Source: an uncultured Porphyromonadaceae bacterium
GTDB lineage: Bacteria; Bacteroidota; Bacteroidia; Bacteroidales; Muribaculaceae
Reading direction: 5' to 3'
Assembly (NCBI GenBank): GCA_947177185.1
Contig: CAMWTJ010000005.1
Span: 1 to 64,000, forward strand
Length of the DNA stretch: 64,000 bases
The notes under the pieces are model-generated. The model saw only the letters and a program-made list of their open reading frames with translations, made no database searches and had not been told where the DNA came from. A program made the position numbers and the translations under genes. Positions 1 to 64,000 of the stretch are shown piece after piece (positions within the stretch are counted from its first letter, which is position 1; each line of letters starts with the position of its first letter).

Positions 1-7
1 CCTATCC

Positions 8-50
8 GAGCCCCGGACCTCCGCAAGGAAGCCCGGGGCTCTTTCTTTTT
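8..50 (+). terminator. Rho-independent terminator of an upstream gene
   Basis: A perfect 9-bp stem (GAGCCCCGG at 8-16 pairing with CCGGGGCTC at 33-41) is followed directly by a T-rich tract (TTTCTTTTT). It ends a plus-strand transcript from outside the window. The stretch from 51 to 138 holds nothing else I can name. Confidence 0.85.
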
Positions 51-138
51 ATGCCTGCGGAAGCATGTGTGCGATGTGAGCAGCGCCTTAAGATGCATTA
101 TTTAACAGATTTTTATTAATGCACTCTGAGAATTTTAC

Positions 139-146
139 TACCTTTG
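139..146 (+). promoter_or_regulatory. Bacteroidetes -7 element for glyS
   Basis: TACCTTTG matches the Bacteroidetes sigma-ABfr -7 consensus TAnnTTTG and lies 30 nt before the glyS ATG. No good -33 TTTG is visible at the expected spacing. Confidence 0.6.
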
Positions 147-175
147 TAACCTGAATATTCAATTGAATCAAATAT

Positions 176-1720
176 ATGGCACAACAAGACGACGTGTTCA
201 AGAAAATCGTTTCCCATGCCAAGGAATACGGTTTTGTTTTCCAAAGTTCTGAAATATACGATGGCCTCTCGGCTGTTTATGACTATGGTCAGAACGGCGT
301 GGAGCTTAAAAACAATATCAAGCGTTACTGGTGGGAGGCGATGACCCTTCTGCATGAGAATATCGTGGGCATTGATTCCGCTATCTTCATGCATCCGACT
401 ATCTGGAAGGCATCCGGCCATGTGGACGCGTTCAACGACCCGCTGATCGACAACCGCGACAGCAAGAAGCGCTATCGCGCCGATGTGCTCATTGAGGAGC
501 AGATTGCAAAGTACGACGAAAAAATCAACAAGGAGGTGGCAAAGGCGCGCAAGCGCTTCGGCGATAGCTTCGACGAGGCAATGTTCGTGCAGACCAACGG
601 CCGCGTGGCCGACATAGCTGCCCGCCGCGACGCACTGCATGAGCGCTTCGCAGAAGCTATGAACGCCGGCAACCTGGAGGAACTACGACAGATTATCGTG
701 GACGAAGAAATCGTATGTCCGATCAGCGGCACTCGCAACTGGACGGAGGTGCGCCAGTTCAACCTTATGTTCAAGACGGAGATGGGCTCTACGGCCGACG
801 GTGCTATGACGGTGTATCTGCGTCCTGAAACCGCACAGGGCATATTCGTGAACTATCTCAACGTGCAGAAGACGGGCCGTATGCGTCTGCCTTTCGGCAT
901 CGCGCAGATAGGCAAGGCCTTCCGAAATGAAATTGTGGCCCGCCAGTTTATTTTCCGTATGCGTGAGTTCGAGCAGATGGAGATGCAGTTCTTCGTGCAG
1001 CCCGGTCGCGAAATGGAGTATTTCGCATACTGGAAGGAGCAGCGTCTGCGCTGGCACAAGGCCCTCGGTCTTGGCGACGAGAAGTACCGCTATCACGACC
1101 ACGAGAAGCTCGCCCACTACGCCAATGCGGCCACGGATATCGAGTTCCGCATGCCTTTCGGATTCAAGGAGGTTGAGGGCATACACTCGCGCACCAATTT
1201 CGACCTCTCGCAGCACGAGAAATTCTCCGGCAAGAAGATACAGTATTTCGACCCCGAGCGTAACGAGAGCTACACACCGTATGTGATTGAAACGTCGATT
1301 GGCGTGGACCGCATGTTCCTGAGCGTGCTTTGCTCAAGCTATGAGGAGCAGGCTCTCGAAGGCGGCGACACCCGCGTGGTGCTGCACCTGCCCGAGGCAC
1401 TTGCGCCCGTGAAATGCGCGGTAATGCCCTTGGTCAAGAAAGACGGCCTTCCCGAAAAAGCACGCGAGATAGTGAACGACCTCAAGTTCGATTTCGCAAC
1501 GCACTACGACGAAAAAGACAGCATCGGCAAGCGCTATCGCCGCCAGGATGCCATCGGCACGCCGTTCTGCATCACGGTGGACCATCAGACTCTCGAGGAC
1601 GGCACCGTGACACTGCGCGAACGCGACAGCATGCAGCAGCAGCGCGTGGCCATCGCCGACCTGCACCGTCTGATTCACGACCGCGTGAGTCTCAACTCGC
1701 TGCTGCGCAAGCTCGGCTAA
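176..1720 (+). CDS. glyS: Glycine--tRNA ligase, single-chain class II (alpha2) type
   Basis: This cytoplasmic enzyme charges tRNA-Gly. The 514-residue chain is the normal length for the dimeric GRS1-type synthetase rather than the split GlyQ/GlyS form. The N-terminal half has the conserved SAVYDYG and ELKNNI segments. The class II core includes LRPETAQGIFVNY (motif 2 region), FRMREFEQMEMQ, and a motif 3 region ending in SIGVDRMFL. The C-terminal anticodon-binding domain starts near residue 410 and includes a DDKDSIGKRYRRQD-like segment (here YDEKDSIGKRYR). The start follows a recognisable promoter by 30 nt. The lemA-like gene follows after 25 nt, so co-transcription is possible. The identification is firm. 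Confidence 0.97.
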   Translation: MAQQDDVFKKIVSHAKEYGFVFQSSEIYDGLSAVYDYGQNGVELKNNIKRYWWEAMTLLHENIVGIDSAIFMHPTIWKASGHVDAFNDPLIDNRDSKKRYRADVLIEEQIAKYDEKINKEVAKARKRFGDSFDEAMFVQTNGRVADIAARRDALHERFAEAMNAGNLEELRQIIVDEEIVCPISGTRNWTEVRQFNLMFKTEMGSTADGAMTVYLRPETAQGIFVNYLNVQKTGRMRLPFGIAQIGKAFRNEIVARQFIFRMREFEQMEMQFFVQPGREMEYFAYWKEQRLRWHKALGLGDEKYRYHDHEKLAHYANAATDIEFRMPFGFKEVEGIHSRTNFDLSQHEKFSGKKIQYFDPERNESYTPYVIETSIGVDRMFLSVLCSSYEEQALEGGDTRVVLHLPEALAPVKCAVMPLVKKDGLPEKAREIVNDLKFDFATHYDEKDSIGKRYRRQDAIGTPFCITVDHQTLEDGTVTLRERDSMQQQRVAIADLHRLIHDRVSLNSLLRKLG

Positions 1721-1745
1721 TCTCTCCACTCATCAAACTAAAGAA

Positions 1746-2354
1746 ATGAAAAAGTCCTCTATTATCATTGTCGTCGTACTCCTTGTGGCCATCTGCGGCT
1801 TCGGATGGAGTGCCTACAACAAGCTGGTGACTCTCGACCAGGATGTGGAAGCAGCCTGGGCTAAAGTCGAGGTGCAGTATCAGCGCCGCCTCGATTTGAT
1901 TCCTAACCTTGTGGAAACGGTCAAGGGCTATGCCGCACACGAAAGCGAAACGCTTGAAAGCGTAACCCGTGCGCGTGCCGGCTTGAGCGATGCCTACAAT
2001 ACGGCCGACAGCCTCAAGAGCGCTGCCGCCACAGGTGCCGCGCAGGCTTTCGAAAGCTACAATGCCGCGCAGAGCTCGCTGAACCGCGCGCTGAATCTGT
2101 ACGTGAACGCCGTGCGCGAGGCCTATCCCGACCTGAAGGCCAATGAAAATTTCAAAGACCTCCAGACCCAGCTTGAAGGTACCGAAAACCGTATCGCTAC
2201 CGAACGCGGCCGATATACCGAGGTGGTCAAGGAATACAATGTGGCCATACGCCGCTTTCCCCGCAACGTAGTGGCCGGCCTGTTCGGCTTTGATGCCAAA
2301 CCCCAGTTCCAGGCCGATGCCGCTGCGCAGTCGGCGCCTAAAGTACAGTTCTGA
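1746..2354 (+). CDS. lemA: LemA family protein
   Basis: A 202-residue protein with one N-terminal membrane helix (residues about 5-24). The LemA core follows: LDQDVEAAWAKVEVQYQRR, DLIPNLVETVKGYA and E..TLESVTRARAG, predicted to form a long helical bundle outside the membrane. LemA proteins are often encoded next to TPM/YgcG or HtpX proteins, and their biochemical role is unsettled. Here the partner differs: the stop codon overlaps the ATG of an FKBP lipoprotein gene by 1 nt (TGATG), implying translational coupling. The C-terminal tail after the conserved FGFDAKP-like segment is Ala/Gln-rich. Family assignment is secure; function is not known from sequence. Confidence 0.93.
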   Translation: MKKSSIIIVVVLLVAICGFGWSAYNKLVTLDQDVEAAWAKVEVQYQRRLDLIPNLVETVKGYAAHESETLESVTRARAGLSDAYNTADSLKSAAATGAAQAFESYNAAQSSLNRALNLYVNAVREAYPDLKANENFKDLQTQLEGTENRIATERGRYTEVVKEYNVAIRRFPRNVVAGLFGFDAKPQFQADAAAQSAPKVQF

Positions 2355-2911
2355 TGAAAAAAATACTGTTTTATGCTCTGGCTGCCGCAGCCGCCTGTAT
2401 GGGAGCAGCATGTACCGACGACGATGCCAAGACCACGTGGGAAGAATATGCCGACTGGCGCGAGGCCAACATAGCGTGGCTCGAGCAGCTGCACTCGCGC
2501 ACCAACGAAGACGGCACTCCCTTCTATGAGGTGGTGACGCCCTCGTGGTACAGCGGCGCCTATGTGCTGGTGCACCGCTTCGGCGAGCCGAACACCGACA
2601 ATCTGAAGCCGCTGTCCACGAGCACAGTCGACGTGATATATCAGGGCTTCAACTACCAGGGCGAGCGCTTTGACTCGTCGCTCACGCAGACAGCCTACGG
2701 ACGTCCGGGAGTGGCCCGCTTTGCGCTCAACGGCGTCATAGACGGCTGGACCGCCGCGTTTGAAACAATGCACGTGGGCGACAGCGCAGAGATAATCTGC
2801 CCTTACAACATGGCTTATGGCGAAACATACATGAGCTCACTGATTCAGCCGTATTCGGCGTTGCGCTTCAACGTGCGCCTGGTCGATATCTACGCTTACG
2901 AGAAGAAATAA
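2354..2911 (+). CDS. FKBP-type peptidyl-prolyl isomerase lipoprotein
   Basis: A 185-residue exported lipoprotein: positively charged N-terminus, hydrophobic stretch and lipobox GAAC (Cys20). The C-terminal half resembles the FKBP fold, with STVDVIYQGF, GERFDSS, FALNGVIDGWTAAFETMHVGD and a YG segment before a final FNVRLVDIY strand. It would isomerise X-Pro bonds or chaperone envelope proteins, probably in the periplasm. The N-terminal region (residues 25-75) is typical of Bacteroidales-specific versions. It overlaps lemA by 1 nt. Several canonical active-site aromatic residues appear altered, so catalytic activity is less certain than the fold. Confidence 0.85.
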   Translation: MKKILFYALAAAAACMGAACTDDDAKTTWEEYADWREANIAWLEQLHSRTNEDGTPFYEVVTPSWYSGAYVLVHRFGEPNTDNLKPLSTSTVDVIYQGFNYQGERFDSSLTQTAYGRPGVARFALNGVIDGWTAAFETMHVGDSAEIICPYNMAYGETYMSSLIQPYSALRFNVRLVDIYAYEKK

Positions 2912-2921
2912 GAGCACGCAT

Positions 2922-2953
2922 TTTGCAGAGTTCGACAATTATTGTTAACTTTG
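2922..2953 (+). promoter_or_regulatory. Promoter of tRNA-Leu
   Basis: The -33 TTTG (2922-2925) and -7 TAACTTTG (2946-2953) are separated by exactly 20 nt, a consensus Bacteroidetes promoter. The tRNA begins 8 nt after the -7 box. It may also drive the TSCPD and yifB genes downstream. Confidence 0.8.
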
Positions 2954-2961
2954 CAGAAGCT

Positions 2962-3045
2962 GCCCGAATGGTGGAATGGTAGACACGAGGGACTTAAAAT
3001 CCCTTAGCTATTGCAGCTGTGCGGGTTCGAGTCCCGCTTCGGGCA
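2962..3045 (+). tRNA. tRNA-Leu (anticodon TAA)
   Basis: The acceptor stem GCCCGAA pairs with TTCGGGC, followed by discriminator A. The anticodon stem-loop GGGA-CTTAAAA-TCCC exposes TAA. A long variable arm (TAGCTATTGCAGCTG region) marks a class II tRNA, and the T-arm GCGGGTTCGAGTCCCGC is perfect. CCA is not encoded. The length is 84 nt. Confidence 0.95.
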
Positions 3046-3078
3046 CATTTCCACTCAATTTTCAGAAACCACATTATC

Positions 3079-3336
3079 ATGCATCACGCATATACAACGC
3101 GCGGCACCTGTAGCCGTCTGATAGAATTTGATATTGACGACACGGGCATAGTCCGCAATGTGCGTTTCACCGGCGGCTGCCACGGCAACCTGCAGGGCAT
3201 AGCCGCCTTGGTAGAAGGGCAGCCGGCCGCCGAGGTGGCAGCCCGTCTGCGCGGCATACGCTGCGGCTCAAAACCCACCTCGTGCCCCGACCAGTTTGCC
3301 ACGGCTATTGAGCTGGCCCAATCCGAAAACAGCTGA
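3079..3336 (+). CDS. TIGR03905-family TSCPD domain protein
   Basis: A small 85-residue cytoplasmic protein with the TSCPD pattern: YTTRGTCSRLIEFD, VRFTGGCHGNLQGI, LVEG and a final cysteine-containing segment (IRCGSKPTSCPDQ). The family resembles the C-terminal domain of class II ribonucleotide reductases and has four conserved cysteines here (Cys in GTCS, GGC, RCG, SCPD) that could bind metal. Its function is unknown. The tracked ORF starts inside tRNA-Leu; I use the internal ATG at 3079, which gives the family-typical length. yifB follows after 6 nt, suggesting one transcript. Confidence 0.9.
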   Translation: MHHAYTTRGTCSRLIEFDIDDTGIVRNVRFTGGCHGNLQGIAALVEGQPAAEVAARLRGIRCGSKPTSCPDQFATAIELAQSENS

Positions 3337-3342
3337 TAGGGC

Positions 3343-4905
3343 ATGCTTGTAAAGACCTTCGGTGCGGCAGTACAGGGCATTGACGCCATCCTCGTCACTG
3401 TCGAGGTCGCTGTCAACCGCGGGTATCAGTATGTTATAGTCGGGCTTGCCGACACCGCGGTCAAGGAAAGCCGCGAGCGGGTGCGCCTCGCGCTGCAGAG
3501 TTGCGGCCGCGAGCTTCCCCGCCACAATGTGGTGATAAACCTTTCGCCTGCCGATGTGCGCAAGGAGGGTTCGTTCTACGACCTTCCCATAGCGGTGGCG
3601 CTAATGGCCGGCGCCGAGAAAATCAATGCTCCCGAACTCGACCGTTATGTGCTGATGGGTGAGCTTTCGCTCGACGGCACGGTGCTGCCCATACGCGGTG
3701 CGCTGCCTATGGCCATAGCCGCACGTGCCGCCGGCATGAAGGGCATGATATTGCCCAAAGAGAACGCCACCGAGGCGGCCGTGGTCAATAATCTTGAGGT
3801 GTATGGCGTGGACAATCTGGCGCAGGTGCTCGCTTTCCTGGAAGGCAAAGTCAACATAGAGCCCACGGTGGTGAACACACGCGAGGAATTCTCGCGCGAG
3901 GCCGGCAATTTCGAATTCGACTTTTCCGAGGTGCGCGGACAGGAAAACGTCAAGCGCGCTTTCGAGGTGGCATGCGCAGGCGGCCACAACATACTGCTCG
4001 TAGGCCCTCCGGGCTCCGGCAAGTCGATGATGGCCAAGCGTCTGCCGTCGATTATGCCGCCGCTCACCCTGGCCGAAGCTCTCGAAACCACCAAGATACA
4101 CTCCGTGGCCGGGCGTCTGCGCAACGGCTCGCGCCTTATGACACGCCGCCCGTTCCGCGCCCCGCACCACACGATATCGCCCGTGGCCCTTGTAGGAGGC
4201 GGCTCCAATCCCATCCCCGGCGAAATCTCGCTCGCCCACAACGGCGTGCTTTTTCTCGACGAATTTCCCGAATTCAGCCGCTCGGTGCTTGAGGTGATGC
4301 GTCAGCCGCTTGAAGACAGGGTGATAAGCGTGTCGCGCGCCCGGTATAGGGTGGACTATCCCGCATCTTTCATGCTTGTGGCATCGATGAACCCGTGCTC
4401 GTGCGGCTATTACAACCATCCCACCAAGGAGTGCACCTGCGCGCCCGGGCAGGTGGGCAAATATCTCAACCGCATATCCGGGCCGCTGCTCGACCGCATA
4501 GACATACAGGTAGAGATACTGCCGGTGCCCTTCGAGCGCTTGTCAGAGCCCGCCAGCGGCGAGGACAGCTCGGCGATATGCCAACGCGTGGTGCGCGCGC
4601 GGAGCGTGCAGGCTGAGCGTTTCCGCGACACAAGCGGTGTGCACTGCAACGCGCAGATGACACCCCGCCTCATGCAGCGCTACTGCAGCCTCGACGAGCC
4701 GTCACGCCGTCTTCTTGAAACGGCCATGCAGAAATACGACATGAGCGCCCGCGCCTACGACCGCATACTCAAAGTGGCCCGCACCATAGCCGACCTCGAC
4801 GGCTCCGCGGCTATTACAGCCGCCCATATGAGCGAGGCGGTGAACTACCGCAACCTCGACCGCGGTAGCTGGGGCACGACGACCGTGGCGAAACAGCCAT
4901 GCTGA
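3343..4905 (+). CDS. YifB family Mg-chelatase-like AAA ATPase
   Basis: A 520-residue cytoplasmic protein. It has an N-terminal Lon-substrate-like (ChlI) domain (residues 1-170, MLVKTFGAAVQGIDA, VNLSPADVRKEGSFYDL-like), then an AAA+ module with Walker A GPPGSGKS (near residue 225), Walker B GVLFLDEFPEF, and a C-terminal helical lid. A MNPCSCGYYNHP.KECTC segment carries cysteines that may bind zinc. Family members (YifB/ComM) act in DNA metabolism; E. coli ComM is a hexameric branch-migration helicase needed for integrating transformed DNA. Length and motifs are complete. It sits 6 nt after the TSCPD gene. Confidence 0.95.
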   Translation: MLVKTFGAAVQGIDAILVTVEVAVNRGYQYVIVGLADTAVKESRERVRLALQSCGRELPRHNVVINLSPADVRKEGSFYDLPIAVALMAGAEKINAPELDRYVLMGELSLDGTVLPIRGALPMAIAARAAGMKGMILPKENATEAAVVNNLEVYGVDNLAQVLAFLEGKVNIEPTVVNTREEFSREAGNFEFDFSEVRGQENVKRAFEVACAGGHNILLVGPPGSGKSMMAKRLPSIMPPLTLAEALETTKIHSVAGRLRNGSRLMTRRPFRAPHHTISPVALVGGGSNPIPGEISLAHNGVLFLDEFPEFSRSVLEVMRQPLEDRVISVSRARYRVDYPASFMLVASMNPCSCGYYNHPTKECTCAPGQVGKYLNRISGPLLDRIDIQVEILPVPFERLSEPASGEDSSAICQRVVRARSVQAERFRDTSGVHCNAQMTPRLMQRYCSLDEPSRRLLETAMQKYDMSARAYDRILKVARTIADLDGSAAITAAHMSEAVNYRNLDRGSWGTTTVAKQPC

Positions 4906-4983
4906 ATACTCTTCACCCATGCCTGAAAAATCGGGGGCGCCATGCGGTTTATCACGTTTTTTGAAAAAAATATCGGGCGGGGT

Positions 4984-5015
4984 ATTGCGTAATTCAGAAA
5001 AGAGTTGTAACTTTG
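4984..5015 (+). promoter_or_regulatory. Promoter of tRNA-His
   Basis: The -33-like ATTG (4984-4987) and -7 TAACTTTG (5008-5015) are separated by 20 nt. The tRNA starts 18 nt after the -7 box. The spacer between yifB and this promoter shows nothing else. Confidence 0.75.
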
Positions 5016-5033
5016 CACCGCAATAGCGAAATG

Positions 5034-5107
<74 letters not shown>

Positions 5108-5123
5108 CTAAAGAAGAAAAACG

Positions 5124-5131
5124 TAACTTTG
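5124..5131 (+). promoter_or_regulatory. -7 element for the TIGR02757 gene
   Basis: A second TAACTTTG lies 16 nt after the tRNA-His gene, giving the next gene its own start of transcription about 65 nt before its ATG. Confidence 0.6.
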
Positions 5132-5202
5132 CAAAACAAATCAATGCGCGACGTGATGTCGGGCATTGTTTTTTTATTATTCTGCCTGAAAACAACCCTA
5201 TT

Positions 5203-5970
5203 ATGACAAAAGATATAGAAGAACTCCTGCGGACCGAGGCCGCGCGCCTTAACTCGCCGGCATTTGTGGCCGACGACCCCGTGCAGTTTCCCCGCCGCTT
5301 TTCCGAGCAGCGCGATGTGGAAGCCGCATCGCTGCTCTGCGCCACCATAGCGTGGGGCAACCGCACCATGATATGCCGTAACTGCGAGCGCATGATGGGG
5401 CTGCTGGAGTGGCAGCCTTATGCCTATATCATGGACGAAGGCTACGAAACTCTGCCCGACGGCAATGTGCACCGTACGTTTTTCAACTCCAATCTGAAGC
5501 ACTATCTGCGCGGCCTGCGGCGTGTATTCGCCCGCTACGGGAGCGTGGAGGGGCTGGTGCGCGCCAAAGGCGTGGCCGACGAAGCCGCGCCGGCATGGGC
5601 ACTCGCCCGCGAGCTCAACCGCGAGCTGTGCGAGGCCAACGACGGTCGTGCCGATTCGCGCTGTCTGCCGCAGAACCTCGACAGCACTGCGCTCAAGCGC
5701 CTGAACATGGCGCTGCGCTGGCTCGTGAGGCGCGACGGCATAGTCGATATGGGCATATGGACGGCTCTTGACCCGAGTCAGCTGTACATACCGCTCGACG
5801 TGCATGTGGGCAACACTGCGCGCGACCTCGGCCTGCTCGCACGCCGCAGCAACGACCGCCGCGCCGTGGAGATGCTTACGGCCGAGCTGCGCGCGCTTGA
5901 GCCATCCGACCCCACGCTGTTTGACTACGCGCTGTTCGGCATCGGCGTCACGGCCCGGCACACAAAATAG
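5203..5970 (+). CDS. TIGR02757 family protein
   Basis: A 255-residue protein of a Bacteroidetes/Spirochaetes/Chlamydiae family of unknown function. Conserved features visible here are DPVQFPRRF, the E.ASLLCATIAWGNR segment, CERMMGLL, and the helical core LNMALRWLVRRD..VDMGIW...DPSQLYIPLDVHVGNTARDLGLL. The last part resembles the helix-hairpin/Asp arrangement of HhH-GPD DNA glycosylase-like folds, which hints at nucleic-acid binding, but this is inference. The tracked ORF begins inside tRNA-His. The ATG at 5203 is preferred because it follows the promoter at 5124 and gives the family length. Confidence 0.85.
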   Translation: MTKDIEELLRTEAARLNSPAFVADDPVQFPRRFSEQRDVEAASLLCATIAWGNRTMICRNCERMMGLLEWQPYAYIMDEGYETLPDGNVHRTFFNSNLKHYLRGLRRVFARYGSVEGLVRAKGVADEAAPAWALARELNRELCEANDGRADSRCLPQNLDSTALKRLNMALRWLVRRDGIVDMGIWTALDPSQLYIPLDVHVGNTARDLGLLARRSNDRRAVEMLTAELRALEPSDPTLFDYALFGIGVTARHTK

Positions 5971-5998
5971 CAGCCGCGCCTTGTGCAAAGCGCGGCTG
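5971..5998. terminator. Hairpin between convergent genes
   Basis: CAGCCGCGC (5971-5979) pairs perfectly with GCGCGGCTG (5990-5998) around a 10-nt loop, immediately after the stop of the TIGR02757 gene and 24 nt from the end of crcB. There is no T-run on the plus strand; on the minus strand the hairpin is followed by CTATTTTGT. Confidence 0.6.
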
Positions 5999-6021
5999 CA
6001 AGGTCGGTAAACCCCGCGAGG

Positions 6022-6393
6022 TCAGCGGATGAGAGCGCGGCCACTCCATACGAGCAGCACGCCGAGTACAATGCTCAGCACGAGATAGAGTGCGAACGTG
6101 GTCCAGTCGCCTTTGGAACCGAGCACCCACATGTCGTCGGCGAACGACGAGAACGTGGTGAAGCCTCCGCAGAAGCCGGTGATAAGAAGCACGTTTTCGC
6201 CGGGTGTCATTACGTGGGCTTTTTCCAGCAGGCCGAAAAACAGGCCTATGAGGAAGCATCCTATTATGTTTACCAGAAAAGTGCCCATCGGAAACGAGCC
6301 ATGAAACATGCCGGAGCACCATTTTCCTACAAGGTAGCGTCCGCAGGTGCCTACGAAACCGCCGCATCCGGCTATGAGCATTGCTTTGATCAT
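6022..6393 (-). CDS. crcB: Fluoride efflux channel CrcB/Fluc
   Basis: A 123-residue inner-membrane protein with four hydrophobic helices that exports fluoride as a dual-topology dimer. Signature segments are GGFVGTCGRYLVG near the N-terminus, GTFLVNIIGCFLIG (conserved Asn in TM2) and GFCGGFTTFSSFADD in TM3, which holds the Phe residues and the central Na+ site. The length is usual for the family. It lies 45 nt downstream of the RND pump gene on the same strand. I see no fluoride riboswitch in that gap. Confidence 0.95.
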   Translation of the reverse strand: MIKAMLIAGCGGFVGTCGRYLVGKWCSGMFHGSFPMGTFLVNIIGCFLIGLFFGLLEKAHVMTPGENVLLITGFCGGFTTFSSFADDMWVLGSKGDWTTFALYLVLSIVLGVLLVWSGRALIR

Positions 6394-6438
6394 TTTGGTA
6401 GAGAGTTATGAGGGGTTGTTGAAACGTGTCTTTGCTAT

Positions 6439-9400
6439 CTAAACATCCTTGTCGGCATTTTGTTCGGTGGCGGCGTCGAGTCCTTTGTCGCCGTGGAAGA
6501 ATCTGTCGAGGTGACGCTCCTTGAAGCGTTGCAGTATAATCCAGAAATTCGGTACGAACAGCGTGCCCACAACGGCGTTCACAGCCATGCCGAACACCAC
6601 CGCCGTGCCGAGGGCCACGCGGCTCGCGGCACCGGCGCCGGTGGCAAACAGCATGGGCAGCACACCGAACACAAACGCCAGCGCAGTCATCATGATGGGG
6701 CGGAAACGCACCTGCCCGGCATCCATGGCGGCTTTTGCTATGTCTTGTCCGGCTGCGCGGTAGTCGCGGGCGTATTCCACTATCAGGATGGCGTTTTTAG
6801 CCGACAGGCCCAGCAGCAGTATGATGCCTATCTGCGTGTAGATGCTGATGCTCTGGCCCATGAATATACAGCCGGTGACGGTGCCGAGTATGGCCGTAGG
6901 CATGGCAATGATTACGGCCACGGGGTCGGTCAGGCTCTCGTATTGTGCGGCCAGCACCAGCAGTGTTATCACGATGGCCAGAATCAGCACAAACGTTACG
7001 GTGGTGCCCGACTGCGTTTCCTGATAGGCCTCGCCGGTCCATGCATAGGAGTAGTTGGTGCCCACGGAGTTGTCGATTACCTGCTCCATGGCCTTTATCG
7101 CGTCCGACGAGCTTACGCCTTTGGCGGGAGTGGCCGTCAGAGAGGCCGTGGTGTACATGTTGTAGCGGCTGACGCTGGGAGCGCCGAACGAGGGCACTAT
7201 CTCGGAGAATGAGCCGAAAGGCACCATCTCGCCCGATGCATTGCGCACGCTGAGGTTCATGATGTCGGCTATGCGGGAGCGGGATGCGGCGTCGCCTTTG
7301 AGCGTGACCTGATACACGCGTCCGAACTCCACGAAATCGTTGACATAGCTGCCGCCCATGAAGGCCGACAGAGTGGCGTACACATCCTCGAGTGTGAGGC
7401 CGCGGAGTTTCACGCGGTCGCGGTCCACCTGCAGCGTGTACTGCGGCACGCTGCCCTCATACAGCGACGTCACATCCGCTATGGCCGGATTGCGGCGCGC
7501 TTCCTCCGTGATGTCGGCCAGCGCGCGGCGCATGGCTTCCGGGCCGCGGTTGCCGATGTCGAGAAGCTGCATCTCGAGTCCCGACGACATGCCGAGCCCC
7601 GGGATGGCGGGCGGGTTGAGGGCAAACACCACGGGCTCCTGCATCGACGCCCCTATGCGCCCGATTTCGGCTATCACATCCTGCACGTGCTCGCCGCGGG
7701 CCTTGCGCTCGTCCCAAGGCTTCAGGACCACGAACATGGAGCCCATGTTGCTGCCCGAGCCTCCGCCGAGAAAACTCTGGCCCGAAACAGAAATCACATT
7801 CTTTACGGCCGGAAGTTTCATCACGCTGTCGGTGAGCTGCGCCACGGCGCGGTCCGTGCGGTCGAGTGCGGCCCCGGTGGGCAGCTGCACCGACGCTATG
7901 CAATAGCCCATGTCTTCCGCCGGGATGTAGGACGTGGGCCAGCGCAAGAAGCCCCAGAACGCGGCTCCCGTGAGCAGAAAATACAGCAGCACGGCCACCC
8001 ACGGCTTGCGCACGAAGTGGCCCACGGTCTTCATGTACGCAGCGTTGGCGGATGCCTCGCCTTTCCGCCACCAGCAGAACAGGAAGAAGCGCGGAGTGGC
8101 AGGAGCAGGCTTCAGGAACAGCGCGCACATGGCCGGAGTGAACGTGAGCGCGTTGAATCCCGAGAACGCGGTGCTGATGGCTATGGTGAGAGCGAACTGC
8201 TTGTAGAGCTCGCCCGTGATGCCGCTCACCAGGGCCGTGGGTATGAACACCGACAGCAGCACGAGCACCTCGCCCACCACAGGCCCCTGAAGCTCCGACA
8301 TGGCTTTTTCCGCAGCCTGGCGTGGGTTGAGGGTGCCCTTGTCGAGCAGGCGCGAGCAGTCTTCGACCACGACTATGGCGTCGTCGACCACAATGGCCAC
8401 TGCGAGCACCATGCCGAAAAGGGTGAGTGTGTTGATGCTGAATCCGGCCAGTTTCATGACCGCGAAAGTGGCTATGAGCGACACCGGGATAGTGAGCATA
8501 GGTATGATCACCGCACGCCAGCTCTGCAAAAACAGCAGAATCACAATCATTACTATGAGAGTGGTTTCGAGAAGCGTCACGAGCAGGTCGTCGATGGATT
8601 CGGTCACAAAGTCGGTAGAGTTGAGCAGCACGCGATAGTGCACGCCTTCCGGGAAATACTCGGCGAGTTCGTCGAGTTTTTTCTGCACTCCTTTCACCAC
8701 ATCGAGGGCGTTGGCTCCGGGCAGCTGGTATATGCCTATGAGCGCCGCCTGGCCGCCGTTCACCCTCGCCACCTGAGAGTAGCTTTGGCTACCGAGCTCT
8801 ATGCGCGCCACATCGCGCAGCCGCAGCACCGAGCCGTCGGCGCCCGTGCGCAGCACTATGTTGCCGAACGCATCGGGGCTGCTCAGGCGCCCCGGCGTGG
8901 TGATGGTGTACTCAAACGCCTGCCCGGGTTCGGCCGGCGAACTGCCCACGGAGCCGGCCGACACCTGCATGTTCTGCGACTGCACGGCGGCCTGGATGTC
9001 CTGCACGGTGACTTCGCGCACGCGCATTTTCTCCGGGTCGAGCCACAGGCGCATGCTGTAGGCGCCTCCGCCGAAAGCTCCCACGCCGCCCACGCCGGGC
9101 ACACGCGACAGTTCGTCCGTAAGGTTGATGTTGGCGTAGTTGGTGAGGTATAGGGCGTCGTAGCGCTCGGGGTCGTCGCTTTCGAGCGCGGCGAAGAGTA
9201 TTATGTTTGACGACTCGCTCATCACCGACACACCCTGCTGCTTTACCGCTTCCGGCAGCTGCGGGTCGGCGAGAGCCACGCGGTTTTGCACCTTCACAGC
9301 GGCCTCGTCGATGTCGGTGCCGTTTTCAAAAGTGATGGTGAGGCCATAGGAGCCGTCGGCGCCGCAGTCGCTGCTCATGTACATCATGCCTTCCACGCCG

Positions 9401-9612
9401 TTGACCTGCTGCTCGAGCGGCACGGCCACGGTTTTTGCCACGGTTTCGGCGTCGGCTCCCGGATAAGAGGCCGAAACACGCACTGTGGGCGGGGTGATGT
9501 CGGGGTACTGCGACACGGGCAGCGTGCCTATGGTGAGTGCGCCGGCGAGCAGCATGACCACAGCGAGCACAATGGCCAGGATGGGTCTTTCAATAAAGAA
9601 TCTGGAGAACAT
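6439..9612 (-). CDS. RND efflux pump, inner-membrane subunit (HAE1, AcrB/MexB type)
   Basis: A 1057-residue inner-membrane proton/drug antiporter that captures hydrophobic compounds and passes them to the adaptor and outer-membrane channel. The start [17 protein letters not shown] is typical of HAE1 pumps, followed by porter-domain text ([47 protein letters not shown]-like) and TM4 with the proton-relay pair in [11 protein letters not shown]. Both halves of the duplicated 12-TM architecture are present and the length is standard. It is the last gene of OMF-adaptor-pump, 11 nt after the adaptor. Substrates cannot be predicted. Confidence 0.96.
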
Positions 9613-9623
9613 GGCGCGGCGTT

Positions 9624-10730
9624 TTAGCGTGATTCGACAGGTTTTACACTCATGCCTTCGCGCACTTTGAGCAACGCCGATGTGACGTAGCGCTGCCCGG
9701 GCTGGATGCCCGAGAGAATCACGCGCATGGTGTCGTTCACGAGTTCGCCGGTTTTCACCGGGGAGTAGACTATGCGGTCGGAATCATTGACCGTGTAAAG
9801 AAACTTGCCCAGCTGGTCGGTGGAGAGCGACGCGTCGCGCACGAGCATGGCGCGCGGATTCAACCCTGTGGGCAGCGACACCTCGGCATACATGCCGGGG
9901 AGGAGTTCGCCGTAAGGGTTAGCTATCATGACCTGCAGCGCGAGCGCGCCGGTGCTGTTGTTCATGTTCGGGGCAACGTATTGCAGCGTTCCGTGATAGT
10001 CGTGGGCGAGCTTCTCGCTGAAGCGTACGGGTATCTCCACACTGCCCGCTTTCATGGCCTCGCGGACGCGGCCTATCAGGTCCACATCCTCGATGGAGAA
10101 GTGCACCAGCACGTAGTCGATGTCGTAGATGGTGCAAAGCGTCGTGGGCGAACCTTCGCCGCTGATGTAGTTGCCCACGGAGAGCGTGTTGTCGTCGACG
10201 CGCCCGCTGATGGGGGCGGTCACGGTGCAGTAGCCCAGATTGGAGCGCGCAGTGCTCAGCGCCGCCTCGGCGGTGCGTATGGCTGCCTCGGCCTCGCGTT
10301 CGTTGCTCACGGCCTGTATAACCTCCATTTCCGACACGGCGTCGCTTTTGAACGCCTGCTCCATGGCCTTGCGCTGCCGCGTGGCGTAGTCGTAGCGGCT
10401 GCGGGCCGTGGTGAGTTCGGCTTCGGCCTGCTGCACGGCGTCGCGGTAGGAGGTGCTTTCTATGGTGAACAGCACCTGGCCTTTCTTCACGCTTTGCCCG
10501 GAGGTGTATTGCTTGCTCGCAAGGGTGCCGTTCACGCGTCCCACCACATTGACCGTGGCGTCGGCGGAGAGGGTGCCCGGAAATGTTTTGTACATGGTCA
10601 CTGAATCGGTCAGTACGGGTGTCACCTCGATGGCCGGTGCGGCGGCGGTGTCCCGGCCGTCGCCTTTGTGGCTGCAGGAACCGGCCGCCATGGCCAGCGA
10701 TGCGGCTGCGATGATATGGAGAGCTTTCAT
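9624..10730 (-). CDS. RND efflux periplasmic adaptor lipoprotein (AcrA/MexA type)
   Basis: A 368-residue adaptor (membrane fusion protein) that joins the pump to the outer-membrane channel. The start used is [19 protein letters not shown], giving a signal sequence with a probable lipobox Cys18; the tracked ORF is 36 codons longer and non-conserved. The lipoyl half-motifs (VVGRVNGTL..., [14 protein letters not shown] and [21 protein letters not shown]) flank a coiled-coil hairpin of about residues 95-150 rich in Ala/Arg/Glu. The beta-barrel and membrane-proximal domains follow. It is 55 nt downstream of the OMF gene and 11 nt upstream of the pump. Confidence 0.94.
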
Positions 10731-10785
10731 AGGGAAGGTGTGGATTGTCTTATGGTATGTGGTGTGCAGGGCCGCACGCGGGTGT

Positions 10786-12171
10786 TCAGTCGGTGTTTCC
10801 TCCGCCCAGGGCGCGATACAGGGTGGCGAGTGCCACAAGGGCGTCGCCGCGCGCGCTGACTATTGAGTTGGTGTATTCGATATAGCTCATTTGCGCGTCC
10901 ACCACATTGATAAATGCCGACAGGCCCTGCTTGTAGCGGTCGAGAGAGCGCTCGAGGGCTATGCCGCTTTGCTCCACGGCCTGTTCGAGTATGGCTATGC
11001 GCCGCATGTCGTTGGAGTAGGCTGTGAGCGCGTTTTCCACTTCTTGCACGGCGTTGTGCACGGTGGCGTTGTAGTTGTCGATACGAGCCTCCATCTCCTC
11101 GCGCGCCGAAGCCACTCCGGCTTCGCGTGCCAGGCCGTCGAACACTGTCCAGGAGAGGGTGGGGGCCACTGACCATGTGAGGCTTCCGTGGCCGAACAGC
11201 CCCGACGGCGCGGCAGCCTCGGTGCCGATGGAGCCCGTCAGTGCGAGCACGGGCAGATACTGCTTGCGTGCGAGGCCCAGCGATGCGGCTGCCTCGGCCA
11301 CCGATGCTTCGGCCTCGACCACGTCGGGCCGCCTGCGCAGGAGCTCGGCCGGCACGCCCGCGGCTACTATGCGCCGGCAGTCGGGCTGCACGCCCGAGCC
11401 GTTTTCAAGCAGTGGGGCTATGTCGGCCGCGTATAGGCCGCAGAGTGTGGCCAGGGCGTTGATATCGGCCGCTATCTGTGTGTCGAGCTGCGGCACTGTG
11501 GCCTCGATGGAGTAGAGCACGGTTCGGGCCTGCGCCACGTCGAGCGACGATTCCAGGCCGGCGTCGTGGCGGGCCTGTGTGATGTCGACCACGTGTTTTT
11601 CCCGGCCTATGTGCTCTTCGGCCAGTTTCATCTGTGTCTGCGCCGTGCGGAGGTCGAAATATGTGGTGGCGATTTCGGCGCACAGCGAAACCATGGCGGC
11701 CGTGCGCTGCGCGCGCGTAGCTTCGAGTGCAGCCTTGCTTTGGCGCACGCTGCTGCGCACGCGGCCGAACAGGTCAATCTCCCAGGATGCGTTTGCCCCC
11801 AGCGAGTATCCGCCGTCGGTCACGCCCCCGCTACGTTCGCGCCGCCATCCGGCGGTGGCCTGCACGGTGGGGAAATACGCGGCGCGGGCCGTGCGTACGG
11901 CCTGACGCGCTTCTTCCACACGCCTTGCGGCCATGGCCAGGTCGAAATTGTTGTTTTCGCCGAGCGTGAGCAACGAGTCGAGTGTGGGGTCTGAAAAAGC
12001 CTTCCACCAGGCGTCGTCGGTGGGCAGTGTCTGCTCTGCGGCGGGTGTATAGCTCCACGCTGCCGGCATCGGCGCGCGCAGCGCGTTTTCCGGCGACGAT
12101 GCGCCGGCGGCAAGGGGTGCGGCGGCTATCGCCGCCGCGGTCAATAGTTGAAAAACGTGATGAGAGAGCAT
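10786..12171 (-). CDS. Outer-membrane factor of RND efflux system (TolC/NodT family)
   Basis: A 461-residue TolC-family channel protein with a signal peptide (cleavage near GAS-S). It begins with PMPAAWSYTPAAEQ and DDAWWKAFSDPTLDSLLTLG, the usual NodT-type opening, and has two repeats of outer-membrane strands plus long coiled-coil helices (AARRVEEARQAVRTARA; RRPDVVEAEASVAEA). Most NodT proteins are lipoproteins; no cysteine is seen near this cleavage site, so it may not be lipidated. It is the first gene of the OMF-adaptor-pump operon, just downstream of a strong dyad (12177-12207). Confidence 0.93.
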   Translation of the reverse strand: MLSHHVFQLLTAAAIAAAPLAAGASSPENALRAPMPAAWSYTPAAEQTLPTDDAWWKAFSDPTLDSLLTLGENNNFDLAMAARRVEEARQAVRTARAAYFPTVQATAGWRRERSGGVTDGGYSLGANASWEIDLFGRVRSSVRQSKAALEATRAQRTAAMVSLCAEIATTYFDLRTAQTQMKLAEEHIGREKHVVDITQARHDAGLESSLDVAQARTVLYSIEATVPQLDTQIAADINALATLCGLYAADIAPLLENGSGVQPDCRRIVAAGVPAELLRRRPDVVEAEASVAEAAASLGLARKQYLPVLALTGSIGTEAAAPSGLFGHGSLTWSVAPTLSWTVFDGLAREAGVASAREEMEARIDNYNATVHNAVQEVENALTAYSNDMRRIAILEQAVEQSGIALERSLDRYKQGLSAFINVVDAQMSYIEYTNSIVSARGDALVALATLYRALGGGNTD

Positions 12172-12176
12172 CCTTG

Positions 12177-12207
12177 TAGCAGTTGATTCATATTAGAATA
12201 ACTGCTA
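12177..12207 (-). promoter_or_regulatory. Dyad immediately upstream of efflux operon
   Basis: TAGCAGTT (12177-12184) and AACTGCTA (12200-12207) form a perfect inverted repeat. Inner arms ATTC and GAAT continue the pairing after a one-base bulge, giving about 12 pairs around ATATTA. It ends 5 nt before the outer-membrane factor start codon. It may be a repressor operator or a leader hairpin covering the ribosome-binding region. The rest of the 83-nt gap to holA has no clear promoter. Confidence 0.55.
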
Positions 12208-12254
12208 AGGCTGCGAAAAGTTCCGCGGGCGTCAAAAAGTGTGGCGGGCTATTC

Positions 12255-13298
12255 TTACACGGGGAGGCGTCCCGATGCCGTGAAGATACGGTAGGTGAGA
12301 TCGCGCAGCAGGGCCACTGGCTGCTGCCTCGAGCCGTTGCCCTTGCTCATGGCGTCGGTGCGCCGTATGGCGTCTATAATCTCTATTGTCTGGAACGGAT
12401 TGTAGAGCTGCATGGCGCGGAGCACGCGGTTTACCTCAAACATATTGGCTGTGCCGAGGGCTTTTTTCATGTTGGCCGGACTGCGGTCGGGGGTGTACAC
12501 GGCTATCATTATGTTGGCGAAAAGCCCGTACAGCGACCCCAGCAGCAGCGGTAGCGGCGCGGCTTTGGGATTTGATTCGAAATACGAGATAATCCGCCAT
12601 GTCTTGGCCGTGTCGCGCGTGGCTATGGAGTCGATAAGCTCGAAGACATTGAAATCCTTGCTGTAGCCGATGTTGCGTTCGATGCTCTCGGGGGTGATTT
12701 CGGCGCCGCGGCCGAGTATGTCGGCCAGTTTGCCTACTTCGTTGTACATGCGGCTGAGGTCGGAGCCTATGAACTCGCAGAGCATGCTCACGGCTTTGCT
12801 GCCGGCTCTCATGCCGCGCGATTCCACTATCGACTGTGCAAACGTGGGCAGATTGCTGTCGTAGATGCGCGGGGTCTGAAACACCACGCCATGCCGGCGC
12901 ACGGCGTCGACGAGTTTTTTGCTTTTGCAGTCGGCTCCGCGGGAGCATATCACGAGTATTGTGGACTGCGATGGCTGCTGCGCGTAGCGCACGAAGCGCT
13001 CGAGCTGGTCGGCGCGCATGCTCTGCGCCTCCTTGAGTATCACCACCTGACGCTCGGCCATCATGGGCACGCTCATGCACAGGTCCATCACCGCGCCGGG
13101 CTCGGTCTGCGAGCCGTAAAGCACGTACAGGCAGAACTCGCGCATGTCGTCGGGCACGATGCGTTCGAAATCCTTCATCAGCGAATCAATGAAGAAGCCC
13201 TCTGTGCCGTGGAGCAGGTATATGGGCGCATACTGGCCGTTGGCTATGCGGCGGCGCAGTGCGTCTATCGTCAGTGAGGGTGCGGAGGGTGCGGCCAT
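12255..13298 (-). CDS. holA: DNA polymerase III subunit delta
   Basis: A 347-residue clamp-loader subunit that opens the beta sliding clamp at the replication fork. The N-terminal region has the HolA pattern (PIYLLHGTEGFFIDSLMKDFERIV, then SVPMMAERQVVILKEAQ) forming a degenerate AAA+ domain. The middle shows AVSMLCEFIGSDLSRMYNEVGKLADIL and NVFELIDSIATRDTAKTW, and a C-terminal collar domain follows. Length is typical of Bacteroidetes HolA. It diverges from an HsdR-N domain gene, with a palindromic promoter region between them. Confidence 0.95.
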   Translation of the reverse strand: MAAPSAPSLTIDALRRRIANGQYAPIYLLHGTEGFFIDSLMKDFERIVPDDMREFCLYVLYGSQTEPGAVMDLCMSVPMMAERQVVILKEAQSMRADQLERFVRYAQQPSQSTILVICSRGADCKSKKLVDAVRRHGVVFQTPRIYDSNLPTFAQSIVESRGMRAGSKAVSMLCEFIGSDLSRMYNEVGKLADILGRGAEITPESIERNIGYSKDFNVFELIDSIATRDTAKTWRIISYFESNPKAAPLPLLLGSLYGLFANIMIAVYTPDRSPANMKKALGTANMFEVNRVLRAMQLYNPFQTIEIIDAIRRTDAMSKGNGSRQQPVALLRDLTYRIFTASGRLPV

Positions 13299-13314
13299 GT
13301 GCGTGCGGTAATCT

Positions 13315-13348
13315 CGGAATTATTTTGTAAATTTACGCAATAATTCCG
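13315..13348. promoter_or_regulatory. Palindromic divergent promoter between holA and HsdR-N gene
   Basis: CGGAATTATT (13315-13324) and AATAATTCCG (13339-13348) are perfect inverted arms around TTGTAAATTTACGC, whose core GTAAATTTAC is itself a palindrome. TAAATTTA reads as a weak -7 element on both strands, so one site could start transcription both ways or act as an operator controlling both genes. Confidence 0.5.
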
Positions 13349-13358
13349 AAAGTGCCAA

Positions 13359-13817
13359 ATGCAATTGAACCTGCCTGCCTACGATGCCCCGGTGTCGCGC
13401 CGCGCCGACGGCTCGCTGCAAATCTACGACCCTCTGCGGCGCAAACACGTGGCTCTCACTCCCGAAGAGTGGGTGCGGCAGCATTTCGTGCATTGGCTCC
13501 TGACCGAAAAAAAATATCCCGCCTCGCTGACGGCCAACGAGGTGGGGCTACGGCTCAACGGCACGCTGCGCCGCTGCGACACGGTGGTATATGCCCTCGA
13601 CGGGCATCCGGCCGTGATAGTTGAGTACAAGGCCCCGGAGGTGGCGGTGACGCAGAAGGTGTTCGACCAGATAGCGCGCTACAATCTGGTGATGCGTGCC
13701 GACTGGCTTGTGGTGAGCAACGGCATGGAGCATTATTGCTGCCGCTACGACCACGCTTCGGGGCGATATTCGTTTGTGAGGGAAATCCCCGACTGGACGG
13801 TGGTGCGGGGGGCTTAG
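13359..13817 (+). CDS. Orphan type I restriction HsdR N-terminal domain protein
   Basis: A 152-residue protein consisting only of an HsdR-N-like (PF13588-type) nuclease fold. A PD-(D/E)xK-like active site is visible: Asp in RRCDTVVY, then IVEYKAP supplying E-x-K about 16 residues later. The preceding RKHVALTPEEWVRQHFVHWLL segment is conserved in Bacteroidales versions. There is no helicase, methylase or specificity subunit nearby, so this is not a restriction system. Its pairing with holA suggests a housekeeping DNA role, which is inference. Its stop codon overlaps the end of the convergent barrel gene by 4 nt. Confidence 0.85.
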   Translation: MQLNLPAYDAPVSRRADGSLQIYDPLRRKHVALTPEEWVRQHFVHWLLTEKKYPASLTANEVGLRLNGTLRRCDTVVYALDGHPAVIVEYKAPEVAVTQKVFDQIARYNLVMRADWLVVSNGMEHYCCRYDHASGRYSFVREIPDWTVVRGA

Positions 13818-14431
13818 TGTTTGAAGAAATAGGCCACGCGCACGGTCCACTGGCGGTTGCGGGCGAAGAAGTTGTCGAGCAGCTTGGTCTGCACGGCCTG
13901 TGTCATGCCCCATGTGTAGGACGCCGACACCTGCCAGTTGCGCATGATTTCCACGCCGAGGCCTGCCGTGAGTCCGAGGGCCGCGCCGTTGTAGTCGAAC
14001 GCCTTGCAGTCGCTGTGCGCGAGCAGTATGTCGAGCTCGGGGCCGCCGTAGGCAAAGGGTGCCACATAGTCCTCAAGGCCGCTCAGACGCGTCCATTTGA
14101 AGCGGAGATGCAGAGGTATCTGCGCGTAGTGCAGTCGCACGCGCTCGTTGCCGAATCCTTGGCTGGACCATATTTTTTTTGTCAGGTCCACCTCGGAGCC
14201 GCTCTGATTGTACAGCAGTCCGAAATCAATGCCGAAACCGATGCCCGGGAACATCAGCTCGCCGAGCACACCGGCATGGAAGCCAACGGCATTGCCTGTG
14301 GGTGCGATGCCTTCCTGGAAGAAATGGAGGGTGTTGACGTTCACTCCGGCCACTCCGGCAGCACGGAACTGGGCCATGGCGCTCGCGGCGCACAGGCATA
14401 TTAAGGCGGCAATCGCACTGAGTCTTTTCAT
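13814..14431 (-). CDS. Outer-membrane beta-barrel protein (PorT-like family)
   Basis: A 205-residue exported protein with a signal peptide cleaved after SAMA-Q. The mature part alternates Gly/aromatic strands (GVLGELMFPGIGFGIDFGLLYNQ; LHYAQIPLHLRFKW; YGGPELDILL; LGLTAGLGVEI) and ends in WTVRVAYFFKH, consistent with an 8-stranded outer-membrane barrel of the PF13568 type. The segment GSEVDL..KIWSS is common in these proteins. The role is unknown. It has its own promoter at 14460-14467. Confidence 0.8.
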   Translation of the reverse strand: MKRLSAIAALICLCAASAMAQFRAAGVAGVNVNTLHFFQEGIAPTGNAVGFHAGVLGELMFPGIGFGIDFGLLYNQSGSEVDLTKKIWSSQGFGNERVRLHYAQIPLHLRFKWTRLSGLEDYVAPFAYGGPELDILLAHSDCKAFDYNGAALGLTAGLGVEIMRNWQVSASYTWGMTQAVQTKLLDNFFARNRQWTVRVAYFFKH

Positions 14432-14459
14432 AAAAGCGTGTTCTGTAGATTTTACGGCG

Positions 14460-14467
14460 CAAAGTTA
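14460..14467 (-). promoter_or_regulatory. -7 element for the 13814-14431 barrel gene
   Basis: On the minus strand TAACTTTG lies 28 nt upstream of the ATG, matching the Bacteroidetes -7 consensus. Confidence 0.6.
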
Positions 14468-14510
14468 ATGAAAGATTTGCAAAGAGATGCATTTGCAAAG
14501 GTTTTTTTAG

Positions 14511-14518
14511 TATTTTTG
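14511..14518 (+). promoter_or_regulatory. -7 element for the 14548 barrel gene and tsaD-cinA
   Basis: TATTTTTG matches TAnnTTTG and lies 29 nt upstream of the ATG at 14548. Several ATTTGCAAAG-like repeats lie just upstream (14474-14500). Confidence 0.6.
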
Positions 14519-14547
14519 CATCTTGAATCATAATAACGACTGATAAC

Positions 14548-15093
14548 ATGAATTTCAGAAAGAAGATTGCCGCATGTTGCGTGTGTGCGGTGCTTGCGGT
14601 GCTCGCAGGCACTCTCCCGGCCAGTGGCCAGATGGTGCGTGGCGAGAAGAGTGTCGGTGCCAAAATAGGCTACGTGGGCAAAAACAGTTCGGCCGACGTG
14701 GGCCTGGTGTTCCAGTATGCGTTGTCGAGCCGTTTCCGCCTGTCGCCCGAAGTGGGATGCGTGTTCAAGCACCAAAACCTCGACGCGTTCACCATCGACC
14801 TTAATCTTCACATGCCGTTTGCTTTCACCGGCAACAAGGCCGCGCTTTATCCGCTGGCCGGTCTGAACTATTCGTCGTGGTATGAAACCTTCAAGGACCC
14901 GGGAGCCAACGGCGCGCTGGAAGAAGCCGGCACGGACGTGAGCTCGCGCTACAACCGCTTCGGAGTCAATCTCGGTGCCGGTTTCGAGTTGCGCTGCTCG
15001 CGCACTCTCAAAGTGGGCATCGAGGCAAAGTACACTCTGCTGAAGCGCTTTTCCGGGGGATATCTCAACGCTCTTATCTGCTATACTTTCTGA
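14548..15093 (+). CDS. Small outer-membrane beta-barrel protein
   Basis: A 181-residue exported protein with a signal peptide ending PASG-Q. Barrel-like strands follow (GAKIGYVGKNSSADVGLVFQY; FRLSPEVGCVFKH; LYPLAGLNYSSWYE; FGVNLGAGFELR; LKVGIEAKYTLL) and the chain ends with aromatic Phe (ICYTF), the usual signal for BAM insertion. A small 8-stranded OmpW/OmpX-like barrel is plausible. The stop overlaps the tsaD ATG by 1 nt, so the two are translationally coupled despite unrelated roles. The exact function is unknown. Confidence 0.75.
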   Translation: MNFRKKIAACCVCAVLAVLAGTLPASGQMVRGEKSVGAKIGYVGKNSSADVGLVFQYALSSRFRLSPEVGCVFKHQNLDAFTIDLNLHMPFAFTGNKAALYPLAGLNYSSWYETFKDPGANGALEEAGTDVSSRYNRFGVNLGAGFELRCSRTLKVGIEAKYTLLKRFSGGYLNALICYTF

Positions 15094-16115
15094 TGGCAAA
15101 ACCCACAATAATACTTGGCATAGAATCGTCGTGCGACGATACGTCGGCGGCGGTGCTGCGCGACGGCATCCTGTTGAGCAATGTAATAGCCTCGCAGAAG
15201 GTGCACGAGGAGTATGGCGGCGTGGTGCCCGAGTTGGCCTCGCGCGCGCATCAGCAGAACATAGTGCCGGTGGTCGACACCGCCTTGCGGCGTGCGGGCA
15301 TTGACCGGCACGACCTGTCGGCCATCGCCTTCACCCGCGGCCCGGGGCTTCTCGGCTCGCTGCTGGTGGGCACCAGCTTCGCCAAAGGGCTGTCGCTGGG
15401 GCTGCGCGTGCCTATGGTGGACGTCAACCACCTGCACGGCCATGTGCTCAGCCATTTCGTGCGCCGCGACCCTGCCGACGAGGTGCCCGAGTTTCCATAT
15501 CTGTGCCTGCTTGTGTCGGGCGGTAATTCGCAGCTCATACTGGTCCGCTCGCCGCGCGACATGGAGGTGCTCGGACAGACCATAGACGACGCTGCCGGCG
15601 AGGCTTTCGACAAGTGCGCCAAAGTGATGGGGCTGCCTTATCCGGGCGGTCCGCACATCGACCGTCTGGCGGCCGAGGGCGACCCGCGGCGTTTCCGTTT
15701 CGCCAAGCCGCACATCCCCGAGCTCAACTATAGCTTCAGCGGTCTGAAGACGTCGTTTCTCTACACGCTGCGCGATGCCGTGGCGGCCGACCCTGACTTT
15801 GTTGAAAAAAACAAAGCCGACCTCGCGGCGTCGCTGCAGGCCACTATCATAAGCATACTGCTCGACAAACTCGACCTTGCGGTGCGGCGCACAGGGGTGC
15901 GCACCGTAGCCATAGGCGGAGGCGTGTCGGCCAACAGCGGCGTGCGCGCGGCCGTGGCCGACTATTGCAGCCGCCATGGCCTGAAGGCTTTTATTCCCGA
16001 GCGTGCGTTCACCACCGACAACGCCGCCATGGTGGCCATTGCGGGATATTTCAAATACCTCGACGGCGAATTCTGCGCCTACGACTCTGTGCCGTTCGCG
16101 CGCACTGTAGTGTGA
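15093..16115 (+). CDS. tsaD: tRNA N6-adenosine threonylcarbamoyltransferase
   Basis: A 340-residue catalytic subunit that transfers threonylcarbamoyl to A37 of ANN-decoding tRNAs, working with TsaB/TsaE. It shows the ASKHA start IILGIESSCDDTSAAVL, the metal-binding HLHGH near residue 112, LLVSGGNSQLI, AGEAFDKCAKVMGLPYPGGP and the C-terminal GGVSANSGVR and TDNAAMVA motifs. It is full length. It overlaps the barrel gene by 1 nt, and cinA follows after 7 nt. Confidence 0.97.
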   Translation: MAKPTIILGIESSCDDTSAAVLRDGILLSNVIASQKVHEEYGGVVPELASRAHQQNIVPVVDTALRRAGIDRHDLSAIAFTRGPGLLGSLLVGTSFAKGLSLGLRVPMVDVNHLHGHVLSHFVRRDPADEVPEFPYLCLLVSGGNSQLILVRSPRDMEVLGQTIDDAAGEAFDKCAKVMGLPYPGGPHIDRLAAEGDPRRFRFAKPHIPELNYSFSGLKTSFLYTLRDAVAADPDFVEKNKADLAASLQATIISILLDKLDLAVRRTGVRTVAIGGGVSANSGVRAAVADYCSRHGLKAFIPERAFTTDNAAMVAIAGYFKYLDGEFCAYDSVPFARTVV

Positions 16116-16122
16116 CAAGGCA

Positions 16123-17355
16123 ATGAAACTTTCCATAATAATAATCGGCGACGAGATCCTTATCGGACAGGTGACCGATACCAACAGCGGCGCCGTGGCG
16201 CGCGTTTTCGGCCCTATGGGCTGGGATATAGCGTGCGTGCGCACCGTGCCCGACGAAAAGCGGGCCATACACGAAGCCGTGGAGGCTGCGCTCGCGGAGG
16301 CGGAGCTGGTGATATGCACCGGCGGCCTCGGACCCACCAAAGACGATATCACCAAACACACTCTGGCGGAAATATTCGGCGGCCCGATGCGCCGCGACCC
16401 GGAGGTGGTGGACAACATACGGCGCGTGTTCCGTCTGCGCGGACTCGCCATGAACAGCCTTACGGAAGCGCAGGCCGATGTGCCCGAGTCGTGCCGTGTG
16501 GTGCAGAACCTTTTCGGCACAGCGCCCGTGATGTGGTTCGAGCGCTCCGGCCGTGTGCTGGTATCCATGCCCGGCGTGCCGTTCGAAACTGAGGGCATGC
16601 TCCCTGAGGTGGCACGTCTTGTGGCCGCGCGCTTCGACAGCGACAATGTGCTCCGACACCGCTGCATGATGGTGGGCGGCATCACCGAATCGGCGTTGGC
16701 CGAGCGTCTTGCCGCCTGGGAAGCAGCCTTGCCGCCGTACATGCACCTAGCCTATCTGCCTGTCCCCGGCCTGATAAGGCTGAGGCTCGACGGACGCGGC
16801 CGCGATGCTGCGGCGCTCGATGCGGAGATGGCGCGTCAGTTCGACGGGCTGAAAGCCGCCGTGGGAGAACACATGCGATACGACGGCGACGCTTCCGCCG
16901 CGGAGATTGTGCTGGCCGCATGCCGCAGGCATGGCTACACGCTCGGCACGGCCGAGAGCTGCACCGGCGGAACCATAGCCTCGCGTGTGACGGCTGTGGC
17001 AGGGTGCTCCGACGTGTTTGCCGGCTCGGTGGTCAGCTATGCCAACAGTGTCAAGGCTGCCGTGCTCGGCGTCAGTGCTGCCGATATCGAAGCCCTGGGA
17101 GCCGTGAGCCGCGAGGTGGTGGAGCAGATGGCCGCGGGAGCGCGGTGTGCGCTCGGATGCGACTGCGCGGTGGCCACAAGCGGCATTGCCGGTCCCGGAG
17201 GCGCCGTCGAGGGCAAGCCTGTGGGCACAGTGTGGATAGCGGCTGCCACGCCCGCGGGCGTGCAAAGCCGCCTGCTGCATCTGCCCGGCAACCGCGCGCG
17301 GGTCATAGACCGTGCCTCCACCGAGGCTCTCATGCTTCTGGCTTCGATGCTCTGA
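16123..17355 (+). CDS. cinA: CinA family nicotinamide-nucleotide amidohydrolase
   Basis: A 410-residue cytoplasmic protein with both CinA domains. The N-terminal MoaB/MoeA-like domain (residues 1-170) has IIIGDEILIGQVTDTNS and ICTGGLGPTKDDITK. The C-terminal amidase domain has GTAESCTGGTIASRVTAVAG, GSVVSYAN and ATSGIAGPGGA.EGKPVGTVWIA. The family deamidates nicotinamide mononucleotide (PncC activity) and may hydrolyse ADP-ribose, recycling pyridine nucleotides. It lies 7 nt after tsaD, and its 3' end overlaps the convergent MFS gene by 26 nt. Confidence 0.95.
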   Translation: MKLSIIIIGDEILIGQVTDTNSGAVARVFGPMGWDIACVRTVPDEKRAIHEAVEAALAEAELVICTGGLGPTKDDITKHTLAEIFGGPMRRDPEVVDNIRRVFRLRGLAMNSLTEAQADVPESCRVVQNLFGTAPVMWFERSGRVLVSMPGVPFETEGMLPEVARLVAARFDSDNVLRHRCMMVGGITESALAERLAAWEAALPPYMHLAYLPVPGLIRLRLDGRGRDAAALDAEMARQFDGLKAAVGEHMRYDGDASAAEIVLAACRRHGYTLGTAESCTGGTIASRVTAVAGCSDVFAGSVVSYANSVKAAVLGVSAADIEALGAVSREVVEQMAAGARCALGCDCAVATSGIAGPGGAVEGKPVGTVWIAAATPAGVQSRLLHLPGNRARVIDRASTEALMLLASML

Positions 17356-18727
17356 CGCCGGCTGCCCTGCGGCGGCACACGAAGCGTCCTGCGCTTGCCG
17401 TGACGAAACCGCCGAGAAGCATCACGCCTATGCTCACCGCAAGCACGAGGCGCATGCCGCCCGCGTGCAGCAGCACGGGCATGAAGAACACGCCGAGCAC
17501 AGCACCGATTTTGCCTATGCAGGCCGCTATGCCGGCGCCGCGTGCGCGGTCGGCCACGGGATAGATGGCTGCCGGCATTATGTAGGTGACAAGGTGGGGA
17601 CCCATGTTCAGAAACAGTTCGAAAGCCATGAACGCCCCGATGGCTGTCCACGACGGCCATCTGAATTCGTAGGCCGCCATGAGCAGCGCGAGCGACACCG
17701 CGCTCAGAAAGAACCCCCATGCCTGAAGCGATACTTTTCCGGCGCGGCGCAGCAACAACAGCCCCGCGATGAATCCCGGCAGCATTATGCAGCTTATCCA
17801 CAGGGTGATTTCCACCGATTTGGTCACATGGGCAGCCGGTGCCATCTGCGGAGTGAAATGCTCAAGGCCGAGAGCCGCCACAAGCACCGGCAGAAACACT
17901 CCTATGCCATACACGCCGAGTCCCTCGCAGGCCCATGGCAGGCCGCTCAGCACCACGCGCGCGGCATTGTCGCGCATGAAGGCAAGAGTACCTGCGCTGC
18001 TGCGTGGCGTGGCAGGCGCTGCGGGTTGCGCCGCGGTGGCCACGCGCACGTCGGGGCCGAGCAGTTTCTCGGCCGCGGCCTCAGCCTGCGCCATGTGGCC
18101 GTGTTTGAGCAGCCAGAGCGGACTCTGCACGAAGCCGATGCGTGTGAAAGCCATGAAGGCCGCTATGCCGGCTATGATCCACATGAGCCGCGGCCAGTGC
18201 GATGCCTCAAGGCCGCTGGAGAGCACCATAAAGCAGAGCCACGCGGCTATGATGTTGCCGCCCGCGCTCGCGGCCTTGGTCACGCCCACCATGGTGGAGC
18301 GCCATTTCACCGGCATTATCTCCGACACATAGCCCGAATCGAGAGTGTATTCGCCTCCGATGCCGAATCCCATGACAAACAGACACACCAGCAGAACAGG
18401 CAGCGACGGCACGAGCGCCGCTACGGCGGCCGCCAGCATGATGAGCACCGGGCACGCGCGAAACATGGCCAGATAGCCGCGGCGGTCGGCGATAGGACCG
18501 AGCACGGCCGAACCTGCCGCTATGCCTATAAGGTCGGCGGCGCCCACCAGGCCCTGCATCGAGGCCGAGAGCTCCGGGTGCCCCACAATCTGCATGAGCG
18601 GTATCACCACGCCCACCGTGGTGGCCAGAGCGGTGCCTGTCAGCTGGCCGAGCGATGCGGTGAACACCGTGCGGTAGTGCCCTGCCCGCAGGGGCATTGT
18701 CGACATCAGTACTGTGTGCCCTTCCAT
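17330..18727 (-). CDS. MFS transporter
   Basis: A 465-residue inner-membrane carrier with about 12 hydrophobic helices. The MFS motif A variant GPIADRRGYLA follows TM2, and VMGFGIGGEYTLDSGYVSEIMP is like the TM5 region of the sugar/organic-acid (SP or AAHS) branch. A central loop (about residues 210-245) is Ala/Pro-rich. The substrate is not predictable. The start at 18727 lies 9 nt after the urea-transporter stop, so the two form an operon. Its 3' end overlaps cinA by 26 nt. Confidence 0.85.
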   Translation of the reverse strand: MEGHTVLMSTMPLRAGHYRTVFTASLGQLTGTALATTVGVVIPLMQIVGHPELSASMQGLVGAADLIGIAAGSAVLGPIADRRGYLAMFRACPVLIMLAAAVAALVPSLPVLLVCLFVMGFGIGGEYTLDSGYVSEIMPVKWRSTMVGVTKAASAGGNIIAAWLCFMVLSSGLEASHWPRLMWIIAGIAAFMAFTRIGFVQSPLWLLKHGHMAQAEAAAEKLLGPDVRVATAAQPAAPATPRSSAGTLAFMRDNAARVVLSGLPWACEGLGVYGIGVFLPVLVAALGLEHFTPQMAPAAHVTKSVEITLWISCIMLPGFIAGLLLLRRAGKVSLQAWGFFLSAVSLALLMAAYEFRWPSWTAIGAFMAFELFLNMGPHLVTYIMPAAIYPVADRARGAGIAACIGKIGAVLGVFFMPVLLHAGGMRLVLAVSIGVMLLGGFVTASAGRFVCRRRAAGVRASKPEA

Positions 18728-18736
18728 GCCGTCGCG

Positions 18737-19708
18737 CTATTTCGAGGTGTCGCTGCCGGTGTCGGGAGCGAGTTTAGGCAGCATGAACAGCCATGTGGCC
18801 ACGCAGAAAGGTGCCGTCAGCGATGCCAGGCCTATGGGTGCGAGCAGCGCGTTCATGGCTGCCTGGATGAATACTGTGGCCACCACGCCGAAGAGCGCCA
18901 TGAGAGAGTTGCGCAGCGTGGGTTTCCAGAATGTGGCCCCGAGCGCTATGCCTGTAAGTACGGCGCTGAAGCCGTAGAGCCCTCCTATTATGGAGCTGCC
19001 CTGAGCCTCCCACAGCAGTGCCATGGCAAGAGCCACCGCCGACGATATCGCCGCCCACATGGCGGCACGCCATGATGCCACTGCCAGTGCGATGAGGAAA
19101 ATCACGCCCGTCAGCCATGAGTCTATCAGAAACACCTGAGCCACGCCTTTCAGCCAGTACTCCACGGCATCGAGCGCATTGTGGAGCACGATGGGTGTGA
19201 TGGTGTAGTCTATTTCGGGCTGACTCATGTGCACTCCGGCCATGCCGGCGAACTCCCTGCCGGCAAGCAGGAAGCACCATGTGCAGAATACAAACGGGAA
19301 AGTAAAGGAACTGATGCGCCACGGGGCGAGCAGGTTGTTCATGCCGGTGCGCACCCATGTGGTCATGGCCGAGCACACCACCAGGGCTACCCACATCCAC
19401 ACGGTGTTGGCCAAAAACGTAGGCAGCGCGCAGCCCACCAGCACGCCATTGAAGCCCCACAGTCCTTGTCGCCCGTCGTTTTTGGGCAGCCCGAACAGAT
19501 AGCCGCACACAGTGCTGACGAACAAGCCGGTGAGCGCGCCCCATGCCACTACGGGAAGGCCTTCTATATAGGCGCCTGCAAAAATACCTATCATGAAAAG
19601 AACGCCGGTCCAGACATTGTCCTGAAACATCACCTGACCTACGCCTCTGCTCAAGGACCATGGCAAGGTGCGCACGGTTCGGGAAATGGAAATAGTAGAA
19701 TCCGTCAT
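18737..19708 (-). CDS. Urea transporter (UT family)
   Basis: A 323-residue membrane channel with the internal two-fold repeat of UT/Yut proteins: GLWGFNGVLVGCALPTF in the first half and GLYGFSAVLTGIALGATFWKP in the second, each supplying the selectivity-filter region, plus two hairpin-flanking NLLAPW/NALLAPIG segments. These channels pass urea down its gradient. It is divergent from a nickel/cobalt ECF transporter, suggesting coupling to a nickel-dependent urease, although no urease gene lies in this window. The MFS gene follows 9 nt downstream. Confidence 0.9.
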   Translation of the reverse strand: MTDSTISISRTVRTLPWSLSRGVGQVMFQDNVWTGVLFMIGIFAGAYIEGLPVVAWGALTGLFVSTVCGYLFGLPKNDGRQGLWGFNGVLVGCALPTFLANTVWMWVALVVCSAMTTWVRTGMNNLLAPWRISSFTFPFVFCTWCFLLAGREFAGMAGVHMSQPEIDYTITPIVLHNALDAVEYWLKGVAQVFLIDSWLTGVIFLIALAVASWRAAMWAAISSAVALAMALLWEAQGSSIIGGLYGFSAVLTGIALGATFWKPTLRNSLMALFGVVATVFIQAAMNALLAPIGLASLTAPFCVATWLFMLPKLAPDTGSDTSK

Positions 19709-19731
19709 AATTGCGAGTGTTATAAATCATT

Positions 19732-19797
19732 ATTCTAACAAACACGCCATTTCCAATGTTCTGCAAAAAAACAAATGCCGCCTATGCTTGTTAGAAA
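19732..19797. promoter_or_regulatory. Inverted repeat in urea-transporter/nikM intergenic region
   Basis: ATTCTAACAA (19732-19741) and TTGTTAGAAA (19788-19797) are inverted copies (9 of 10) about 46 nt apart, one near each divergent start. This could be a shared operator, perhaps looping. I find no TAnnTTTG element in a convincing position and no B12-riboswitch-like structure in the 117-nt gap. Confidence 0.45.
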
Positions 19798-19825
19798 TAT
19801 GAACCCATAAAAAAACTGTCACACT

Positions 19826-20800
19826 ATGCACATGTCCGACGGATTGATATCCACTCCCGTGGCCGCTGTAGCGGCCGTAGCAGCAGCCGCACTGATAGGC
19901 GTGGCCGGAGCGAAAGTGAAAAAAGACACGCGCCCCGGTCTGGTTTCTCTTACGGCCGTGCTCGGCGCTTTCGTGTTTGCGGCCCAGATGATAAACTTCA
20001 GCATACCCGGCACCGGGTCCTCCGGGCATATCATAGGCGGCGTGCTGCTGTCGGCGTTTCTGGGGCCGTGGGCGGCGTTTCTTGCCCTAAGCTCTGTGCT
20101 GATAATCCAATGCCTGCTCTTTGCCGACGGCGGCCTGCTCGCGCTCGGCTGCAATATAGTGAATATGGCGGCCATGAGCTGCCTGATAGCCTATCCGCTT
20201 GTGTTCCGGCCCATCGTGAGCCGCGGAGCGTCGGCTGCACGCATCATGGGCGCCTCGGTGCTGTCCTGCACTCTCGCCCTTGAGCTCGGCGCGTGCCTGG
20301 TGGCCGTGGAAACCAAGCTGTCGGGAGTGACGGCGCTGTCCACGGGCACTTTTCTGCTGCTGATGGCGGGGATACACCTTGCCATAGGCGTAGGCGAGGG
20401 TGTGGCCACGGGCGCCGTGCTGGCCTTCGTGAAGCGTATGAGGCCGGCTCTGCTTGTAGGCGCCGGAGCCGGCGAGCCCCGCGGACGCGCCACGGGTGCG
20501 ATAGTGGGGTTTGCGCTCGCTGCACTGGCCATAGCAGGCGGTCTGTCGCTCGCCGCGTCGCAGGACCCCGACGGCCTGGAGTGGTCGGTGGCGCGGGTGG
20601 CCGGCTCGGCCGAGGTGCCGGCATCGGGCGCCGCGGCGGCACGTGCGCAGAAAGTGCAAGACGCCACAGCCGCGATGCCTGACTACGACAACACCTTTGC
20701 CGGCGTGGCCGGTGCGTCGCTCGTGATGCTTACCGTGTGGGGCGTGTGCGCCCTGCTGACGCACCGACGCCGCGCGGCTGCGATTACAGAAAAAGAATAA
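19826..20800 (+). CDS. Fused NikMN/CbiM-type metal-binding subunit of ECF transporter
   Basis: A 324-residue membrane protein. The N-terminal CbiM/NikM domain begins MHMSDGLIS; in this family the N-terminal Met amine and His2 are metal ligands, which fixes the start at 19826 and not at the next Met. Core segments are AQMINFSIPGTGSSGHIIGGVLLSAFLGPWAAFL, QCLLFADGGLLALGCNIVNMA and AGIHLAIGVGEGVATGAVL. The C-terminal part contains DPDGLEW (about residues 246-252), the PDGLE domain that replaces the separate CbiN/NikN. The context (urea transporter) favours nickel over cobalt; this is inference. Confidence 0.9.
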   Translation: MHMSDGLISTPVAAVAAVAAAALIGVAGAKVKKDTRPGLVSLTAVLGAFVFAAQMINFSIPGTGSSGHIIGGVLLSAFLGPWAAFLALSSVLIIQCLLFADGGLLALGCNIVNMAAMSCLIAYPLVFRPIVSRGASAARIMGASVLSCTLALELGACLVAVETKLSGVTALSTGTFLLLMAGIHLAIGVGEGVATGAVLAFVKRMRPALLVGAGAGEPRGRATGAIVGFALAALAIAGGLSLAASQDPDGLEWSVARVAGSAEVPASGAAAARAQKVQDATAAMPDYDNTFAGVAGASLVMLTVWGVCALLTHRRRAAAITEKE

Positions 20801-20816
20801 ACGAAAGCATAGCCAT

Positions 20817-21617
20817 ATGGGCAAAATCGACAAGGCATTATCGGCGCTTTCCGAAATGGAGCGCGGCTGCGTGGCGGCCGTGCCGGGCTATGCCGCGTCC
20901 ACGCGCGTCAGCATGCTGCTTACGCTGCTGTATGTGTGCCTTTTGCTCTCGGTGCCGCTTCAGGATCTGCAGCGGCTCGTGTGGTTTGCGTCGTTTCCCA
21001 TAGTCTGGGCTTCGGTGACCGGCGTAGGCTACGGATGCGTGCTGAAGCGCTCTCTGTATGTGCTGCCGCTGATACTTTTTGTAGGTATTTTCAATCCATT
21101 GGTCGATACGGCTCCGGCATGGACCATAGGCGCCCTGACAGTGAGCCGCGGCTGGGTGAGCTTTGTGTCGGTGGCGCTGCGCGGCATGCTGGCCGTGCAG
21201 GCGGTGCTGACACTCACGGCTGTGTGCGGCTTCGCCGACGTGTGCCGCGAGTTGCGCGCCGCGGGCGTGCCCTCGTTTCTGACCACGCAGCTTCAGCTCG
21301 TGTACCGATACATGAGCGTGCTGCTGGAGGAGCTCCTTGTCATGGGACGCGCGCGCACGGCCCGCGGCTATGGGCGTGCTTCGTATCCGCTGCGCCTGTG
21401 GGCGGCGATGGCCGGACAATTGTTTTTGCGGTCGGTGGACCGCGCCGAGCGCATCCACCGTGCCATGCTCGCGCGCGGCTTCGACGGCACTATGCCGCGC
21501 TATACCTCAGCGGAGCGTCACGGCGCGCACGGCGCCGGCGCGGTGGTGTGGTGCGTGTGCTGGGTCGCTGTGTTGTGTTATCTGCGCTTCGGCGCCATTA
21601 TATGTTTTACGAGATGA
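20817..21617 (+). CDS. ECF transporter transmembrane subunit (CbiQ/NikQ)
   Basis: A 266-residue membrane protein coupling the metal-binding subunit to the ATPase. There are about five hydrophobic helices, and the cytoplasmic EcfT signature is seen around RARTARGYGR (first Ala-Arg-Gly motif) and AERIHRAMLARGFDG (second). It lies 16 nt after the NikMN gene, and its stop overlaps the ATPase start by 4 nt (ATGA). Confidence 0.92.
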   Translation: MGKIDKALSALSEMERGCVAAVPGYAASTRVSMLLTLLYVCLLLSVPLQDLQRLVWFASFPIVWASVTGVGYGCVLKRSLYVLPLILFVGIFNPLVDTAPAWTIGALTVSRGWVSFVSVALRGMLAVQAVLTLTAVCGFADVCRELRAAGVPSFLTTQLQLVYRYMSVLLEELLVMGRARTARGYGRASYPLRLWAAMAGQLFLRSVDRAERIHRAMLARGFDGTMPRYTSAERHGAHGAGAVVWCVCWVAVLCYLRFGAIICFTR

Positions 21618-22324
21618 ACAGTCACCCCGATATAGAGTTCCGTCAGGTGCGCTACGGCTATGCCGGCGGCGGCGAGGCCCTGCGCGGCATATCGTTTGCC
21701 GTGGAGCGCGGGACAAAGGTGGCTTTGCTCGGTCCCAACGGAGCCGGAAAGTCGACGCTGCTGTTGCACACCAACGGACTTTTGCTCGCTTCAGCCGGCG
21801 AGGTGCTCGTGGCGGGGCTGCCAGTGGAGAGCAAATCGCTGGCGCAAGTGCGCCGCCGCGTGGGCATGGTGTTTCAGAACCCCGACGACCAGCTCTTCAT
21901 GCCCACAGTGGAAGAAGACGTGGCGTTCGGGCCCATGAACATGGGCCTGCCTACCGACGAGGTCGAGAGCCGCGTGGCGGCTGCTATGCGAGCTGTCGGT
22001 GCGGAAGGGCTGCGCAAGCGCTCGCCCATGCAGCTCAGCGGCGGACAGAAACGTGCGGTGGCTCTGGCCACAGTGCTGTCGATGCAGCCCGACATACTCG
22101 TGCTCGACGAGCCCACATCCAACCTCGACGGGCGCACGCGCCGTAGCCTTATCGACACCATGGCATCGCTGTCCGCCACATGCCTCATAGCCACACACGA
22201 CCTCGGCATGGCGCGCGCGCTGTGCGACAGGGCCATCGTGCTGGACGAGGGCAGGATCGTGGCCGACGGCGTGTGCTGCGATATAACAGACAATATGGAA
22301 ATCCTCTCTTTTCTCGGTTATTAA
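21614..22324 (+). CDS. ECF transporter ATPase (CbiO/NikO)
   Basis: A 236-residue ABC ATPase with Walker A GPNGAGKST, Q-loop FQNPDDQLFMPTVEEDVAFGP (typical of ECF ATPases), signature LSGGQKRAVALA, Walker B ILVLDEPTSNLD and the switch His in IATHDLG. It powers metal uptake through NikMN-NikQ. The tracked ORF runs far upstream as a shadow of nikQ; I use the ATG at 21614 because of the ATGA overlap with nikQ, while an in-frame ATG at 21602 is an alternative. Confidence 0.93.
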   Translation: MNSHPDIEFRQVRYGYAGGGEALRGISFAVERGTKVALLGPNGAGKSTLLLHTNGLLLASAGEVLVAGLPVESKSLAQVRRRVGMVFQNPDDQLFMPTVEEDVAFGPMNMGLPTDEVESRVAAAMRAVGAEGLRKRSPMQLSGGQKRAVALATVLSMQPDILVLDEPTSNLDGRTRRSLIDTMASLSATCLIATHDLGMARALCDRAIVLDEGRIVADGVCCDITDNMEILSFLGY

Positions 22325-22341
22325 TTCAAAATAAAAGCATT

Positions 22342-23121
22342 ATGGCAAACAATTCTCCATCCGACACCGCCGGTTCCGGCAACAAGCCCGCCAAAATGCC
22401 TTCCCCGCAGCAGGCTTACGCTTTCACCACGCAGAATGTGCTTAACTTTCTGCACATCATTGTGCTGGTGCTATCGGTGATACTTATACTGACCATCTCG
22501 GTGGATACGTTCAAGAACATCCGCTACAACAACGAGCCGGACTTTGTCAAGTTTGAATTCTGGATATGCGTGGTGTTTCTTGTCGATTTCTTTTTCGAGA
22601 TGGCCGTGGCGCAGAACAAAGGGCGCTTTTTCATGCGCAACATCCTGTTTTTCTTTATCTCGCTGCCGTATCTGCCGATAATGAAGTATTTCGACATGCA
22701 CATCGGGCATGTGGCAGGCTATGTGCTTCGCTTCGTGCCTTTCCTGCGCGGCGGCTACGCTCTGGCGCTCGTAGTGGGATGGTTTACGAGCAATCGCGCC
22801 ACCAGTCTGTTTGTGACCTATCTGGCCACGCTTATCTCGGGCATATATTTCTCGAGTCTGATATTCTATGTGTTTGAGCACGGCCAGAATCCGCTGGTGG
22901 TAAAGTACACCGACGCCCTCTGGTGGGCGCTTATGGACTGCACCACCGTGGGCTCCAACATAGTGGCCGTCACGCCTGTGGGCCGTGTGCTGTCTGTGCT
23001 TGTGGCGGCGCTGGGCATGATGATGTTTCCGATATTCACGGTCTACATCACGAGCCTTATCACCCGCTATCACAGCGCCAGCCACGACGACAGCTCCGAC
23101 CCCGGCGCCAATCTGGTTTAA
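22342..23121 (+). CDS. Potassium-channel-like ion transporter with atypical filter
   Basis: A 259-residue membrane protein with the layout of a voltage-gated-like ion channel monomer: cytoplasmic N-terminus (about 35 residues, Ser/Pro-rich), several helices, a basic segment FVPFLRGGYAL, then a pore loop and last helix. The pore reads DALWWALMDCTTVGSNIVAVTP, so the filter is TTVGSN (Thr201-Asn206) in place of the K+-channel TVGYG. It lies 17 nt after the nikO ATPase, so it may be part of that operon. Ion selectivity cannot be stated. The tracked start at 22180 is a shadow; the ATG at 22342 begins the conserved protein. Confidence 0.75.
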   Translation: MANNSPSDTAGSGNKPAKMPSPQQAYAFTTQNVLNFLHIIVLVLSVILILTISVDTFKNIRYNNEPDFVKFEFWICVVFLVDFFFEMAVAQNKGRFFMRNILFFFISLPYLPIMKYFDMHIGHVAGYVLRFVPFLRGGYALALVVGWFTSNRATSLFVTYLATLISGIYFSSLIFYVFEHGQNPLVVKYTDALWWALMDCTTVGSNIVAVTPVGRVLSVLVAALGMMMFPIFTVYITSLITRYHSASHDDSSDPGANLV

Positions 23122-24176
23122 TTTCCAAACATCCAGCGGGCGGGCGATATGCGTTCTACTCCGCGGTTGTGCTTGCGGAATATCGCTTCGGCCGCCTCGC
23201 GGAAGGCGGCTGCCCGCGGATCGTCGCTCTCGTAGGCGTCGACCACTCTGAAATTGCGTCCGTTGCCGGCCGGTTCTGTGAAATGCAGCTGCCAGCCGGC
23301 ATCGGCCACGCGCACTTTGCCGTCGGGGCGGCGTTCGAGCCGCACCGTCACGGCAGCTCCGCCGCGCGTGTCGCGGGTGCGCATGTTTGAAATCAGGTTG
23401 CCGAGCGAGTACACCACCAGGCAGCGCGAGCCGTCGGGGTTGTCCCTCAGCTCCATAGGCTGCACGACGTGTGGGTGCGAACCGATTATCAGCTCCACAC
23501 CCATGCCCTGGAGCCAGTCGGCGAGCGAACGCTGCGCGGCGTTGGGCAGCAGCTTGTATTCGTCGCCCCAGTGCACGCACACGCACACTATTTCCGCTCC
23601 GGCCCGGCGCGCGGCCTGTATGTCGGCCGCCATTAAGGTGCGGTCTATGAGGTCGACCACGGCTCCGTCGCGCGGTTCTATGCCGTTGGTGCCGTAGGTG
23701 TAGTTCAGAAATCCGATGCGTATGCCGTTCACCTCGCGCAGATGCGGCATAAGCGAGTCGCGTGCGGCAGCGTCGCGGTAGGTGCCTATGTGTGCGAGTC
23801 CGTTGCTGTCGAGGGCGTCGACGGTGTGGCGCAGTCCGCGGTCGCGGCGGTCGAGTGTGTGGTTGTTGGCCGTAAGAAACAAGTCGAATCCGGCGTCGCG
23901 CAGCGCGTGCAGGTAGGGTTCGGGCGCGTTGAAACACGGATATCCGCTGTGTGGAGCGGGGCCTATGGGTGTTTCGAGGTTTACCACGGCAAAATCCACG
24001 GTCTTGAACCACGGCGCCACGCCTGCGAAGCACTCGGAGTAGTCCCATGCGCCACCCGGGCGGCGTGCGGCGTCGAGCTGCGCCTGGTGCTGCATGGCAT
24101 CGCCGGCAAAGGCTATCTCCACGTCGTTGAGTCCGAGGAGCATCCCGAGAAATGTGATCAGCGGAATCAGTGCCAT
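23118..24176 (-). CDS. CapA family metallophosphatase-like protein
   Basis: A 352-residue protein with an N-terminal hydrophobic segment (residues 2-17) and a PGA_cap (PF09587) domain. The metallophosphoesterase-type residues are visible in FAGDAM, VVNLETPIG, FLTANNHTLDRRD, VHWGDEY and IIGSHPHVVQP. The family includes the CapA/PgsA factor for poly-gamma-glutamate capsule. No capB/capC genes are nearby, so a capsule role is not supported and the true substrate is unknown. It is the last gene of panC-panD-ffh-folD-capA, 31 nt after folD. Its 3' end overlaps the convergent channel gene by 4 nt. Confidence 0.85.
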   Translation of the reverse strand: MALIPLITFLGMLLGLNDVEIAFAGDAMQHQAQLDAARRPGGAWDYSECFAGVAPWFKTVDFAVVNLETPIGPAPHSGYPCFNAPEPYLHALRDAGFDLFLTANNHTLDRRDRGLRHTVDALDSNGLAHIGTYRDAAARDSLMPHLREVNGIRIGFLNYTYGTNGIEPRDGAVVDLIDRTLMAADIQAARRAGAEIVCVCVHWGDEYKLLPNAAQRSLADWLQGMGVELIIGSHPHVVQPMELRDNPDGSRCLVVYSLGNLISNMRTRDTRGGAAVTVRLERRPDGKVRVADAGWQLHFTEPAGNGRNFRVVDAYESDDPRAAAFREAAEAIFRKHNRGVERISPARWMFGN

Positions 24177-24207
24177 TGCAGGGTGCGTGGGGCGGTGGAA
24201 GTGGAGT

Positions 24208-25098
24208 TCAGAGCGTGCGTCGGCGGCGTCTTACAAACGCCGTAAGGGTGTTGTGCAGCAGCGAAGCTATGGTCATGGGGCCTACGCCGCCGGGCACCGG
24301 GGTGATGTAGCTGCATTTCGGAGCCACGGCGTCGAAATCGACGTCGCCGGCCAGGCGGTAGCCGCTGCGGCGGCTCGGGTCGGCCACGCGTGTCGTGCCT
24401 ACGTCGACCACTACGGCGCCCTCCGCCACCATGTCGGCCTGCACGAGTCCGGGGCAGCCTGCGGCGCTGATTATGATTTCGCATCCCGCGAGTATCTCCT
24501 TGAGGTCGGGGGTGGAGCTGTTGCACACGGTCACGGTGGCGTCGCCCATTTCGGATTTCTCAAGCAGCATGGATGCCATGGGTCGGCCCACGATGTTGCT
24601 GCGTCCGATCACAGCCACGCGCTTGCCGCGTGTGGTGATGCCGTTGCGTCGCAGCAGCTCAACGATGCCGGCCGGGGTGGCGGCGCGCATGCAGTCGAGG
24701 CCGAGCGCCATGCGGCCTATGTTGTCGGGCGTGAATCCGTCTACGTCCTTCTTCGGGCTGATGTGCAGCAGCAGGTCTTTGCTGTCGATGTGCGGCGGCA
24801 GGGGCTGCTGCACGATTATGCCGTCGATGTCGCTGTTGGCGTTGAGGCGGCGCACTGCTTCGCGCACCTGTTGTTGCGTGGAGTCTGCCGGAAGGCGCTT
24901 CACGGTGGAGCGTATGCCGCACTCGGCGCACGCTTTCTGCTTGAGGTTCACGTAGGTGACGCTCGCCGGGTCGTCGCCCACTATCACAGCGGCGAGCTTG
25001 GGCGTGCGGCCGCCGTACAGCGGCGCAAGCTCATGCACCCGGTGCGTTATGTCGGCGCGCCATTGTGCTGCTGTCTGTTTCCCGTCGAGTATTGTCAT
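24208..25098 (-). CDS. folD: Bifunctional methylenetetrahydrofolate dehydrogenase/cyclohydrolase
   Basis: A 296-residue cytoplasmic enzyme interconverting 5,10-methylene-THF and 10-formyl-THF for purine and formyl-Met synthesis. Key features are SVTYVNLKQKACAECGI (Tyr and catalytic Lys), GIIVQQPLPPHID, KDVDGFTPDNIG, the NADP-binding VIGRSNIVGRPMASMLL and the closing PVPGGVGPMTIASLL. Length matches the family. It lies 24 nt downstream of ffh, as is common in Bacteroidetes. Confidence 0.97.
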   Translation of the reverse strand: MTILDGKQTAAQWRADITHRVHELAPLYGGRTPKLAAVIVGDDPASVTYVNLKQKACAECGIRSTVKRLPADSTQQQVREAVRRLNANSDIDGIIVQQPLPPHIDSKDLLLHISPKKDVDGFTPDNIGRMALGLDCMRAATPAGIVELLRRNGITTRGKRVAVIGRSNIVGRPMASMLLEKSEMGDATVTVCNSSTPDLKEILAGCEIIISAAGCPGLVQADMVAEGAVVVDVGTTRVADPSRRSGYRLAGDVDFDAVAPKCSYITPVPGGVGPMTIASLLHNTLTAFVRRRRRTL

Positions 25099-25122
25099 CG
25101 GCTGCCTTAGGGGGTTGCTTAT

Positions 25123-26463
25123 TTATTTCCGGCGCATGCCGCGCATCTGACGCATCATGCCCATGGGGTTCTTCATGGAGGTGACCTGCTGCATCATCTT
25201 ACGCATCTGCTCAAACTGTTTGAGCAGGCGGTTCACTTCCGCGGGTGTCGTGCCCGAGCCGCGGGCTATGCGCTGACGCCTGGAGCCGGCGTTGAGGATT
25301 TCGGGATGCTCGCGCTCTTCAGGAGTCATCGACATGATTATGGCCTCCACGCTTTTGAAGGCGTTGTCGTCGATGTCGATATCCTTTAGGGCTTTGCCCA
25401 CGCCCGGTATCATGGCTGCGAGGTCTTTGATGTTGCCCATCTTCTTGACCTGCTGTATCTGCTTGAGAAAGTCGTTGAAGGTGAACTGGTTGCGGCGGAA
25501 TTTCTTGGCTATTTCCTCGGCCTCTTTCTCGTCGAACTGCTGCTGGGCCTTTTCCACGAGCGACACGATGTCGCCCATGCCCAGGATGCGGTTGGCCATG
25601 CGGTCGGGGTGGAACACGTCGATGCCGTCGAGCGTTTCGCCCGTGCCCACGAATTTAATGGGCTTCTGCACCACGCTGCGTATGGACAGCGCCGCACCGC
25701 CGCGGGTGTCGCCGTCGAGTTTGGTAAGCACCACGCCGTCGAAGTCAAGGCGTTCGTTGAATGTCTTGGCGGTGTTGACGGCGTCCTGACCAGTCATGGA
25801 GTCCACGACGAACAGAATTTCGCCGGGATTGATGGCTTTCTTGATGGCTTCGATTTCGTCCATCATCTGCTCGTCCACGGCAAGGCGGCCGGCGGTGTCG
25901 ACTATCACGAGGTCGAAGCGGTTGGCGCGCGCATGCTCCACGGCGCGGCGCGCAATGCCCACGGGGTCTTTCACATCGGGCTCGGTGTACACCTCGGCGC
26001 CTATGCTCGAAGCCAGCACCTTGAGCTGGTCGATGGCCGCGGGGCGGTACACGTCGCATGCCACGAGCAGCGGACGCATGTGCTTCTCGGCCATGAGCTT
26101 CTTGGCCAGCTTGCCGGTAAAGGTGGTTTTGCCGGAGCCTTGCAGGCCGCTCATGAGTATGATGGCCGGATTGCCCTTGAGTGTCATCGGCGCCACCTCT
26201 CCGCCCATGAGTGCGGCGAGTTCGTCGTTGACGATTTTCACCATCAGCTGCTCGGGCTTGACGGCGTTGATTACGTTCTGTCCGAGCGCTTTTTGCTTGA
26301 CGGCGTCGGTGAAAGCCTTGGCGGTGGCGAAATTCACGTCGGCGTCGATAAGTGCGCGGCGCACATCCTTGAGGGTGTCGGCTACGTTGATTTCGGTGAT
26401 TTTGCCTTGTCCTTTGAGTATCTTGAAACTGCGCTCGAGGCGGTCGCTTAGTCGTTCAAACAT
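25123..26463 (-). CDS. ffh: Signal recognition particle protein Ffh
   Basis: A 446-residue SRP54 GTPase that binds signal sequences on ribosomes and, with the SRP RNA, targets them to FtsY. It has an N domain (residues 1-85), a G domain with G1 GLQGSGKTTFTGKLA, the insertion-box DVYRPAAIDQLK, G3 DTAGRL, G4 TKLDGD and GTGE, and a Met-rich M domain ending MKNPMGMMRQMRGMRRK. All motifs are intact. It is in a minus-strand run between panD and folD. Confidence 0.97.
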   Translation of the reverse strand: MFERLSDRLERSFKILKGQGKITEINVADTLKDVRRALIDADVNFATAKAFTDAVKQKALGQNVINAVKPEQLMVKIVNDELAALMGGEVAPMTLKGNPAIILMSGLQGSGKTTFTGKLAKKLMAEKHMRPLLVACDVYRPAAIDQLKVLASSIGAEVYTEPDVKDPVGIARRAVEHARANRFDLVIVDTAGRLAVDEQMMDEIEAIKKAINPGEILFVVDSMTGQDAVNTAKTFNERLDFDGVVLTKLDGDTRGGAALSIRSVVQKPIKFVGTGETLDGIDVFHPDRMANRILGMGDIVSLVEKAQQQFDEKEAEEIAKKFRRNQFTFNDFLKQIQQVKKMGNIKDLAAMIPGVGKALKDIDIDDNAFKSVEAIIMSMTPEEREHPEILNAGSRRQRIARGSGTTPAEVNRLLKQFEQMRKMMQQVTSMKNPMGMMRQMRGMRRK

Positions 26464-26490
26464 ATTTGGTTGCGGGGTGGTGGGATGGGA

Positions 26491-26841
26491 TTAGACGAGT
26501 TGGTTGGTCGCGGTGTCGGGGAATATCACCGAGGGCTTGAATGTGCGTGCTTCCTCGACGGTCATGGAGGCGTAGGCCATTATGATTACCACGTCGCCGG
26601 GCTGCACCAGACGGGCTGCGGCGCCGTTGAGGCATATCACGCCGCTGCGGCGTTCGCCGGGTATGGCGTATGTGTCGAGGCGCGCGCCGTTGTTGTTGTT
26701 GACTATGAATACGCGTTCGCCGGGAAGGATTCCGGCCGCATCCATCAGGTCCTGGTCGATGGTGATGCTGCCTATATAGTCGAGCCGCGCTTCGGTGACC
26801 GTCACGCGGTGTATTTTTGATTTCAGAATTTCAACGTTCAT
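26491..26841 (-). CDS. panD: Aspartate 1-decarboxylase (pyruvoyl proenzyme)
   Basis: A 116-residue enzyme making beta-alanine from aspartate for pantothenate. The self-processing Gly-Ser site is in [17 protein letters not shown] (Ser24/25, becoming the pyruvoyl group), followed by [31 protein letters not shown] and DVVIIMAYA. The tracked ORF is 33 codons too long. The ATG at 26841 overlaps the panC stop (ATGA) and begins with the family-typical [12 protein letters not shown]. Confidence 0.96.
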
Positions 26842-27701
26842 GATTGTGGCGTTGCGGGAAAGCTGATGTTGTCGATTAGCCGCACGCCGCCGCAGAACAC
26901 GGTGATGCAGCCTATGGCTCCTTCGGGAGCTTCGTGCCATGCGGCCACGGGCTGCATGGTGTCGGGATGCACTATCTCGAAATACTCCACGTCCAGGCCG
27001 TCAATGGCATTGAGCGCGCCTACAGTGGTGTCCTTCACCTGCGCGGGCGTGGCGCCTGCGGTGCAGGAGTCGACAGCGGCGCACAGCGCGCGGTATATGG
27101 CGGGTGCGGTGGCGCGGGCGGCGGCGTCCAGCCTTGTGTTGCGCGAGCTCATGGCGAGGCCGTCGGCTTCGCGCATTATGGGGCAGGGCACTATGGTGCC
27201 GTCGAATCCGACTATCTGCGCCATGCGGCGTATCACGGCTATCTGCTGTATGTCCTTACGGCCGAAATAGGCGCGAGTGGGGCGGGCCCAGTCGAAAAGT
27301 TTGCTTACTATCTGCGCCACGCCGTTGAAATGGCCGGGCCGCATGGCTCCTTCCATCACTTCGGCCACTGAGCCGAGGTCGAACACGCGCGTGTCAGGTT
27401 CGGGATAGATTTCCTCCACGGAGGGCACGAACGCAAAATCCACGCTTTCGGCCTCAAGCAGCGCGCAGTCGGCCTGCTCGGTGCGCGGATAGGTGCGCAG
27501 GTCGTCGGGATTGTTGAACTGCGTGGGGTTTACGAAGATGCTTGTCACTACCACATCGTTCTGTTGGCGGGCTTTGCGCACGAGCGAGATATGACCGTCG
27601 TGCAGAGCGCCCATGGTGGGCACAAGGCCTATGCTGCGGCCTGCGGCCTTTGCCTCGGCCACGGCTTCGCGCAGTTGCTCGACTGTTCGTAGTATTTTCA
27701 T
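26838..27701 (-). CDS. panC: Pantothenate synthetase
   Basis: A 287-residue ATP-dependent ligase joining pantoate and beta-alanine. It has the nucleotide-binding [15 protein letters not shown] (HxGH), NPTQFN, the catalytic region [14 protein letters not shown] (GxKD) and [15 protein letters not shown], a KMSKS-like segment. It is the first gene of the panC-panD-ffh-folD-capA run, with a promoter at 27737-27744, and overlaps panD by 4 nt. No panB is seen here. Confidence 0.97.
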
Positions 27702-27736
27702 TTCTTTCTGGCTTATACAAGCGTTGTTTCAGGCTG

Positions 27737-27744
27737 CAAAATTA
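27737..27744 (-). promoter_or_regulatory. -7 element of the panC operon
   Basis: TAATTTTG on the minus strand, 35 nt before the panC ATG, matches TAnnTTTG. The remaining bases to 27802 show nothing further. Confidence 0.6.
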
Positions 27745-27802
27745 CAACTTTTTATCGGCCTGCGAAAATATTTGCTCTTAAAATGCCTTGCGCCGCACGT
27801 TT

Positions 27803-28333
27803 TCAGGCGCCGTACACGTTGCGCAGTATCGTGTCGGCGGCGGAGCGGATGTCGAGCTGTCCGCAGCCCGGGCCGGCAGCCATAAGGAGCAGCGGCACCG
27901 AGGGGAGGCCTGGAGCGTAGGGCGGCTGTATGTAGTCTATCTCGGTGCGTGCCGCGAATCCGAGGCGTTTGTAAAACGCTATGCGCCTGTCGGCCATCTC
28001 ATTGGCTCCGGGGCGCTCCACTTCGAGCACCACGGGACATCCGGCCGTGCGTATGAATTCGGCCATGGCTTGCGCGCCCATGTTGCGGCCGCGCATAGCC
28101 GAGTCTATGGCGAAGTGCTCCACATATAAGAACGTGTCGAACTGCCAGTACGAGAGCATGCCTGCCGTGTGGCCGCGTTCGTCGCTTATGACGAGCAGGC
28201 GCAACATCCCGTCGGCACGCTGCGCGCGGCCGAAAAGGTCGTCGGTCGGGCGGCGTTCTTCGGGTGGAAATGCCTCAAGGTATATGTCTTCTATGGCGCT
28301 GCGCCGGGATGTGTCGAAGGGATTTAGTTGCAT
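27803..28333 (-). CDS. GNAT family N-acetyltransferase
   Basis: A 176-residue cytoplasmic acetyltransferase-like protein. The acetyl-CoA motif A appears in VEHFAIDSAMRGRNMGAQAMAEFI (R-G-R-N-M-G-A), followed by VVLEVERPG and FYKRLGFAARTE, where the Tyr may be the general acid. The substrate is unknown. The start at 28333 (MQLNPFDTSRR) is chosen because the longer tracked ORF would run through the divergent promoter and gluQ start. It is transcribed alone from a promoter that shares bases with that of gluQ. Confidence 0.85.
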   Translation of the reverse strand: MQLNPFDTSRRSAIEDIYLEAFPPEERRPTDDLFGRAQRADGMLRLLVISDERGHTAGMLSYWQFDTFLYVEHFAIDSAMRGRNMGAQAMAEFIRTAGCPVVLEVERPGANEMADRRIAFYKRLGFAARTEIDYIQPPYAPGLPSVPLLLMAAGPGCGQLDIRSAADTILRNVYGA

Positions 28334-28366
28334 GTCAGTCGGAAAAAGTTTACCTTTGCAAAGATA
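28328..28366. promoter_or_regulatory. Overlapping divergent promoters of gluQ and the GNAT gene
   Basis: Plus-strand TACCTTTG (28351-28358), with TTG at 28328-28330 (20-nt spacer), faces minus-strand TATCTTTG (28359-28366). Together they form the palindrome CTTTGCAAAG. The gluQ start codon lies only about 18 nt after its -7 box, so its transcript leader must be very short. Confidence 0.65.
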
Positions 28367-28376
28367 ATAATTTGTG

Positions 28377-29321
28377 ATGAAAAACGAAAAAGTGGGACGC
28401 TTCGCTCCGTCGCCTACGGGCCGCATGCACCTCGGCAATGTGTTCACAGCATTGCTGTCGTGGCTTTCGGTGCGGTCGGCCGGCGGCCGCTGGGTGCTGC
28501 GCATCGAGGACCTTGACCCTCAGCGGTCGCGGCGCGAGTATGCTGAAATCATAGAGGACGACCTGCGCTGGCTCGGCCTCGACTGGGATGAAGGAGGCCT
28601 TGCAGGCGCCGGTGCGCACGGTCCGTACAGCCAAAGCCTGCGCGGCGAGATATATAATGAGTATCTGCGGCGCCTGCACAGCACCGGGCTGGTATATGCC
28701 TGCACATGCCGGCGCGCCGATATCCTCGCCACGCAGGCACCGCATCAGAGCGACGGACGCATCATATATGCCGGCACCTGTCGTCCGCCGGTGCTTCCTG
28801 CACCGTTTGAGGCGCCGGCAGCCGGCGTGTCCTGCTCCGAGCGTCTTTATGTGCCGGGCCGGGCCATCTGTTTTACCGACGGGGTGTTCGGGCCGCAGAG
28901 TGTGTGCCTCGACACGCATTGCGGCGATTTCGTGGTGCGGCGTGCCGATGGCGCGTGGGCCTATCAGCTGGCAGTAGTGGTGGACGACGCGCTCATGGGC
29001 GTGACCGAGGTGATGCGCGGAAGCGACCTGCTGCTGTCCACGGCCCAGCAGCTGTATCTTTACGACCTGCTGGGACTGGAGGCGCCGGAATTTGTGCACG
29101 TGCCTCTGCTGTGCAATTCGGCCGGTGTGCGCCTGTCGAAGCGCGACGGCGCTCTCGGCATGGCCGAGCTGCGCGCGCGATGCACGCCGGAGCAGGTGAT
29201 AGGGCGGCTGGCGCACCTGGCCGGACTGACCTCCGACGATGCGCCCGTGTCGGCTCGGGAACTTATCCCGGTCTATTCGCCCCAGCGCATCCCGCCGGTG
29301 CTGCAGCTCGTCGCGGAGTAG
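28377..29321 (+). CDS. gluQ: Glutamyl-queuosine tRNA(Asp) synthetase
   Basis: A 314-residue truncated class I GluRS-like enzyme that attaches glutamate to the queuosine of tRNA-Asp; it lacks the anticodon-binding domain. It has the HIGH-like APSPTGRMHLGN, RIEDLD, GPYSQS, a zinc site formed by YACTCRRADI and YAGTCR (Cys-x-Cys...Tyr-x3-Cys), GVTEVMRGSDLL and the KMSKS-like RLSKRDGA. Length is normal. The ATG at 28377 is used; a GTG at 28374 is in frame just before it. Only 4 nt separate its end from the convergent regulator gene. Confidence 0.92.
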   Translation: MKNEKVGRFAPSPTGRMHLGNVFTALLSWLSVRSAGGRWVLRIEDLDPQRSRREYAEIIEDDLRWLGLDWDEGGLAGAGAHGPYSQSLRGEIYNEYLRRLHSTGLVYACTCRRADILATQAPHQSDGRIIYAGTCRPPVLPAPFEAPAAGVSCSERLYVPGRAICFTDGVFGPQSVCLDTHCGDFVVRRADGAWAYQLAVVVDDALMGVTEVMRGSDLLLSTAQQLYLYDLLGLEAPEFVHVPLLCNSAGVRLSKRDGALGMAELRARCTPEQVIGRLAHLAGLTSDDAPVSARELIPVYSPQRIPPVLQLVAE

Positions 29322-29325
29322 GGCG

Positions 29326-30276
29326 TCAGCTGTGCTCGGAAAGGTCCACGAGGTGGTGGATGATGGCAAAAATGGTAAGGCCGGCCGTGGAGTGGATGCC
29401 GAGCTTGGCGCTTATGTTGCGGCGGTGGGTGGTGACAGTGTGCACCGACAGGCACAGCTCGTCGGCTATTTCTTTGTTCGACATGCCGCGCGCCACGCAC
29501 CGCACTATGTCTTTTTCGCGTTCGCCCAGGGCATTGAGTTGCTCCGATTCCTCCTCGGCGGGCTCTTCGGGATTTTCGTCGTCGACGAGGCGGGTGCGCA
29601 GCGTGTTTTCAAGCGCTTCCACAGCCGGAACAAACAGGCGGCTTTCCACGTCGAAATGCGCCATAAGGTCGCGTTCGCATATAATTATATCGAACAGGGC
29701 GGCGCTCAGCCGTGCGTTGTCTTTCTGGTTGTAGTGATATATGAATATGTCTTTAAGCTCGTTGAGCTTGGCTGCCATGTGGCCGTGGTTCACAGAAAAC
29801 TTGGCAATGCTGAACTGCTCGTCGACGCGTCCGTCGAGCAGGGCGTCCACGTAGGCGAACACCTCATTGTTTTCGTGCTCCATGTGGTTTTTCACCTCCA
29901 CCACATAGTCGTCGTAGAATTTCATGAGCAGAAACGCTACATCGTTGGTGTCGAAATAGTTGATGGCTTCTATCAGGTGGTGGCGTATGCGCGGGAGCGT
30001 CACGTCGAGAAACGACGAGTGCGCCATGCGCAGGTAGCCCATGAGCGACGGTAACGCTACCGATTCCGGCGAGCATCCGTAGCCGCTCAGCAGGTTGCAC
30101 ACGGCCAGGAAGGTGTCGGTATCCACTCCGTTGGCGCGGCACACTTCGTCGATTGAGCTGTCGCCGAACCCGAAGGCTATGTCGAAGCGGCTGATGGCCA
30201 TCAGCAGCATGTTGTTGTCGCGGATAAGCTCGCGCATATTGTTGCGGGCGTTGTAGCCCCGTTGCTTGTCGATCAT
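29326..30276 (-). CDS. RIC/hemerythrin-like domain fused to LuxR-type helix-turn-helix
   Basis: A 316-residue probable transcription regulator. Residues 13-65 resemble the ScdA N-terminal domain (DUF542), but the usual CC pair is replaced by FGFG. Residues 95-225 look like the four-helix di-iron domain of RIC/YtfE proteins, with likely ligands in RIRHHL (His99/100), HMEHENNEVF (His131, His134/Glu135), NHGH (His164/166) and HFDVESRLFVP (His207, Glu211). An acidic linker (232-246) leads to a GerE HTH (247-305, GEREKDIVRCVARGMSNKEIADELCLS). It could sense NO, oxygen or iron. The tracked start at 30300 falls inside the -7 box, so the ATG at 30276 is used. It is divergent from the haem operon. Confidence 0.85.
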   Translation of the reverse strand: MIDKQRGYNARNNMRELIRDNNMLLMAISRFDIAFGFGDSSIDEVCRANGVDTDTFLAVCNLLSGYGCSPESVALPSLMGYLRMAHSSFLDVTLPRIRHHLIEAINYFDTNDVAFLLMKFYDDYVVEVKNHMEHENNEVFAYVDALLDGRVDEQFSIAKFSVNHGHMAAKLNELKDIFIYHYNQKDNARLSAALFDIIICERDLMAHFDVESRLFVPAVEALENTLRTRLVDDENPEEPAEEESEQLNALGEREKDIVRCVARGMSNKEIADELCLSVHTVTTHRRNISAKLGIHSTAGLTIFAIIHHLVDLSEHS

Positions 30277-30297
30277 GATTAACGATTTTTTCCCATG

Positions 30298-30305
30298 CAA
30301 AGGTA
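30298..30305 (-). promoter_or_regulatory. -7 element of the RIC-HTH regulator gene
   Basis: TACCTTTG on the minus strand, 21 nt upstream of the ATG at 30276. It overlaps the upstream ATG of the tracked ORF, ruling that start out. Confidence 0.7.
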
Positions 30306-30326
30306 CGGAGAAATTCTGTGCAACAA

Positions 30327-30421
30327 AATACTCAAAAGTAACTAATTGATGCGTTGATGTGCCGAAAACGCCACGGGCGGCATAGGCCGTCGGGCCGGAA
30401 ATAACCCCAAAAATGAGTATT
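30327..30421. promoter_or_regulatory. Inverted repeat AATACTCA / TGAGTATT between regulator and haem operon
   Basis: AATACTCA (30327-30334) and TGAGTATT (30414-30421) are exact inverted copies 79 nt apart. One is close upstream of the regulator promoter and the other abuts the -33 region of the operon promoter, positions suitable for autoregulation and operon control. Confidence 0.45.
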
Positions 30422-30450
30422 GCCTCTGTTTTCCGGGCGGTCTAATTTTG
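30420..30450 (+). promoter_or_regulatory. Promoter of the calycin-hmu operon
   Basis: TTG (30420-30422) and TAATTTTG (30443-30450) are spaced 20 nt apart, with the first ATG 29 nt downstream. The TGAGTATT half-site overlaps the -33 element, so a bound protein could affect RNA polymerase. Confidence 0.7.
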
Positions 30451-30479
30451 CACTCGGAAAAATCAAACACATTTCAGAT

Positions 30480-31325
30480 ATGAAGAAAGCAATCTTATTT
30501 TCGCTCGTTGCTGTTTCCGCGGCTCTGGCCTCCTGCAGCGACTCAAATTCCGACGAACCCGCAATCAATGCCGCCGAGGCAGTGGCGGGAGTTTATGACG
30601 GCTACACTGTGGCCACGAGCCAGTATTTCGGCAACATGGTGGCTGTGGATCAGAAAGTCACCGTCGTGGCCGTGTCGGCCGACCGCGCAAGCGTAAGCTG
30701 CAACTCCGACACCTGGGGCGCCTTCACCATCGCCGACGCCGCAGTAGTGGCCACAGAAGGCGGTGCCTACGCCATAAGCGGCACGGGAGTGTCAGTGATG
30801 GGCATGCAGGGACAGAACTCCAAGGAGTACACCTGCGACATGAGCGGAACCGTCGACGCTTCGGGCAATGCCGAATTCAGCTTCAGCTGCCCGCAGGAGA
30901 TGGGCGGCCTGACCATACGCTTCGCGCAGGGCGCAGTGCCTGCGGAAATAGTGGTGCCCGGCACATACAAAGGCTACACCGAGGCTTCGAGCGCATATTT
31001 CCAGGGAATGACCGCCGACGGACAGACCATCGCAATCACAGCCGCCGCCGACGGCAAGTACGACGTGGCCTACACATCCGACACGTGGGGTGAGTTCAGC
31101 GTCAAAGGCGCTGCTGTCACTGCCGACGGCAATGTGTTTCGCCTCTCCGGCGAAGGCGTGGCCACGATGGGCATGGGCGGAAACGTAAGCGAGTACGCAT
31201 GCACATTCGAGGGCACAGTCGATGCCGCCAAAGAAGATCCTTATTTCAAGTTTGCCGTGGCAGCGGTGATGGGCGGTCTTACGGTTGAGTTCCACTCCGG
31301 CGACATGCCCGGCGAAGCCGAATAA
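30480..31325 (+). CDS. Tandem calycin-like lipoprotein
   Basis: A 281-residue lipoprotein (lipobox LASC, Cys19) made of two homologous repeats of about 115-120 residues. Repeat 1 (about 36-151) contains VAGVYDGYT, SQYFGNM, NSDTWGAF, SGTGVSVMGM and MGGLTIRF. Repeat 2 (about 156-277) has the matching VPGTYKGYT, SAYFQGM, TSDTWGEF, SGEGVATMGM and MGGLTVEF. These resemble the calycin-like (PF13944) domains found with HmuY in Bacteroidales; calycins are small beta-barrels that bind hydrophobic ligands, so haem or porphyrin binding is a reasonable inference. It is the first gene of the hmu operon, 4 nt before hmuY. Confidence 0.8.
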   Translation: MKKAILFSLVAVSAALASCSDSNSDEPAINAAEAVAGVYDGYTVATSQYFGNMVAVDQKVTVVAVSADRASVSCNSDTWGAFTIADAAVVATEGGAYAISGTGVSVMGMQGQNSKEYTCDMSGTVDASGNAEFSFSCPQEMGGLTIRFAQGAVPAEIVVPGTYKGYTEASSAYFQGMTADGQTIAITAAADGKYDVAYTSDTWGEFSVKGAAVTADGNVFRLSGEGVATMGMGGNVSEYACTFEGTVDAAKEDPYFKFAVAAVMGGLTVEFHSGDMPGEAE

Positions 31326-31329
31326 CGGG

Positions 31330-31971
31330 ATGCTCGGGAAACTCATTTCATGCGTTATAGTGCCGGGGGCAGCAGTGCTGCTCCCGGCATGCAGCGGCAT
31401 CATGGGAGGCATCTACGACGATCCGCTCGAAGAAACGGTGGCGGGCTATGGATTCGTGGAGGCTTCGGACGGTGTGCGCCCGGGCAGCATATATATCGAC
31501 GCTACCGACTATACGCGGTGGACCTACATCGATTTCAGCGCCATGCGCATCGACACGCTGCATGTGTCGGACCCGACTCCCGCGGAGTGGGATATCGCCA
31601 TCCACCGCTACGATGTGAAGACCAACGGAGGCTCGGCGTGCGCCACCGGGGCCACGGGCTTTGACTCGCCGCTGCTCACACCGGGCGATATGTCGCCCGA
31701 CGTGTGGACCACGCAGACCATAGTCACCGATATGAGCACCATGATGGACGGCTATCTCAGCTACGTAGAGTCTTGGTACAGCCCGGTGGTGTCGCAATGG
31801 CTCGATGTGGACAAGTCCACGATGCCGCCCGTGTACACGCTCTCAGGCAAGGTGTATGTGGTGCGCACTGCCGATGGCCGCCACGTGGCTCTCCGGCTTG
31901 CCGATTACATGAACACGGCCGGTGTAAAGGGCTATATGACCATAGAATATCTTTATCCGTTTCATCCCTGA
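31330..31971 (+). CDS. hmuY: HmuY family haem-binding lipoprotein
   Basis: A 213-residue surface lipoprotein (lipobox LPAC) of the HmuY haemophore family, which takes haem from host proteins and hands it to HmuR. Family text is clear: YIDATDYTRWTYIDF, AEWDIAIHRYDVKTNGGSA and a final KGYMTIEYLYPF strand. The mature part would form an all-beta right-handed fold. In P. gingivalis HmuY two His ligands bind haem; other Bacteroidales homologues use Met, and the ligands here are not assignable by eye. The start at 31330 is 4 nt after the calycin gene stop; hmuR follows after 6 nt. Confidence 0.9.
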   Translation: MLGKLISCVIVPGAAVLLPACSGIMGGIYDDPLEETVAGYGFVEASDGVRPGSIYIDATDYTRWTYIDFSAMRIDTLHVSDPTPAEWDIAIHRYDVKTNGGSACATGATGFDSPLLTPGDMSPDVWTTQTIVTDMSTMMDGYLSYVESWYSPVVSQWLDVDKSTMPPVYTLSGKVYVVRTADGRHVALRLADYMNTAGVKGYMTIEYLYPFHP

Positions 31972-31977
31972 CGATTT

Positions 31978-33915
31978 ATGAGAGCTACAGCTATCACTAT
32001 ATGTGCGGCATGCGCATGCACGGCCGCGGCGCAGACCGCGTCGCTCACCGACGCGCAGCTCGACTCGCTCGAGCGTGCGTGGGCGCGCGAACTCAACACT
32101 GTGGTCGTGACCGGCACGCGCACTCCCAAACTGCTCAAAGATTCGCCCATACTTACACGCGTCATCTCGGAGGCCGATATCCGCAAGGCCGATGCGACCA
32201 ACATCAGCGACCTGCTGCAGACCGAACTGCCAGGCATCGAGTTCAGTTATTCCATGAACCAGCAGGTCAACCTCAACATGCAGGGCTTCGGCGGCAACTC
32301 CGTGCTGTTTCTTGTCGACGGCGAAAGGCTGGCCGGCGAAACACTCGACAATGTGGACTACAACCGCCTGAATCTCGCCGGCGCCGGACGCATAGAGATA
32401 GTCAAGGGCGGCGCGTCGGCGCTGTACGGCTCAAACGCCGTGGGTGGTGTGGTCAATATCATCAGCAGCGAGAGTGCCGACCCGTGGCGCCTGAACCTCA
32501 ATGCACGCTACGGCGCCCACAACGAACAGCGCTACGGCGCCGCGCTCAGCCTCAACCGCGGCCGCGTGAGCAGCTCCACCACTGCGCAGTTCCACCATAT
32601 CGACTCATACGACATGGACGGCCCCGGCGATTACACGCGCTTCTACGGCGGATACAACTGGAGCGTGAAGGAGCGCCTGACCTGGACACCCGTCGACCGG
32701 CTGAAACTGATAGCACGCGCCGGCTACTATTTCCGCCAGCGCAACGCGCAGGCGGCCTCGCGCGACCGATACCGCGACCTCTCCGCCGGCTTGCGCGGCA
32801 TATACACGTTCTCTCCGGCATCGGACCTGGAACTGTGCTACGGATTTGACGAGTACGACAAAAGCGACTATCTCAGACTGAGCGGACGCGACGTGCGCAA
32901 ATACAGCAACGTGCAAAACAGCCTGCGCGCCATATTCAACCACACTTTCGGCGGACGGCATATCCTTACCGCCGGCGCCGATGTGATGCACGACTATCTG
33001 CAGAGCTATCAGTTTGCCGACGGCGGAGTGAAGGAGCAGACCACGGCCGATGTCCTCGCACAGTTCGACATGAATTTTACCGACCGGCTGAATATTATAG
33101 CCGGAGGCCGCTACGACTATTTCTCGGAAGCCGGCATGCAGCACCTGTCGGCGCGGCTGAGCACCAAATATACGCTCGGACGCGTCAATCTGCGCGGCTG
33201 CTATTCCGGCGGTTTCCGCGCTCCCACGCTGAAAGAGATGTACATGGATTTCGACATGGCCGGAATATTCATGATCTACGGCAATCCCGAACTCAAACCC
33301 GAGTCGAGCCATAACTTCCAGCTTTCGGCCGAATATACCCGCAACCTGCTCAACTTCAATGTGGGCGGATTCTGCAATCTGGTCGACAACCGCATCACCA
33401 CTGCCTGGAACCAGGCTCTGGGCGGACAGATGTACACCAACATAGGCCGGGTGAACATAGCCGGGTTGGACGCCAACCTGTCGTGGCGCCATCGCTGCGG
33501 TGCGGGAACGCGCCTGTCGTACATATACACGCACGAGCACGTGCGCCACGGCGAGCCCTACACGGCGTCGACGCGCCCGCACACGGCCACCATGCGTTTC
33601 GACTATACGCGCAGGTGGGGTGGCTACGGACTCACGGCCGCTCTGAGCGGCCGCGTGCTGTCGGCCGTCACTGTCGACGAGTACACGTCGCTCACCGACT
33701 ACAGCGATACTGAAAAAGTGCATTATCCGGCCTACACCATGTGGAAGCTCAACGTCAGCCAGACTGTACTGCAGGGTCTTACGGTGACGCTTTCCGTAGA
33801 CAATCTGTTCAACTACGTACCCAAATATTACTACAACAATTCGCCCACAACCAACGGCATCACTTTTGCCGCCGGAGTGTCGGTCGACATAGAAGAGTTT
33901 TTCAAGAAAAAATGA
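31978..33915 (+). CDS. hmuR: TonB-dependent haem receptor HmuR
   Basis: A 645-residue outer-membrane receptor with a signal peptide ending TAAA-Q, a plug domain (about residues 38-155: TVVVTGTRTPKLLKDSP, LLQTELPGIEF, MQGFGGNSVLFLVDGERLAG, RIEIVKGGASALYGSNAVGGVVNII) and a 22-stranded barrel. The haem-receptor motifs FRAPTLKEMY and GNPELKPE lie in the barrel, flanking a region with candidate Met/His ligands. It lacks the carboxypeptidase-like N-terminal domain of SusC receptors. It imports haem delivered by HmuY using TonB energy. Its stop overlaps the hmuS ATG by 4 nt. Confidence 0.93.
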   Translation: MRATAITICAACACTAAAQTASLTDAQLDSLERAWARELNTVVVTGTRTPKLLKDSPILTRVISEADIRKADATNISDLLQTELPGIEFSYSMNQQVNLNMQGFGGNSVLFLVDGERLAGETLDNVDYNRLNLAGAGRIEIVKGGASALYGSNAVGGVVNIISSESADPWRLNLNARYGAHNEQRYGAALSLNRGRVSSSTTAQFHHIDSYDMDGPGDYTRFYGGYNWSVKERLTWTPVDRLKLIARAGYYFRQRNAQAASRDRYRDLSAGLRGIYTFSPASDLELCYGFDEYDKSDYLRLSGRDVRKYSNVQNSLRAIFNHTFGGRHILTAGADVMHDYLQSYQFADGGVKEQTTADVLAQFDMNFTDRLNIIAGGRYDYFSEAGMQHLSARLSTKYTLGRVNLRGCYSGGFRAPTLKEMYMDFDMAGIFMIYGNPELKPESSHNFQLSAEYTRNLLNFNVGGFCNLVDNRITTAWNQALGGQMYTNIGRVNIAGLDANLSWRHRCGAGTRLSYIYTHEHVRHGEPYTASTRPHTATMRFDYTRRWGGYGLTAALSGRVLSAVTVDEYTSLTDYSDTEKVHYPAYTMWKLNVSQTVLQGLTVTLSVDNLFNYVPKYYYNNSPTTNGITFAAGVSVDIEEFFKKK

Positions 33916-36900
33916 AACAGCGAAAGAAGACTATTATCATCGCCGCGTGCTGCGTGGCGCTTGTGGCCGCGGGTGTGGCCGCATGGCGCGCCTATGCCTC
34001 GGCCACACGGATAGCCTTTGTCAATTACCAGGCCATCACGCTCGGGCAGATAGCCAAGGCGTGCGACAACTCGTTCGTGCGCCTCGCCGAGCTCCCGGTG
34101 GACGAACTGGAGCGCGCGGCCGACTTTGATTTGGTGCTGGTCAACGGCATGGGGCTGCGCATCACCGAGGAGCAGCGTGCCGCACTCGCAGGCGCGGCCG
34201 AGGCCGGAACACCTGTGCTCACCACCGCGGCCACCAATCCGCAGAACTATATCGTGAGCGTCGACTCCGTGGACGCCGAGTTCATCAGGCAGTATCTGGC
34301 CGGTGGCAAGGCCAACTATAGGAATCTGCTGCGATACGTGCGCAAGTTTGTCGACGGCAAGAAACTCTTTGCCGACGAACCTTCCGACCCCGTCGTGCCT
34401 GCTTCGTCGCTGCTGTACTATCCCGGAGCCGATAATGGCGACGACAAGGGCTTCGCGTCCGTGGCCGAATACGAGGCGTGGCTGGGCAGCCGCGGCAAAT
34501 GGCGTGCGGATGCGAAGCGAGTGCTCATCACCGGCCAGATGGGAGTGCCCGACAGCCTCGTGACTGCGCTCGAGCGCAGAGGCCACATGGTGTATTGCGT
34601 AAGCTCCATACAGCCCTTCATCATGGCCGGACATGCCGACTCGGTGGCACCCGCAGCAATGATAAATTTCGCCCACGGACGCATGGGCGATATGGTGGCC
34701 GACTATCTGCGCACGCGCAACATCCCGCTGTTTGCACCGCTCAACGTAAACCGTGACTATGACGAGTGGATGGCCGACAAAATGGGTATGAACGGCGGTT
34801 TTTTGTCGCAGAGTGTGGTCACCCCCGAGATAGACGGCGCCCTGCGCCCCTATGTGCTGTTCGCGCATTTTGAGGGCGCTGACGGGCTGCCGTACGTGGC
34901 CGCCATACCCGACCGTCTGGAAGACTTTGCCGCTACGGTGCACAATTACATCGGTCTGCGCGACAAAGCCAATTCCGACAAGCGCGTGGCCATATTCTAT
35001 TTCAAAGGTCCGGGTCAGAACGCTCTCGTGGCCGAAGGCATGGAGGTGGCGCCGTCGCTGTTCAATCTGCTCACGCGTCTGCGCGCCGAAGGCTACAATG
35101 TGGACGGGCTGCCGGCCTCGGCCGCTGAGCTCGAGCGCATGATCGGCGAGCGCGGCCGCGTGTTCAACGGCTATGCCGGCGGCGCGATGTCAGAATTCGT
35201 GGAAAACTGCTCTCCCGAACTTGTTTCGGCCGAGAGCTATGGCGACTGGTGCGAAAAGGCACTGTCGCCCGAGATGCGTGCCGAGATAGACGCCGTGGAC
35301 GGCGCTTTCCCCGGCCACGGCCTTTCCGATGGCCACGGCAGCCTGGCCATCGCGCGCCTGCAGTTCGGCAACGTGGTGCTGATACCGCAGACCGCCGCCG
35401 GAATCGGCGACGACGACTTCAAAATAGTGCACGGCACGGACGCAGCCCCGCCGCACGCCTACGTGGGTGCCTACCTTTGGGCCCGCTATGGCTTCGGCGC
35501 CGACGCTCTGATGCATTTCGGCGCGCACGGCTCGCTGGAGTTTACGCCACGCAAGCAGGTGGCTCTCGGCAGCACCGACTGGTCGGACCGCCTCGTGGGC
35601 ACGCTGCCGCACATATATGTCTACTCCACATCCAATGTGGGTGAGGCCATGATGGCCAAGCGCCGCGGCTATGCCGGCATAGTCAACTATCTGACTCCGC
35701 CGTTTCTGGAGAGCAACGTGCGCGGCATATACAAGAACCTCGCCGATGCCATAGCGGCCTACAACGGCGCGCGCACGCAGCAGGACAGCACGCGCACGGC
35801 GCGTCTGGTCAAGAAATACACCGTGGACCTGGGCATACACCGCGAGCTGCGCCTCGACAGTGTGCTCTCGGTGCAGTATTCGCCCGACGACATCGCGCGC
35901 ATAGAGAATTTCGCGGAAGAGCTCGCCAACGAAAAAATAGCCGGTGCGCTCTACGTGATGGGACGCCCCTACGAGGATGCGCACATCACATCCACCGTGG
36001 AGGCTATGACCATCGACCCCATCGCGTTCAGCCTTCAGAAGCTGCATGGCGGCGACATCAGAAACCTGCGTGCGCAGGCGCGCAGCCTTGTGCGCTCGGG
36101 CGTGGAGCCCGACGACAACGCGCTGTGCCGCCTGGCGGGAATCACACAGGCCGAGCTCGACAGCGCGCGGGCGCTGCAACAAGCCATCGAGGGCTCGCGC
36201 GACATGCTCTCGCGCATGATGGTGATGGGGGCCATGATGCCCGCGCCCAAGGCAGCGCCGGCGGCGCGGCTTGCCGACCGTCCGGCCACAGGCGGCACGC
36301 ACAGGATGATGCCGGGCATGTCGCCCGACAAGGCTCTCGCCATGGCCCGGAAGATGGGCGCCTCGGAGGAGGCCATAAAGAAAATGGAGGCGGCGATGAA
36401 GCGTAAAAACGTGAAGCCGGGTGCCGCAGCTGCGCCTCACGGCGCATCCCGCAGCATGGGCGGCACGTCGGAGCTCAGCAAGGAGCAGATGGATTTCGCT
36501 CTTGCAGTGGGCGAGGTGGAGCGCGCGCTGCGCAACGTCCGCCGCTACCGCAACGCACTCGCAGAAAGTCCCGAGGCCGAACTGACGTCAATAGTCAACG
36601 CTCTTGCCGGCGGCTACATTGCCCCCACTTCCGGCGGCGACCCTGTGCTCAATCCCGAAATTCTGCCCACGGGGCGCAATATGTTTGCGGTAAATGCCGA
36701 GGAAACACCCTCGGCCGTGGCGTGGGAAAAAGGCAAGGAACTTGCAGAGAACACCATAGCCATGTACCGCAAGGCCCATGGCGACTCAATCCCCCGTAAA
36801 GTGAGCTACACGCTCTGGAGCAGCGAGTTTATAGAAACCGAAGGCGCCACCATAGCGCAGGTGCTGTATATGCTCGGCATTGAGCCGGTGCGCGATCCGT

Positions 36901-38174
36901 TCGGCCGTGTGACCGATATACGGCTCATACCGTCGGCCGCTCTCGGCCGACCCCGCATCGACGTAGTGGTGCAGACCTCCGGCCAGCTGCGCGACCTCGC
37001 GGCTTCCCGTCTGTTCCTTATAGGCCGTGCAGTAAGGATGGCCGCGGAAGCCGAAGGCGATGTATATCCCAACTATGTGGCCGAGGGAGTCGTGGAGTCC
37101 GAAAGGGTGCTCGTGGGCAAGGGCGTGACGCCCAAAGAGGCACGCGAGCTGTCCACGGCCCGAGTGTTCGGCGGGGTCGACGGCAACTACGGCTCCGGGA
37201 TTCAGGGCATGGTGGAGGCCGGCGACCGCTGGGAGGATGAAAGCGAGATTGCCGAAACCTATATGGCCAATATGGGCGCCATATACGGCAGTGAGGAAGA
37301 CTGGGAAAAACTCCGCGACCATGCTTTCGAAGCGGCGCTCACACGCACCGATGTGGTGGTGCAGCCCCGTCAGAGCAACACATGGGGCGCGCTCAGCCTC
37401 GACCATGTGTATGAGTTCATGGGCGGCATGAACCTTGCCGTGCGCAATGTCACGGGCAAGGACCCCGACGCCTACCTCAGCGACTACCGAAACCGCAACC
37501 GCGCGCGCATGCAGGAAGTCAAGGAGGCTATAGGCGTGGAGAGCCGCACCACTATTCTGAATCCGGCCTATATAAAGGAAAAAATGCGTGGCGGCGCGGG
37601 CGACGCATCGGCCATGGCCGATGTGGTGCGCAACACCTATGGCTGGAACGTGATGAAGCCCGAAGCCATCGACGACGAACTGTGGGACGACATCTACGAT
37701 ACCTATGTGGCCGACCGCAACGGTCTGGGCACAAAGGACTATTTCAAGTCGGTCAACCCGGCCGCGCTGCAGGAAATGACCGCCGTGATGCTCGAAACGG
37801 TGCGCAAAGGCATGTGGGATGCGTCGGCCGAGCAGATTCAGGCCATGGCCGAGCTGCACACCGAACTCGTGCGCGACCACGGCGCTGCCTGCTCGGGATT
37901 TGTGTGCGACAACGCCGCCTTGCGCAAGTTCATAGCCTCACATTCCGCTCCTGAGGCCGCACAGGCCTACAATGCCGCGGTAGCGTCGGTGCGCGCCGAG
38001 AATATCAGCGGAGCCGACACAGACGGCACAGTGATGAAAAAAGAGGAAATGAACGCCGGCGCTACGTCTACAAGCCGCGTCAACGGCCTGCTGATTGCCG
38101 CCGGAGTGCTGGTGGCGCTCATTGGCCTGATAGTGCTTGCCCGCCGGCGCCGCAAACTCAATGGAGAGCTGTAA
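33912..38174 (+). CDS. hmuS: Membrane-anchored CobN-like chelatase HmuS
   Basis: A 1420-residue homologue of the cobaltochelatase CobN / Mg-chelatase H subunit. It has an N-terminal membrane anchor (residues 7-26) and a C-terminal one (LLIAAGVLVALIGLIVLARRRRK), so the bulk is probably periplasmic. CobN-family segments are GPGQNALVAEGMEVAPSLFNLLTRL, FGAHGSLEFTPRKQVALG, NYLTPPFLE, GRPYEDAHITSTVEAM and the C-terminal GFVCDNAALRKF. Residues about 765-855 form a Met/Ala/Lys-rich low-complexity insertion. In Bacteroidales HmuS acts on haem (metal removal) rather than in B12 synthesis, and the hmuYR context supports that. It overlaps hmuR by 4 nt and hmuT by 1. Confidence 0.9.
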   Translation: MKQRKKTIIIAACCVALVAAGVAAWRAYASATRIAFVNYQAITLGQIAKACDNSFVRLAELPVDELERAADFDLVLVNGMGLRITEEQRAALAGAAEAGTPVLTTAATNPQNYIVSVDSVDAEFIRQYLAGGKANYRNLLRYVRKFVDGKKLFADEPSDPVVPASSLLYYPGADNGDDKGFASVAEYEAWLGSRGKWRADAKRVLITGQMGVPDSLVTALERRGHMVYCVSSIQPFIMAGHADSVAPAAMINFAHGRMGDMVADYLRTRNIPLFAPLNVNRDYDEWMADKMGMNGGFLSQSVVTPEIDGALRPYVLFAHFEGADGLPYVAAIPDRLEDFAATVHNYIGLRDKANSDKRVAIFYFKGPGQNALVAEGMEVAPSLFNLLTRLRAEGYNVDGLPASAAELERMIGERGRVFNGYAGGAMSEFVENCSPELVSAESYGDWCEKALSPEMRAEIDAVDGAFPGHGLSDGHGSLAIARLQFGNVVLIPQTAAGIGDDDFKIVHGTDAAPPHAYVGAYLWARYGFGADALMHFGAHGSLEFTPRKQVALGSTDWSDRLVGTLPHIYVYSTSNVGEAMMAKRRGYAGIVNYLTPPFLESNVRGIYKNLADAIAAYNGARTQQDSTRTARLVKKYTVDLGIHRELRLDSVLSVQYSPDDIARIENFAEELANEKIAGALYVMGRPYEDAHITSTVEAMTIDPIAFSLQKLHGGDIRNLRAQARSLVRSGVEPDDNALCRLAGITQAELDSARALQQAIEGSRDMLSRMMVMGAMMPAPKAAPAARLADRPATGGTHRMMPGMSPDKALAMARKMGASEEAIKKMEAAMKRKNVKPGAAAAPHGASRSMGGTSELSKEQMDFALAVGEVERALRNVRRYRNALAESPEAELTSIVNALAGGYIAPTSGGDPVLNPEILPTGRNMFAVNAEETPSAVAWEKGKELAENTIAMYRKAHGDSIPRKVSYTLWSSEFIETEGATIAQVLYMLGIEPVRDPFGRVTDIRLIPSAALGRPRIDVVVQTSGQLRDLAASRLFLIGRAVRMAAEAEGDVYPNYVAEGVVESERVLVGKGVTPKEARELSTARVFGGVDGNYGSGIQGMVEAGDRWEDESEIAETYMANMGAIYGSEEDWEKLRDHAFEAALTRTDVVVQPRQSNTWGALSLDHVYEFMGGMNLAVRNVTGKDPDAYLSDYRNRNRARMQEVKEAIGVESRTTILNPAYIKEKMRGGAGDASAMADVVRNTYGWNVMKPEAIDDELWDDIYDTYVADRNGLGTKDYFKSVNPAALQEMTAVMLETVRKGMWDASAEQIQAMAELHTELVRDHGAACSGFVCDNAALRKFIASHSAPEAAQAYNAAVASVRAENISGADTDGTVMKKEEMNAGATSTSRVNGLLIAAGVLVALIGLIVLARRRRKLNGEL

Positions 38175-38875
38175 TGGAACTGGTTGTTTTGGTAACAATG
38201 CTGCTGGTGGGCCTCGGCTTTGCTCTCAAGCTCACCTTCCACGGACCAGCAGGGCGCCTTGCGCTCTGCGCCGTGGCGGCACTGACGGTAGTGATGGCTC
38301 AGGACTGGGCCATCACCCGCTCGAAAACGCAGATAGCCGAGTGGCTTGAGAGTCCGGGCCTGATGCTCGACACGGCTGTGCTTCTCACGGTAGATGTGGC
38401 CATGCAGCTCGCTTTCTGCTGGCTGGAAGCCCGCAGGCAGGCGGCAGGCGGCAGGCTTGGCGGCGCGGCGCTTGCCGTGCGCACGCTTGTGGCCTGGGTG
38501 CCGGGGCTGCTGATATTTCCTGTGCTTATGGCAATGCTCGCAGAGCTTGTGTTCGCGATGCCGGGCGTGGAATTCTCCACGCTGACGCTGTGTGCTGCCG
38601 CCGCCACATTCGCGGCTTTTGGCGGTGCCGCAGCTTTGGCCCGGCTGCTGCTGCCTGAGGCCGACATACGCCTTGAACTCATGTTTCTACTGAATATACT
38701 CATAGCCTCTCTCGGGGTTGTGGCCACCGTGAACGGCCGCACCGTGGCGCTGGGCACAAACTCGGTGGAGTGGGGTGCCCTTGCCGCTGTAGGTGCGTTG
38801 CTCGCAGCGGGCACTCTCGCGGGTGCGTGTGTGTACAGAATAATGTTAAAAAGAAAAATAGCGAAATTGCAATGA
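38174..38875 (+). CDS. hmuT: HmuT-position integral membrane protein
   Basis: A 233-residue protein with about six hydrophobic helices and few polar loops. It has no motif I can name beyond its place in hmuYRSTUV, where the T gene encodes an uncharacterised membrane protein. The start overlaps the hmuS stop by 1 nt (TAATG) and its own stop overlaps hmuU by 4 nt, so it is surely made together with them. It may anchor or energise HmuS. It is not related to the ABC-type periplasmic HmuT of Gram-negative haem importers, despite the shared name. Confidence 0.75.
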   Translation: MELVVLVTMLLVGLGFALKLTFHGPAGRLALCAVAALTVVMAQDWAITRSKTQIAEWLESPGLMLDTAVLLTVDVAMQLAFCWLEARRQAAGGRLGGAALAVRTLVAWVPGLLIFPVLMAMLAELVFAMPGVEFSTLTLCAAAATFAAFGGAAALARLLLPEADIRLELMFLLNILIASLGVVATVNGRTVALGTNSVEWGALAAVGALLAAGTLAGACVYRIMLKRKIAKLQ

Positions 38876-39474
38876 ACGTCATTTCCAATGTCCTTTACTG
38901 GATTTCCACCGGGCTGCTTGTGCCGGTGATAGTGCTTCTGATTTTTTTCTTTATCCGCGCGCTGGTGCTTGTGGGCGCGTTTTTCGGGCAATATATGCAT
39001 CAGCGTAAGGCGTCCGACGCCCTGCGCCGTGCCGTGGACAGTATCGCTGAAGCCGGCACTGCTGCGGCGTCGGACAACGCTCTGCCTGCTGCCTCCGCGT
39101 CGGTTGCGGCGGCCTACGCGCGGCGCATAGTAGCGGCCGCCGGACAGCCCGCACGCATCGACCTCCTGCTTTCGGAGTTCGAGCTCGACGCCGACAAGAA
39201 CGTGTCCACCTCGAGGGTGCTCACCAAGATGGGGCCCATACTCGGCCTGATGGGCACGCTCATACCCATGGGCCCTGCGCTTGTCGGTCTGGCCGCGGGC
39301 GATATCGCTTCCATGGCTTATAACATGCAGGTGGCGTTTGCCACCACGGTGGTGGGACTCGTGGTGAGCGCCATCGGCTTTCTGACCCAGCAGGCCAAGG
39401 AGCGCTGGGCTGTGCGCGATCTCGCCACGCTTGAGTTCCTTGCCGAAACCGTAAAACAGAAAGGTGCGCTATGA
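38872..39474 (+). CDS. hmuU: MotA/TolQ/ExbB-like protein HmuU
   Basis: A 200-residue inner-membrane proton-channel-type protein. TM1 lies at residues 9-38; TM2 and TM3 lie in the C-terminal half, which carries the ExbB signature LTKMGPILGLMGTLIPMGPALVGLAAGDIASMAYNMQVAFATTVVGLVVSAIGF (shown here only as landmarks: GLMGTLIPMGPAL and AFATTVVGLVV). With HmuV it could form a dedicated ExbB/ExbD-like motor that energises HmuR or HmuS. The start at 38872 uses the ATGA overlap with hmuT; the tracked ORF is longer and unconserved. Confidence 0.9.
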   Translation: MNVISNVLYWISTGLLVPVIVLLIFFFIRALVLVGAFFGQYMHQRKASDALRRAVDSIAEAGTAAASDNALPAASASVAAAYARRIVAAAGQPARIDLLLSEFELDADKNVSTSRVLTKMGPILGLMGTLIPMGPALVGLAAGDIASMAYNMQVAFATTVVGLVVSAIGFLTQQAKERWAVRDLATLEFLAETVKQKGAL

Positions 39475-39806
39475 CACGCCGACGCCGCAGTCTGCTTCGC
39501 CGCAGCGAAGACACCGACCCCATGAGCGTGGTCAGCAACCTTTTTGATGTGGCCATGGTTTTTGCCGTGGCGCTGATGGTGGCTCTGGTCAGCCGCTACA
39601 ACATGACCGAGATGTTCTCGCAGGAAGATTTCACCATGGTGAAAAATCCCGGCAAGGACAATATGGAGATTATCACCAAGGAGGGCGAGAAGATAAACCG
39701 CTACACACCGTCCGACGACAGTTCCGACCCGTCGTCGAACCGCGGCAAGCGCGTCGGCGTGGCCTACGAACTTGAAAACGGCGACATAATATACGTGCCC
39801 GAATAA
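39471..39806 (+). CDS. hmuV: DUF2149 family protein HmuV
   Basis: A 111-residue protein with an Arg-rich N-terminus, DPMSVVSNLFDVAMVFAVALMVALV as one membrane helix with an Asp at its beginning (the ExbD-like arrangement), and a periplasmic tail ending GVAYELENGDIIYVPE. DUF2149 proteins accompany ExbB-like and CobN-like genes, also in methanogens. It is the last hmu gene, overlapping hmuU by 4 nt, and a terminator follows 22 nt later. Confidence 0.88.
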   Translation: MTRRRRSLLRRSEDTDPMSVVSNLFDVAMVFAVALMVALVSRYNMTEMFSQEDFTMVKNPGKDNMEIITKEGEKINRYTPSDDSSDPSSNRGKRVGVAYELENGDIIYVPE

Positions 39807-39828
39807 CAACCGGATATAACAAGAAAAA

Positions 39829-39857
39829 GAGGTGCTCTCACGAGTGCCTCCTTTCCC
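39829..39857 (+). terminator. Terminator of the hmu operon
   Basis: GAGGTGCTC (39829-39837), loop TCAC, and GAGTGCCTC (39842-39850) form a 9-bp stem with two G-T pairs, followed by CTTTCCC. It stands between hmuV and the convergent sodB. Confidence 0.6.
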
Positions 39858-39904
39858 ATTCATCACATTATGCTTAATTTTGAGTGCTGTTATATACTAT
39901 GGGC

Positions 39905-40480
39905 TTAGTATCTTGATTCGACGACGTCCCAGTCAACGATGTTCCAGAGGTTTTTCAGATAGTCGGCTCTGGCGTTGCGGTAGTCGATATAGTAGGCGTG
40001 TTCCCATACGTCAAATGTCAGCAGCGGTGTCAGCCCGTCGGTGAGCGGGTTGCCGGCGTTGCTGCCTTGCGTTATGAGCAGTTTGCCGTCGCTGTCGCGG
40101 CTGAGCCACACCCATCCTGAGCCGAACAGGCCTGCGCCGGCTTCGACGAACGCTTCCTTGAATTTGTCGAACGAGCCGAAATCGCGGTCTATCGCTTTGC
40201 GCAGCTCGCCTCCGGGCTCGCGTGAGCCGTCGGGCGAGAACGAGAAGAAATAGAAGATGTGGTTCCACGCCTGCGAGGCGTTGTTGAACAGCGGGCCTTT
40301 GGCTTCCGCTATGATGTCCTCGAGGTCGGCGTCTTCAAACTCCGTGCCCTGAATCAGGCGGTTGAGATTGTCGATATATGCCTTCTCGTGCTTGCCGTAG
40401 TGGTAGCGTATGGTTTCGGCGCTTACGACGGGTTCGAGCGCTGTTTCGGGATAGGGGAGGGGTGGTTGTTCGTATTTCAT
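39905..40480 (-). CDS. sodB: Superoxide dismutase, Fe/Mn family
   Basis: A 191-residue cytoplasmic enzyme converting superoxide to peroxide and oxygen. Metal ligands are seen in YHYGKHEKAYIDNLN (His), NNASQAWNHIFYF (His), and DVWEHAYYIDY (Asp and His); GSGWVWLS is also typical. AWNHIFYFFSF and the overall pattern suit the iron or cambialistic Bacteroides type. The ATG at 40480 (MKYEQPPLPY) matches the family N-terminus. The tracked ORF 11 codons longer would translate through a leader hairpin. It is monocistronic. Confidence 0.96.
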   Translation of the reverse strand: MKYEQPPLPYPETALEPVVSAETIRYHYGKHEKAYIDNLNRLIQGTEFEDADLEDIIAEAKGPLFNNASQAWNHIFYFFSFSPDGSREPGGELRKAIDRDFGSFDKFKEAFVEAGAGLFGSGWVWLSRDSDGKLLITQGSNAGNPLTDGLTPLLTFDVWEHAYYIDYRNARADYLKNLWNIVDWDVVESRY

Positions 40481-40485
40481 CGCTA

Positions 40486-40524
40486 AAGGCGTTTTATCGG
40501 TTAGTTGTACCAATAAAACGCCTT
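40486..40524 (-). promoter_or_regulatory. Perfect leader inverted repeat upstream of sodB
   Basis: AAGGCGTTTTAT (40486-40497) and ATAAAACGCCTT (40513-40524) are exact 12-bp inverted arms around a 15-nt loop. The repeat ends 5 nt before the sodB ATG, so as RNA it would bury the ribosome-binding region; as DNA it could be an operator. Confidence 0.6.
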
Positions 40525-40562
40525 CAGTTACGATGGGTTCAGCGATTAGCGATATTTAGCAA

Positions 40563-40596
40563 GCGTTAAGGCCAAATGTTAACGGCAGCCTTACGC
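40563..40596 (-). terminator. Possible terminator of the cus operon
   Basis: GCGTTAAGGC (40563-40572) pairs with GCCTTACGC (40588-40596) with one bulged T, just beyond the cusC stop. The sequence after it on the minus strand (TTGCTAAATA) is not strongly T-rich, so termination is uncertain. Confidence 0.4.
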
Positions 40597-40603
40597 GTGG
40601 TTT

Positions 40604-41764
40604 TCAGCGGTATTTGTACAGAAACGCAAGGGCGCTCTGATAGTCGCGCTCGTTGCGCAGACGTGCTATCCCGGCTTCCATGAAGAAGTTAAGCTCCTGG
40701 ATGTAGGTGAGAGTGCTGATTTGGCCGCCTGTGAGCGATTTTTTCAGCAGCAGGGGATAGTCGGAGGCGTCGAGCGCCTCGCTGTAGGCCCGGCGCCGTT
40801 CGGCCAGACCTTGCAGGCGCCTGCGCGCCGAGTCGAAATCGCTGTGGGTCTGAGCGGCAAGTGCGTCGGCCTGCATCCTTGCGGCTTCAGCTTCGGCCTT
40901 GGCGGCGCGGCGTGCTTTGCCGCTGCCCCATGCCGGCAGCGCTATGGCTGCGCTGATGCCGTTGAAATGGTTGCCGCCCTCGAACTGATGGCGGTAGCCC
41001 AGCGAGAATCCGGGCAGCATGCTGCGCGCGGCTGCAGTGGCGCGCTCGGAAGCGGCCTGCGCGGAGCTGCGCGCGGCGGCAAGAGCCGGCGATTCGGCCC
41101 ACTGGCGTTCGGCTTCGGAATAGTCGGCTGCTTCTTCGGGATAGTCGAGCGTGCCGGCCACAGTGTCGGTCCATCCCATGGCTCTGAGGGCGTTCAGTGC
41201 CTCGGCCCGTGCCTGCTCGGCCTGCTCCAGGCGCAGCGCTATGTCGAGGCTCTCAATCTGCAGTTTGCGCACATCCAGTATGGTGGCCTGCCCGTGGTCG
41301 AGCGCGCGGCGTGTCAGCTGCTCCATCTCGCTCACGTTGGCGTAGATGTCGGCTATCACGGCTGCTTCCTTGCGTGCCGCTATGAGGTCGATCAGGGCCA
41401 GCCGGGCACTCAGTTCGGCCTCGGCGCGTTCGGATTTGGCAAGCAGGGCGAAAGCCGAGCGTGCCGCTTTGCGTTCGCGCCGCTGCGCCGCGTACACTCC
41501 GGGCCAGTCGAAACTTTGGCTTATGCCCATGCCCCAGCGGTTGTCGCCGCCGGGTCCCCACAGGTGCTCGCCTTCGAGTTCGGGGCCGGGGAGCATGCCC
41601 GCCGCTTGCAGCGAAAGGTCGGCCGATGTGAGTTCGGAGAGTCGCGCCGCGGTGGCAGGATTGGCGTCGGCTATGCGTGCGGCGAGGGAGTCGAGTTGCG
41701 ATTTGGCGCATAGAGCGCCCGTGCATATGATGCCCGCAAGGGCTGTGGCGAGGATTCGTTTCAT
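40604..41764 (-). CDS. Outer-membrane factor of heavy-metal efflux (TolC/CusC-like)
   Basis: A 386-residue TolC-family protein with a signal peptide (cleavage near LCA-K). It is mostly long Ala/Glu/Arg-rich helices (KSERAEAELSARLALIDLIAAR; ALDHGQATILDVRKLQIESLDIALRLEQAEQ) with short strands (MLPGFSLGYRHQFEGGNHF). It is shorter than NodT proteins and lacks a clear second repeat at the N-terminus, a common Bacteroidetes CzcC/CusC form. It overlaps the pump gene by 4 nt and ends the cusB-cusA-cusC operon. Confidence 0.88.
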   Translation of the reverse strand: MKRILATALAGIICTGALCAKSQLDSLAARIADANPATAARLSELTSADLSLQAAGMLPGPELEGEHLWGPGGDNRWGMGISQSFDWPGVYAAQRRERKAARSAFALLAKSERAEAELSARLALIDLIAARKEAAVIADIYANVSEMEQLTRRALDHGQATILDVRKLQIESLDIALRLEQAEQARAEALNALRAMGWTDTVAGTLDYPEEAADYSEAERQWAESPALAAARSSAQAASERATAAARSMLPGFSLGYRHQFEGGNHFNGISAAIALPAWGSGKARRAAKAEAEAARMQADALAAQTHSDFDSARRRLQGLAERRRAYSEALDASDYPLLLKKSLTGGQISTLTYIQELNFFMEAGIARLRNERDYQSALAFLYKYR

Positions 41765-44700
41765 TTTTCGTTTCGGTTAAGCAACATGTAAAGTACCGGC
41801 ACCACGTAGGCGTTGAGCACGGTGGACGAAGCAAGGCCTCCGAGTATCACAATAGCGAGCGGAGCCTGAATCTCATTGCCGGGAGCATCGGCGTTCACGG
41901 CCAGCGGTATGAGCGCGAGAGCCGATGTGAGTGCTGTCATTATGATGGGCAGCAGGCGGTCGGCCGAGCCTGTGCGCAGCCGTTCGGCCACGGTGGCTCC
42001 TTCGTCGCGCAGGTGGTTGTAGCGGCTTATCAACAGCATGCCGTTGCGGGTGGCTATGCCCATGAGCGATATGAATCCTATGATGGCGGGGATGTTGAGT
42101 TCTCCTCCCGTGCATTTCAGTATGAACACGGCGCCTATGAGCGCGAGCGGCATGTTGATGAGAATCACGAGGCTCTGGCGCACATCCTTGAACTCGCCGT
42201 ACAGCAGCATGAATATTATCATAAGGGCCAGCAGCGAGGTCCACAGCAGCGTGGCCGAGGCTCTGGCCTCGCTCTCAAACTGTCCGCCGTAGCTGATGGC
42301 GTAGCCCTGCGGCAGGCTGATGTTGTCGGCCACGAGGCGCTGCAGGTCTTCGACGGCACTGCGCATGTCGCGGCCTTCCACGTTGGCGCTCACCACGATG
42401 CGTCGCTGCACGTTCTCGCGGTTGATGGTTCCGGGGCCGGCCGCCGAGCGTATCTCCGCCACCGAGCTCAGCGGCACGCGTCCGGCCGGGGTGTCAATCA
42501 TCAGGTCTGCGATGGCCTGCAGGTCGGAGCGGTAGGCCGGGTCGAGCACCACCACCACATCGTACGGCACGCCGCCTTCATATACCTGCGACACGGCCTT
42601 GCCGCCCAGCGCCATTTCGAGGACGCGGCGCAGGTCGGGCATGCGCAGTCCCATGCGGGCCATCATCTCACGGCGCGGGCGAATTTCCAGCTCGGGGCGC
42701 TCCACGAGCTGCTCCACGTTGGCGTCGACTATGCCTTCCACCTGTCCGGCCAGCCCCTTGAGCTGCGTGCCCAGAGAGTGGAGGCGCTGCAGGTCGTCGC
42801 CGAATATCTTCACGGCTATCTGCGCCTCGGTGCCGCTCAGCATGGCGTCGATGCGGTGGCTTATAGGCTGGCCTATCTCCACGTTCACACCCGGCAGAGC
42901 CGAAAGTTTCTCGCGGAGTTCGCGCGCCACTTCGCCACGCGTGCGGTCGCTTCCCTCAAGGCTGTAGGGCGCCTCTATCTCGCTCGCGTTCACTCCCAGC
43001 GAGTGCTCGTCGAGTTCGGCGCGCCCGGTTTTGCGTGCCACGGTGCGTATTTCTGGCACACTCATTATTATGCGCTCCGCTTCGCGCCCCAGGCGGTCGC
43101 TCTCGTCGAGCGATATGCCGGGCAGCGTGGCCACATTGATGGTGAAAGAGCCTTCGTTGAACGTGGGCAGGAAGCTGCGTCCGAGCGTGAAGAACAGGGC
43201 CGCGGCGATGGCAAACAGTATGCCGGTGGCGGCCAGTACCGTGCGCGGATATTTCAGCGCAGCTGCGAGCGAGCGCGAATAGGTCTTTTTAAGCCATGCG
43301 GCAGTGCGCGGCTCGCGGGCCATCGTGGCTTCCTGGCGCGGGCTGCCGAGGAGGTAGGCGCACAGCACCGGGGTGAGGGTGAGCGCCACCACCGTCGACG
43401 CCGCCAGAGCCACAATAAATGCCACACCGAGCGGTATGAGCATGCGGCCTTCTATGCCGCTCAGGAAAAACAGCGGCAGAAAAGCAGCCACAATAATCAG
43501 AGTGGAGTTGAGGATGGGCATGCGCACCTCTGCGGAGGCTGCGAACACGACGTCGGTCACGCTGCGCCGTTGGCCGGCAGGAAGAGCCCTGTTCTCGCGC
43601 AGCCGTTTGTACACGTTCTCCACGTCCACTATGGCGTCGTCGACCAGCGAGCCTATGGCTATGGCTATGCCGCCGAGGCTCATGGTGTTGATGCCGAAAC
43701 CCATCAGGTGCAGCAGCAGTACCGATGTGATAATGGACAGCGGCAGCGCCACCAGACTCACAAGCGTGGTGCGGAGATTCATCAGGAAGAAGAACAGCAC
43801 TATCACCACAAACAGCGCGCCTTCGAGCAGCGCTTCCTGAAGGTTGCCTATGGAGCGGGATATGAAATCGCTCTGCCTGAAGATGTCGGTGGCCATATGT
43901 ATGTCGGCGGGCAGGGTGGGCTTCATCGACTGCAGCTCGGCCTCGATGCGTTCGGTGAGGTCGATGGTGCCCTCGTCGGGCTGTTTGGCCACAGTGATTA
44001 TCACCGCGGGCGTGGCCTCCACGGAGGCGGCGCCGAAGCGCGGCTGCGCGCCGCCGATTTCCACCCGTGCCACATCGCCGAGCGTGACCACGCCGCGCTC
44101 GTCGGCGCGCACCACGGCCATGGCCAGTTCTTCGGGGTCGGCGGTGCGCATGGCTCCTTTTATGATGTATTCGTTGCCGAAATCGTTCACGATGCCGCCC
44201 GACGCGTTGTCGTTAAGCCCTTCGGCCGCTTCGGCCACTTCGGCCAGCGTCACGTCGAGGGCGCCCATGCGTTCGGGCAGCAACTGTATGCGGAACTCGC
44301 GCATGTCGCCGCCGATCACGCTCACCTGGCTGACGCCGCCCATGGCAAGCAGGCGCGGCCGTATCACCTTCTCCGCCAGCGAACGCAGCTCGAGCAGCGA
44401 CGTGGAGTCGGCCGTGAGGCCCACTATCAGCATCTCTCCGAGAATCGACGAACGCGGGCCCAGCACGGGCGTGGCCACACCGGCAGGGAGCGCTTCCGCC
44501 ACCGTTCCGAGCCGCTCGGTCACTATCTGGCGGGCCTGGAACACATCGGTGTCCCAGTCAAATTCCACCCACACCACGGAGAAGCCAGTGGTGGACGTAG
44601 ACCTGACGCGGCGCACTCCCGACGCACCGTTCACCGCGGTTTCTATGGGGTATGTCACCATCATCTCCACCTCTTCGGGAGCATAACCGGGAGCTTCGGT

Positions 44701-44850
44701 CATCACTACCACCGTGGGAGCGTTCAGGTCAGGGAAAATATCTACCTCAGTGCGCAGCAGGGCAAGCGTGCCGCCGGCCAGCACAGCTATCGCAAGCACA
44801 ATCACCACAAGCCTGTTGTGCAGCGACCAGTGTATAATCTTATTCAGCAT
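41761..44850 (-). CDS. Heavy-metal RND efflux pump (CusA/CzcA family)
   Basis: A 1029-residue inner-membrane proton/metal antiporter of the HME branch. Its start (MLNKIIHWSLHNRLVVIVLA; RTEVDIFPDLNAPTVVVMTEAPGYAPEEVE; YPIETAVNGASGV) differs from the HAE1 pump elsewhere in the window. TM4 reads GGIAIAIGSLVDDAIVDVENV, with the acidic proton-relay residues. SISYGGQFESE-like text (here AISYGGQFESEARA) and LYGEFKDVRQSLVILINMPLALIG are family hallmarks. Metal specificity (Cu/Ag or Co/Zn/Cd) cannot be decided by eye. It is 35 nt after cusB. Confidence 0.94.
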   Translation of the reverse strand: MLNKIIHWSLHNRLVVIVLAIAVLAGGTLALLRTEVDIFPDLNAPTVVVMTEAPGYAPEEVEMMVTYPIETAVNGASGVRRVRSTSTTGFSVVWVEFDWDTDVFQARQIVTERLGTVAEALPAGVATPVLGPRSSILGEMLIVGLTADSTSLLELRSLAEKVIRPRLLAMGGVSQVSVIGGDMREFRIQLLPERMGALDVTLAEVAEAAEGLNDNASGGIVNDFGNEYIIKGAMRTADPEELAMAVVRADERGVVTLGDVARVEIGGAQPRFGAASVEATPAVIITVAKQPDEGTIDLTERIEAELQSMKPTLPADIHMATDIFRQSDFISRSIGNLQEALLEGALFVVIVLFFFLMNLRTTLVSLVALPLSIITSVLLLHLMGFGINTMSLGGIAIAIGSLVDDAIVDVENVYKRLRENRALPAGQRRSVTDVVFAASAEVRMPILNSTLIIVAAFLPLFFLSGIEGRMLIPLGVAFIVALAASTVVALTLTPVLCAYLLGSPRQEATMAREPRTAAWLKKTYSRSLAAALKYPRTVLAATGILFAIAAALFFTLGRSFLPTFNEGSFTINVATLPGISLDESDRLGREAERIIMSVPEIRTVARKTGRAELDEHSLGVNASEIEAPYSLEGSDRTRGEVARELREKLSALPGVNVEIGQPISHRIDAMLSGTEAQIAVKIFGDDLQRLHSLGTQLKGLAGQVEGIVDANVEQLVERPELEIRPRREMMARMGLRMPDLRRVLEMALGGKAVSQVYEGGVPYDVVVVLDPAYRSDLQAIADLMIDTPAGRVPLSSVAEIRSAAGPGTINRENVQRRIVVSANVEGRDMRSAVEDLQRLVADNISLPQGYAISYGGQFESEARASATLLWTSLLALMIIFMLLYGEFKDVRQSLVILINMPLALIGAVFILKCTGGELNIPAIIGFISLMGIATRNGMLLISRYNHLRDEGATVAERLRTGSADRLLPIIMTALTSALALIPLAVNADAPGNEIQAPLAIVILGGLASSTVLNAYVVPVLYMLLNRNEK

Positions 44851-44885
44851 AGGAAATGAATTTCAATAAACCTGCAGGACGCTGT

Positions 44886-46085
44886 TCAATGATTGTGGCT
44901 GTGGCCCTCGGGCACCACTCCCGATGTTTCGGCAAGGCGCACGGCTGTCACACCCGAGGTCACAACGTTTTCGCCGCCGTTGAGGCCCGATTTGATTCGC
45001 ACGCGCACGCCGTCAGATGCTCCGAGCGTCACCGGCAGCTTCATGTAGCAGTCGTCGTCGATGCGCACGTACACGAAATGGCGTCCTTGCTGCTCGGCCA
45101 CAGCCGCGCGCGGAACGCTCAGCACGGGAGCGTCGCCCCCGGCGCTTGTAAGCCATGCGTCCACGGTGACTCCCGGGGCGAGGGCGCCGTCGTTTTCCAC
45201 CTCGAAATACACGGGCACATAGCCGGGCATCGATGCCGGCGCCGCCGGCGCTGAGGTCACGCGGCGCGCGTTGAGAGCCACCACATCTTCCGTGCCGGGC
45301 ACGCGCACGTTCACACCGTCCACTCCGCCTATGTCGCGCCGCAGGCGTTCGGGCACGTCGACACGCAGCACAAGGCGGCGCGATGCCGACACGGTGGCTA
45401 TGGGCGTGCCGGCGTCGACGTACTGACCCTGTTTTACATCCAGGCTCACTATGGTGCCGCCTATAGGGCTGGTGGCGCGTCCGCCTTCGGCGCGGTTGCT
45501 GTAGGCCGCACGTGCGCCTTCGTAGTTGGCGCGGGCGGCGTTGTACACGTCGTCGGTCACCAGACGTTCCGCATGCAGCGGCTCGAGGCGCTCCAGCTCG
45601 CGGCGGGCAGCGTCGAGAGCTGCTTTGGCAGCTGCGTTGGTGTCGCCGCCGGCCACACCCGAAGCGTTCACTACGGCCACAGTCTGCCCGGCGCTCAGGC
45701 GCGCTCCGGGCATTATCCCGGCGGCTATGCGCACGATACCGGCGGTGGGAGCGGACACCACGGCCGAGCCGTCGGCGGCGTCCAGAACCACGCCTGTGGC
45801 GCGCACGGTGCTTTTCATCGGGGCCGGCACTATCTTCTCGGCGGCCACGCCGAAGCGCTCGGCCATGGCGGCGGCCAGAACGATTTCGCCGTCGGCATGT
45901 TTCTCTTCCGCGGCGGCTTTTTCGGCCTCCGCGCCGTGGTTGTGGCCCTCGTGGCCCTTGTGGTTGTGGCCCTCGTGGCTGTGATGGTGGTGGTGATGGC
46001 GCAGCTCGTCGTCGGCCGCGTTGTGGCTGTGGCATGCCGTCAGCAGAGCTGCCGCGCACAGCAATATGCATGCATGATGTTTCAT
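44886..46085 (-). CDS. Heavy-metal efflux adaptor lipoprotein with His-rich N-terminus
   Basis: A 399-residue periplasmic adaptor (CusB/CzcB type) with a lipobox LTAC (Cys18). Directly after the lipid anchor, residues 19-51 hold six consecutive His and repeated HEGHNH/KGHEGHNH units, and the C-terminus also ends EGHSHNH; these should bind divalent metal or copper. The lipoyl/hairpin/barrel plan follows (STVRATGVVLDAADGSAVVSAPTAGIVRI; SPIGGTIVSLDVKQGQYVDAGTPIATV). The tracked ORF is 48 codons too long; the ATG at 46085 begins the signal peptide. It is the first gene of the operon. Confidence 0.92.
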   Translation of the reverse strand: MKHHACILLCAAALLTACHSHNAADDELRHHHHHHSHEGHNHKGHEGHNHGAEAEKAAAEEKHADGEIVLAAAMAERFGVAAEKIVPAPMKSTVRATGVVLDAADGSAVVSAPTAGIVRIAAGIMPGARLSAGQTVAVVNASGVAGGDTNAAAKAALDAARRELERLEPLHAERLVTDDVYNAARANYEGARAAYSNRAEGGRATSPIGGTIVSLDVKQGQYVDAGTPIATVSASRRLVLRVDVPERLRRDIGGVDGVNVRVPGTEDVVALNARRVTSAPAAPASMPGYVPVYFEVENDGALAPGVTVDAWLTSAGGDAPVLSVPRAAVAEQQGRHFVYVRIDDDCYMKLPVTLGASDGVRVRIKSGLNGGENVVTSGVTAVRLAETSGVVPEGHSHNH

Positions 46086-46105
46086 GAGATTACGATTATT
46101 TTGCG

Positions 46106-46113
46106 CAAAATTA
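46106..46113 (-). promoter_or_regulatory. -7 element of the metal efflux operon
   Basis: TAATTTTG on the minus strand, 20 nt upstream of the cusB ATG. It overlaps the perfect 14-bp palindrome ATTTTGCGCAAAAT (46098-46111), a possible operator for a metal or stress sensor. The rest of the 188-nt intergenic region (46114-46218) shows nothing else. Confidence 0.6.
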
Positions 46114-46218
46114 CGGAATAGACCGTGCAACCCGATTGCAAAGAAAAAGACAGTGGCATATTGTGCCTTAATATTAGCCGTTTTGTCGTGTCTGCACCGA
46201 ATGTAGGATAATTTGGCT

Positions 46219-46226
46219 ACCTTTGC
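46219..46226 (+). promoter_or_regulatory. -7 element of the 46274 gene
   Basis: TACCTTTG lies 47 nt upstream of the ATG at 46274 and fits TAnnTTTG. Confidence 0.55.
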
Positions 46227-46273
46227 CATGTACGAATCATTTATTGTCTAATAGGCTCTAATTTCAGGACACT

Positions 46274-47065
46274 ATGCTTTCTCGAACTGTTGTATTCATA
46301 CTTTGCGTTTTGGCTGCCGCGCGGGGTGCGGCGCAGACCGAGCTGCCGGCGATGGTGGCCGACACAGTGCCCGCTGTGGCCGTGCAGGCCGACACGATGC
46401 GTGCGTATGTGCCGGGCAGTGTGCATTTGGAGCGGCTGCACTACGGTCAGCCGGACGGACTGCAGTGGTATCCGTTGTCGCTCATGGAGCCCGGTCTGTC
46501 GTTTGCTCCCGTGCCGGTGTATCCGGGCGCGATCTATCGCGGCGACAATATGGAGCTGACGGCGTATGTGGGCACCGAGGTATATCCGGGGCTTATGAAC
46601 AAAGCCACAGGTAGGGCAGGAGTCAGTTTCGGAAACGAACGTCTGAGTTTTTATGCGGGCGGTATTGTCAACCAATACAGTTTCCACGGAGGGATGATAC
46701 GCCAGCTCGGACTTTCCGGGAGGATAAGCTTTCGCGCAAACTCGCCGCTTTCGTTCACGGTCTTTGCCGATTATTATGCCGATAACAGCGCCCGCGCCAT
46801 GCCTGGCGGCGGGATGCTACCGCCGTCGATGCTCGGCTTTTACGACGTTTCGCGGTTCGGCGGATATGCGGACTATCGGATTTCCGAACGCTTCGGCGTG
46901 CAGGTGGGAGGCCAGGCAGTGGAGCGCATAGGCCCGCGCAACAGATATGAATTCGAGCCGATAGCCACGCCTTATGTGATGGTAGGCAGCAAAAAGAAAG
47001 TGGCCGTGGGATTGCCCGTTGGACAGATTCTGTACGGCATATTACGGGGGAACGCGCGGCGATAA
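46274..47065 (+). CDS. Exported protein of unknown function, probably outer-membrane
   Basis: I do not recognise this 263-residue protein by family. It has a signal peptide (MLSRTVVFILCVLAAARGAAQ, cleavage after GAA), a Val/Ala-rich N-terminal spacer, then Gly/aromatic alternating stretches suggestive of outer-membrane strands (NMELTAYVGTEVYPGLMN; RAGVSFGNERLSFYAGGIVNQYSF; LSFTVFADYYADNSARAMPGGG; GYADYRISERFGVQVGG). It ends in IATPYVMVGSKKKVAVGLPVGQILYGIL, which looks like a conserved tail. It is transcribed alone, divergent from the metal efflux operon. Confidence 0.6.
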   Translation: MLSRTVVFILCVLAAARGAAQTELPAMVADTVPAVAVQADTMRAYVPGSVHLERLHYGQPDGLQWYPLSLMEPGLSFAPVPVYPGAIYRGDNMELTAYVGTEVYPGLMNKATGRAGVSFGNERLSFYAGGIVNQYSFHGGMIRQLGLSGRISFRANSPLSFTVFADYYADNSARAMPGGGMLPPSMLGFYDVSRFGGYADYRISERFGVQVGGQAVERIGPRNRYEFEPIATPYVMVGSKKKVAVGLPVGQILYGILRGNARR

Positions 47066-47074
47066 CACTTTGGT

Positions 47075-47105
47075 TTTGAGTTGTCGTATGTTTTTGCTAT
47101 ATTTG
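47075..47105 (+). promoter_or_regulatory. Promoter of the SPFH gene
   Basis: The -33 TTTG (47075-47078) and perfect -7 TATATTTG (47098-47105) have a 19-nt spacer; the ATG is 28 nt downstream. Confidence 0.75.
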
Positions 47106-47133
47106 CGATATCAAAAATATAAAAAAACACATA

Positions 47134-48060
47134 ATGGAAAAGAACAGTGAATATGCCTACAAGGGCACGGTGATAAACGGTTTCGTCATGCTCGCCGTGG
47201 AGCTGGTGCTTATACCCATGCTGGTGGGTTCGGCTTTTGTGTTCATGGAGCGGCCGGGATTCGTCGTGGCTGTGCTGACGCTGGTGTGGCTGGTGTGCCT
47301 CGGCGGCTTTTTCTCGCAGCAGCCCAATAAGGCCCGCGTAATGATTTTCTTCGGCAAGTACCGCGGCACGTTCACGCGCGACGGTTTTTACTGGGTCAAC
47401 CCGTTTATGTCGGACCGCAAGCTGTCGCTGCGCCTGCACAACATAGATATAGAACCCATAAAGGTCAACGACAAGGTGGGCAACCCGGTGCTCATAGGCA
47501 TGGTGATAGTGTGGAAGGTGAAGGACACCTACCGCGCCGTGTTCGATGTGGACTCCCCCGGCACCGCTGTGTCAGCAGGCTCGCTGTTGGCAGCCCATAA
47601 CCACAGCGTGGCGCTCGAGGCATTTGTGCGCATACAGAGTGACGCGGCGCTGCGCGAGGTCACAGGCCATTACGCCTACGACAACATAGACGGCGTGCAC
47701 GACGAAATCACGCTGCGCGGCGGCGGCGATGAGATAAACGACCTGCTGGAACGCAAAATCAACGAACGCCTGGCCATGGCCGGTATCGAGGTGGTGGAAG
47801 CCCGCCTCAACTATCTGGCCTATGCTCCCGAAATCGCGGCTGTGATGCTGCGCAGGCAGCAGGCGGCGGCCATTATATCGGCGCGCGAAAAAATAGTGGA
47901 AGGCGCGGTGTCCATGGTCAAGATGGCTCTGCGGCAGCTTGAGGAAGAACAGGTGGTGGAACTCGACGCCGAGCGTAAAGCGGCCATGGTGAGCAATATG
48001 CTTGTGGTGCTGTGCGCCGACGAGCCCGCGCAGCCTGTGCTCAACACCGGCTCTCTGTAG
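47134..48060 (+). CDS. SPFH domain (stomatin/prohibitin/flotillin/HflK) protein
   Basis: A 308-residue membrane protein. Two hydrophobic helices (residues 14-36 and 43-62) precede a cytoplasmic or periplasmic SPFH domain with GKYRGTFTRDGFYWVNPF, KVNDKVGNPVLIGMVIVWKVKD and INDLLERKINERLAMAGIEVVEARLNYLAYAPEIAAVMLRRQQAAAIISAREKIVEGA, given here as landmarks (ARLNYLAYAPEIA; REKIVEGAV). Family members assemble into rings or microdomains. It has its own promoter and no close partner on either side. Confidence 0.88.
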   Translation: MEKNSEYAYKGTVINGFVMLAVELVLIPMLVGSAFVFMERPGFVVAVLTLVWLVCLGGFFSQQPNKARVMIFFGKYRGTFTRDGFYWVNPFMSDRKLSLRLHNIDIEPIKVNDKVGNPVLIGMVIVWKVKDTYRAVFDVDSPGTAVSAGSLLAAHNHSVALEAFVRIQSDAALREVTGHYAYDNIDGVHDEITLRGGGDEINDLLERKINERLAMAGIEVVEARLNYLAYAPEIAAVMLRRQQAAAIISAREKIVEGAVSMVKMALRQLEEEQVVELDAERKAAMVSNMLVVLCADEPAQPVLNTGSL

Positions 48061-48102
48061 CCGCGGGGGCGGGCAAATTTTCGGTATCTCACTTTTTTAT
48101 CG

Positions 48103-48110
48103 TAAATTTG
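48103..48110 (+). promoter_or_regulatory. -7 element for tgt and the Lpt permease
   Basis: TAAATTTG lies 22 nt before the tgt ATG; a T-rich -33 region (48078-48081) is at the expected spacing. Confidence 0.6.
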
Positions 48111-48132
48111 CACTCTAATCACAACATTTGAA

Positions 48133-49263
48133 ATGGATTTTCAGCTACAAGCCACATGTCCCGGCTCCAACGCACGCGCCGGATTGATAACGACCGACCA
48201 CGGCACCATACAGACCCCCATATTCATGCCCGTAGGCACACAGGGGGCCGTAAAGGCCGTGCACATGAGCGAGATGCGCGACCAGGTGAAGGCTCAGATT
48301 ATACTCGGAAACACCTACCATCTATATCTCCGCCCGGGCATGGACATAATGAGGCGTGCCGGCGGCCTGCACAAGTTCAACGGTTGGGACCGCCCCATAC
48401 TCACCGACAGCGGCGGCTTTCAGGTGTTTTCACTCAGCGACCGCCGCAAGCTCACGGAGGAAGGTGCGCACTTCCGCAGCCATATCGACGGCTCGCGCCA
48501 TCTGTTCACGCCCGAAAACGTCGTGGACACGCAGCGAATCATTGGTTCCGACATCATGATGGCGCTTGACGAGTGCACACCGGGCGATGCCGACCGCGAC
48601 TACGCCCGCCGCTCCCTGAGCCTGACGCAGCGCTGGCTGGAGCGTGGCTGGAAACATTTCCGCGAAACCGAACCGCTGTACGGCCACTCGCAGGCGTTTT
48701 TCCCGATAGTGCAGGGATGCACATATCCCGACCTGCGCCGCGAGGCTGCGCGCCACGTGGCCGACCTCGGCGCCGAAGGCAACGCCATCGGCGGCCTCGC
48801 TGTGGGAGAGCCCACAGAGGTGATGTATGAGATGATCGAGGTGGTGAACGATATCCTGCCTGCCGACAGGCCCCGCTACCTGATGGGGGTAGGCACGCCG
48901 GCCAATATTCTTGAAGCGATAGACCGCGGAGTCGACATGATGGACTGCGTGATGCCCACACGAAACGCGCGCAACGGTATGCTCTTCACCGCCCACGGCA
49001 CCATGAACATGCGAAACCGCAAGTGGGCCGACGATTTCTCGCCGCTGCAGGAGGACGGACCGGCCGAGGTTGACCGCGTGTACAGCAAGGCTTATGTGCG
49101 CCACCTCTTCATAGCCGACGAGCTGCTGGCCATGCAGATAGCGTCGATACACAACCTCGCCTTCTATCTCTGGCTCGCCGGAGAGGCCAGAAAACACATC
49201 ATAGCCGGCGATTTCCCGACCTGGAAGCGCGACATGCTCGAGCGCGTGACCCGGCGCCTGTAA
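48133..49263 (+). CDS. tgt: tRNA-guanine transglycosylase, lacking the zinc cysteines
   Basis: A 376-residue TIM-barrel enzyme that exchanges G34 of GUN-anticodon tRNAs for a queuosine precursor. Catalytic parts are present: ILTDSGGFQVFSL (Asp of the base-binding site), ALDECTPGDADRDYA, GGLAVGEP, YLMGVGTP and MMDCVMPTRNARNG with the nucleophilic Asp. The usual zinc motif Cys-x-Cys-x2-Cys...His near residues 300-330 is replaced by LQEDGPAEVDRVYSKAYVRH, with no cysteine. From memory this loss is shared by Bacteroidetes Tgt proteins. Substrate preference (preQ1 or another base) is uncertain. The Lpt permease follows after 17 nt. Confidence 0.92.
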   Translation: MDFQLQATCPGSNARAGLITTDHGTIQTPIFMPVGTQGAVKAVHMSEMRDQVKAQIILGNTYHLYLRPGMDIMRRAGGLHKFNGWDRPILTDSGGFQVFSLSDRRKLTEEGAHFRSHIDGSRHLFTPENVVDTQRIIGSDIMMALDECTPGDADRDYARRSLSLTQRWLERGWKHFRETEPLYGHSQAFFPIVQGCTYPDLRREAARHVADLGAEGNAIGGLAVGEPTEVMYEMIEVVNDILPADRPRYLMGVGTPANILEAIDRGVDMMDCVMPTRNARNGMLFTAHGTMNMRNRKWADDFSPLQEDGPAEVDRVYSKAYVRHLFIADELLAMQIASIHNLAFYLWLAGEARKHIIAGDFPTWKRDMLERVTRRL

Positions 49264-49280
49264 CCTTCATTCGTCTGTAC

Positions 49281-50354
49281 ATGTTCAAGATTCTCGACCG
49301 CTACATAATACGCAAGTTTCTGGGCACCTACGTGTTTGCCATAGCCCTGCTGCTGGCCATTGTGGTCGTGTTCGATGTCAACGAGAAGCTCGACTCCTTT
49401 CTGAAGGCGCCGCTGAGAGCCACAATCGTGGACTACTACGTGAACTTCCTGCCGTATTTCGCCAACCAGTTCTCTCCGCTGTTCACGTTTATCGCGGTGA
49501 TTTTCTTTACCTCGAAACTGGCAGGCAACAGCGAGATAATAGCCATGCTGAGCACAGGCATGAGCTTCAGAAGGCTGCTGCGGCCATATCTGATGGCAGC
49601 GGCCGTGATTGCAGCCGCCACATTCGCGCTCGACGCGTATATCATACCGCCGGCCAATGTGAAGCGCATCGACTACATGAACACGTACGTCAAGAACAAG
49701 CGTGTGGACTATGGCTCAAACATCATGCTCATGGTGCAGCCGGGACAGATTGCCTACATGAGCCGCTACGACAATATAACCAAGACCGGCGCTAAATTCT
49801 CGCTCGAATCTTTCGACGAGAACAAGCAGCTCGTGTCGCGCCTCACCGCGCAGAGCATACGCTGGGACACTCTCTACAACTGGCGCGTTAACGACTACAT
49901 AATACGCGATTTCCGCGACAACCGCGAATACATAACCAAAGGTTCCGGCCTCGACACCATCATACCCTTCGAGCCGCGCGATTTTCTGATAGCCAAGAGC
50001 GACCACGAAAAAATGACCACCGCCGACCTTTCGGAATATATCGAAGGACAGCGCCGCAGGGGCGTGGGCAATATAGCCAGTTTCGAGGTGGAGTACCACC
50101 GGCGATACGCCATCACGGCAGCTGCATTCATACTCACCGTGATAGGCATGACGCTGTCCAGCCGCAAGGTGAAAGGCGGTATGGGTGTGAACATAGGCAT
50201 CGGACTGGTGCTCAGCTTCAGCTACATACTGTTTATGACCATCACGCAGACCTTTGCTCTGTCGGGCCTGACATCGCCGCTGGTGGCCATGTGGATTCCC
50301 AACACCATTTTCACAATCATTGCGATAGTGCTTTACATGCGCGCGCGGAGGTGA
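49281..50354 (+). CDS. LptF/LptG family LPS export permease
   Basis: A 357-residue inner-membrane component of the LptB2FG transporter that extracts lipopolysaccharide toward the outer membrane. There are three N-terminal helices (FKILDRYIIRKFLGTYVFAIALLLAIVVVFDV; FSPLFTFIAVIFFTSKLAGNSEIIAMLSTGMSF, landmarks RYIIRKF and NSEIIAMLSTG), a periplasmic beta-jellyroll (about residues 125-245), and three C-terminal helices starting VEYHRRYAITAAAFILT. Whether it is F or G cannot be told by eye. It lies 17 nt after tgt, the usual order in Bacteroidales. Confidence 0.92.
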   Translation: MFKILDRYIIRKFLGTYVFAIALLLAIVVVFDVNEKLDSFLKAPLRATIVDYYVNFLPYFANQFSPLFTFIAVIFFTSKLAGNSEIIAMLSTGMSFRRLLRPYLMAAAVIAAATFALDAYIIPPANVKRIDYMNTYVKNKRVDYGSNIMLMVQPGQIAYMSRYDNITKTGAKFSLESFDENKQLVSRLTAQSIRWDTLYNWRVNDYIIRDFRDNREYITKGSGLDTIIPFEPRDFLIAKSDHEKMTTADLSEYIEGQRRRGVGNIASFEVEYHRRYAITAAAFILTVIGMTLSSRKVKGGMGVNIGIGLVLSFSYILFMTITQTFALSGLTSPLVAMWIPNTIFTIIAIVLYMRARR

Positions 50355-50374
50355 ACCATCCTGCCGTGTGCTGT

Positions 50375-50403
50375 GTTTTAGGGATATAATCACCCCCTAA
50401 AAC
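50375..50403 (+). promoter_or_regulatory. Inverted repeat ahead of the small helical protein gene
   Basis: GTTTTAGGG (50375-50383) and CCCTAAAAC (50395-50403) are perfect 9-bp inverted arms around ATATAATCACC, ending 9 nt before the ATG at 50413. It may stop or attenuate the tgt-lpt transcript, or control the small gene. Confidence 0.5.
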
Positions 50404-50412
50404 AATATTGAC

Positions 50413-50691
50413 ATGGACTATCAGAAACTCGCAGGAGAAGCCGCTGATGTGGCAAAAGAAAAAGCGGCGCAGGCTGCGGAAGCCGCTAAAGTGGCCGCAC
50501 AGGCCGAAACCGAGGCAGTGAAAGAAAACGTGCATGAGAAATCGGCCGACGCCACGGCGTGCGCCAAAGACAAGGCTGAGGCCTTGAAAGAAAAGGCCGC
50601 AGGCCTCACCGACAAGGTGAAAAGCGCCGCAGCCGACGCGCTCGACAGCATCGCCGACAAACTCCACGGACTGAGCGACAAACTGGACTGA
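50413..50691 (+). CDS. Small Ala/Lys/Glu-rich helical protein
   Basis: A 92-residue protein with no signal peptide, built almost wholly of Ala, Lys, Glu, Asp, Val in 11-residue-like periodic segments (AAEAAKVAAQAETEAVKENV; KDKAEALKEKAAGLTDKVKSAAADALDSIADKL). It should form one or more amphipathic helices, like LEA-type or CsbD/YtxH-like stress proteins. No family can be assigned. Its composition is unlike its neighbours. A leader dyad lies just upstream and a strong terminator follows, so it is likely a monocistronic, well-expressed gene. Confidence 0.7.
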   Translation: MDYQKLAGEAADVAKEKAAQAAEAAKVAAQAETEAVKENVHEKSADATACAKDKAEALKEKAAGLTDKVKSAAADALDSIADKLHGLSDKLD

Positions 50692-50724
50692 CGCTGCCCG
50701 CGCAGGCAGATAGCCCTGTATGTA

Positions 50725-50764
50725 AAAACGGCAGCCCGGCAGATGTCTGCCGGGCTGCCGTTTT
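50725..50764. terminator. Bidirectional terminator
   Basis: AAAACGGCAGCCCGGCAGA (50725-50743) pairs perfectly with TCTGCCGGGCTGCCGTTTT (50746-50764), a 19-bp stem with A and T tracts on either side. It serves the small plus-strand gene and the convergent DPP III gene. Confidence 0.9.
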
Positions 50765-50779
50765 ATAATCGGAGCGCGT

Positions 50780-52786
50780 TTATTTCAGCGCGGAGTAGTC
50801 GCGGCTGTAGCGCAGCATCTGTGCGTCGTAGTCCTCGCCGTACGACACTTTCACGTCGACAATGCTGTCGCCGTCCATCACGGGCGTGTACACGGGGTTG
50901 ACAAAGCCGCGGTAGGGAGCGATGTCGAGGGCCTCATAGCGCTCGCGCACCTCTTTGTGGAGCTCGGGGTCCACCTTCACGGCATACTGTTCCACCAGCT
51001 GGCGTCCGGCTTCGAAATCGCCGGTGCTGCGTATGCGCTGCACCTCGGCGAGCAGCTGGCCGAAGAGGCCGCGCAGGGCTTCGTAGTCGTTGATTTTGAC
51101 AAAAGTCTTGCCGTCGCGCTTCACGAGCTCTATCACATTGGCGTCCTTGCCGTGCTCGTAGGCCCATTCGGCTATGAGCTTGCGGTTGCGCATGTGGGCT
51201 TCCTCCACGTTTTTGCCGGGCTCGATGCGGTTCAGCTGCGTCATCATGCCGTTGAGGATATACTTGTAGTATTCGGCCTTGTAGGCGTCGGGATTGTCGA
51301 GCAGACCTATCTCAAGCAGTTTCGGATCGGCGAGATAGTAGAGCGCGAACAGGTCGGCGCGGGCTTCTTCCAGAGTGGAGCCATAGGCTTTGAGGGCGTC
51401 GGGGTCGACTCCGGGCAGCAGGCGTCCCGAACCGTGGCCGAGGCACTCGTGCAGGTCGGTGTGCAGATTGTCGGTGATAAAGAGATAGTCGGCCATGAGT
51501 TGGCGCGTGGGTTCGTCAATCACGAATTCCTCGTCAAAACCGTTGCCGTGGTTTGCGGCGTCGTAGGCCTGGGTGATGTTTTCGAGGGTCACGCTCTTGG
51601 AGCCGTGGGCGGCGCGTATCCAGTTGGCGTTCGGCAGGTTGATGCCGATGGGGGTGGCCGGATAGGAATCACCTGCAAGGATTGCCGCGGTGATTACCTT
51701 TGCCGACACGCCTTTCACCTTGTCCTTGCGGAACGAGGGGTCCACAGGCGAGTGGTCCTCGAACCACTGGGCGTTGGCGCTGAGTGTTTCGGTGCGGCGG
51801 CTTGCCGGGATGTTTTTGAAATTGACAATGCTTTCCCACGAGCCTGTCATGCCCAGGGGGTCGCCATAGCTTTCGATGAAGCCGTTTATGAAGTCGACCT
51901 GCGACGCTGTGTCCTCGGCCCATGCTATGGAGTAGTCGTCGAAGGTCTTGAGGTCGCCCGTGGTGTAGAATTCCACGAGTTTCTCTATGATGTGGCGCTG
52001 CGCGTCGTTTTCGGCATAGGCTTTTGCCTTGTCGAGGTTTTCCACTATCTTTTCTATGGCCGGCGAATACAGGCCTCCTATCTTGTAGACCTGCTCGCTC
52101 ACCTTGCCGTCGGCACCCTTCACGAGGCGGCTGTTGAGGCCGTAGGACACGGGGGTGAGGTCGGTGGTGTCTTTCAGCGCTGCATAGTATGCCTCCACCT
52201 CGGCCTGCGTGAGGCCGGGGCCGTAGAGGTTGCACGCCGATGTGGCTATGAGGTCGGCGTTGTCTTCCTGGTTCACGCGTTTGGCCAGGTATTCGGGGTC
52301 GAATACTACCCGCACCAGCTCGGCCTTGGTGTCGGCATCGGTGCCGATACGGTCCAGCTCAGCCTCAAGAAATGCCTGGGAGAACTCCGGCACAAACTTG
52401 TCCATGGAGTAGTGGTGGTGTATGCCGTTGCCGAACCACACCTGCTTCATGTACTTCGAGAAGGCCTTGAAATCCGGGTCGTTTTTGTCGCCGGGATATG
52501 AGGTGTAGATTTTTTCGAGCGCGCGGCGCAGAGGCAGGTTGACGGCGCAGTTCTGGTCCCACATGATGTCGCGGCCCCAGAGGGCAGCCTCGGTGAGATA
52601 GTACACAAGGGCTTTCTGATTTACCGTAAGACTGTCGAAGTCGGGCACCTGATAGCGCAGCACCTCGATGTCGGCAAAGCGGTCGGCGGTGTAATCGAAA
52701 TCGCTCTCTGCTGTCTGTTGCTGCTGCGAGCAGGCCCATAGAGAGGCGGCGGCAGTAGCCGCTGCAAGAATACTTAGATGGTTCAT
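50780..52786 (-). CDS. Dipeptidyl-peptidase III family metallopeptidase (M49), lipoprotein
   Basis: A 668-residue zinc exopeptidase that removes N-terminal dipeptides. The M49 zinc motif appears as HECLGHGSG (the HExxxGH type, with Cys at the variable place, as in other Bacteroidetes enzymes) with the third ligand in LEEARADLFALYYL. The N-terminus has a lipobox LWAC (Cys17), so the enzyme is exported and membrane-anchored rather than cytosolic. The start at 52786 is chosen because it begins the signal peptide; the tracked ORF runs 67 codons into the rlmI gene. It is 26 nt after rlmI. Confidence 0.93.
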   Translation of the reverse strand: MNHLSILAAATAAASLWACSQQQQTAESDFDYTADRFADIEVLRYQVPDFDSLTVNQKALVYYLTEAALWGRDIMWDQNCAVNLPLRRALEKIYTSYPGDKNDPDFKAFSKYMKQVWFGNGIHHHYSMDKFVPEFSQAFLEAELDRIGTDADTKAELVRVVFDPEYLAKRVNQEDNADLIATSACNLYGPGLTQAEVEAYYAALKDTTDLTPVSYGLNSRLVKGADGKVSEQVYKIGGLYSPAIEKIVENLDKAKAYAENDAQRHIIEKLVEFYTTGDLKTFDDYSIAWAEDTASQVDFINGFIESYGDPLGMTGSWESIVNFKNIPASRRTETLSANAQWFEDHSPVDPSFRKDKVKGVSAKVITAAILAGDSYPATPIGINLPNANWIRAAHGSKSVTLENITQAYDAANHGNGFDEEFVIDEPTRQLMADYLFITDNLHTDLHECLGHGSGRLLPGVDPDALKAYGSTLEEARADLFALYYLADPKLLEIGLLDNPDAYKAEYYKYILNGMMTQLNRIEPGKNVEEAHMRNRKLIAEWAYEHGKDANVIELVKRDGKTFVKINDYEALRGLFGQLLAEVQRIRSTGDFEAGRQLVEQYAVKVDPELHKEVRERYEALDIAPYRGFVNPVYTPVMDGDSIVDVKVSYGEDYDAQMLRYSRDYSALK

Positions 52787-52812
52787 TTCGTCGGAATTAT
52801 GCATTACGGATA

Positions 52813-54006
52813 TTATTCTACATAGAGCACAAGGCCTTTGAGATATTCGCCTTCGGGATGATAGATGCTCACGGGATGATCGGCCGGCTGAGTGAGCTGG
52901 TGCAGTATGCGCACGCGCCGGCGGCTCTGGGCGGCGGCGGAGAACACGGCCACGCGGAACTGCTCGCGGCTCACGGCCTGCGAGCACGAGAAGGTGAACA
53001 GCACGCCTCCGGGCGCTATTTTTTCGAACGCGCGCGCGTTAAGGCGTCTGTAGCCCTGCAGGGCATTGTGCAGGGCGCTGCGGTGTTTGGCGAACGCCGG
53101 CGGGTCGAGCACTATCAGGTCGTAGGCGCCGGCCTCCATGCTGTCGAGATGGCGGAAGGCGTCCTCGGCTACCGCGCGGTGGCGTGTGTTGCCCGGGAAA
53201 TTCAGTTCCACGTTGGCGTCGGTCAGTGCCACGGCCTTTGCCGACGAGTCGACCGACACCACTTGCTCCGCTCCTCCGCCGAGTGCGTAGACGGAAAATC
53301 CGCCCGTGTAGCAGAACATGTTGAGTACGCGGCGTCCGGCCGAGTAGCGTGCCAGCAGGGAGCGGTTGTCGCGCTGGTCCACAAAAAAGCCTGTTTTCTG
53401 GCCGCGGAGCCAGTCGATATGGAATTTGAGTCCGTTTTCTATGGCCACATTGCCGCTGTAGGAGCCCACGATGTAGTCGTTCTGCGGGTCAAGGCGCGCC
53501 TTGTAGGGCAGTGTGGTTTCGCTTTTATAATATACGTTGGCTATGCCGGCTCCGGGCAGTTCGGTGAGCGCGCGGGCTATGGTGTCGCGCACAAAGTGCA
53601 TGCCGGGGGAGTGTGCCTGCACCACGGCGGTGTCGCCGTACACATCGACCACGAGGCCCGGCAGAAAATCGCCTTCGCCGTGCACCAGCCGGAACGCGGT
53701 GTTGTCGGGGCGCTGCAGGCCGAGAGTGCGTCGCATGGCGTAGGCTTCGGCCAGGCGGCGTGCGAAAAAGGCGTCGTCGACGGCAGTGTCGGCAAAGTCG
53801 AGCATGCGCACGGCGATGCTGCCTATCTGGAAATGCCCTACGCCTATCAGGCGTCCGTCGTGGGCGGCTACGCGCACCACGCTGCCTTCTTCTATGTCGC
53901 GGGGCATCTCGGTGAGTGCGCCTGAGAACACCCAGGGGTGCAGGCGGTCGAGTGATTCTTCTTTTCCGCGGCGGAGCCGCAGGGTGGGTATGTTTTCAGC
54001 TGTCAT
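52813..54006 (-). CDS. rlmI: Class I SAM-dependent rRNA methyltransferase (RlmI-like)
   Basis: A 397-residue enzyme with an N-terminal PUA domain (residues 1-90, ESLDRLHPWVFSGALTEMP), a central RlmI-type domain, and a Rossmann methyltransferase domain. Motif I is VLNMFCYTGGFSVYALGGGA, motif II VDSSAKAV, motif IV DPPAFAKH, and FTFSCSQAVS follows; the final segment carries the HQLTQPADHPV-like tail. E. coli RlmI methylates 23S rRNA C1962. Exact position specificity here is inferred. It is 6 nt after rseP. Confidence 0.9.
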   Translation of the reverse strand: MTAENIPTLRLRRGKEESLDRLHPWVFSGALTEMPRDIEEGSVVRVAAHDGRLIGVGHFQIGSIAVRMLDFADTAVDDAFFARRLAEAYAMRRTLGLQRPDNTAFRLVHGEGDFLPGLVVDVYGDTAVVQAHSPGMHFVRDTIARALTELPGAGIANVYYKSETTLPYKARLDPQNDYIVGSYSGNVAIENGLKFHIDWLRGQKTGFFVDQRDNRSLLARYSAGRRVLNMFCYTGGFSVYALGGGAEQVVSVDSSAKAVALTDANVELNFPGNTRHRAVAEDAFRHLDSMEAGAYDLIVLDPPAFAKHRSALHNALQGYRRLNARAFEKIAPGGVLFTFSCSQAVSREQFRVAVFSAAAQSRRRVRILHQLTQPADHPVSIYHPEGEYLKGLVLYVE

Positions 54007-54012
54007 TGCGGA

Positions 54013-55464
54013 TTATTTAAGGAGAAACCGAAAAATGTCGTTGGCATTGGCATAGAGCAGCAGCATGAACAGGAATCCCATGCCTATCATGTTGGCTATC
54101 TCAAGGAAGCGTTCCGAAGGTTTGCGGCGTGTGATGATTTCCACCAGCAGGAACAGGGTGTAGCCGCCGTCGAGCGCGGGTATCGGAATGATGTTCATAA
54201 AGGCGAGTATCACAGAGAGGAAGGCCGTGATCTGCCAGAACGAATACCAGTTCCATTTTTCAGGGAAAAGACTGCCCAGGGTACCGAAGCCTCCCACACT
54301 CTGCGCGCCTTCCTTGCTGAAGACAAGGCGCAGCGACGAAACGTATGCTCCGAGCTGGCCCGTGCCTATCTCCCATCCGCGCGGCAGAGCAGCGAGCAGC
54401 GAATATTTCACCTCTTTGATTTCGAAGATGTCGTAGGGACTGAGCATCTGTATGCCTATTTTGCCGTTTTCGTTGATGCTCACGGGGATGCGCTCTTCGG
54501 CTTTGCCGTCGCGCACCACGGCCATGTCGACCGTCGCGCCCTTGTTTTCGGCGAGCGCGGGGTAGAATTCGCTCATGGACGGTGTGCGCGTGCTGCCCAC
54601 GGCCACAATGCGGTCGCCCTCGCGCAGCCCGGCCTCTATGGCGCCTTCGCCCGGCATAAGCCTGGAAATCACCACGGGCACACGCATCTGCATGATGCCT
54701 TTCGAGTTGTTGGACGCGAGTGTGCGCAGCAGGCTTTCGGGCACCACGATGTCGACACTGTCGGTGCCTCGCAGCACTTTCACCCGGGCGCCGGGCTGAA
54801 TCATGTTCCACGGCTCGGAATAGCTGAGGTCGTCGAACGGACGGCCGTCGAGCGATATGAGGCGGTCGCCGTCGCGGAAACCTGCGTCGTGCATCTCTTT
54901 TGAGAAGTCAAGTCCTTCGGTCATGGCCGAGTACGGGACCACGCGGTCGCCCCAGTGGAAGGCGATTCCGGCGTATATGATGATGGCGAGCACAAAATTC
55001 AGCAGAACGCCGGCCACCATTACGAGCAGACGCTTCCATGCTGCTTTGCTTCTGAACTCCCAGGGCTGGGGTTCCGACGCGAGGTCTTTGCTGCTTTTGG
55101 TTTCGTCGACCATGCCTGCTATGTCGCAGTAGCCGCCGAGCGGCAGCCATCCGAGTCCGTATATGGTGTCGCGCCAGGTGGGCTTGTCGGATGTGGCCGG
55201 TTTCGGGTTGCCCACACGGATGGTTTTCCACGCGTGCTGCTGCTCGGTGCCGTCGGCGTTTTCGCGGGTGTATCCGATTATCTGCAGCGTACCCTTTCGC
55301 GGGTCGTATTTAAGCAGTGAAAACCACGGGTTGAAGAACAGATAGAAACGGTTCACCTTGATGCCGAACATGCGGGCGAATATGTAGTGGCCGAACTCGT
55401 GCACCGTGACCAGTATCACCAGTGCCAGTATCAGTTGCAGGGCTTTGAAAAGAAAACTTTCCAC
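54013..55464 (-). CDS. rseP: Site-2 intramembrane metalloprotease RseP
   Basis: A 483-residue inner-membrane protease cleaving anti-sigma factors or signal-peptide remnants. The zinc motif HEFGH is in the first helix (residues 22-26) and the third ligand motif lies in NIIPIPALDGGYTLF. Two PDZ domains (about residues 190-265 and 270-350) lie between, with RDGDRLISLDG and REGDRIVAVGS as carboxylate-binding landmarks. It is somewhat longer than E. coli RseP because of an insertion after GWLPLGGYCDIAGMVDE, usual in Bacteroidetes. It follows dxr by 57 nt, a widespread gene order. Confidence 0.95.
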   Translation of the reverse strand: MESFLFKALQLILALVILVTVHEFGHYIFARMFGIKVNRFYLFFNPWFSLLKYDPRKGTLQIIGYTRENADGTEQQHAWKTIRVGNPKPATSDKPTWRDTIYGLGWLPLGGYCDIAGMVDETKSSKDLASEPQPWEFRSKAAWKRLLVMVAGVLLNFVLAIIIYAGIAFHWGDRVVPYSAMTEGLDFSKEMHDAGFRDGDRLISLDGRPFDDLSYSEPWNMIQPGARVKVLRGTDSVDIVVPESLLRTLASNNSKGIMQMRVPVVISRLMPGEGAIEAGLREGDRIVAVGSTRTPSMSEFYPALAENKGATVDMAVVRDGKAEERIPVSINENGKIGIQMLSPYDIFEIKEVKYSLLAALPRGWEIGTGQLGAYVSSLRLVFSKEGAQSVGGFGTLGSLFPEKWNWYSFWQITAFLSVILAFMNIIPIPALDGGYTLFLLVEIITRRKPSERFLEIANMIGMGFLFMLLLYANANDIFRFLLK

Positions 55465-55521
55465 TTGGAAAAATCTGAAGTTAGGAGGTTTGTGAATATA
55501 AATCGTGGTTTGCCCGGACGG

Positions 55522-56691
55522 CTATGCGCCTGCCTTTCGGATTTCTTCTTCGGCGATGGCGCGGGCCTCGCTGTTGGAGGCTACGTAGTCGGCATAGTCC
55601 GGCTCAGCCACGAACGCCGTGCGCGCGAGTGTGCGGCAGATAGTGTCGTAGATGCTGTAGAAGCCTATGCGGCCGTGCAGAAACGCGGCCACCGCTATTT
55701 CGTTGGCGGCGTTGATCACGCAGGCGGCGTTGCCGCCGCGGCGTATGGCTTCGTCGGCGAGTGTCAGGCAGGGGAAGCGCGAGGGGTCGGGGTTCTCGAA
55801 GGTGAGCGTGGCCAGCTGTTCGATGCCGAGCGGACGCTCCGCGCCGGGCAGGCGCTCGGCGCAGCCCATGGCGTATGCGATGGGCAGACGCATGTCGGGC
55901 ACTCCCATCTGTGCTTTTATGGCTCCGTCGGCAAATTCCACCATGGAGTGTATGATGCTCTGCGGATGCACGATGGCCGAGATGCGCTCGGGTTTCATGC
56001 CGAAAAGCCAGCGGGCTTCGATTATCTCGAAAGCCTTGTTCATCATTGTGGCGGAGTCGATGGTGATTTTCGCTCCCATGTCCCAGTTGGGGTGGCGCAG
56101 GGCGTCGGCGGCTGTGGCCTTTTCTATGCGGCTGCGCTCCCACGTGCGGAACGGGCCGCCGGAGGCCGTAATGATAAGGCGGCTTACGCTGTCGCGGTCT
56201 TCTCCTTCGAGGCACTGGTACACGGCCGAATGTTCGGAGTCCACGGGATATACTCGCGAAGGCGATTCGGCGAGCAGGCGCGTCACGTAGTCGCCGGCCA
56301 CCACCAGCGTTTCTTTGTTGGCGAGGGCTATGTCCTTGCCGGCGCGTATGGCCCTGATTGTGGGCTCAAGGCCGCTGTAGCCCACGGTGGCGGTGACCAC
56401 CATGTCTATTTCGGGCAGTGCGACGGCGTCGGCCACGGCTGCGGCGCCGGCGGCAGTGGCTATGCCGAGCGGCGACAGGGCCTCGCGCAATGTGCCGTAG
56501 GCGCTTTCGTCGGCTATCACAGCCAGGCGGGGGCGGAAGTGCAGGGCCTGTTCTATCAGGCTGTCGACGCGGCGTCCGGCCACGAGCACCACAGGGCGGT
56601 ACAGCTCAGGGTGTGCGGCTATGATGTCGAGCGTCTGCGTGCCTATCGAGCCGGTGCTCCCGAGTATGGCTATATTCTTAGGTGAATTCAC
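55522..56691 (-). CDS. dxr: 1-deoxy-D-xylulose-5-phosphate reductoisomerase
   Basis: A 389-residue enzyme of the MEP isoprenoid pathway forming MEP from DXP. It shows the NADPH loop ILGSTGSIGTQTLDII, LANKETLVVAGD, VDSEHSAVYQCL, ITASGGPFRTW (catalytic loop), and GAKITIDSATMMNKAFE with the metal ligands. The start codon is GTG at 56691, 23 nt after its -7 box; no ATG fits better. It heads dxr-rseP-rlmI-DPP III. Confidence 0.96.
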   Translation of the reverse strand: MNSPKNIAILGSTGSIGTQTLDIIAAHPELYRPVVLVAGRRVDSLIEQALHFRPRLAVIADESAYGTLREALSPLGIATAAGAAAVADAVALPEIDMVVTATVGYSGLEPTIRAIRAGKDIALANKETLVVAGDYVTRLLAESPSRVYPVDSEHSAVYQCLEGEDRDSVSRLIITASGGPFRTWERSRIEKATAADALRHPNWDMGAKITIDSATMMNKAFEIIEARWLFGMKPERISAIVHPQSIIHSMVEFADGAIKAQMGVPDMRLPIAYAMGCAERLPGAERPLGIEQLATLTFENPDPSRFPCLTLADEAIRRGGNAACVINAANEIAVAAFLHGRIGFYSIYDTICRTLARTAFVAEPDYADYVASNSEARAIAEEEIRKAGA

Positions 56692-56713
56692 GATTGGTTG
56701 ACTGTTTTACGTG

Positions 56714-56721
56714 CAAATATA
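56714..56721 (-). promoter_or_regulatory. -7 element of the dxr operon
   Basis: A perfect TATATTTG on the minus strand, 22 nt before the GTG start of dxr and within the 72-nt gap behind the U32 gene. Confidence 0.7.
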
Positions 56722-56763
56722 CAACAAATAATTGAAATTTAGCGTACGGCGCGCCGGCATGCG

Positions 56764-58602
56764 TCATTTCTGCCGGAGCACGTGCATCTCGCAGGCGGCG
56801 CAGTCGAAATGCAGTCGGTAGCGCAGTCCCTGGGCGCAGAGATACAGGGGCTCGGGGAGTTTTTTGCCGTCGGGCGTGCGCAGGCATGCGCCGAGTTCGC
56901 GCCGCAGGCAGTAGCGTGTGGTCATCACGCGCATTTCGCCGTCCGGGCGTTCGCTCTCCGCTGCTTTCTGCCGAACGGTGGCGCCGGCTGCCGCGTATAG
57001 CTCGGCGGCCATGGCGTTGGCCACATTGTCGTGGTAGGTGGTCACGATGCCGGCCATGTCGGTCGGCGTAAGAGCGCAAGGGCGCCGCCGGTCGTAGGCG
57101 TAACGCGCGCGTTGAGCGGCGTCGAGGGCGGCGGTGGTGTCGCGCCGCAGGGCTGTGAGCGCCGACGCGGCTATGAAGGTGCCGTCGCCCAAGGTGTCGT
57201 TGAGTGTGCGCAGCCGGTAGATGGTGTTGCCGAGGCGTTCGAGCGTGCGCCGGCGTGCGTCGGCCTGCGGGGTGTCGGCAGCTTGTATGTCGGCCGCGGA
57301 GCATAGTTCCACGCGGTTGCCGCGTTCGTCGCTTGCCTCCAGCGCTATGCGTCCGTGTGTCACCGCGCGCAGAGTCATGTCCACGGCTATGGTGCGTGTC
57401 GGGCGGGCGCGGTCGGCAGCGTCGCCGTAGGCCTTGTCGGCGTTGCGGTAGAGCATGGTTCCGGGGCGTATGTCTGTGTCAGACGCCGTCAGGACGGTGT
57501 TGCCTTCGGCGCGGTTGACGCGGAAGCCGTTGAAGCGTCCGTCTTTGTCGAAATATCCCAGTCCGTCGCCGTTGTGCAGTTCCGCCGCGGTCCGCACGGT
57601 TATGCGGCGGCGTGCGGCCGCTGTCACGCGCCCGATGGGCTCTCCGATGCTTTTCGGCGAGGCGAGCGAGGCAATCTGTCCCGGCTCCCGGCGGGGCGTG
57701 TCGAGAAAATATGTGGTGTAGCCGCGGTTGAACACTTTTGCGAGGTCGGGCGTGAAGCCCGCGTCCGCGCGTCCGCGCGAAGCCCGCACGTACTTTCCTG
57801 CTGATGCTGCCGCCACGCGGTCGAGAGCGTCGGAATAGGCCGCCACGGTAGAGCGCACGTAGGCTGCGTCCTTGAGGCGTCCTTCTATCTTGAACGACGA
57901 TATGCCGGCGTCGGCCATGCGGCCGAGCTGGTCGAGGCGCTGCATGTCGCGCAGCGACAGGTAGTGGCGTTCGGGGGCGAGGTCGCGCCCGGAGGAGTCG
58001 CACAGGCGGTAGGGCAGACGGCACATCTGCGGGCACTCGCCGCGGTTGGCGCTGCGCCCCATGGCCATGTAGCCTGCCTGGCAGTCGCCGCTGTAGCTCA
58101 CGCACAGGGCTCCGTGCACAAACGCCTCGAGCGGCACCGTGGTGGCCGCGCGCACGGCGCGTATCTCGTCGAGCGTGAGCTCGCGCGCGAGCACTATCTG
58201 CGAGAAACCGGCCTTTTCGAGCAGCGCGGCGCGTGCCGCAGTGCGCGTGTCGCACTGCGTGCTGGCGTGCAGGGCTATGGGCGGAAGGTCCATGCGCAGA
58301 TACGCCATGTCCTGCACTATCAGCGCGTCGGCGCCGGCGTCGTACAGCTCTCTTGCGAGCTGCTCGGCCGCCTTAAGCTCGGAGTCGTAGAGTATGGTGT
58401 TCATCGTCACATAGACGCGTGCGCAGAACTTATGGGCCATATCGGCCACGCGTGCTATGTCGGCCACGGAGTTGCCGGCGGCGGAACGCGCGCCGAAGGC
58501 CAGCGCGCCTATGTACACGGCGTCGGCACCGCAGAGTATGGCGTCGGCGGCAATGTCGGCGTTGCGGGCCGGAGCGAGCAGTTCGAGCGTTGTAGGTGTC
58601 AT
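56764..58602 (-). CDS. U32 family peptidase-like protein (RlhA-type)
   Basis: A 612-residue protein with the U32 core: ELLAPARNADIAADAILCGADAVYIG, then the signature region EAFVHGALCVSYSGDC with RSANRGECPQMCRLPY, and DMQRLDQLGRMADAGISSFKIEGRLK. Conserved cysteines, including a C-terminal DCAACE pair, suggest a metal or Fe-S centre. The best-studied relative with this layout, E. coli RlhA, hydroxylates 23S rRNA C2501; a peptidase role is doubtful. The ATG at 58602 is used, overlapping the PHP gene stop by 4 nt; the tracked ORF is 77 codons too long. Confidence 0.88.
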   Translation of the reverse strand: MTPTTLELLAPARNADIAADAILCGADAVYIGALAFGARSAAGNSVADIARVADMAHKFCARVYVTMNTILYDSELKAAEQLARELYDAGADALIVQDMAYLRMDLPPIALHASTQCDTRTAARAALLEKAGFSQIVLARELTLDEIRAVRAATTVPLEAFVHGALCVSYSGDCQAGYMAMGRSANRGECPQMCRLPYRLCDSSGRDLAPERHYLSLRDMQRLDQLGRMADAGISSFKIEGRLKDAAYVRSTVAAYSDALDRVAAASAGKYVRASRGRADAGFTPDLAKVFNRGYTTYFLDTPRREPGQIASLASPKSIGEPIGRVTAAARRRITVRTAAELHNGDGLGYFDKDGRFNGFRVNRAEGNTVLTASDTDIRPGTMLYRNADKAYGDAADRARPTRTIAVDMTLRAVTHGRIALEASDERGNRVELCSAADIQAADTPQADARRRTLERLGNTIYRLRTLNDTLGDGTFIAASALTALRRDTTAALDAAQRARYAYDRRRPCALTPTDMAGIVTTYHDNVANAMAAELYAAAGATVRQKAAESERPDGEMRVMTTRYCLRRELGACLRTPDGKKLPEPLYLCAQGLRYRLHFDCAACEMHVLRQK

Positions 58603-59420
58603 CGCAGCGAGTCGAGTAGTTGAAATGCTTCGGCGCGTGAGGCGTCGGTGAGCGCGGGGTCGTGGGCGTCGCTGTTGACCACCACGGGCACTCCTGCGCG
58701 CAGCAGGGCGCTCCAGTGGTCCGTGGCGGGGAAAAAGCGCCCGTGGCGCGTGCGCGCTTTTGTGTTGATTTCCGCGGCTATGCCTGCGGCCGCTATGCAG
58801 TCTATGGTATCGGCTATGTGGCGTCTGTACCATGGCTGCTCCTCTATGTCGGGCTGTATCGACGACGCGTTCAGCGCGATTTTGTCGAAATGGCCCACGA
58901 TGTCGAGGCCTCCGGCCTCTATCATGGCTTGTGTCTGGCTGAAGAATTTGTCGACCACGTAGCGGAGGTCGTCGTCAAACACCGTGTGCACGTAGTGCCT
59001 GAAGCGGTCGGCAGGGCCGTCGGTGTCGGCAAACTGTCCGTCGGCGTCAGGCACGAAGTGCACGCTGCCTATCACATAGTCCAGGCCCATGGCGCGCACG
59101 CGTCTGTCGGCCGGGCCGAAATGCGGGCCGAGGTAGTCCACCTCCATGCCTGCATAGAGCTTTATGCGCTCGCCGAAGACTGCGCGCAGGCGTTCCACCT
59201 CTTCAAAGTAAGGCCTGACGTCGGCTGCGTCCATATTGCACGGCGAGGCTATCGGCAGCGGGCTGTGCGGGGAGAACCCGTAGTGCCGCAGCCCGGCGGC
59301 GATGGCGCCTTCCACCATTGTTTCCATGTCGGCGTGGCCGTCGCAAAACTGCGTGTGGCTGTGTAGGTTGTAGCGTCGGTCGACGCCTATGTCGTTTAAA
59401 ATCTGTAAGAAATCGCTCAT
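58599..59420 (-). CDS. PHP-domain phosphatase (HisJ-like histidinol-phosphatase family)
   Basis: A 273-residue metal-dependent hydrolase of the PHP fold. Metal ligands lie in YNLHSHTQFCDGH, FSPHSPLP, GMEVDYL, GSVHFV, VGHFDKI and VNSDAHDP, which is the full HisK/HisJ pattern. HisJ removes phosphate from histidinol phosphate, but no other his gene is nearby, so the physiological substrate is open. The ATG at 59420 begins MSDFLQILNDIG; the tracked ORF continues through cstA as a shadow. It is 5 nt after cstA and overlaps the U32 gene by 4 nt. Confidence 0.88.
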   Translation of the reverse strand: MSDFLQILNDIGVDRRYNLHSHTQFCDGHADMETMVEGAIAAGLRHYGFSPHSPLPIASPCNMDAADVRPYFEEVERLRAVFGERIKLYAGMEVDYLGPHFGPADRRVRAMGLDYVIGSVHFVPDADGQFADTDGPADRFRHYVHTVFDDDLRYVVDKFFSQTQAMIEAGGLDIVGHFDKIALNASSIQPDIEEQPWYRRHIADTIDCIAAAGIAAEINTKARTRHGRFFPATDHWSALLRAGVPVVVNSDAHDPALTDASRAEAFQLLDSLR

Positions 59421-59425
59421 TGTTT

Positions 59426-60868
59426 TTATGGGAGTAGTGTTGCGCGCTGCCCGACGCGTATCAGGCGGGCAAATAGCGCCGACACGGCCGTTGTGACGCA
59501 AAGTGCGATGCCGGTGGCCGTGTGCCACGTCAGTCCGAATCCTTCGGGCCTCGGGGCAAAAAGTATATACGCCGTGCACACAGTGGTCATGAACATGGCA
59601 GGAATCATCGTTATGGCGTAGAAGCGCCCGCTGCGGCGGAGGTAGGCCGAGGCGGCCCATAGGGTGAACACGGCCAGAGTCTGGTTGCTCCATGCGAAGT
59701 AGCGCCACAACACGTTGAAATCGATGGTCATGAGCAGCGCTGTAAGCGCGAATATGGGCACCGACACCAGCAGACGGCGCAGTATGGACTGCTGGCCGAT
59801 GTGCAGGAAATCGGCCGCAATCAGGCGTGCCGAGCGCAGGGCGGTGTCGCCGGTGGTGATGGGTGCGGCCACCACGCCGAGTATGGCGAGCAGGCCGCCT
59901 GCGGCACCGAGCCAGCCTACGGATATTTCTTTCACCAGGGCGCCCGCGCCGCCCGGATTGGCAGCCATGAAGCCGCGCAGCGCGTCGTAGCCGCCGGTGA
60001 AGGCTATCGCTGCCGCGGCCCATACCAGTGCCACAAAGCCTTCGGCCACCATGGCTCCGTAGAACACAGGGCGCGCAAGGCGTTCGTTTTTAAGACACCG
60101 GGCCATCATGGGGCTCTGCGTGGCGTGAAAGCCGCTGATGGCACCGCATGCGATGCTTACAAACATCATGGGAAACACTGGGTGCGACGCATCGCCGTAG
60201 CGGCTGCCCAAGCCGTCGGAGAAACCGACGGGAATGTCGTGGCCGCCGAAAAGCAGCACAAACAGCATGCCTGCGGCCATAAACAGCAATGCGAAACCGA
60301 ACAGGGGGTAGAAGCGCGCTATGAGTTTGTCGACAGGCAGCAGAGTGGCCAGCACATAGTAGAGAAAGATGGCTCCGATCCAGAAGCCCGTGCCGAAAGC
60401 GTCCGGCGTCATGGACGAAAGCAGGCCCGCGGGAGTGATTACGAACACGGCACCTACAAGTATGAGCAGAGCCATGGAGAAAAGGCGCATGGTCTGACGC
60501 ACGCCCGCTCCAAGCTCATTGCCCACGATTTCGGGCAGGGAAATGCCTCCGCCGCGCACGCTCATCATGGCCGAAATAAAGTCGTGGACCGCGCCGGCAA
60601 AGATAGTGCCGAACACAATCCACAGGAACGCCGCCGGGCCGAACATCACACCCATTATGGCTCCGAAGATGGGGCCGAGGCCGGCGATGTTCAGAAACTG
60701 GATAAGGAACACGCGCCAGGTGGGCAGCGGCACGAAATCCACCCCGTCGCGGCCGGTTTCCGACGGCATGGCACGCGCAGGGTCGATACCGAACACACGC
60801 TCGGCGAATTTGCCGTAGACTATATAGCCCGCTACAAGCGCCACCAGAGAGAGAGCGAACGCTGTCAT
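59426..60868 (-). CDS. cstA: Carbon starvation CstA family transporter
   Basis: A 480-residue inner-membrane protein with many hydrophobic helices. Family text: GYIVYGKFAERVFGIDP, FLNIAGLGPIFGAIMGVMFGPAAFLWIVFGTIFAGAVHDF (landmark AGLGPIFGAIMG), GGGISLPEIVG, and GAISGFHATQSPMMARC. CstA proteins import peptides or pyruvate; this is the short Bacteroidetes form, lacking part of the C-terminus of the 700-residue E. coli protein. It overlaps the TPR/PD40 gene by 4 nt. Confidence 0.93.
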   Translation of the reverse strand: MTAFALSLVALVAGYIVYGKFAERVFGIDPARAMPSETGRDGVDFVPLPTWRVFLIQFLNIAGLGPIFGAIMGVMFGPAAFLWIVFGTIFAGAVHDFISAMMSVRGGGISLPEIVGNELGAGVRQTMRLFSMALLILVGAVFVITPAGLLSSMTPDAFGTGFWIGAIFLYYVLATLLPVDKLIARFYPLFGFALLFMAAGMLFVLLFGGHDIPVGFSDGLGSRYGDASHPVFPMMFVSIACGAISGFHATQSPMMARCLKNERLARPVFYGAMVAEGFVALVWAAAAIAFTGGYDALRGFMAANPGGAGALVKEISVGWLGAAGGLLAILGVVAAPITTGDTALRSARLIAADFLHIGQQSILRRLLVSVPIFALTALLMTIDFNVLWRYFAWSNQTLAVFTLWAASAYLRRSGRFYAITMIPAMFMTTVCTAYILFAPRPEGFGLTWHTATGIALCVTTAVSALFARLIRVGQRATLLP

Positions 60869-62271
60869 CGTGCGCGGGATTCGAGCCTGACGGTTTTGTT
60901 GGCGGCAGCAGCGCGGCGCTTACGGGCCTTGTCGAGCTCGTTTTCGAGGCCTTTGATTCGTGTGGCCACGTTGCGCGCGCCGGCGCTGTATTTTTCGCGC
61001 AGGGTGGCGAGGTCGGCCTCGATGGCTGCGATTTCTTCGTCTATGGCGAGCAGATTTTCCATGGCCCGGCGTCCGTCAGATGTGCGGAAGTCGGAAAGAC
61101 TGTGCAGCACGGAGCCGTCGCTCATGGCTATGGCGAAGCTCGGGCCGCCGCTGTCGTGGGTGCTGTCGGATTCGCGCGCCAGCGCGGCCACGCGGCTGCG
61201 CAAGGCGTCGTAGTCCTTGCCGGGTTCGAGCGTGGTGGCTATGCAGTCGGCTTTGGCGCGCGATGCGAGGTCGGGGGCGTCCGGCGCCACGTTCACACGC
61301 ATGGCGGAGGGGATAAACTCGTAGATGGTCACTTTGCCCTCGGGTGCGGAGCGGTCGGTGGCCCACCAGCCCATGCCCGTTTCCTCGTCTATGGCGAGCA
61401 GGTAGTCGTTGGCGGGAGAATTATACGGCATGCCCACGTTCTGAGGCTGCAGGAAGCTGCCGTCGTCGGTGCGGCGTGTCATGAAGATATCGTATCCGCC
61501 AAGGCTTTCAGGGCCTTTGGCCGCGAAATACAGCGTTACGCCGTCGGGCATCAGGAAAGGGTAGGCTGTGGCGTCGGCGTCAAAGCCGAGGCTTATCTCC
61601 GCCGGGTTTTCCACGGTGCCGTCGTCGAGGATGTCGGCCATCATGAGCACCGGGGCCGCGGCGCTGTCGGATGCGGCGCTCCAAAACAGTTCTCGGCCGC
61701 ACTGAGGCTGAAACACCATCTCGGCGTCGTTCACCCCCGCCTGGTCGCCGGAAAGGAGCTGTCCGGCACCTTCCGACAGACGGTAGTGGCGAAAGAATTC
61801 GTAGGCGTCGACCGTAAGGGAGTCCACAATCTCAATGCGCTCCACGCGCTCCATCATGTTGCGCATGGCCATGGCCCGGTCCTGCATTTCGCCGAGGGCG
61901 TCCGGGATTGCAGCCTTGCGGTTTTTGCGTATGGCCGCCTCCCATTTGTCAATATGAGCCGAGGCCTCGGCCGGTCTGTAGTCGTCGAGCGCAATCTGAG
62001 CCAGCAGTCGCGATGCGTCTGCCACACCGCGCCCTTCGGCCACCGTCAGCGGCGCCACCGCCTCCTTGCCGCGCTCGAGCGCGTAAAGCGTCGCGCCGAG
62101 GTAATAGGCTGTGTTGCCGTCGCGTGGCGATTTTTTGTGCAATGTCTGCAGTGAGGAAAGTGCTTCCTCGTATTGGCCGTCGAGATACAGTTTCTTGGCG
62201 GCGTCTATAGGAGCTGCGGCCGCACCTATGCAGATGCCGAGGGCCACAGCGGCAATTTTCAGTCTGAGCAT
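60865..62271 (-). CDS. TPR / PD40 beta-propeller / coiled-coil exported protein
   Basis: A 468-residue protein with a signal peptide (cleavage near GAAAA-P). Residues 25-110 contain TPR-like units (AAKKLYLDGQYEEALSSLQTLHKKSP; GNTAYYLGATLYALERGKEAV). Residues 190-330 contain WD40/PD40-like propeller strands (AYPFLMPDGVTLYFAAKGPESLGGYDIFMTRR, landmarks SLGGYDIFMTRR and MGWWATDRSAPEGKVTIYEF). The last 70 residues are a charged coiled coil (AIDEEIAAIEADLATLREKY; KGLENELDKARKRRAA). The layout recalls OmpA-associated or PorE/gliding-type Bacteroidetes proteins but lacks an OmpA domain. It is the first gene before cstA, overlapping it by 4 nt. The function is unknown. Confidence 0.8.
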   Translation of the reverse strand: MLRLKIAAVALGICIGAAAAPIDAAKKLYLDGQYEEALSSLQTLHKKSPRDGNTAYYLGATLYALERGKEAVAPLTVAEGRGVADASRLLAQIALDDYRPAEASAHIDKWEAAIRKNRKAAIPDALGEMQDRAMAMRNMMERVERIEIVDSLTVDAYEFFRHYRLSEGAGQLLSGDQAGVNDAEMVFQPQCGRELFWSAASDSAAAPVLMMADILDDGTVENPAEISLGFDADATAYPFLMPDGVTLYFAAKGPESLGGYDIFMTRRTDDGSFLQPQNVGMPYNSPANDYLLAIDEETGMGWWATDRSAPEGKVTIYEFIPSAMRVNVAPDAPDLASRAKADCIATTLEPGKDYDALRSRVAALARESDSTHDSGGPSFAIAMSDGSVLHSLSDFRTSDGRRAMENLLAIDEEIAAIEADLATLREKYSAGARNVATRIKGLENELDKARKRRAAAANKTVRLESRAR

Positions 62272-62288
62272 ATCTTATATATAATGTG

Positions 62289-62316
62289 CAAAAGTAAAGA
62301 AAAAACGCTATATTTG
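62289..62316. promoter_or_regulatory. Divergent promoters: TPR/PD40-cstA operon and GH2 gene
   Basis: Minus-strand TACTTTTG (62289-62296), 17 nt before the TPR/PD40 ATG, and plus-strand TATATTTG (62309-62316), 16 nt before the GH2 ATG, both fit TAnnTTTG. The whole gap is 61 nt. Confidence 0.65.
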
Positions 62317-62332
62317 CAAAAATATTACCATC

Positions 62333-64000
62333 ATGAAACACCTCTGCGCCTTTTTTGCAGCCTGTGCCATAGCCGTTGCACCTACGGCCTTGGCACGCGA
62401 AACCCAGCTGCTCGACCGTGACTGGCTTTTTGCTTTCGGCGACGCCTCCTCAGCCGAAAAGGATTTCGGCAATGCCACCGAATATTTTACATACAGGACC
62501 AAAGCGGCGTCGATACACAATGCCGGACCCTACTCGCCCAAATACGACTCTGCAGCCGACAGCGCGCGCTGGAGCAGCGTCGACCTGCCGCACGACTGGG
62601 TGGTGGACCTGCCGTACGACCGCTATGCCAGCCACAGCCACGGATATAAGACCGTGGGATGGCAGTGGCCGCAGACCTCCGTGGGGTGGTACAGAAAGAC
62701 TTTCGCCGTGGACAGCGCCGATGCCGGCAAGCATATCTACGTGCAGCTCGACGGAGTGCACCGCGACAGCCATGTGTGGGTAAACGGCTTTTGTCTCGGC
62801 CACGAGCCCAGCGGCTATGCGGCTTCCGTTTACGACATCACCGACTATCTGAACTACGGCGGCGACAACCTGCTGTGCGTGCGCGCCGATGCGTCGGTGG
62901 AAGAAGGGTGGTTCTATGAAGGCGCCGGCATATACCGCCACGTGTGGCTCGTGAAGACGGAGCCCGTGCACTTCGAGCCGTTCGGGCTTGCCACGCACAC
63001 ACAGATGGACGAGAAGGACCTGTCGAAGGCGCGTCTGCACGTCAGCGCCGAACTCCGTAACTCGTCCAGGCAAGAGCTGGCTACGGCGCGCCTGCGGGCC
63101 ACGCTGCGCGATGCGTCCGGCCGTAAGGTGGCCACGGCCGAAAGTCCGGCCGTAGCCGTGGCTCTGAGGGACAAGGCTGCGGCAGCTACAGCGATAGACG
63201 TCTGCCGCCCCCGGCTGTGGAGCCCGGAGAGCCCGTACCTGTACAGCCTTACCACTGAAGCTGTAGGCCCCGACGGCCGCGTGCTCGACGAGCAAACCAC
63301 GGCCATAGGCTTCCGCACCATACGTTTCGATGCCGACAGTGGCTTCGTGCTCAACGGCCGGCGTCTGCCGCTGCGCGGAGTGAACATGCATCAGGACCAT
63401 CCCGGCGTGGGCACGGCCATACCCGACGCGCTGCAGGCCTACCGTCTGCGCGAGCTTAAGAAGATGGGTGTGAACGCCTATCGTTCGAGCCACAACCCGA
63501 TGACTCCCGCCATGCTCGACGCGTGCGACAGCCTTGGCATACTGGTGGTAGAGGAAAACAGACTGATGGGAATTAACGACGAACATATAGAGCTGCTCGA
63601 GCGCATGATACGCCGCGACCGCAACCATCCGAGTGTAATAGCATGGAGCGTAGGCAACGAGGAGTGGGGGCTGGAATGGAGCCCGCAGGGAGAGCGCGTG
63701 GTGGCTACCATGCGCGACCACGTGCGCCGCATTGACCCGACGCGCCCGGCCACGGCCGCCACGAGCGGCGGTCCGGCCACGATACTGCATGCCGATGTGG
63801 CAGGCTACAATTATGTGTTGCAGAACCCTATCGACGAGAACAGGCAGCGCTTTCCGCAGCGAAAAGCCATGGGCAGTGAGGAAACTACCGGCGCAGGCAC
63901 ACGCGGTGTCTATGCCACCGATACACTCACCGGCCACATGATGGCTATAAACCGTGCGCCCGCCGGACCCGACAGCATGCTCAACTGCATAGAGCGCGGC
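62333..64000 (+). CDS. Glycoside hydrolase family 2 protein (beta-galactosidase-like), 3' partial
   Basis: This gene is open to the window edge (556 codons read, no stop), so the ORF track missed it. A signal peptide (MKHLCAFFAACAIAVAPTALA) precedes the sugar-binding jelly-roll (LDRDWLFAFGD, LPHDWVVD, GVHRDSHVWVNGFCLG, GWFYEGAGIYRHVWL), an Ig-like domain (about residues 215-330), and the TIM barrel from LPLRGVNMHQDHPGVG. The acid/base is Glu443 in WSVGNEEW and the nucleophile is probably Glu516 in GSEETTG. GH2 enzymes of this kind remove beta-galactose or related sugars from plant or host glycans. It is periplasmic or surface-located. Confidence 0.93.
   Translation, partial: MKHLCAFFAACAIAVAPTALARETQLLDRDWLFAFGDASSAEKDFGNATEYFTYRTKAASIHNAGPYSPKYDSAADSARWSSVDLPHDWVVDLPYDRYASHSHGYKTVGWQWPQTSVGWYRKTFAVDSADAGKHIYVQLDGVHRDSHVWVNGFCLGHEPSGYAASVYDITDYLNYGGDNLLCVRADASVEEGWFYEGAGIYRHVWLVKTEPVHFEPFGLATHTQMDEKDLSKARLHVSAELRNSSRQELATARLRATLRDASGRKVATAESPAVAVALRDKAAAATAIDVCRPRLWSPESPYLYSLTTEAVGPDGRVLDEQTTAIGFRTIRFDADSGFVLNGRRLPLRGVNMHQDHPGVGTAIPDALQAYRLRELKKMGVNAYRSSHNPMTPAMLDACDSLGILVVEENRLMGINDEHIELLERMIRRDRNHPSVIAWSVGNEEWGLEWSPQGERVVATMRDHVRRIDPTRPATAATSGGPATILHADVAGYNYVLQNPIDENRQRFPQRKAMGSEETTGAGTRGVYATDTLTGHMMAINRAPAGPDSMLNCIERG

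Follow-up and report, generated by a model that had tools for sequence, protein, structure and literature searches.

What does a calycin-like lipoprotein do at the head of a haem-uptake operon? Among the described anaerobic routes by which gut Bacteroidota obtain iron from haem, the hmu operon is the principal one, with HmuY regarded as the protein that catches the haem; the gene considered here, cal, does not appear where the Hmu system is described or modelled with six genes. In the window (the whole 64,000-nt stretch analysed, from contig CAMWTJ010000005.1 of an uncultured Porphyromonadaceae bacterium placed by GTDB in the Muribaculaceae), cal stands directly before a full set of hmu genes, and an earlier note on this DNA had suggested that its product might be a second haem or porphyrin carrier working with HmuY.

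Seven co-directional ORFs were found between positions 30480 and 39806, with spacings of +4, +6, -4, -1, -4, and -4 nt from cal to hmuV, confirming the tight plus-strand cluster described in the earlier note. The Y-R-S-T-U-V order of P. gingivalis, also noted there, was confirmed with Pfam, with one gene in front. The six hmu genes were adjacent on one strand (Table 1); HmuY matched PF14064 at 115.7 bits (cut-off, 27), and the structure 3u22, a "putative HmuY-like heme binding protein" (E value of 2e-66), and HmuS matched CobN at 949.7 bits. As a haem de-chelatase, HmuS would turn haem into PPIX with the help of NADH. The features that define HmuS as a de-chelatase, namely a Met-rich insertion, Met-Gly in the head, HGR in the neck, HFG(T/A)HG, and LSLDHxxEFMGG (PMC12583661), were all present in the window protein. 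The source assembly (82 contigs, 2.23 Mb) carried a single HmuY gene and a single PF13944 gene, both in this operon; judged by the closest relatives of its HmuS, it probably belongs to the Muribaculaceae.

Table 1. Features of the cal-hmu locus in window coordinates
Feature	Position	Strand	Description
Hemerythrin-LuxR (HHE + GerE) regulator	29326..30276	-	Divergent; candidate local regulator
Promoter	30420..30450	+	Bacteroidota type, TTG-N20-TAATTTTG; ends 29 nt 5' of the cal start codon
cal	30480..31325	+	Two-domain calycin-like lipoprotein, 281 aa; Pfam PF13944 twice, AlphaFold2, 3rwx match
hmuY	31330..31971	+	Haemophore-like lipoprotein, 213 aa; PF14064
hmuR	31978..33915	+	TonB-dependent receptor; FRAP and NPEL motifs
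hmuS	33912..38174	+	CobN-like predicted haem de-chelatase; Met-rich insertion, HGR, HFGAHG, and LSLDHVYEFMGG motifs
hmuT	38174..38875	+	Predicted inner-membrane protein; no Pfam family; named by synteny
hmuU	38872..39474	+	MotA/TolQ/ExbB-family protein (MotA_ExbB)
hmuV	39471..39806	+	DUF2149
GC-rich hairpin	39829..39850	+	GAGGTGCTCTCACGAGTGCCTC; possible terminator; dG -15 kcal/mol, z -3.3; weak T tract

The promoter was the sole match to TTG-N20-TAnnTTTG within the 179 nt upstream of cal (30301-30479), and a sigma70 scan gave no match, as expected for Bacteroidota. Among 63 loci, 51 had TAnnTTTG in the 150 nt before cal, compared with 3.5 expected from shuffles. The loci lacking it there were mostly those in which a PepSY_TM gene precedes cal, and in such operons the PepSY_TM gene is likely to be the first gene. 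Behind hmuV, the terminator claimed in the earlier note corresponds to a hairpin that may serve as one, but its T tract was weak. Since a single promoter precedes cal and the hairpin follows hmuV, cal is predicted to come first in the transcript.

The divergent regulator scored 60.2 bits for GerE and 23.4 bits for Hemerythrin, slightly below the cut-off of 25.3, and a homologue lay divergently beside the hmu operon in 19 loci, the window counted. In B. thetaiotaomicron, iron depletion raised BT_0498 by 264-fold and its neighbour, the hmuY gene BT_0497, by 291-fold (PMC10434189). From its position, and from the Bacteroides relatives L038 and L049 that have cal at the same place, we infer that BT_0498 is cal; if so, expression independent of the hmu genes, which the earlier note would have counted against its proposal, is contradicted in that species.

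The product of cal matched PF13944 (Calycin_like) twice, at 48.3 bits against a cut-off of 30, and had a lipobox at Cys19, in keeping with the two-domain lipoprotein read from the sequence in the earlier note. Its barrels span residues of about 37-150 and 161-273, and its two halves were identical at 54 of 123 positions. AlphaFold2 predicted two eight-stranded barrels for this protein (pLDDT 91, pTM 0.80) and one barrel for the type B form of cal (pLDDT 87). No match to PF14064 was found in the window protein with Pfam, and by family assignment it is not a HmuY. The top solved structure for both the window protein (E value of 5e-12) and type B was 3rwx (BF2706, B. fragilis); its sequence and that of cal from a B. 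fragilis hmu operon (L058) are nearly identical. Fold matches to hemophilin, siderocalin, and nitrobindin were weak, with E values of 2e-3 or worse and low TM scores; TbpB, lipocalins, and the SusCD accessory protein BT_2261 were also among the lower matches, too weak to decide, and a search of a viral fold library gave no useful match.

The loops at one end of the barrel were better conserved than those at the other (entropy of 1.18/0.67/0.84 versus 2.33/1.59/1.29) and carried Met residues. Window residues M107, M141, M230, M232, and M264 were invariant across 20 two-barrel type A proteins, as were M85, M145, and M147 in type B. A motif of the VMGG or G[AS]MP type was present in 63 of 64 hmu cal proteins and in none of 17 calycin proteins encoded outside hmu loci. 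This contrast is suggestive only: the motif had been picked from the hmu proteins themselves, which makes the comparison partly circular, and the non-hmu calycins show greater divergence. Met-Met ligation of haem is established for HmuY of gut Bacteroidota, and in several Bacteroidota HmuY proteins it is known to favour reduced haem (PMC12106395).

Several observations bear on where the protein resides. In the window, the lipobox Cys19 is followed by an acidic stretch, SDSNSDE, resembling the export signal of surface lipoproteins, and such a signal (at least two acidic residues at +2 to +8) was present in 43 of 56 cal proteins. In B. fragilis, BF9343_2621 (283 aa) was protease accessible and heavily biotinylated on cells; it is numbered beside the HmuY homologue BF9343_2622 and was marked as lying close to a gene for a TonB receptor (PMC4319957). 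By length and gene neighbourhood, the L058 cal protein (283 aa) corresponds to BF9343_2621.

The earlier note had called the leading protein an extra one, implying rarity. ORFs were called in 80 named HmuS loci, the best 80 by HmuS similarity rather than a random set and leaning toward relatives of the window, and were scored against profiles derived from the proteins of the window. Sixty-eight loci, the window counted, had a readable 5' part: 47 were cal-Y-R-S-T-U-V, 14 were cal-R-S-T-U-V, and 7 were Y-R-S-T-U-V, so that cal led 61 of 68 classifiable loci in this similarity-biased sample. Order-wide, a match to the A1 profile at an E value of 1e-12 or below was found in 12 of 393 genomes, directly upstream of a HmuY match in all 12; strong HmuY matches occurred in roughly 50 genomes of that sample, about one-quarter of which had such an A1-profile match upstream. 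Judged by gene order, cal is a regular part of the Hmu system and not an oddity of the window genome. Neither the implied rarity nor the idea of a pathway extension peculiar to this genome survived, the arrangement being widespread and "cal" being marked already on hmu maps in the literature (PMC12106395, Fig. 1 legend). P. gingivalis and 7 of the 68 loci do without the gene, which is therefore not indispensable.

In the 14 loci without hmuY, a single-domain cal lay 1 to 62 nt before hmuR or overlapped it by up to 28 nt, leaving no room for hmuY. A genome-wide search found no HmuY in 13 of these 14 genomes (completeness unreported), including that of the isolate Duncaniella muris DSM 103720. 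Two sources of error were ruled out: the cal assignment was not inflated by iterated profiles, as the five type B proteins scanned passed Pfam's own PF13944 cut-off, and hmuY was not missed by its profile, as the cal-hmuR gap was at most 62 nt and no HmuY-like ORF appeared at an E value below 10. A cobalamin riboswitch upstream marks the cobalamin-type hmu-like operons (PMC10100974). None was found in the window or in the 8 HmuY-less loci scanned, and HGR, HFGxHG, LSLDHxxEFMGG, and the Met-rich insertion were kept in HmuS of all 14; a cobalamin operon was rejected on these grounds. A PepSY_TM gene directly preceded cal in 8 of the 14 operons and in none of the cal-Y operons. As a single-barrel cal occupies the HmuY slot in one gut-bacterial group, cal probably represents another kind of haem-catching protein besides HmuY.

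The HmuR proteins of the 14 HmuY-less operons formed one clade (SH support of 100), whereas on the HmuS tree the cal-only state was scattered among cal-Y operons, with at least seven changes forced by the starred branches; both trees were made with FastTree, without bootstraps. The lipoprotein and the receptor therefore travel together. A cassette of type B cal and its receptor appears to have been exchanged with one of type A cal, HmuY, and another receptor, over a shared hmuSTUV core. Such an exchange was preferred to a mere loss of HmuY in a single operon lineage, as the receptor clade changes too.

The two lipoproteins were also found joined. In locus L084 (from genome G290, of another family), a Calycin_like domain was inserted in HmuY at residues 69-192 (35.7 bits; cut-off, 30), the fused gene being the first of a Y-R-S operon; L085, a congener, had an insert at the same position of HmuY, without a Pfam match. 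Long HmuY proteins (about 345 aa) were rejected as general calycin fusions except in this one genus, with none in L086 or L087. A natural fusion of HmuY and a calycin domain is independent evidence that both proteins work together.

The place that the earlier note gave cal in the haem pathway is well supported, because the gene comes first behind a shared promoter, its linkage to hmu is conserved, it replaces HmuY in 14 operons, and its domain is fused into HmuY. We consider it very probable that cal acts in haem acquisition, and we lean toward its being a surface carrier that would serve HmuR by binding haem or a complex bearing it; a haemophore function is plausible from the genetic context. 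We infer the carrier function, haem as the ligand, its coordination by Met, and the hand-over to HmuR. As an exported lipoprotein, cal would sit on the outer side of the outer membrane. Its two lipocalin-like barrels, with conserved mouths holding the five invariant Met residues as well as Tyr and Trp, would capture either a haem-bearing complex or haem itself, the latter probably as reduced Fe(II)-haem bound through Met. The cargo would pass to HmuR directly or via HmuY, import through HmuR would be powered by HmuU/V, and HmuS would then remove the iron. In HmuY-less operons, the one-barrel type B cal would be the only capturing protein, partnered with an HmuR clade of its own. We put forward more tentatively, as something short of probable, that calycin-like lipoproteins may form a second class of haemophore in Bacteroidales, unrelated to HmuY and feeding a cognate HmuR. 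In most gut operons they would act together with HmuY, in the Muribaculaceae-type HmuY-less ones by themselves, and Met residues at the barrel mouth would capture the reduced haem.

Cal might instead be an accessory subunit of HmuR, a surface lid or scaffold that itself binds no ligand, comparable to the additional lipoproteins found in SusCD complexes. Its co-inheritance with one HmuR clade points that way, as do the pairing of calycin lipoproteins with other TonB receptors outside hmu (L123-L127) and a likeness in fold to BT_2261, the accessory chain of SusCD BT2261-2264 (3h3i, TM of 0.48/0.54; 5fq6_E, TM of 0.48/0.51). However, matches of the BT_2261 type were not significant (E value of about 0.02-0.06), the conserved face is the Met- and aromatic-rich barrel mouth and not the barrel side, and the 14 HmuY-less operons encode no other surface ligand-binding protein before the receptor. 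We regard a subunit of this kind as unlikely.

Binding of a host haem protein (haemoglobin or haem-albumin) or another protein carrier, as TbpB binds transferrin, would suit a two-barrel surface lipoprotein with fold matches to TbpB and the haemophore hemophilin, but those matches were weak (E value of 0.002-0.013, TM below 0.33) and a conserved mouth rich in Met points to a small ligand, so that such a partner seems improbable. Because the conserved donors in the mouth are Met only, with almost no His, another metal or cofactor could be imagined, such as Cu(I) held by Met clusters, with cal merely sharing an iron-starvation operon. This is very unlikely given that strong cal matches were linked exclusively to hmu genes, that cal substitutes for HmuY, and that Met-Met haem ligation is common in the Hmu pathway. 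That cal is a mere passenger, irrelevant to the uptake of haem, deserves hardly any credence: this would agree with the 7 of 68 loci and P. gingivalis lacking cal, but not with linkage in several families, replacement of HmuY, and fusion into HmuY.

The carrier reading can be set beside known systems. The window operon shares its six genes, their order, and the HmuS hallmarks with hmuYRSTUV of P. gingivalis (PG1551-56) and B. thetaiotaomicron (BT_0491-0497), and it differs from that of P. gingivalis in having cal as a seventh, leading gene. The same kind of gene and operon is drawn in the Bacteroidota hmu maps of PMC12106395, where the Fig. 1 legend labels a calycin-like gene "cal" without a function; in that paper the name is a label only, with neither HmuY-less operons nor a fusion. 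BF2706 agrees with window cal in fold and operon position, but its second barrel is of type B (GAMPI), whereas window cal has two type A barrels. HmuY resembles cal as a surface lipoprotein encoded before hmuR, with Met ligands in gut HmuY, although the two belong to different families. In P. endodontalis, POREN0001_0445 is likewise an extra gene upstream of hmuY, shown to be in the operon; unlike cal, it encodes a barrel-like protein with a T9SS sorting domain, not annotated as a calycin (PMC11208336). A survey reported hmu operons without HmuY and left undecided whether HmuY had diverged or the operons had another role (PMC10100974); with a calycin lipoprotein in the HmuY slot and the HmuS hallmarks present, the 14 operons make that question directly testable and name a candidate protein. 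Replacement of HmuY by cal, cassette exchange, and an HmuY-calycin fusion were not found in the literature searched. The presence of cal in hmu operons was already known; its substitution for HmuY, the receptor pairing, the fusion, and the Met-bearing mouth are new here.

The hmu operon is patchily distributed in the family of the window (Muribaculaceae), since a genome search found close HmuS homologues in only 17 of 149 family genomes and in 2 of the 10 genomes listed for the genus. One locus, L018, is Lachnospiraceae by record title, yet its hmu operon is Muribaculaceae-like, with an HmuS 65% to that of the window; its bin or taxonomic label is therefore probably wrong. The broken hmuS of locus L029 (Table), which a split in genome G462 resembles, was attributed to a frameshift or an assembly error.

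Table. Features of the hmu and related loci
Feature	Location	Strand	Remarks
HmuY interrupted in its N-terminal part by a calycin-like domain	L084:5767-6777	-	Y-R-S operon of another family
HmuY with insert	L085:6001-7050	-	Congener of L084; same place
Hemerythrin-LuxR protein (HHE + GerE)	29326-30276	-	Window; divergent
hmuS in two adjacent ORFs (280 + 1165 aa)	L029:1975-6322	+
565-aa protein, leucine-rich-repeat-like sequence and C-terminal calycin-like domain	L131:4509-6206	-	Genome G335
PepSY_TM membrane protein, 502-534 aa	Directly 5' of type B cal		L005, L007, L011, L012, L017, L022, L036, L046, L068

Calycin-like domains were also observed outside cal itself, including the insertion in the HmuY of L084. 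In G335, hmuR and hmuY are followed by the gene for the 565-aa protein, a 209-aa ORF, a 513-aa ORF and hmuS. At five further loci (L123 to L127), where no hmuSTUV genes are visible in the vicinity, a calycin-like lipoprotein of 156-158 aa, mostly with a PIAMGGEFP-like motif, adjoins a TonB receptor; these are possibly another receptor-lipoprotein pair.

The PepSY_TM gene preceding type B cal (the single-domain form directly before hmuR in operons without hmuY) was found before cal in none of the cal-hmuY operons. Its product may reduce haem iron ahead of de-chelation.

Homologues of the hemerythrin-LuxR protein adjoin the hmu operon in divergent orientation at 18 loci besides the window. The passages on hmu consulted in the literature make no mention of this protein, which is a candidate local regulator sensing iron, oxygen or NO.
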